DNA from: Dehalococcoidales bacterium
GTDB taxonomy: Bacteria; Chloroflexota; Dehalococcoidia; Dehalococcoidales; UBA5760
DNA: 13,873 bases
Direction of reading: 5' to 3'
NCBI GenBank assembly: GCA_028710655.1
Contig: JAQTTS010000028.1
Coordinates: forward strand, 1-13,873
The translations under genes were made by a program, and so were the position numbers. A model generated the notes under the pieces. The model worked only from the letters and a program-made list of their open reading frames with translations. It was not told where the DNA came from and did not search any database. Positions 1 to 13,873 of this stretch are shown here, one piece after another; the first letter of the stretch is position 1; each line of letters opens with the position of its first letter.

Positions 1-6
1 CCTGAA

Positions 7-23
7 AAATCTGTTTTAGATTT
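7..23 (-). terminator. weak AT-rich hairpin after tRNA-Ala
   Basis: On the minus strand, about 28 bases past the tRNA-Ala CCA end, AAATCT and AGATTT form a 6-bp stem with a 5-base loop, followed by a short T run. It could act as a transcription terminator for the tRNA, but the stem is short and AT-rich. Confidence 0.3.
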
Positions 24-50
24 CCTGGGAGTTCTAGGTATCGTCCCCTT

Positions 51-126
51 TGGTGGAGCTGAGGGGACTCGAACCCCTGACCCCCTCCGTGCAAAGGAGG
101 TGCTCTCCCAGCTGAGCTACAGCCCC
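51..126 (-). tRNA. tRNA-Ala (anticodon TGC)
   Basis: The minus strand folds as a full cloverleaf: acceptor GGGGCTG..CAGCTCC, a D arm of GCTC/GAGC type, anticodon stem CTCCT/GGAGG with loop TTTGCAC (anticodon TGC), and a T arm with GGTTCGAGTCC. Discriminator A and an encoded CCA are present, giving 76 nt. GGGGC at the acceptor end and TGC are typical of bacterial tRNA-Ala. It inserts alanine during translation. A consensus-like promoter lies just upstream. Confidence 0.97.
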
Positions 127-140
127 GTTCGCTACCGGTA

Positions 141-170
141 ATTATATACAATCAGCGGCCTTGCTGGCAA
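141..170 (-). promoter_or_regulatory. sigma70-type promoter of tRNA-Ala
   Basis: On the minus strand TTGCCA (170-165) and TATAAT (146-141) are 18 bp apart. Transcription would start near 134, a few bases before the tRNA 5' end at 126. Confidence 0.6.
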
Positions 171-226
171 TTTGATCTGGCTGATTATGTGATAAACTGT
201 TATCCATAAAAAGGGTGGAGGGCCCC

Positions 227-1033
227 ATGACTGTAGCCCATATTCTGATTCTGCTGGCGACCGGCGCCGGCGTGGGGTTTGCCGGCGGCCTGCTGGGGGT
301 AGGCGGTTCCTTTATTATGACGCCGGTCCAGTATCTGGTTTTTACCGATATGGGCATCCCGGTCGATATCGCCGTCAAGCTGGCTTTCGGCACCAGTCTG
401 ATGGTTATTCTCCCTACCGCTGCCAGCGGCGCTTGGAGACACCATGGGGAGGGTGCCGTCTGGTGGCGGGCGGCTGTCATCATGGGGGTGTGCGGCTCGG
501 CCTGTGCCTTCGGTGGAGCGACCCTGGCCAGCTATCTGCCCGGAGCGGGCTTGAAGCTGGCTTTCGGCATCGTGGTTATCGCGGCCGGTGCTGGGATGCT
601 CGTCCGCAGACCGGTAAAGGCTGTTGAGCAACCGAAGAGTAACCCCTGGCTCTGGGTGGCCTGGGCGGCTCCGATCGGTGTGATCAGCGGTCTGGTCGGC
701 CTCGGCGGCGGCGTACTGGCTGTTCCGGTGATGGTGCTGGCGCTCAAGTTCAGGATCCATAGCGCCATAGCGACCTCACTGGCCTTTGTCATGTTTACCA
801 GTATCGGCGGCGTGATCGGTTATATCGTCAACGGGCAAGGTGTCGCCGGGCTGCCCTTGCATTGCCTGGGCTATGTTCATCTGGAGGCCTGGGGTCTGCT
901 GGCGGCGACCAGCATCGGCATGGCGCAGCTCGGGGCAAGGGCTACTCATCGTCTTCCGGCTAACCGTTTGAGATACGCATTCGTCGCGGTGATGTTCTAC
1001 CTGGGCTTAAGGATGCTCGGCGTCTTCGGTTGA
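227..1033 (+). CDS. TauE/SafE family sulfite/anion exporter-like membrane protein
   Basis: 268 residues, almost all hydrophobic membrane segments. It has the two related glycine-rich halves of the TauE/SafE (formerly DUF81) family: an N-terminal segment GFAGGLLGVGGSFIMTP (near residue 15) and a second one, GLVGLGGGVLAVPVM (near residue 155). Members are inner-membrane proteins linked to export or uptake of sulfite, sulfoacetate and other small anions; the substrate here cannot be read from the sequence. ATG 227 is preferred over GTG 215 because GGTGGAGG (215-222) then serves as ribosome binding site; starting at GTG 215 would place that motif inside the gene. It converges on the feoB membrane gene with only 9 bp between the stop codons, leaving no room for a usual bidirectional terminator. 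Confidence 0.85.
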   Translation: MTVAHILILLATGAGVGFAGGLLGVGGSFIMTPVQYLVFTDMGIPVDIAVKLAFGTSLMVILPTAASGAWRHHGEGAVWWRAAVIMGVCGSACAFGGATLASYLPGAGLKLAFGIVVIAAGAGMLVRRPVKAVEQPKSNPWLWVAWAAPIGVISGLVGLGGGVLAVPVMVLALKFRIHSAIATSLAFVMFTSIGGVIGYIVNGQGVAGLPLHCLGYVHLEAWGLLAATSIGMAQLGARATHRLPANRLRYAFVAVMFYLGLRMLGVFG

Positions 1034-1042
1034 ACACTCCTG

Positions 1043-2383
1043 CTATCCTCCGAGAACAACCCTGCCGGTCTGGTAGATGACGGTAGCGGCGACCCAGGCG
1101 ACGGCACAGGTATAGCCGATGGCGAACCAGGACCACTTTGCCGAGGATTCGCTGCGTATGGTGGCAATGCTGGCGGCGCAGGGGATATAGAGCAGGCTGA
1201 AGACCATGAAGGAGAAGGCAACCAGCGGTGTCCAGCCCAGTTGAAACGCCAGAGCACCGCCCAGTCCGGCTTCTCCGGCGGCGAAGATGGCTCCCAGGCT
1301 GCCGACCACGATTTCTTTAGCCAGGAAGCCGAAGACCAGGCTGGCGGCTGCTGGCCACTGGGCAAAGCCGCAGGGGCCAAATACCGGTGCCACAGCACTG
1401 CCTATTCTGCCCAGGATGCTCCCGGCGCTGGCGTACTCTACACCCCAGGGCAGACTGGCCAGCAGCCAGACTACCACCACTGCGGCGAAGATGATGGTGC
1501 CTGCCCTTTTCAGAAAGTGCTTGCCCCGCTCCCACATATGAATCACTGCCCCGCGGAAGGTGGGCAGGCGGTAGGGTGGCAGCTCCATGACGAAGTGCCC
1601 CGATTCTCCGGCAAAAAGGCTCCTACGCAGCATCCAGGCGCTGAAGATGGCGATGCCGATGCCGATCAGGTACATCGCGAAGACGACCAGTCCGGCGCGG
1701 GCGGGAAAGAAGGCTCCGGCGAGGAGGACGAAGATGGGCAGGCGGGCTCCGCAGGACATGAAGGGGGTGACCAGCATCGTGGTCAGTCTGTCTTTGCTGT
1801 TTTCTATCGTCCGGCAGGCCATCACGGCGGGGATGGTGCAGCCGAAGCCCAGTATCATCGGAATAAAAGAACGGCCGTGCAGCCCTATCCGGTGCATCAC
1901 CCGGTCCATCACGAAGGCGGCCCGGGACAGGTATCCGCAGTCTTCCAGGACGGCTATGGCGATGAAGAGCAGGAATATCGGCGGGACGAAGCTGATTACC
2001 GAGCCGACGCCGCTGATGATGCCGTTGCCGAGCAGCGAGCTCCACCAGTCGGGAGAGATGCCCCCCGCCATGCCGGCGAGGTTTCTGAAGCCGGCATCAA
2101 TCAGCTCCATCAGAGGTCCGGAGAGGGTAAAGACGAACTGGAACATCCCGTACATTATGCCCAGGAAGATGGGGATGCCCCAGATACGATGGACCAGCAC
2201 CCGGTCTATCTTGTCCGACGTAGTGGCCTTCTCCACACGCGGCTTTTTCAGGGTGTCCCTGAGCAGGCCGCTGATAAATCCGTATCTCGCACCGGCGATC
2301 ACGGTCTCCGCGTCGTCGCCGAGAATGCTTTTTAAGTGTGCGATGCTCTTGTCTTTAGCCTGGATTATCTCTTCACGACTCAT
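1043..2383 (-). CDS. feoB: FeoB membrane (Gate) part, separate from the GTPase part
   Basis: 446 residues forming the C-terminal two-thirds of the ferrous iron transporter FeoB. Residues 1-55 (with ARYGFISGLL) match the end of the cytoplasmic helical domain. TSDKIDRVLVHRIWGIP (55-71) leads into the transmembrane part. The two Gate signatures are visible: GFGCTIPA (179-186) and PFMSCGARLP (207-216). This is the pore that moves Fe2+ across the inner membrane. A complete FeoB usually has GTPase and membrane parts in one chain; here 226 + 446 = 672 residues together give a full-length protein. The ATG overlaps the TGA of the GTPase gene (ATGA), so translation is probably coupled. There is only a weak AGGG as its own ribosome binding site. 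The split may be natural or due to one old frameshift; both parts keep every expected motif. Confidence 0.92.
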   Translation of the reverse strand: MSREEIIQAKDKSIAHLKSILGDDAETVIAGARYGFISGLLRDTLKKPRVEKATTSDKIDRVLVHRIWGIPIFLGIMYGMFQFVFTLSGPLMELIDAGFRNLAGMAGGISPDWWSSLLGNGIISGVGSVISFVPPIFLLFIAIAVLEDCGYLSRAAFVMDRVMHRIGLHGRSFIPMILGFGCTIPAVMACRTIENSKDRLTTMLVTPFMSCGARLPIFVLLAGAFFPARAGLVVFAMYLIGIGIAIFSAWMLRRSLFAGESGHFVMELPPYRLPTFRGAVIHMWERGKHFLKRAGTIIFAAVVVVWLLASLPWGVEYASAGSILGRIGSAVAPVFGPCGFAQWPAAASLVFGFLAKEIVVGSLGAIFAAGEAGLGGALAFQLGWTPLVAFSFMVFSLLYIPCAASIATIRSESSAKWSWFAIGYTCAVAWVAATVIYQTGRVVLGG

Positions 2384-3060
2384 CTATTGAGCCCTATCTT
2401 CTCCAGCACTTCCCCGTCCTCTTCCAGCAGCTTTATCGCCAGCCAGCGGGGCGGGAATCGCTTTGACAGCTCTTCATCCCGCGTAATCAGTGATTCCAGC
2501 TCCTTGATGTGTTCCTCCAGTTCGTTGCCGTAGAAGAGCTTTACCTTTTCTACGCCGGACCGGCCCTCAAAAGCATCTACTATTGCCTGGAGCAGCCTGT
2601 CGTTGCTTCCCTTTTTCTTGGCGACCATCGGTACTACCGGTGCCCCCAGCTCCCGGGCCAGCTTGTCAACGTTGATCTGGTAGTCCCTGGACCGGGCGAT
2701 GTCCATCATGTTCAGGGCGACTACCAGGTTGGCCTCCAGTTCGATCAGCTGTACGGTAAGGTAGAGGTTTCGCTCCAGGTTAGAGGCGTCCAGAATATCC
2801 ACGACGACATCTGGTGCGCCTTCCAGGATGAAGTTCCGCGCCACTACCTCGTCGGGTGAGTAGGCGGTCAGACTGTAGACGCCGGGCAGGTCGACTACTT
2901 TGACCTGATAGTCTCCGTATCGGTAGCTGCCCTCTTTCTTCTCGACGGTTACCCCGGGCCAGTTCCCCACATGCTGATGGGCCCCGGTGAGGTTGTTGAA
3001 TACCGTTGTCTTGCCGGCATTGGGGTTGCCGGCCAGGGCAACGGTTATCTTGTTAGCCAT
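2380..3060 (-). CDS. feoB: FeoB GTPase part (split FeoB)
   Basis: 226-residue cytoplasmic GTP-binding part of ferrous iron transporter FeoB. G1 is GNPNAGKT (11-18), the switch I region HVGNWPGVTVE (30-40) holds the G2 threonine, G3 is DLPG (57-60) and G4 is NMMD (117-120). Residues from about 165 onward are the helical GDP-dissociation-inhibitor-like domain, cut short after PPRWLAIKLLEEDGEVLEKI. The rest of that domain and the whole pore are in the next gene, whose ATG overlaps this stop codon. GTP binding and hydrolysis by this domain control Fe2+ flow through the membrane part. The gene overlaps the upstream feoA by 8 bp, giving tight operon packing. Confidence 0.93.
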   Translation of the reverse strand: MANKITVALAGNPNAGKTTVFNNLTGAHQHVGNWPGVTVEKKEGSYRYGDYQVKVVDLPGVYSLTAYSPDEVVARNFILEGAPDVVVDILDASNLERNLYLTVQLIELEANLVVALNMMDIARSRDYQINVDKLARELGAPVVPMVAKKKGSNDRLLQAIVDAFEGRSGVEKVKLFYGNELEEHIKELESLITRDEELSKRFPPRWLAIKLLEEDGEVLEKIGLNR

Positions 3061-3298
3061 TGTCCGTTATTTCTACCATAATCTTCAGGGCGACCCCGTG
3101 ACCGAGGACCAGCCTGGAGCCCCTGAGGTCGATCAGGATCGGCCCCGGCATCTGGCTATTGATTACCTTCAGCGTTGTCCCCGGAGTTAAGCCCATATCG
3201 GCCAGCCGCTGCACCAGGCCGTGGCCGCCTCTAATCTCGGCTACCGTAACTTCTTCGTACGGATTAATCATCGCCAGCGGCAGAGACTTCCCGCTCAT
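3053..3298 (-). CDS. feoA: FeoA-type SH3-like protein (second copy)
   Basis: 81 residues with the FeoA pattern: hydrophilic start, VAEIRGGHGLVQRLADMGLTPGTTLKVI, then PILIDLRGSRLVLGHGVALKIMVE. This is a small beta-barrel (SH3-like) cytoplasmic protein that binds or assists FeoB in ferrous iron uptake. It is the FeoA gene next to feoB (8-bp overlap), and its start abuts the stop of the first feoA. Two adjacent, diverged feoA genes suggest the two proteins have separate roles or form a mixed complex; that is inference. Confidence 0.9.
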   Translation of the reverse strand: MSGKSLPLAMINPYEEVTVAEIRGGHGLVQRLADMGLTPGTTLKVINSQMPGPILIDLRGSRLVLGHGVALKIMVEITDNG

Positions 3299-3532
3299 CT
3301 AGTCTACCTCCACCTGGACGTTGACTGCTTCTTCCTTGCGCAGCGACAGTTGATAACCCCGGAGCCTTATCCAGATGGGGTCTCCCATCGGTGCGATACG
3401 CTCGACCACAACCACCGCCGGCGGGATTACTCCCATATCCAGGATGCGCCGGTGGACCTGCCCGTTGCCGCCTACCTTGCTGATGCGGCCATGCTCACCC
3501 ACTCTCATCTCGCCTAAATTCTTGATTGCCAT
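3299..3532 (-). CDS. feoA: FeoA-type SH3-like protein (first copy)
   Basis: 77 residues with the FeoA core: GNGQVHRRILDMGVIPPAV, then GDPIWIRLRGYQLSLRKEEA. It is clearly related to, but well diverged from, the second copy that follows with no gap. The role is accessory to FeoB Fe2+ transport; FeoA proteins resemble the C-terminal SH3-like domain of DtxR-type regulators. The ATG is preceded by GGTAAAGAGGG, whose AGAGGG sits very close to the ATG; the GG at about -12 could also serve. It lies 47 bp after the fur stop with no visible terminator, so it is probably part of one fur-feo transcript. Confidence 0.88.
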   Translation of the reverse strand: MAIKNLGEMRVGEHGRISKVGGNGQVHRRILDMGVIPPAVVVVERIAPMGDPIWIRLRGYQLSLRKEEAVNVQVEVD

Positions 3533-3579
3533 CCCTCTTTACCTTTCTTTCCCGATCCTTTGGGCAGCTCTGGCAGTAG

Positions 3580-4023
3580 CTACTTCCTGTTCTGACGGCA
3601 CTTTGCACAGTATCCGGTCATCTGCACCTCTGCGTCGATGACCTCAAAGCCCTTCTTACGGCTGATTTCCTGCTTCATCTCCGAGCACAGCCCGCACTCG
3701 AACTCGATTACCTGGCCGCAGCCCAGACAGACCAGGTGGTGGTGCTCGGTGGATGGCTTCACCTCGTAGTGGTGGTGGGACTCGGTGAAGTGAAGCTCCT
3801 GTATCAGTCCCAGTTCCTTCAGTGTGCGCAGATTACGGTATACCGTGGACAGGCTGAAGTTGGACTGTATCTGCCGGGCCTGGCTGTAGACTTCATCGGC
3901 ATCCAGGTGTTCGCCGCCACGGTTGATAATATCCAGTATCAGCGCCCGCTGGCTGGTCATCCTCAGTCCGGCCGAGCTCAGTGCCGTGCGCTTAATGACG
4001 GTGCTCTGCTTCTTGGCTGCCAT
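3580..4023 (-). CDS. fur: Fur/PerR family metal-dependent repressor
   Basis: 147 residues. The N-terminal winged helix includes GLRMTSQRALILDII (19-33) and the recognition helix SLSTVYRNLRTLKELGLI (57-74). The dimerisation/metal part has the His cluster SHHHYEV (82-88) and EHHHLVCLGCG (93-103). Structural Zn cysteines are C99/C102 with C139/C142; an extra pair C110/C113 is present. Such proteins bind DNA with Fe2+ (or Mn2+/Zn2+) as corepressor. Being first in line before feoA-feoA-feoB makes an iron-sensing Fur the best call, but PerR or Zur cannot be excluded from motifs alone. AAGGAGA lies just before the ATG. It has its own consensus promoter with an overlapping palindrome, so it is likely autoregulated together with the feo genes. 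Confidence 0.9.
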   Translation of the reverse strand: MAAKKQSTVIKRTALSSAGLRMTSQRALILDIINRGGEHLDADEVYSQARQIQSNFSLSTVYRNLRTLKELGLIQELHFTESHHHYEVKPSTEHHHLVCLGCGQVIEFECGLCSEMKQEISRKKGFEVIDAEVQMTGYCAKCRQNRK

Positions 4024-4043
4024 TCTCCTTGTCGCTAATGATT

Positions 4044-4058
4044 ATTATTTGCAATAAT
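4044..4058. promoter_or_regulatory. candidate Fur operator (AT-rich palindrome)
   Basis: ATTATT-TGC-AATAAT is a perfect 6-3-6 inverted repeat. It overlaps the end of the fur -10 box and covers the predicted start of transcription. The size and AT-rich symmetric form resemble Fur-family boxes, although it is not an exact match to the classical GATAAT-based consensus. Binding by the adjacent Fur protein would shut down fur and the feo genes. The role is inferred. Confidence 0.5.
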
Positions 4059-4085
4059 TATATGATATCGGCCCCCGGCTGTCAA
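4057..4085 (-). promoter_or_regulatory. consensus sigma70 promoter of fur-feo
   Basis: On the minus strand TTGACA (4085-4080) and TATAAT (4062-4057) match both consensus hexamers exactly with a 17-bp spacer. Transcription would begin near 4050, about 27 bases before the fur ATG. It is expected to drive fur and probably feoA-feoA-feoB. Confidence 0.85.
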
Positions 4086-4129
4086 TTTTTGTTTTGGCGA
4101 AAGAGACTTAATATCTTTGGAGTCGGTGC

Positions 4130-4945
4130 TCAGGCTTCCAGTAATTTCTTTATCGCCGGGATGGCATGCCGGGCCGCCCTCTTGCCCAGGAGGATGCATT
4201 CCCGAGCCCGGTTGAAGTTACCGGGCAGGATATGCCCCACTTCCGGTGTAATCACAATATCGGCCTGTCTCAGTCCGTCCAGCGCCGCCTGATAGCCCAT
4301 AATATAGATCATCCGTACCACGATGTTGAAAACGTTCGGTTCTTTCCGGGTTTTGGTATCCACGGCGTCGGTCTTCTTCTTTCTGCCGCCCAGATAGGGT
4401 ACCACATTGACCGCGATGACGATGTCGGCACCCATCTCTTTGGCGGCCCGTACCGGTATCGGTTCGACCAGGGCGCCATCGAAAAGGTAATTATCCTGCC
4501 ACTTGGCCGGAGTAAAGATGACCGGCATCGAGGCGCTGGCTCTCACTGCCGCCACTACCGGGCCCTGCTTGATGACCACCTCCTTGCCGGTGCCGATGTC
4601 GGTGGCCAGGCAGGTGAAGGGTATTTTCAGGTCGGCAAAATCCACATCGCCGATAAGGGACTTGAGCCACCCGTTGATCTTCCTCCCCTTGATGAAGCCG
4701 CTGGTCGATACGGTGAAATCAGCCAGAGACATCATCTTCATCAGGCTCAGTCCGGTCACCGTGTTGGCTATCTCGCCGATATTCTTCCCCGCGGCATAGG
4801 CGGCGCCGATGATCGCCCCGATGCTGGTACCGGCGATCATATCGATGGGGATGCCATTTTTCTCCAGGACTTCCAGCACGCCGACGTGTGCCAGACCGCG
4901 GGCAGCGCCGCTGCTCAGCACCAACCCCACCTTTTTTCGTTCCAA
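4130..4945 (-). CDS. patatin-like phospholipase (RssA-type)
   Basis: 271 residues of the bacterial patatin family. The oxyanion-hole segment is SSGAARG (11-17), the nucleophile elbow is GTSIG with Ser41, and the catalytic aspartate of the Ser-Asp dyad is Asp156 in DGALVEP. RASASMPVIF (135-144) before it is also typical. Such proteins hydrolyse ester bonds of phospholipids or other lipids; the substrate is unknown. There is no signal peptide, so it is probably cytoplasmic. The start is taken as TTG 4945 because the protein begins right at the conserved KKVGLVLSSGAARG and AAGGAG lies 9 bases upstream. It follows the herA gene by 29 bp on the same strand and is likely co-transcribed. The next gene, fur, has its own promoter. 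Confidence 0.88.
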   Translation of the reverse strand: MERKKVGLVLSSGAARGLAHVGVLEVLEKNGIPIDMIAGTSIGAIIGAAYAAGKNIGEIANTVTGLSLMKMMSLADFTVSTSGFIKGRKINGWLKSLIGDVDFADLKIPFTCLATDIGTGKEVVIKQGPVVAAVRASASMPVIFTPAKWQDNYLFDGALVEPIPVRAAKEMGADIVIAVNVVPYLGGRKKKTDAVDTKTRKEPNVFNIVVRMIYIMGYQAALDGLRQADIVITPEVGHILPGNFNRARECILLGKRAARHAIPAIKKLLEA

Positions 4946-4974
4946 TCTATTCTGCTCCTTACCGACCTGATGAT

Positions 4975-6591
4975 CTATCCCCAGAGGTCTTCGATGTCCT
5001 GCTCGGCCTGTTTGGCCGCTCCGGTCTCCCCATCGGTGGCCAGTTCCTGATAGGATTTTGCCGATCCGTATTCCCTGGGCTGGAAAGCTACCGGCATCGG
5101 TACGGCGTGACCGAAAATGAGCGCCTGCTGCTTGGAAGCCAGCTTGGACAGCACCGATTTAAGCTCGCTCTTGCCGGATACTCCAGACAGTACGCTGTCG
5201 ATGTCGCGTTCATTATCGAGCAGGAAGGTTGCCTTCGTGCCGACCTGTGACATAATCTCGTCGTCAATGCCGCTGGGGCGCTGGTCGATTACGAGCAGGG
5301 TGGCGTTATACTTGCGCATCTCACGGGCGATGGTGCCGAAGATGGTCTGCGAAGCCACCTCCGGGTTGAGGAATTTATGGGCTTCCTCGATGGTTATCAC
5401 CAGGGGCTGCGGCCCGGTCGAGTTTTCCGCCATCGCTCTTTCCGTTTTCTCACGGTACCGGGCGTAGATGCGGCGGGTGAGCAGGTTGGCCACCAGGACA
5501 TAGGCGGTGATATCGTTACACTTGCCGAATTCCAGGACTACGTTGGTACCCCGGCTGAGGTGGTCGAGGATGTGCGTTACGGCATCGGCCGGTGCGTGAG
5601 GTTCGATGAAGGGCAGCCTCTTGATGATGGCCAACCCTCTCTGCAGGTTCGAGAAGGTGCTCTCGTGGATATTAAGCTCTTTCAAAAGCTCCCTGGTCTC
5701 ATCGGAGGTATCCAGGCTGACGGTCTTCTCCAGCCAGCTCTTGCCGAACCGCTCCCGGAACTGGAATACGGCTCCGATGGCGGGTTCGGTCAGATTCAGC
5801 GTTTGGCGCAGCAGGACCATATCGGCCGGCTCAATCTCGTCATAGCCTATGCGGACGGTGAAGTCGGTGAGCACCCCTCTCCGCTTTGAGCTTTCTTCAT
5901 CGAGGGTGAAGACGGCTACCTTGGCCGGGAAGAGTTGCTTGAGAGCCTTTACCTTCTTTTTCCCCTGCTCGCTGCTGCCCTCCCAGCCGTATTCGCTGTG
6001 CATATCGAAGATGAGGTTTACCGCCTTCGATTTCTGCAGCATGCCGATCAGGAGCTGCCTGGTAAAGAAGGTCTTGCCGGTACCGCTCTTGCCGAAGACG
6101 CCGCTGGAGCGCTCGACCAGCTTCTCCATATCGAGACAGAGCCTGGTCTCCATATCCAGCGGGTTACCGATCCAGAACCTTTTCTCGTCCTCTTTGCCGA
6201 AGACCAGCTCCACGTCCTCCTGGGAGGCCGGTTTTACCGGCGAGAAGTGCGATGGTATCGTCTTGACCGGCTGCGGCCCCTCGGTAAGGCTGGCGGTATC
6301 GCCGCCGATGGTGAGATAGGGCGAAATATGCAGGGTTCCGTAGGTGCTGGTGCCGGACAGAACTTCGGCGATGAAGGGGTCGGAAACGTCGGGCGGGATG
6401 ACGGTAAGCTTGGGGTCGGTTACGCCCAGGCTGATATCGGTGATCATGCCGAAGAAGCGCCGTTTTTTCCCCTCGATGGTGACATAGCGTCCTACCGCGA
6501 TGTCCTCGACCGAGGCGTCGCCATCCAGCCTGGCTTCCACGCCCTTGTTCAAGGAGCCAGTGGTAACGATGCCCAGCCTGTCCGTGTTCAT
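4975..6591 (-). CDS. herA: HerA-type DNA-pumping ATPase (DUF87)
   Basis: 538 residues from ATG 6591. An N-terminal HAS-barrel-like part (about 1-110) is followed by a FtsK/HerA-type P-loop ATPase: Walker A GKSGTGKT (167-174), Walker B LVITIEEAH (397-405), and the later segment LLVIDQRPSGIDDEIMSQVGT (432-452), highly typical of HerA. HerA is a hexameric DNA translocase that works with NurA nuclease to process DNA ends, known from archaea and some bacteria. Here nurA and a free-standing HAS-barrel gene lie upstream on the same strand, which supports this function. The frame is open further, to a TTG at 6675, but GGAG nine bases before ATG 6591 and the start of the conserved barrel favour the shorter form; ATG 6606 is also possible. 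Confidence 0.9.
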   Translation of the reverse strand: MNTDRLGIVTTGSLNKGVEARLDGDASVEDIAVGRYVTIEGKKRRFFGMITDISLGVTDPKLTVIPPDVSDPFIAEVLSGTSTYGTLHISPYLTIGGDTASLTEGPQPVKTIPSHFSPVKPASQEDVELVFGKEDEKRFWIGNPLDMETRLCLDMEKLVERSSGVFGKSGTGKTFFTRQLLIGMLQKSKAVNLIFDMHSEYGWEGSSEQGKKKVKALKQLFPAKVAVFTLDEESSKRRGVLTDFTVRIGYDEIEPADMVLLRQTLNLTEPAIGAVFQFRERFGKSWLEKTVSLDTSDETRELLKELNIHESTFSNLQRGLAIIKRLPFIEPHAPADAVTHILDHLSRGTNVVLEFGKCNDITAYVLVANLLTRRIYARYREKTERAMAENSTGPQPLVITIEEAHKFLNPEVASQTIFGTIAREMRKYNATLLVIDQRPSGIDDEIMSQVGTKATFLLDNERDIDSVLSGVSGKSELKSVLSKLASKQQALIFGHAVPMPVAFQPREYGSAKSYQELATDGETGAAKQAEQDIEDLWG

Positions 6592-6664
6592 CTCGCCACG
6601 CTCCATGCTTCCCGGCTGAGGTGGTAGGGAGTATTGACACTCATCATGCCGGGTACTTTCCGGA

Positions 6665-7258
6665 TCATATTTCAATCCTCTTCAGAATAGCCTTGAGCTG
6701 GTTCAGGTTGTCGCCGATCAGGAGGGCTAGCTCCTTGCCGGCGGCGATCAGAAAACTGCGGCGGTCCGGGTGTACCTGGCTCATCTGGCGCAGCGCGGCG
6801 CTGATAAGCTCGTCTGTAGAAACAGGCAGGTGAGCATTGACCAGTATGTTAAGGAAGGCGAAGGACCGGCTGAACTCCATTACTTCCTCGGGCGAGCACG
6901 GATAGACAAAGCCGTGGATGCGGGCCGGTTGAGGCGGCAGGTATTGGTTCAGCTTGTTTCCCTGCCGGTGGCCGACCACCAGGCAGTTGAATTCGCTCTT
7001 GAGCAGCTTTAACAGCTGCGGGTTCGATCGGTAGACCGCCTCTTCGCTGGCCTCATCCCTGCCCCGGGCAATCGGACGCCGCCCCGGCTCCAGGCTGGTG
7101 GTCGCCGCTTGATACACTACCCCGTATAACTCTACATTCGCATCCCCGGTCTTGACCATGCTGCCCAAAGCAGGCGAGCCGTAGAGCTCGTAACACTGGG
7201 CGGTGAAATCGGTGGAACTGGCTTCGATGACTTCACCGACCCTCTGTGTTTCACTCAT
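6665..7258 (-). CDS. HAS-barrel domain protein, HerA/NurA partner
   Basis: 197 residues. Residues about 6-70 look like a HAS barrel (HerA-ATP-synthase barrel): RVGEVIEASSTDFTAQCYEL, then GSMVKTG and ELYGVVYQAAT. Such barrels mediate subunit contacts or DNA entry in HerA-like ATPases. The rest is predicted mostly helical, without motifs I recognise. It sits between nurA and herA on the same strand and ends about 75 bp before the preferred herA ATG, which argues for a third component of the HerA-NurA machine. The ribosome binding site is weak (AGGA about 10 bases before the ATG). The domain call rests on pattern resemblance and context, not on catalytic residues. Confidence 0.7.
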   Translation of the reverse strand: MSETQRVGEVIEASSTDFTAQCYELYGSPALGSMVKTGDANVELYGVVYQAATTSLEPGRRPIARGRDEASEEAVYRSNPQLLKLLKSEFNCLVVGHRQGNKLNQYLPPQPARIHGFVYPCSPEEVMEFSRSFAFLNILVNAHLPVSTDELISAALRQMSQVHPDRRSFLIAAGKELALLIGDNLNQLKAILKRIEI

Positions 7259-7270
7259 TGTTTTGTTTTC

Positions 7271-7339
7271 CTATTTCTTTTCTGGTTTTTCCTTCTGCTG
7301 CTTGGGTTTCTTAACGTTCTTTCTTCCCTTGGATCCCAT
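7271..7339 (-). CDS. 22-residue lysine-rich small protein
   Basis: ATG 7339 to TAG 7271 encodes 22 residues beginning MGSKGRKNVKKPKQ, then Lys/Glu-rich to the end; about half the residues are Lys or Arg. A very good ribosome binding site, AAGGAGG, is placed 5 bases before the ATG, much better than that of the following HAS-barrel gene, which starts 12 bases after this stop. The sequence has the look of short basic nucleic-acid-binding tails. It lies inside the nurA - HAS - herA run, so it may be a small DNA-binding helper or a leader ORF that feeds ribosomes to the next gene. The function is unknown. Confidence 0.6.
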   Translation of the reverse strand: MGSKGRKNVKKPKQQKEKPEKK

Positions 7340-7467
7340 CTCTTCCTCCTTGATTAAGATTACCGTCTCCTTTGGTACGTTACCTCATAATAAACCATTT
7401 TGGCTTTTTAAGATAGTGTCTCCGCTGCCGGAATGAGTCGTCATTTGCCGTGCAGAACATCACTTGG

Positions 7468-8670
7468 CTAGACCCACCTTGTCCTCTTGCTCCGGCTCTT
7501 TGCCGAGCTCGGGCTGGGTAGGTTTTCCGCCAGCATCAGCGACTCCACCAGCCGCCAGAAGTTTTCCCGGTCCGCTCCGGTTACCACCGCCTGCTCGTGG
7601 GCTTCGCTCAGCGCAACCGGGTATCCCTGACCGCGACGACACTGGTCCAGAATCAGTGAGTGGGTTAGATTGAGCAGACCCTCATCTGCAGCCACCCACT
7701 GCGGTACCTCTACTCGGGCAGTTTCATCGTCTCCCCTGAGGTAGAAAAAGTAGATCCGGTGCTCGGCGGGGTATTTCTTGATGATTTTTGATCCGCTGGT
7801 AAACAGGCAGGACCGCTCCCCCGGGGCTAACAGTTCGGAGAACAGGTCGCAGTCCCTGATGCCGGCGACTGCCTCGCACTGCCGTTCTTTGCAGTCTTTG
7901 CAGTGGATGTCGGTGTCAGGGGTATCGTGCGGGCAGAGAGCGAGACGCAGTGCATTGACCACCTCGGTGCTGCGGGGGAAGCTGATGTAGCTGGCCAGAG
8001 CTAGTTTCCTGTTCCTGCTGTTAATCCCTTTTATCCGGCCGAGGTGGCTTAAGAAGCCTTTGTCCAGCAGCGCCTCAGCGACGAATTCGGGATAGGCTTC
8101 CAGGCCCCAGAGGACGAGTGTGCCGTCAACCAGCGCCAGGCTGAGGCTGTCCCCGGGCATCTCTGCGGCCAGTTCGGCCAGCTTGCCGCACTCGTCCACG
8201 CTGCGCTTGATGCCTAGCAGTGTTCCTTCTACCACCTGCTCCCGGGTATTATTACCGGTCGGTGTGATGACCAGGTCTTCATCGCTGGAGTAGAGGCTGG
8301 GGAAGCTCTCCAGGGTGGCCTGGGGTGAGCTGCCGTATCGCAGAGCGACGGAGCCGATGTTGATCAGGTAGCAACGGGGCGACCGGTGGCGGTCGACATC
8401 GATGTGAGAGCCGTCGGCTGCCAGAATGCTGAATTCGTCAGGGGCGGGCGGTGCCTTAATACGCCGGTCCAACCCGTCTACCAGACCGGCGACCAGCCAG
8501 GTGGTATTGCTGGATTCAATTTTCTTAGCCAGGGAGCTGATTTTGTCTGCCTGGTTATGCAGGGTATCCAGGGCGAATTCGAGGCGCTGCTGCCTGCGGG
8601 CGGCGTCGTTCTTCAGCCGAATCACCATATCCCCGGCCTGGGGGAATAACTTGTCTAGGTCTAAGGACAC
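7468..8670 (-). CDS. nurA: NurA family 5'-3' nuclease
   Basis: 400 residues with NurA-domain hallmarks: ILAADGSHIDVDRH (82-95) with metal-binding Asp86, LALVDGTLVLWG (178-189) with Asp182, and the C-terminal block GYPVALSEAHEQ (349-360). NurA is a Mn2+-dependent nuclease with an RNase H-like fold that resects DNA ends together with HerA. An unusual central segment carries C246, C257, C260 and C265 (C-x10-C-x2-C-x4-C), which could bind zinc. The N-terminal 55 residues are probably a coiled coil or long helix (DAARRQQRLEFALDTLHNQ). The start is GTG 8670, with AAGGAAGG upstream. It is first in the minus-strand run followed by the small basic ORF, the HAS-barrel gene and herA, fitting one functional unit. 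Confidence 0.87.
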   Translation of the reverse strand: MSLDLDKLFPQAGDMVIRLKNDAARRQQRLEFALDTLHNQADKISSLAKKIESSNTTWLVAGLVDGLDRRIKAPPAPDEFSILAADGSHIDVDRHRSPRCYLINIGSVALRYGSSPQATLESFPSLYSSDEDLVITPTGNNTREQVVEGTLLGIKRSVDECGKLAELAAEMPGDSLSLALVDGTLVLWGLEAYPEFVAEALLDKGFLSHLGRIKGINSRNRKLALASYISFPRSTEVVNALRLALCPHDTPDTDIHCKDCKERQCEAVAGIRDCDLFSELLAPGERSCLFTSGSKIIKKYPAEHRIYFFYLRGDDETARVEVPQWVAADEGLLNLTHSLILDQCRRGQGYPVALSEAHEQAVVTGADRENFWRLVESLMLAENLPSPSSAKSRSKRTRWV

Positions 8671-8921
8671 CTCTATCGCCTTCCTTATTTCTCGATAGCC
8701 CGGGAATTTCGGATGTGGCTTGTTCGGTTGATTGATATTGCGTTAGAACTCTTTGAGAGAATAATAATCTATTATCGGGACAAGCGCAATGATTTGGCAT
8801 CCGGATTGCAGATTAGGGATGGATAGTGCCGGAAATGCGGAAGAGGCGGATTGGCTGCAGCGGGTCATCTGGTCAAGCTTGAGGCAGGATGGGGCTTTCT
8901 TTGTTGATTACCCCTCTTAAA
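8671..8921. other. intergenic region between nurA and tRNA(CAT)
   Basis: This must hold the promoter for the minus-strand nurA-herA run, but I see no clear -35/-10 pair. A short AT-rich inverted repeat, ATAATCTATTAT (8761-8774 area), lies about 95 bases before nurA and could be a regulatory site. No gene or RNA is evident. Confidence 0.4.
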
Positions 8922-8950
8922 TTGACAGCTAGACGTGTGTATGCTATATT
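8922..8950 (+). promoter_or_regulatory. sigma70 promoter of tRNA(CAT)
   Basis: TTGACA (8922-8927) and TATATT (8945-8950) are 17 bp apart. The start of transcription would fall near 8957, just before the tRNA 5' end at 8960. The promoter lies outside the accessory DNA and so stays intact when elements insert in the tRNA 3' half. Confidence 0.8.
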
Positions 8951-8959
8951 CAGCCTGTT

Positions 8960-9031
8960 GGCAGCGTAGCTCAGTGGTAGAGCAGGGGACTCATAAGCCC
9001 TTGGTCGGCGGTTCGAATCCACCCGCTGCCA
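8960..9031 (+). tRNA. tRNA with CAT anticodon (elongator Met, or Ile2)
   Basis: 72 nt without encoded CCA. Acceptor GGCAGCG pairs with CGCTGCC, the discriminator is A9031, the D arm is GCTC/GAGC, the anticodon loop is CTCATAA, and the T loop is TTCGAAT. Elongator tRNA-Met is most likely. A CAT tRNA read as Ile after lysidine modification is possible, since the anticodon-to-variable region also resembles tRNA-Ile2. Two stem mismatches are visible: A31-G39 in the anticodon stem and C51-A63 in the T stem. The gene is the integration site of the AT-rich island: its 3' half recurs three times downstream. The T6 run right after the gene may serve as terminator. Confidence 0.9.
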
Positions 9032-9036
9032 CTTTT
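8989..9036 (+). repeat. att copy 1 (in tRNA, host-side junction)
   Basis: Bases from the anticodon loop to just past the tRNA 3' end (starts ACTCATAAGCCC, ends CTGCCACTTTT). The segment is identical over 48 bp to 10725-10772 and over 25-29 bp to the two further copies. It is the junction that keeps the tRNA intact and marks the left edge of the island. Confidence 0.9.
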
Positions 9037-9054
9037 TTATCATAAGCTATAATA

Positions 9055-9822
9055 TTAGAAATCGCTCTTTATCTGGTCAACCGTAATAATATGAGACACT
9101 AGTCTATCTACTGTTTTCTCATCATATCCATGTATATTACCTTTGATATTTCTTAAGTCCTCTATCATTTGGTCTATTTCGTTTTCTTCTCTGACTATAA
9201 CGTATTTAATATCGTCCGCTTCAAAACTTAATCTAGTTGCGTTTGTTTCAAGCCTTCTATTTGCATCAGCCAAAGACACCGTGTTCATATATTGATGGTG
9301 CTGCATAAAACCTATTATACCTGAGTCAGCCAGCACTTTTGCGTTTGGTAGATAGCGCCATTCATGCTCATCATAAAATCGAACGTTATGCGCAATGGTC
9401 TTACCTTCACGATACAAAGTGCCTTCGTATGGTTTGACATACCCCATAGTCTCATGGAAGGCTTGCCCTGTTGGATCAATACTGAGCAGCAATTCGTTCG
9501 TCAGCACACTATAATTTCTTGCCAGATGTGAATTCCTGTTAAAGTATATGACTGGATTAAGCCCCTTGCTTATTCCCCATTGTTTTGTCATGCCTAAGCC
9601 ATATTGCCCATATCGCTCAATATGGTTGATTAGTAAAGACAGAGGGATATCACAAAAACAAACCATGGGAAAGGCATCATGAATAAAATGCTGCTGGTCG
9701 TTATCTATTAGATCGAATTCTTCGTAACAGTATCTAGGATAGAAAGTGTTATCAAGTATCCCTAACAAATTATTGAGGGAGTTTGTAAAGTGAAATAGAG
9801 TATTAGGACTTAAGGTGCTCAT
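9055..9822 (-). CDS. AbiGi-like abortive infection protein
   Basis: 255 residues from ATG 9822, chosen because AGGAGG is 6 bases upstream; the frame is open 17 codons further without such a site. Visible blocks are LFHFTNSLNNLLGILDN (9-25), YPRYCYEEFDL, FPMVCFCDIPLS, YGQYGLGMTKQWGI, GLNPVIYFNRNS and DEHEWRYLP. These match my recollection of the AbiGi family (antitoxin part of the lactococcal AbiG phage-abortive system). The LFHFT start and the EWR motif also resemble DUF2971-type proteins, so an ADP-ribosyltransferase-like fold is possible. No AbiGii partner is in the window. The stop codon is 24 bp from the tRNA end. It is first cargo of cassette 1, divergent from the integrase remnant. Role in phage defence is inferred from the family and setting. 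Confidence 0.7.
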   Translation of the reverse strand: MSTLSPNTLFHFTNSLNNLLGILDNTFYPRYCYEEFDLIDNDQQHFIHDAFPMVCFCDIPLSLLINHIERYGQYGLGMTKQWGISKGLNPVIYFNRNSHLARNYSVLTNELLLSIDPTGQAFHETMGYVKPYEGTLYREGKTIAHNVRFYDEHEWRYLPNAKVLADSGIIGFMQHHQYMNTVSLADANRRLETNATRLSFEADDIKYVIVREENEIDQMIEDLRNIKGNIHGYDEKTVDRLVSHIITVDQIKSDF

Positions 9823-9877
9823 TATGCACCTCCTGTCATTCGGTATTTTACTTTTACCATTGACTATGTTCAATAGA

Positions 9878-9906
9878 ATTATATTACTTGTTAATTTATA
9901 CCCAAA
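9878..9906 (-). promoter_or_regulatory. candidate promoter of the AbiGi-like gene
   Basis: On the minus strand TTTGGG (9906-9901) and TATAAT (9883-9878) are 17 bp apart, about 55 bases before ATG 9822. The TTTGGG is kept in the second copy of the control region (13466-13471), where a TATAGA-like box follows at 18 bp. The -35 match is weak. Confidence 0.4.
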
Positions 9907-10158
9907 CTCTATGCCATCACCTTATTGACCTTCTCCTTCTTACTAGAAGTCGGAACCTAATAGGATTCATAGATAAGGTACCGATTTCTGGTATGAAGCT
10001 ACCATCAGAGCTAAAGTCCTAAAACGTCATCTCAAATTCGCTTGATCTTCTATTAATTCTCCTCTATCCTCTCCCCAAAAAGTAGACGAAAAGAAGGAGA
10101 GGTTCAATGTCTGATTACACAGAGACTACAACGATTACCACTACAAAGCAAGCTATTG
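9901..10158 (+). repeat. integrase control-region repeat, copy A
   Basis: 258 bp, strongly similar (most positions identical, a few small gaps) to 13466-13723. It covers a conserved non-coding stretch with AAGTCGGAACCTAATA and GATTTCTGGTA, a promoter (TTGATC-17-TATCCT), a ribosome binding site, and the first 17 codons of the integrase. The conserved non-coding part may hold recombinase arm-binding or regulatory sites. Confidence 0.85.
10042..10070 (+). promoter_or_regulatory. promoter of the deleted integrase
   Basis: TTGATC (10042-10047), 17-bp spacer, TATCCT (10065-10070). The same arrangement with the same spacing is kept in front of the second integrase at 13608-13636. Confidence 0.5.
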
Positions 10159-10169
10159 TTACTGTATAA
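10107..10169 (+). pseudogene. remnant of tyrosine recombinase (N-terminal 17 codons)
   Basis: ATG 10107, with AAGGAGAGG upstream, reads MSDYTETTTITTTKQAI, matching the first 17 residues of the integrase at 13672 with one change. It then departs into VTV and a stop at 10167-10169. The rest of the integrase is gone from this unit; the sequence goes straight into the leader of the HEPN-like gene. This is best explained by an internal deletion starting after codon 17. The expected product is a meaningless 20-residue peptide. Confidence 0.85.
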
Positions 10170-10212
10170 TTACTGACAGTGTTTGAGTTAAAACCATAAG
10201 GTGTGGGCCATT

Positions 10213-10698
10213 ATGCTATCAGAAATCGAAAGGTATTTTAATGAGTATATCCTGCCTCCAAAAGGTTATATTTACTGTGATATAAAAAGGGAAATTGACT
10301 TGGCTCGTGCCGGTGAATCCGGAGGAAACTTCATCGCAGCTCTTGGGTTGCTGTGTTATACAGAATTCATGGGTAAAATATTGTTGAAGAACAGGGAGTC
10401 ATATACCAAGCAATTCAAAGCCTTCCTTCGTTTAATGGGTGAAGATTATAAGCAGTTGATTGATACAAAAGAGATAGATGTTTACAAGATTTTCAGAAGT
10501 GGAATGGTTTATTCATACTTCGCGAATGATTGTGATATTAAAATGCTTAACGATAATTTCCCTTCTGGGATAATTATTAAATCTGATGGTAAGTACCTTT
10601 TCATTGTTGAAAAATACTTCGAAGATTTCATAAATGCCTGCCAAAGGTTATTTCATAGCCTCATTTCTGAGGAAGATATGGTTCTTCCATCAACATGA
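10213..10698 (+). CDS. small HEPN-like protein of unknown function
   Basis: 161 residues from ATG 10213, with AAGGTG 9 bases upstream; a GTG at 10201 is in frame but lies within that site. The protein is helical, with GGNFIAALGLLCYTEFMGKILL (about 36-57), KQFKAFLRLMGEDYKQL, and YKIFRSGMVYSYF (about 91-103). The order helix - LCYTEF - FRxGxVxxYF recalls HEPN-type proteins, in which the last motif is R-x4-6-H; here Tyr stands where His is expected (R-SGMV-Y), so RNase activity would be doubtful. Family assignment is tentative. The gene ends 26 bp before att copy 2 and follows the deleted integrase, so it is cargo of cassette 1. It could act with the AbiGi-like protein or independently. Confidence 0.6.
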   Translation: MLSEIERYFNEYILPPKGYIYCDIKREIDLARAGESGGNFIAALGLLCYTEFMGKILLKNRESYTKQFKAFLRLMGEDYKQLIDTKEIDVYKIFRSGMVYSYFANDCDIKMLNDNFPSGIIIKSDGKYLFIVEKYFEDFINACQRLFHSLISEEDMVLPST

Positions 10699-10724
10699 AA
10701 GCGCAAAGTATTAGTAGAGGCGAA

Positions 10725-10772
10725 ACTCATAAGCCCTTGGTCGGCGGTTCGAATCCACCCGCTGCCACTTTT
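10725..10772 (+). repeat. att copy 2 (48-bp tRNA 3' end)
   Basis: Identical over 48 bp to 8989-9036, beginning inside the anticodon loop (ACTCATAAG) and ending in T4 after the acceptor end. The sequence before it is unrelated to a tRNA 5' half, so it is not a gene. It is the right-hand junction of cassette 1. Confidence 0.92.
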
Positions 10773-10849
10773 CTTATTTCTCAGTTACATTGCTTGTATT
10801 CTGAGCACCACTGTTTAGAAATTACTCACTACCATTCTTAAGAATTAGG

Positions 10850-10855
10850 TATAAT
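10850..10855 (+). promoter_or_regulatory. candidate -10 box of the nitroreductase gene
   Basis: TATAAT lies 40 bases before ATG 10896. No good -35 is seen at 16-18 bp, so this is a weak call. Confidence 0.3.
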
Positions 10856-10895
10856 TAAACTCGGGAACCAAACGATGGTGAGGAATGCATAGGAT

Positions 10896-11681
10896 ATGAA
10901 TGTAAATATTTCAACATGGTATCCAGCTATATATAGCCGTAGGTCAAGGAGAAGCTATAATCCGCAACCGATAGATCCGAAATTGTTGAATAGTATAAAT
11001 GATTTTTGCCAAAACTTTAGACCTTTTAATAATGCGCGTGCAGTACTGGTTTTACAGCAAGTCGACAAAGCTTTCAGGGGTATAATAGGGCCTAGCGGAG
11101 CTCCAGCTTTTATTGCTTTCGTAGGCAATGTAAATGACAATCATATTCAAGAGAAAATAGGTTATATAGGAGAAGCTGTGATATTAGAGGCAACAAGCTT
11201 AGGGTTGTCTACTTGTTGGGTTGGAGGATTTCTACGTAAGAATATGATTGAAGAATTGGTCGATGCCGATAGCCGTGAGGAAGTATTCGGTCTCACTCCA
11301 ATTGGATATGCCGTAGAGAGAACATCAGTTAAGGAGAATATTATGGCAGGTTTCGGTTGGTCACATCGTCGAAAATCATTATCAAAGTTGGTTTCGGGAC
11401 TGCCAGAAAAAGATTGGCCTGATTGGACAAGAGGCGCTATTGAGGCTGCGAGAATAGCTCCATCGGCTATGAATAGGCAACCATGGAAATTTCATATAGG
11501 GATGGATAGCATTATTATTTCGACTAACGAAACTGGGCATGATTTCAACTTATCCAAGCGACTTGATTGCGGTATTGCAATGCTTCACATTGAAGTAGCT
11601 GCCCTAAACCAGGGCTTGAATGGCAAATGGGAATTATTGGATACCCCAGAAGTGGCTAGGTTTACTATTGATAATACTTGA
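10896..11681 (+). CDS. two-lobed nitroreductase family protein (TM1586-type)
   Basis: 261 residues. The N-terminal YSRRSRRSYNPQPID (13-27) is the usual flavin-phosphate-binding start of nitroreductases. GEAVILEATSLGLSTCWVGGF (around 92-112) is the mid-domain helix and turn. The second half repeats a nitroreductase-like segment, RGAIEAARIAPSAMNRQPWKFHI, and ends with LDCGIAMLHIEVAA. Two half-domains in one chain fit the putative TM nitroreductase family (TM1586-like). Expected activity is FMN-dependent reduction with NAD(P)H; the substrate is unknown. It is the only gene of cassette 2, with its stop 26 bp before att copy 3. A GGTGAGGA ribosome binding site lies 11 bases before the ATG. The AT-rich composition differs from the core genes, in line with transfer. 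Confidence 0.8.
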   Translation: MNVNISTWYPAIYSRRSRRSYNPQPIDPKLLNSINDFCQNFRPFNNARAVLVLQQVDKAFRGIIGPSGAPAFIAFVGNVNDNHIQEKIGYIGEAVILEATSLGLSTCWVGGFLRKNMIEELVDADSREEVFGLTPIGYAVERTSVKENIMAGFGWSHRRKSLSKLVSGLPEKDWPDWTRGAIEAARIAPSAMNRQPWKFHIGMDSIIISTNETGHDFNLSKRLDCGIAMLHIEVAALNQGLNGKWELLDTPEVARFTIDNT

Positions 11682-11707
11682 ATAGAGTCTATTAAATAGC
11701 CATTTCT

Positions 11708-11732
11708 GTTCGAATCCACCCGCTGCCACTTT
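11708..11732 (+). repeat. att copy 3 (25-bp tRNA 3' end)
   Basis: GTTCGAATCCACCCGCTGCC followed by ACTTT is identical to tRNA bases 9011-9035, i.e. the T loop to just past the discriminator. It separates cassettes 2 and 3. Shorter than copy 2, either because it has decayed or because the original element shared less with the tRNA. Confidence 0.88.
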
Positions 11733-11748
11733 GCTTGTTTAAGAGCCT

Positions 11749-12096
11749 CTAGTCAAGCTTACCGTAAGGACCTCGCCACTTATCAGCAAATTCGATAAAT
11801 TTGCCATATCCATTTTCTTTGATGAATTCAATTGATTGCTTGTATTTCTTATATTTATACCCATTTTTATTATAGAAACCCTGAATTATTTCACACGAGA
11901 GATATTTGCCACAGTCGGCGCATGTTTCCAGTTGTCTATCCCTAAAGCAGCATACTTTAATCTTGCATTTCGCTTTATCAATATCCCTATGGCCATTCGA
12001 ATATCCTGTTTTACAGCCGCGACAAATTCCTGCCGAAGTATATGCAGGACAAGTCCCGCAGTAAGCGCCACAGCATCCTATTTCTCTTATAGACAT
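11749..12096 (-). CDS. DUF3795 cysteine-rich protein
   Basis: 115 residues with 12 cysteines in the first 68: C8, C9, C13, C16, C25, C28, C44, C49, C50, C59, C62, C68. The start IGCCGAYCGTCPAY, then GICRGCKTGY and ETCADCGKYLSC, is the DUF3795 pattern. The paired cysteines suggest zinc or Fe-S binding; the biochemical role of the family is unknown. The C-terminal third is Lys/Tyr-rich. The ribosome binding site before ATG 12096 is poor (GGTAG), so expression may be low or leaderless. It is the only gene of cassette 3 and fills nearly all of it: the stop is 17 bp from att copy 3 and the ATG 31 bp from att copy 4. Confidence 0.82.
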   Translation of the reverse strand: MSIREIGCCGAYCGTCPAYTSAGICRGCKTGYSNGHRDIDKAKCKIKVCCFRDRQLETCADCGKYLSCEIIQGFYNKNGYKYKKYKQSIEFIKENGYGKFIEFADKWRGPYGKLD

Positions 12097-12126
12097 GTAA
12101 AACTACCATGAATTAAGACAAACTGT

Positions 12127-12155
12127 TTCGAATCCACCCGCTGCCACTTTTTTAT
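12127..12155 (+). repeat. att copy 4 (29-bp tRNA 3' end)
   Basis: TTCGAATCCACCCGCTGCC followed by ACTTTTTTAT equals tRNA region 9012-9040. Unlike copies 2 and 3 it also keeps the complete T6-A-T that follows the tRNA gene. It separates cassette 3 from the open-ended cassette 4, and its last base is already part of the stop codon of the next minus-strand gene. Confidence 0.88.
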
Positions 12156-12751
12156 TAGGATTTACTGTATTCTCCTCTCCTCTTCTTTGGGTGGATCAAT
12201 ATTTTAACTCCTTTTTCCTTGAATTCTACATGCATTGTGTCTGTTACAATAAAAAAATCGTTTACTGTTCCTCCCATTCTTTTTAACGATTCAGCGGGAA
12301 AAGAAAGGCGGCTAACAAAATCATATCTCGATCGAGATAATAAATTGCGTTTAAGAATGGAAACATGAAAAATATCATCTTCGCCGATATAAATTATGTC
12401 TTCAAGAAGATTCGGACAAGGATTTTCATCCAATCTGCGGTTGTCAAATTTACCTAAGGTTGCTTTCTTTGTAGTCCATCCATACATCCTCAATATTGAG
12501 GGGAACATTTTTTGGGCCTCTTTGTTGTGATATTCCCATCTATAATATCGTCTTTCAAATTCTTCCGGATATTCCGTTAGAAGTCTTCTTAAGTAAATAT
12601 TTATCTTTTTCTCGTAGAATTTGCGCGTTTTCAAATGAATGTTATACCCTATGACATCTTCTGGGTTATTGCCCGATAATTCTCTGACCAGATTCATTTC
12701 CTGCTCGTTAGTTAGGACAACATGAATGTCTTTATGACTCCAGAAGAACAT
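12155..12751 (-). CDS. unknown cassette protein
   Basis: 198 residues I do not recognise. It is rich in charged and aromatic residues, with no membrane segment or signal peptide. A basic middle part (RRLLTEYPEEFERRYYRWEYHNKEAQKMFPSI is in residues about 55-86) precedes a C-terminal region of probable beta strands (DDIFHVSIL, NDFFIVTDTMHVEFKEKGVKILIHP) and a basic tail. AGAGGTG is a fair ribosome binding site before ATG 12751. It is probably co-transcribed with the upstream RNase H-like gene 42 bp away, and its stop codon touches att copy 4. As cargo next to an integrase it may be a defence or toxin-type gene, but nothing in the sequence shows that. Confidence 0.65.
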   Translation of the reverse strand: MFFWSHKDIHVVLTNEQEMNLVRELSGNNPEDVIGYNIHLKTRKFYEKKINIYLRRLLTEYPEEFERRYYRWEYHNKEAQKMFPSILRMYGWTTKKATLGKFDNRRLDENPCPNLLEDIIYIGEDDIFHVSILKRNLLSRSRYDFVSRLSFPAESLKRMGGTVNDFFIVTDTMHVEFKEKGVKILIHPKKRRGEYSKS

Positions 12752-12794
12752 TTTTACACCTCTATAAGTCTTGACAATATCACTGGTGTTTATT

Positions 12795-13376
12795 TCATTT
12801 CATAACTTGTATAACAGGTGGTATGCCAAAATCCATTCCAAAGAGATTTGAAACACTTTCTATTATATCGGTTCTATCTACTGACAAAGATGAAGGTTCA
12901 CATATGTACCTATAGCTGTCAGGTGCTTTTATTGCATCTCTAAGCAAAATGACATCTTCTAAATGATTTGACCTTTTAGTCTTTATTTTATAGGAGACAA
13001 GTCCTTCAAATAGTTTAATATTGCAATCTGGATTTATCTCTAAGATTCTCTTCATAAGATATAAAGTGGCAACCATTACAACACACCCAGGTCCGACATA
13101 CCAATACCGCTTTTGATTACCTCTTTTATCTATGCTTCTACCTTTTGGATTACCGTATTTATCAAAGGCTACAGATAATGGAGCTTCGATCACAAAATTA
13201 ATATTGTCACTCTTTTCCAGGATTTCTATTACCGTTTGAATGGCTGCATCGAACCGGTAGCTTTTTGGGTCTCCATCCTGTAGAAGTAGTCCACAACTTC
13301 TTTGATTATTAGAAAAACCTATATCTAAAATGAGCCATGTATTATTTGACCATTTAATATCTTTAGTAATCCCGGC
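12795..13376 (-). CDS. RNase H-like-fold protein of unknown function, 5' end broken or frameshifted
   Basis: The open frame from 13376 to the stop at 12795 has 193 codons but no ATG; the first GTG (13193) would remove a well-formed N-terminal part. That part reads TWLILDIGFS, then about 35 residues on FDAAIQTVIEILE, then NINFVIEAPLSVAFD and WYVGPGCVVMVATLYLM. A short first strand with D-x-G and a later VIEAP strand recalls RNase H/actin-like folds such as DUF429, but this is tentative. An ATG at 13384 with AAAAGG 9 bases upstream would enter this frame if one base were added between 13374 and 13384, giving M-I-E-x-G-I-T-K-D-I-K-W. A one-base deletion, sequencing error or ATT start are the options. 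It is likely in operon with the next gene. Confidence 0.55.
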   Translation of the reverse strand, partial: AGITKDIKWSNNTWLILDIGFSNNQRSCGLLLQDGDPKSYRFDAAIQTVIEILEKSDNINFVIEAPLSVAFDKYGNPKGRSIDKRGNQKRYWYVGPGCVVMVATLYLMKRILEINPDCNIKLFEGLVSYKIKTKRSNHLEDVILLRDAIKAPDSYRYICEPSSLSVDRTDIIESVSNLFGMDFGIPPVIQVMK

Positions 13377-13465
13377 TCAATCATATTTTGATGCCTTTTA
13401 CTTCTTTCTATACAAGTTAATGGATTATAACAGCGTATAACTCTATAGTCTATGATTATTTTACA

Positions 13466-13723
13466 CCCAAACTCATGCCTACATTTCTCTTGCCCCTCTC
13501 ACTTCTTACTAAAAGTCGGAACCTAATATGATTCATATATAAGGTATCGATTTCTGGTAAGAAGCCATTAATTTAGCCACCGGACGAAAATCGTGTCTAA
13601 AATTCGCTTGATCTTCTCTTGATTCTCCTCTATCCTCTCCCCAAACGTAGACGAAAATAAGGAGAGGTTCAATGTCCGATTACACAGAGACTACAACGAT
13701 TACCACTATAAAGCAAGCCATTG
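13466..13723 (+). repeat. integrase control-region repeat, copy B
   Basis: Counterpart of 9901-10158. The conserved non-coding part, promoter, ribosome binding site and integrase N-terminal codons are all kept. The first part of the preceding gap (13377-13465) contains nothing I recognise beyond the possible start region of the minus-strand gene. Confidence 0.85.
13608..13636 (+). promoter_or_regulatory. promoter of the integrase
   Basis: TTGATC (13608-13613), 17-bp spacer, TATCCT (13631-13636), about 36 bases before ATG 13672. It is conserved with the copy at 10042-10070 although the spacer has changed, which supports function. Confidence 0.55.
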
Positions 13724-13873
13724 ATGGTTTTCTGCTATCCTGCAAAGTTGAGGGTAGATCATACGGAACTATAGACTGTTATGCCGATAAACTAAAGGGA
13801 TTTCTCTGGTATGCTACTAACTACAAATGGCCAGATGATATCTCAGCTATTACTACGCAGCATTTACGGGAAT
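13672..13873 (+). CDS. tyrosine recombinase/integrase, N-terminal part (runs off the edge)
   Basis: 67 residues up to the window edge, starting MSDYTETTTITTIKQAID. The segment AIDGFLLSCKVEGRSYGTIDCY (about 16-37), LKGFLWYA and ITTQHLRE follow the pattern of the SAM-like core-binding N-terminal domain of tyrosine recombinases (four helices, here about 12-67). The catalytic domain (R-H-x-x-R-Y residues) lies beyond the window. AAGGAGAGG, about 5 bases before the ATG, is a strong ribosome binding site. It is the likely enzyme that inserted these elements into the tRNA(CAT) gene, and it could still act on the other att copies in trans. Its first 17 codons match the integrase remnant at 10107. Confidence 0.85.
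   Translation, partial: MSDYTETTTITTIKQAIDGFLLSCKVEGRSYGTIDCYADKLKGFLWYATNYKWPDDISAITTQHLRE

Follow-up and report, generated by a model that had tools for sequence, protein, structure and literature searches.

A probable tRNA-Met-anchored additive island with single-gene units in a Dehalococcoidales bacterium

Copies of the 3′ end of a tRNA-Met gene, all in one orientation, divide the DNA downstream of that gene into a tandem series of units in a Dehalococcoidales bacterium, and arrays of this kind recur with different contents in related genomes. We consider the array to be probably an additive island, anchored on a tRNA and grown by accretion, and not an integron. The window analysed here (the whole stretch of 13,873 nucleotides) comes from an uncultured relative of Dehalococcoides, in a lineage that has relatives of importance for dechlorination. 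If the small units of such arrays are mobile in themselves, this would help to explain why, among close relatives, one fixed place holds a variable set of genes, among them those for a metal ATPase, a Rieske protein, a nitroreductase and a defence protein.

The anchor tRNA, its copies and the genes between them

The anchor is a tRNA-Met (CAT) gene on the plus strand (8960..9032), located by ARAGORN and with one C-A mismatch in the T-stem; its 3′ half plus CTTTT forms the native att region (8989..9036, plus strand). Three att copies follow on the same strand. The first (10725..10772) is of a long type, being identical from near the anticodon loop onwards (48/48 nt), while the second (11708..11731) and third (12127..12151) are of a short type, with identity starting at the T-loop in the second. 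Exactly four instances of a 21-nt core, TTCGAATCCACCCGCTGCCAC, are present in the window, always on the plus strand; the chance expectation for this core was 0.00 (mean of 200 dinucleotide shuffles). This substantiates the preliminary description, which had seen the tRNA 3′ end four times in one orientation. In register, the downstream copies lie at +1736, +2697 and +3115 from the tRNA-Met 3′ end. Of the unit lengths proposed earlier, 1736 bp thus stands, 983 bp becomes 961 bp, because two unlike left edges had been compared, and the third, given as about 419 bp, is 418 bp.

The shared core is about as long as a tRNA primer-binding site, as would suit a retroelement that primes on the tRNA 3′ end and leaves a copy behind. 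We regard this origin as hardly conceivable: the copies reach the T-loop or the anticodon loop, those in the window lack CCA just as the tRNA gene does, and no reverse transcriptase appeared among the Pfam matches of 40 array-region proteins, which represent part of the ORFs.

Upstream of the tRNA lies nurA (7468..8670, minus strand), in a flank common to two relatives, L141 and L142. Unit 1 holds an AbiGi-like gene (9055..9822, minus strand; PF10899, E = 8.7e-37; PADLOC AbiGi, E = 1.2e-57), an integrase remnant that consists of a leader and the first 17 codons followed by a stop (9936..10158, plus strand), and a 161-aa ORF without family match (10213..10698, plus strand). The lone gene of unit 2 encodes a TM1586-type nitroreductase of 261 aa (10896..11681, plus strand; PF14512, E = 3.4e-45), and that of unit 3 a DUF3795-like protein of 115 aa (11749..12096, minus strand), which scored 21.8 bits in Pfam against a cut-off of 22.6, and several named relatives of which bear the DUF3795 annotation. 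Units 2 and 3 have att sequences at both ends, belong to the units with short, T-loop-type ends and hold one non-integrase gene each; that two units consist of a single gene, as first described, was upheld when ORFs of at least 60 aa were picked greedily. Unit 4 contains two ORFs without family match, one of 198 aa (12155..12751, minus strand) and one of at least 132 aa whose frame is open further upstream (12795..13193, minus strand). These are followed by a repeat of the unit 1 integrase leader (13502..13671, plus strand) and by the N-terminal 67 codons of a tyrosine-recombinase-type integrase (13672..13873, plus strand). The window ends inside this gene, with no att copy to its right, leaving unit 4 open. 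The fragment's own Pfam match is weak (E = 0.08), and its relative in L193 matched PF13102 with E = 8.1e-8. Leader and integrase 5′ end are 82-93% identical between units 1 and 4, in agreement with the earlier claim that both carry, or carried, the same integrase.

The leader motif was rejected as a general unit end: it was found twice in the window, once in L142 and not at all in 1.16 Mb of control sequence. A second motif was present in the window and in L142, plus one weak match in L183. Positions 9033-13873 matched neither plasmids (near mode) nor phages (distant mode). In viral contigs, the window integrase N-terminus and the L193 integrase had no relatives, and a long att pattern gave 0 hits.

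Recurrence and variation among relatives

We surveyed 156 genomes of the order, 155 of which matched the tRNA. Eighty places were taken, mostly the best tRNA matches and a few for a nearby integrase (e.g. in G059, G103 and G117), some places near contig ends being passed over; 78 of the 80 (all except L217 and L218) had a usable tRNA. In this non-random sample of genomes that are not independent of one another, 21 of 79 loci (20/78 relatives plus the window) had at least one downstream same-strand copy, nine at least two and six at least three; many sampled loci are short, so that absent copies are partly absent sequence. Among the relatives with at least 2.5 kb downstream, 44 of 60 had no copy at 2 mismatches. 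Copies accompanied 17/61 tRNA-Met genes with at least 2.5 kb downstream versus 0/31 other tRNAs in the sampled loci. A stricter scan of the 79 loci found no upstream and one reverse copy, and a permissive scan 57 forward versus one reverse copy in 788 kb. What separates the units is thus the tRNA 3′ end, repeated directly on the same strand, as in additive islands. A T-rich run follows 29/37 copies, compared with 10.9% of background windows, and array G+C is lower than that of the upstream flank in 21/21 cases.

Every array found sits on a contig of at most 126 kb, with no copy at any of the ten sampled loci on contigs of at least 1 Mb, several of which are close kin, and three close relatives of the window integrase stand at a contig end. 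Such a distribution could be expected from an assembly artefact or chance repeats. We nevertheless hold that origin to be very unlikely, given a chance expectation of 0, a strand ratio of 57 to 1, pairs of orthologous units whose lengths agree between two relatives (551 and 553 bp; 1070 and 1070 bp), and the L164 and L165 arrays, which are internal to contigs of 126 and 120 kb.

Close relatives of the window differ from it in array content at the same locus. L141 is 91.7% identical to the window upstream flank over 1909 bp and L142 is 88.1% identical, yet the contents of all three arrays differ; unlike units at one locus, as additive islands show, were likewise seen for L188/L202 and L152/L153. 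L141 and L142 have ATPase, hydrolase and Rieske units in common (93%), whereas their tRNA-adjacent units differ, and an att-DUF1847-flavodoxin module (90%) stands at different att copies in the two. The pattern of common distal and differing proximal units also holds for L188/L202. All these comparisons use one genome per species, in which gain and loss look alike. Variation of cassette number, content and order among relatives, predicted from the window, was therefore found, order between L141 and L142 only; a single arrangement in all relatives, which would have spoken against the prediction, was not what we saw.

Around the nearest order-level homologues of the window nitroreductase (12 loci) and DUF3795-like gene (five loci), a search with 64 observed tails gave no copy (2 mismatches, up to 1.5 kb), and hence neither cassette was seen moving. 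The window tail alone, searched around the same 17 loci, gave one chance-like match with 4 mismatches, at L223.

Two boundary classes and the integrases

Unit ends fall into two main classes. Where the copy is long, beginning near the anticodon loop, the unit that it closes is larger (median 3884 bp); where it is short, beginning at the T-loop, the unit is small (median 722 bp; Mann-Whitney p = 5.5e-4). Identity at positions 23-42 was 0.93 for long ends versus 0.31 for short ends. Six of 37 ends are intermediate, and short-type ends might be partly decayed long-type ends. Nineteen of 37 units measure 1 kb or less, and 16 of the 24 short units have one ORF.

In L175 and L277 an att copy lies directly beside a full-length integrase, and in L166 and L203 an integrase adjoins the tRNA. 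The last two were considered as candidates for an intact-integrase element with short-type ends and were discarded, since the 6.8 and 9.1 kb available, respectively, contained no att copy. Among the matches listed (to about E = 1e-9), PF00589 occurred within one of 20 relative arrays (L175), so in most arrays the mover was not seen. Scanned proteins from 21 of the 24 short units, covering part of their ORFs, contained no PF00589.

Could the units simply be decay products? They would then be remnants of integrase-bearing islands or of cis-mobilizable elements (CIMEs), with single-gene units left by deletion and no special cassette form. Remnants of the window integrase family do lie in two long-ended units (unit 1 of the window and of L142) and in one short-ended unit (L165 unit 1), and integrase 5′ remnants cut at different points occur in L164, L165 and L213; tandem islands without integrase are moreover described for Dehalococcoides, where accretion of CIMEs was the proposed way of spread (PMC3146451). 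Against this, the short units still have an att copy on either side, which should not come back through deletion alone, and many of them contain a complete gene that can be recognised; their left boundary differs from that of the longer units; and in a tblastn scan of the sampled loci with 13 queries, L165 unit 1 was the only short unit that matched an integrase. Decay alone is a possible explanation of these arrays, and one we rank below an even chance.

For the additive island that we favour, we suggest the following course. Elements would insert successively, at a specific site within the 3′ portion of the tRNA-Met gene. Each would bring its own 3′ end and the T-rich run after it, by which the tRNA would stay whole, and at each insertion the earlier 3′ end would be pushed outward as a direct repeat; the outcome would thus be a layered array with newer units nearer the tRNA. 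Crossover would take place near the anticodon loop for long units, which may carry a tyrosine integrase at one end, and at the T-loop for short units, usually with one accessory gene and in few cases an integrase. As most short units show no integrase, they would have to be mobilised in trans or be carried along within a neighbouring unit; we infer that such mini-units are probably moved in trans. The resident integrase, to which the preliminary description ascribed a possible role in moving the non-autonomous units, is a candidate mover; remnants of its family lie in long-ended and in short-ended units, and the two single-gene units of the window are short-ended.

The T-stem of the resolved tRNA-Met genes was mismatched in 34/69 cases versus 2/62 for other tRNAs, counts that leave out 10/79 and 5/67 unresolved genes respectively. 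These mismatches are compatible with 3′-tail exchange. As a mark of occupied loci they were rejected, occurring at 11/19 loci with copies and 23/50 without (p = 0.43). A further proposal, which we find doubtful, is integron-like capture on a tRNA: a separate recombinase, specific for the T-loop, would act in trans to insert sub-kilobase single-gene cassettes with T-loop-to-acceptor ends, and the tRNA-Met 3′ tail would be swapped at every insertion, with chimeric T-stems as a record of captures. If short units prove mobile in themselves, exchange of single genes via a tRNA end would form a second, integron-free route to cassette arrays, and would make it possible to test directly whether an integrase can rewrite the tRNA that it uses.

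Relation to known systems

Precedents exist for much of this organization, namely the ssrA islands of Dehalococcoides, CIMEs and additive flexible islands. The ssrA islands (McMurdie 2009, PMC2764846; McMurdie 2011, PMC3146451) share with our arrays the related hosts and tandem units behind one RNA gene, whose 3′ end recurs at their borders as a direct repeat of 20 bp; 15 of 31 have no integration module, and for these the proposal was that they are cis-mobilizable elements which accretion has spread. They differ in using tmRNA as target and serine recombinases (DsiB) and in carrying many rdhA genes, whereas at the array loci studied here the target is tRNA-Met, the integrases seen are of tyrosine type, the boundaries form two main classes and 19 of 37 units measure at most 1 kb. 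CIMEs are integrase-less segments that keep attL and attR and stack by site-specific insertion; they are described as decayed ICEs or IMEs (PMC5704250), while our short units are often of single-gene size and differ in their boundary from the longer ones. Units 2 and 3 of the window show the CIME pattern, with att sites on both flanks and one gene each that is not an integrase.

Additive flexible islands place cassettes at a conserved tRNA, and partial-tRNA direct repeats are reported for all three examples (Actinomarinales, PMC7771536; Alteromonas, PMC4119200; Methylophilaceae, PMC10872708); in Methylophilaceae the islands measure 330 bp to 42 kb and hold 1 to 63 CDS (PMC10872708). They concern other phyla and other tRNAs, and the accessible parts of these three reports describe neither boundary classes nor mismatches in a tRNA stem, nor a module that stands at different att copies. 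Tycheposons, which have a tyrosine recombinase and are associated with tRNAs (tRNA-Met among them), also form flexible islands and are large (4-200 kbp), as cited in PMC10872708. New with respect to these precedents are the single-gene scale, the T-loop boundary and T-stem mismatches compatible with 3′-tail exchange.

The preliminary description had called the array integron-like. In the strict sense that term is not supported. What holds is that att-bounded, often single-gene units stand in tandem at one tRNA; an open-ended string of exchangeable single genes does recall integrons (described in PMC4119200), as do the common short site and the diverse functions. A true integron, with attC cassettes gathered by an IntI integrase, is extremely improbable all the same. 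No IntI was found: four integrases beside tRNA-Met ends scored at most 80 bits against the TIGR02249 cut-off of 265 bits, a comparison of relatives' integrases in which L193 is partial and L166 and L203 are slightly cut; the available part of the window integrase comprises 67 residues. The sites are tRNA 3′ ends, and the genes of single-ORF units are of mixed orientation (15 minus, 6 plus). Nor was any attC seen; in a crude folding test (RNA parameters, 100-nt windows, means only) the short copies equalled the background, both at -17.4 kcal/mol. The long copies folded at -22.9 kcal/mol, as expected of tRNA arms.

Copies of the tRNA-Met 3' end in the window

The window contains a single tRNA-Met (CAT) gene at 8960-9032, adjoined by NurA and HerA genes that are both transcribed away from the tRNA. 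The 3' end of this tRNA recurs on the same strand at 10725, 11708 and 12127, and its 21-nt core, which occurs four times in the window, was absent from shuffled sequences. In register, these att copies define units of 1736, 961 and 418 bp; unit 4, beyond them, is open, lacking a distal copy in the available sequence. Unit 1 carries an AbiGi-like gene, an integrase leader (the sequence preceding the integrase gene) that runs into 17 codons ended by a stop, and an ORF of 161 aa; units 2 and 3 carry a nitroreductase and a DUF3795-like gene respectively, and two ORFs plus the beginning of an integrase gene lie in unit 4. Relatives of the DUF3795-like protein (65-70% identity; records with an organism name, a minority of the 120 listed of 792 matches) carry the names Methanocellales, Methanosarcinaceae, ANME-1, Bacteroidetes, Chloroflexota and Dehalococcoidales, and the gene family therefore spans wide taxonomic distances. 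Elsewhere in the window (215-4945), translations were assigned by eye to a sulfite-exporter-like gene, FeoB in two ORFs, FeoA-like genes and a Fur-like gene.

Recurrence at tRNA-Met in relatives

The best 80 HerA matches showed 52-76% identity in their best segment and bore titles such as Dehalococcoidales, Dehalococcoidia, Chloroflexi and SAR202. We searched the 156 genomes of the order to which genome G002 belongs, which we infer to be Dehalococcoidales because it includes genomes so titled (e.g. those of loci L001, L007, L010 and L013). The tRNA was matched in 155 of these genomes and the integrase N-terminus in 42. Six of the seven closest integrase relatives (68-88% identity) lay on the same contig as tRNA-Met, and the seventh, at a contig end, adjoined a partial tRNA-Met copy.

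Eighty places were fetched from relatives, and tRNA-Met was obtained in 78. Counting as a copy any downstream match to the locus's own 18-nt tail with ≤ 2 mismatches, 21 of 79 loci (78 relatives plus the window) had at least one copy, nine at least two and six at least three; the 21/79 is not a prevalence, since the sample is biased towards tRNAs resembling that of the window. At the same threshold, the 79 loci contained no upstream tail copy and one reversed copy, and a permissive scan of 788 kb (≤ 5 mismatches in 22 nt) returned 57 forward matches versus 1 reverse. Where ≥ 2.5 kb of downstream sequence was available, 17 of 61 tRNA-Met genes had downstream copies, versus none of 31 other tRNAs in the fetched loci. 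The window-type tail pattern matched 20 times in 8 of 12 whole genomes, and 18 of these matches, counting the eight native tRNA ends, were on the contig of the tRNA itself. Against generality, none of the ten places taken from contigs of at least 1 Mb had a forward copy.

Boundary classes, integrases and array turnover

Among 37 closed units (bounded by att copies), 7 terminate in a long copy, whose identity reaches the vicinity of the anticodon loop, and 24 in a short one, whose identity starts at the T-loop; the other 6 are intermediate. Over positions 23-42, counted from the end, long, short and intermediate copies have identities of 0.93, 0.31 and 0.54 respectively. Median size is 3884 bp for long-ended and 722 bp for short-ended units (P = 5.5e-4, with units of related genomes not being independent). 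A single ORF was found in 1/7 long-ended and 16/24 short-ended units, 'single gene' being approximate as ORFs of ≥ 60 aa were picked greedily. The cargo of single-ORF units is varied: methyltransferase, GNAT, FKBP, chagasin-like inhibitor, hydrolase and DUFs.

At L175 and L277 a full-length integrase directly adjoins an att copy, and at L279 a partial one does; in L166 and L203 the integrase adjoins tRNA-Met itself. L175 (genome G004) has a 14.4-kb island at tRNA-Met (oriented about 1480-15850) whose full tyrosine integrase adjoins the distal att copy, making it a candidate autonomous element. Pieces of the window integrase family or its relatives occur in long-ended units (unit 1 of the window and of L142), a short-ended unit (L165 unit 1), open units at L164 and L213, and L204, a locus without any counted copy. 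What remains of the integrase gene is a set of 5' pieces with differing codon cut points (window 9936-10158 and 13502-13723; L142, oriented 3187; L164, L165, L204 and L213). By eye, the leader in the window and L142 contains an imperfect palindrome in the GGAACCTAATATGATTCATATATAAGGTATC region, a possible operator or arm site.

The upstream flank of the window is 91.7% identical to that of L141 (1909 bp) and 88.1% to that of L142. On the downstream side no unit of the window recurs in either locus, and matches are confined to the tRNA ends and to short stretches in or close to the integrase leader. In L141, a methyltransferase unit (709 bp) is followed by a unit that includes a P-type metal ATPase, a PF20603 hydrolase unit (551 bp) and a 1070-bp unit orthologous to the Rieske unit of L142. 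In L142, a unit of 5.1 kb containing a TPR/NTPase-like gene precedes one that combines DUF1847 and flavodoxin with the metal ATPase also present in L141, followed by a PF20603 hydrolase unit (553 bp) and the Rieske unit (1070 bp). An att-DUF1847-flavodoxin module, 90% identical between the two and starting at an att copy in both, lies past the Rieske unit in L141 and ahead of the ATPase in L142. Relatives with 87%-identical flanks therefore differ in the number, content and place of their units. Likewise, L188 and L202 have a DUF6498 segment in common and different proximal units, while L152 and L153 share a DUF6629 unit, L153 having additional DNA adjoining the tRNA.

The sites, their strand, the boundary classes and the differences among relatives are established by the sequences themselves. 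These arrays fit a model in which elements inserted repeatedly and site-specifically at the 3' part of tRNA-Met, each insertion making the tRNA whole again. Insertion would proceed by tyrosine recombination, the array presumably growing on the tRNA side, and short units would be moved in trans or together with their neighbours. The general kind of array is already known. At Dehalococcoides ssrA, tandem islands have 20-bp repeats, and 15 of 31 are described as lacking an integration module (PMC3146451); tRNA-Ala fragments adjoining rdhA genes are also reported from Dehalococcoides (PMC2764846). Close parallels are CIME accretion (PMC5704250) and additive islands bearing tRNA repeats (PMC10872708, PMC7771536, PMC4119200), which in one of these cases can be as small as 330 bp with a single CDS. 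Among the papers listed in literature searches, judged mostly by titles and opening lines of abstracts, none dealt with tRNA-Met arrays of this type in the order. The tRNA-Met array is a variant by its single-gene scale, its boundary classes and its recurrence across the order at one tRNA.

Mismatched T-stems in tRNA-Met

Position 63 of the tRNA, in the T-stem, is the most variable of the copied 20-nt core (identity 0.73). Among fetched relatives, at least one mismatched T-stem pair (C-A, A-C or U-U) was present in 34 of 69 resolved tRNA-Met versus 2 of 62 other tRNAs. The mismatches fit a scenario in which crossovers at the T-loop swap 3' tails, and in L160 the tail kept in a distal copy is predicted, by eye, to pair perfectly with the mismatched T-stem. 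However, they group into five sequence classes, most of which are common to several genomes, single point mutations could equally account for them, and they showed no association with detectable copies (P = 0.43). The anticodon stem of the window tRNA-Met also apparently ends, by eye, in an A-G pair (31-39), which is likewise seen in the tRNA-Met sequences of relatives that were inspected.
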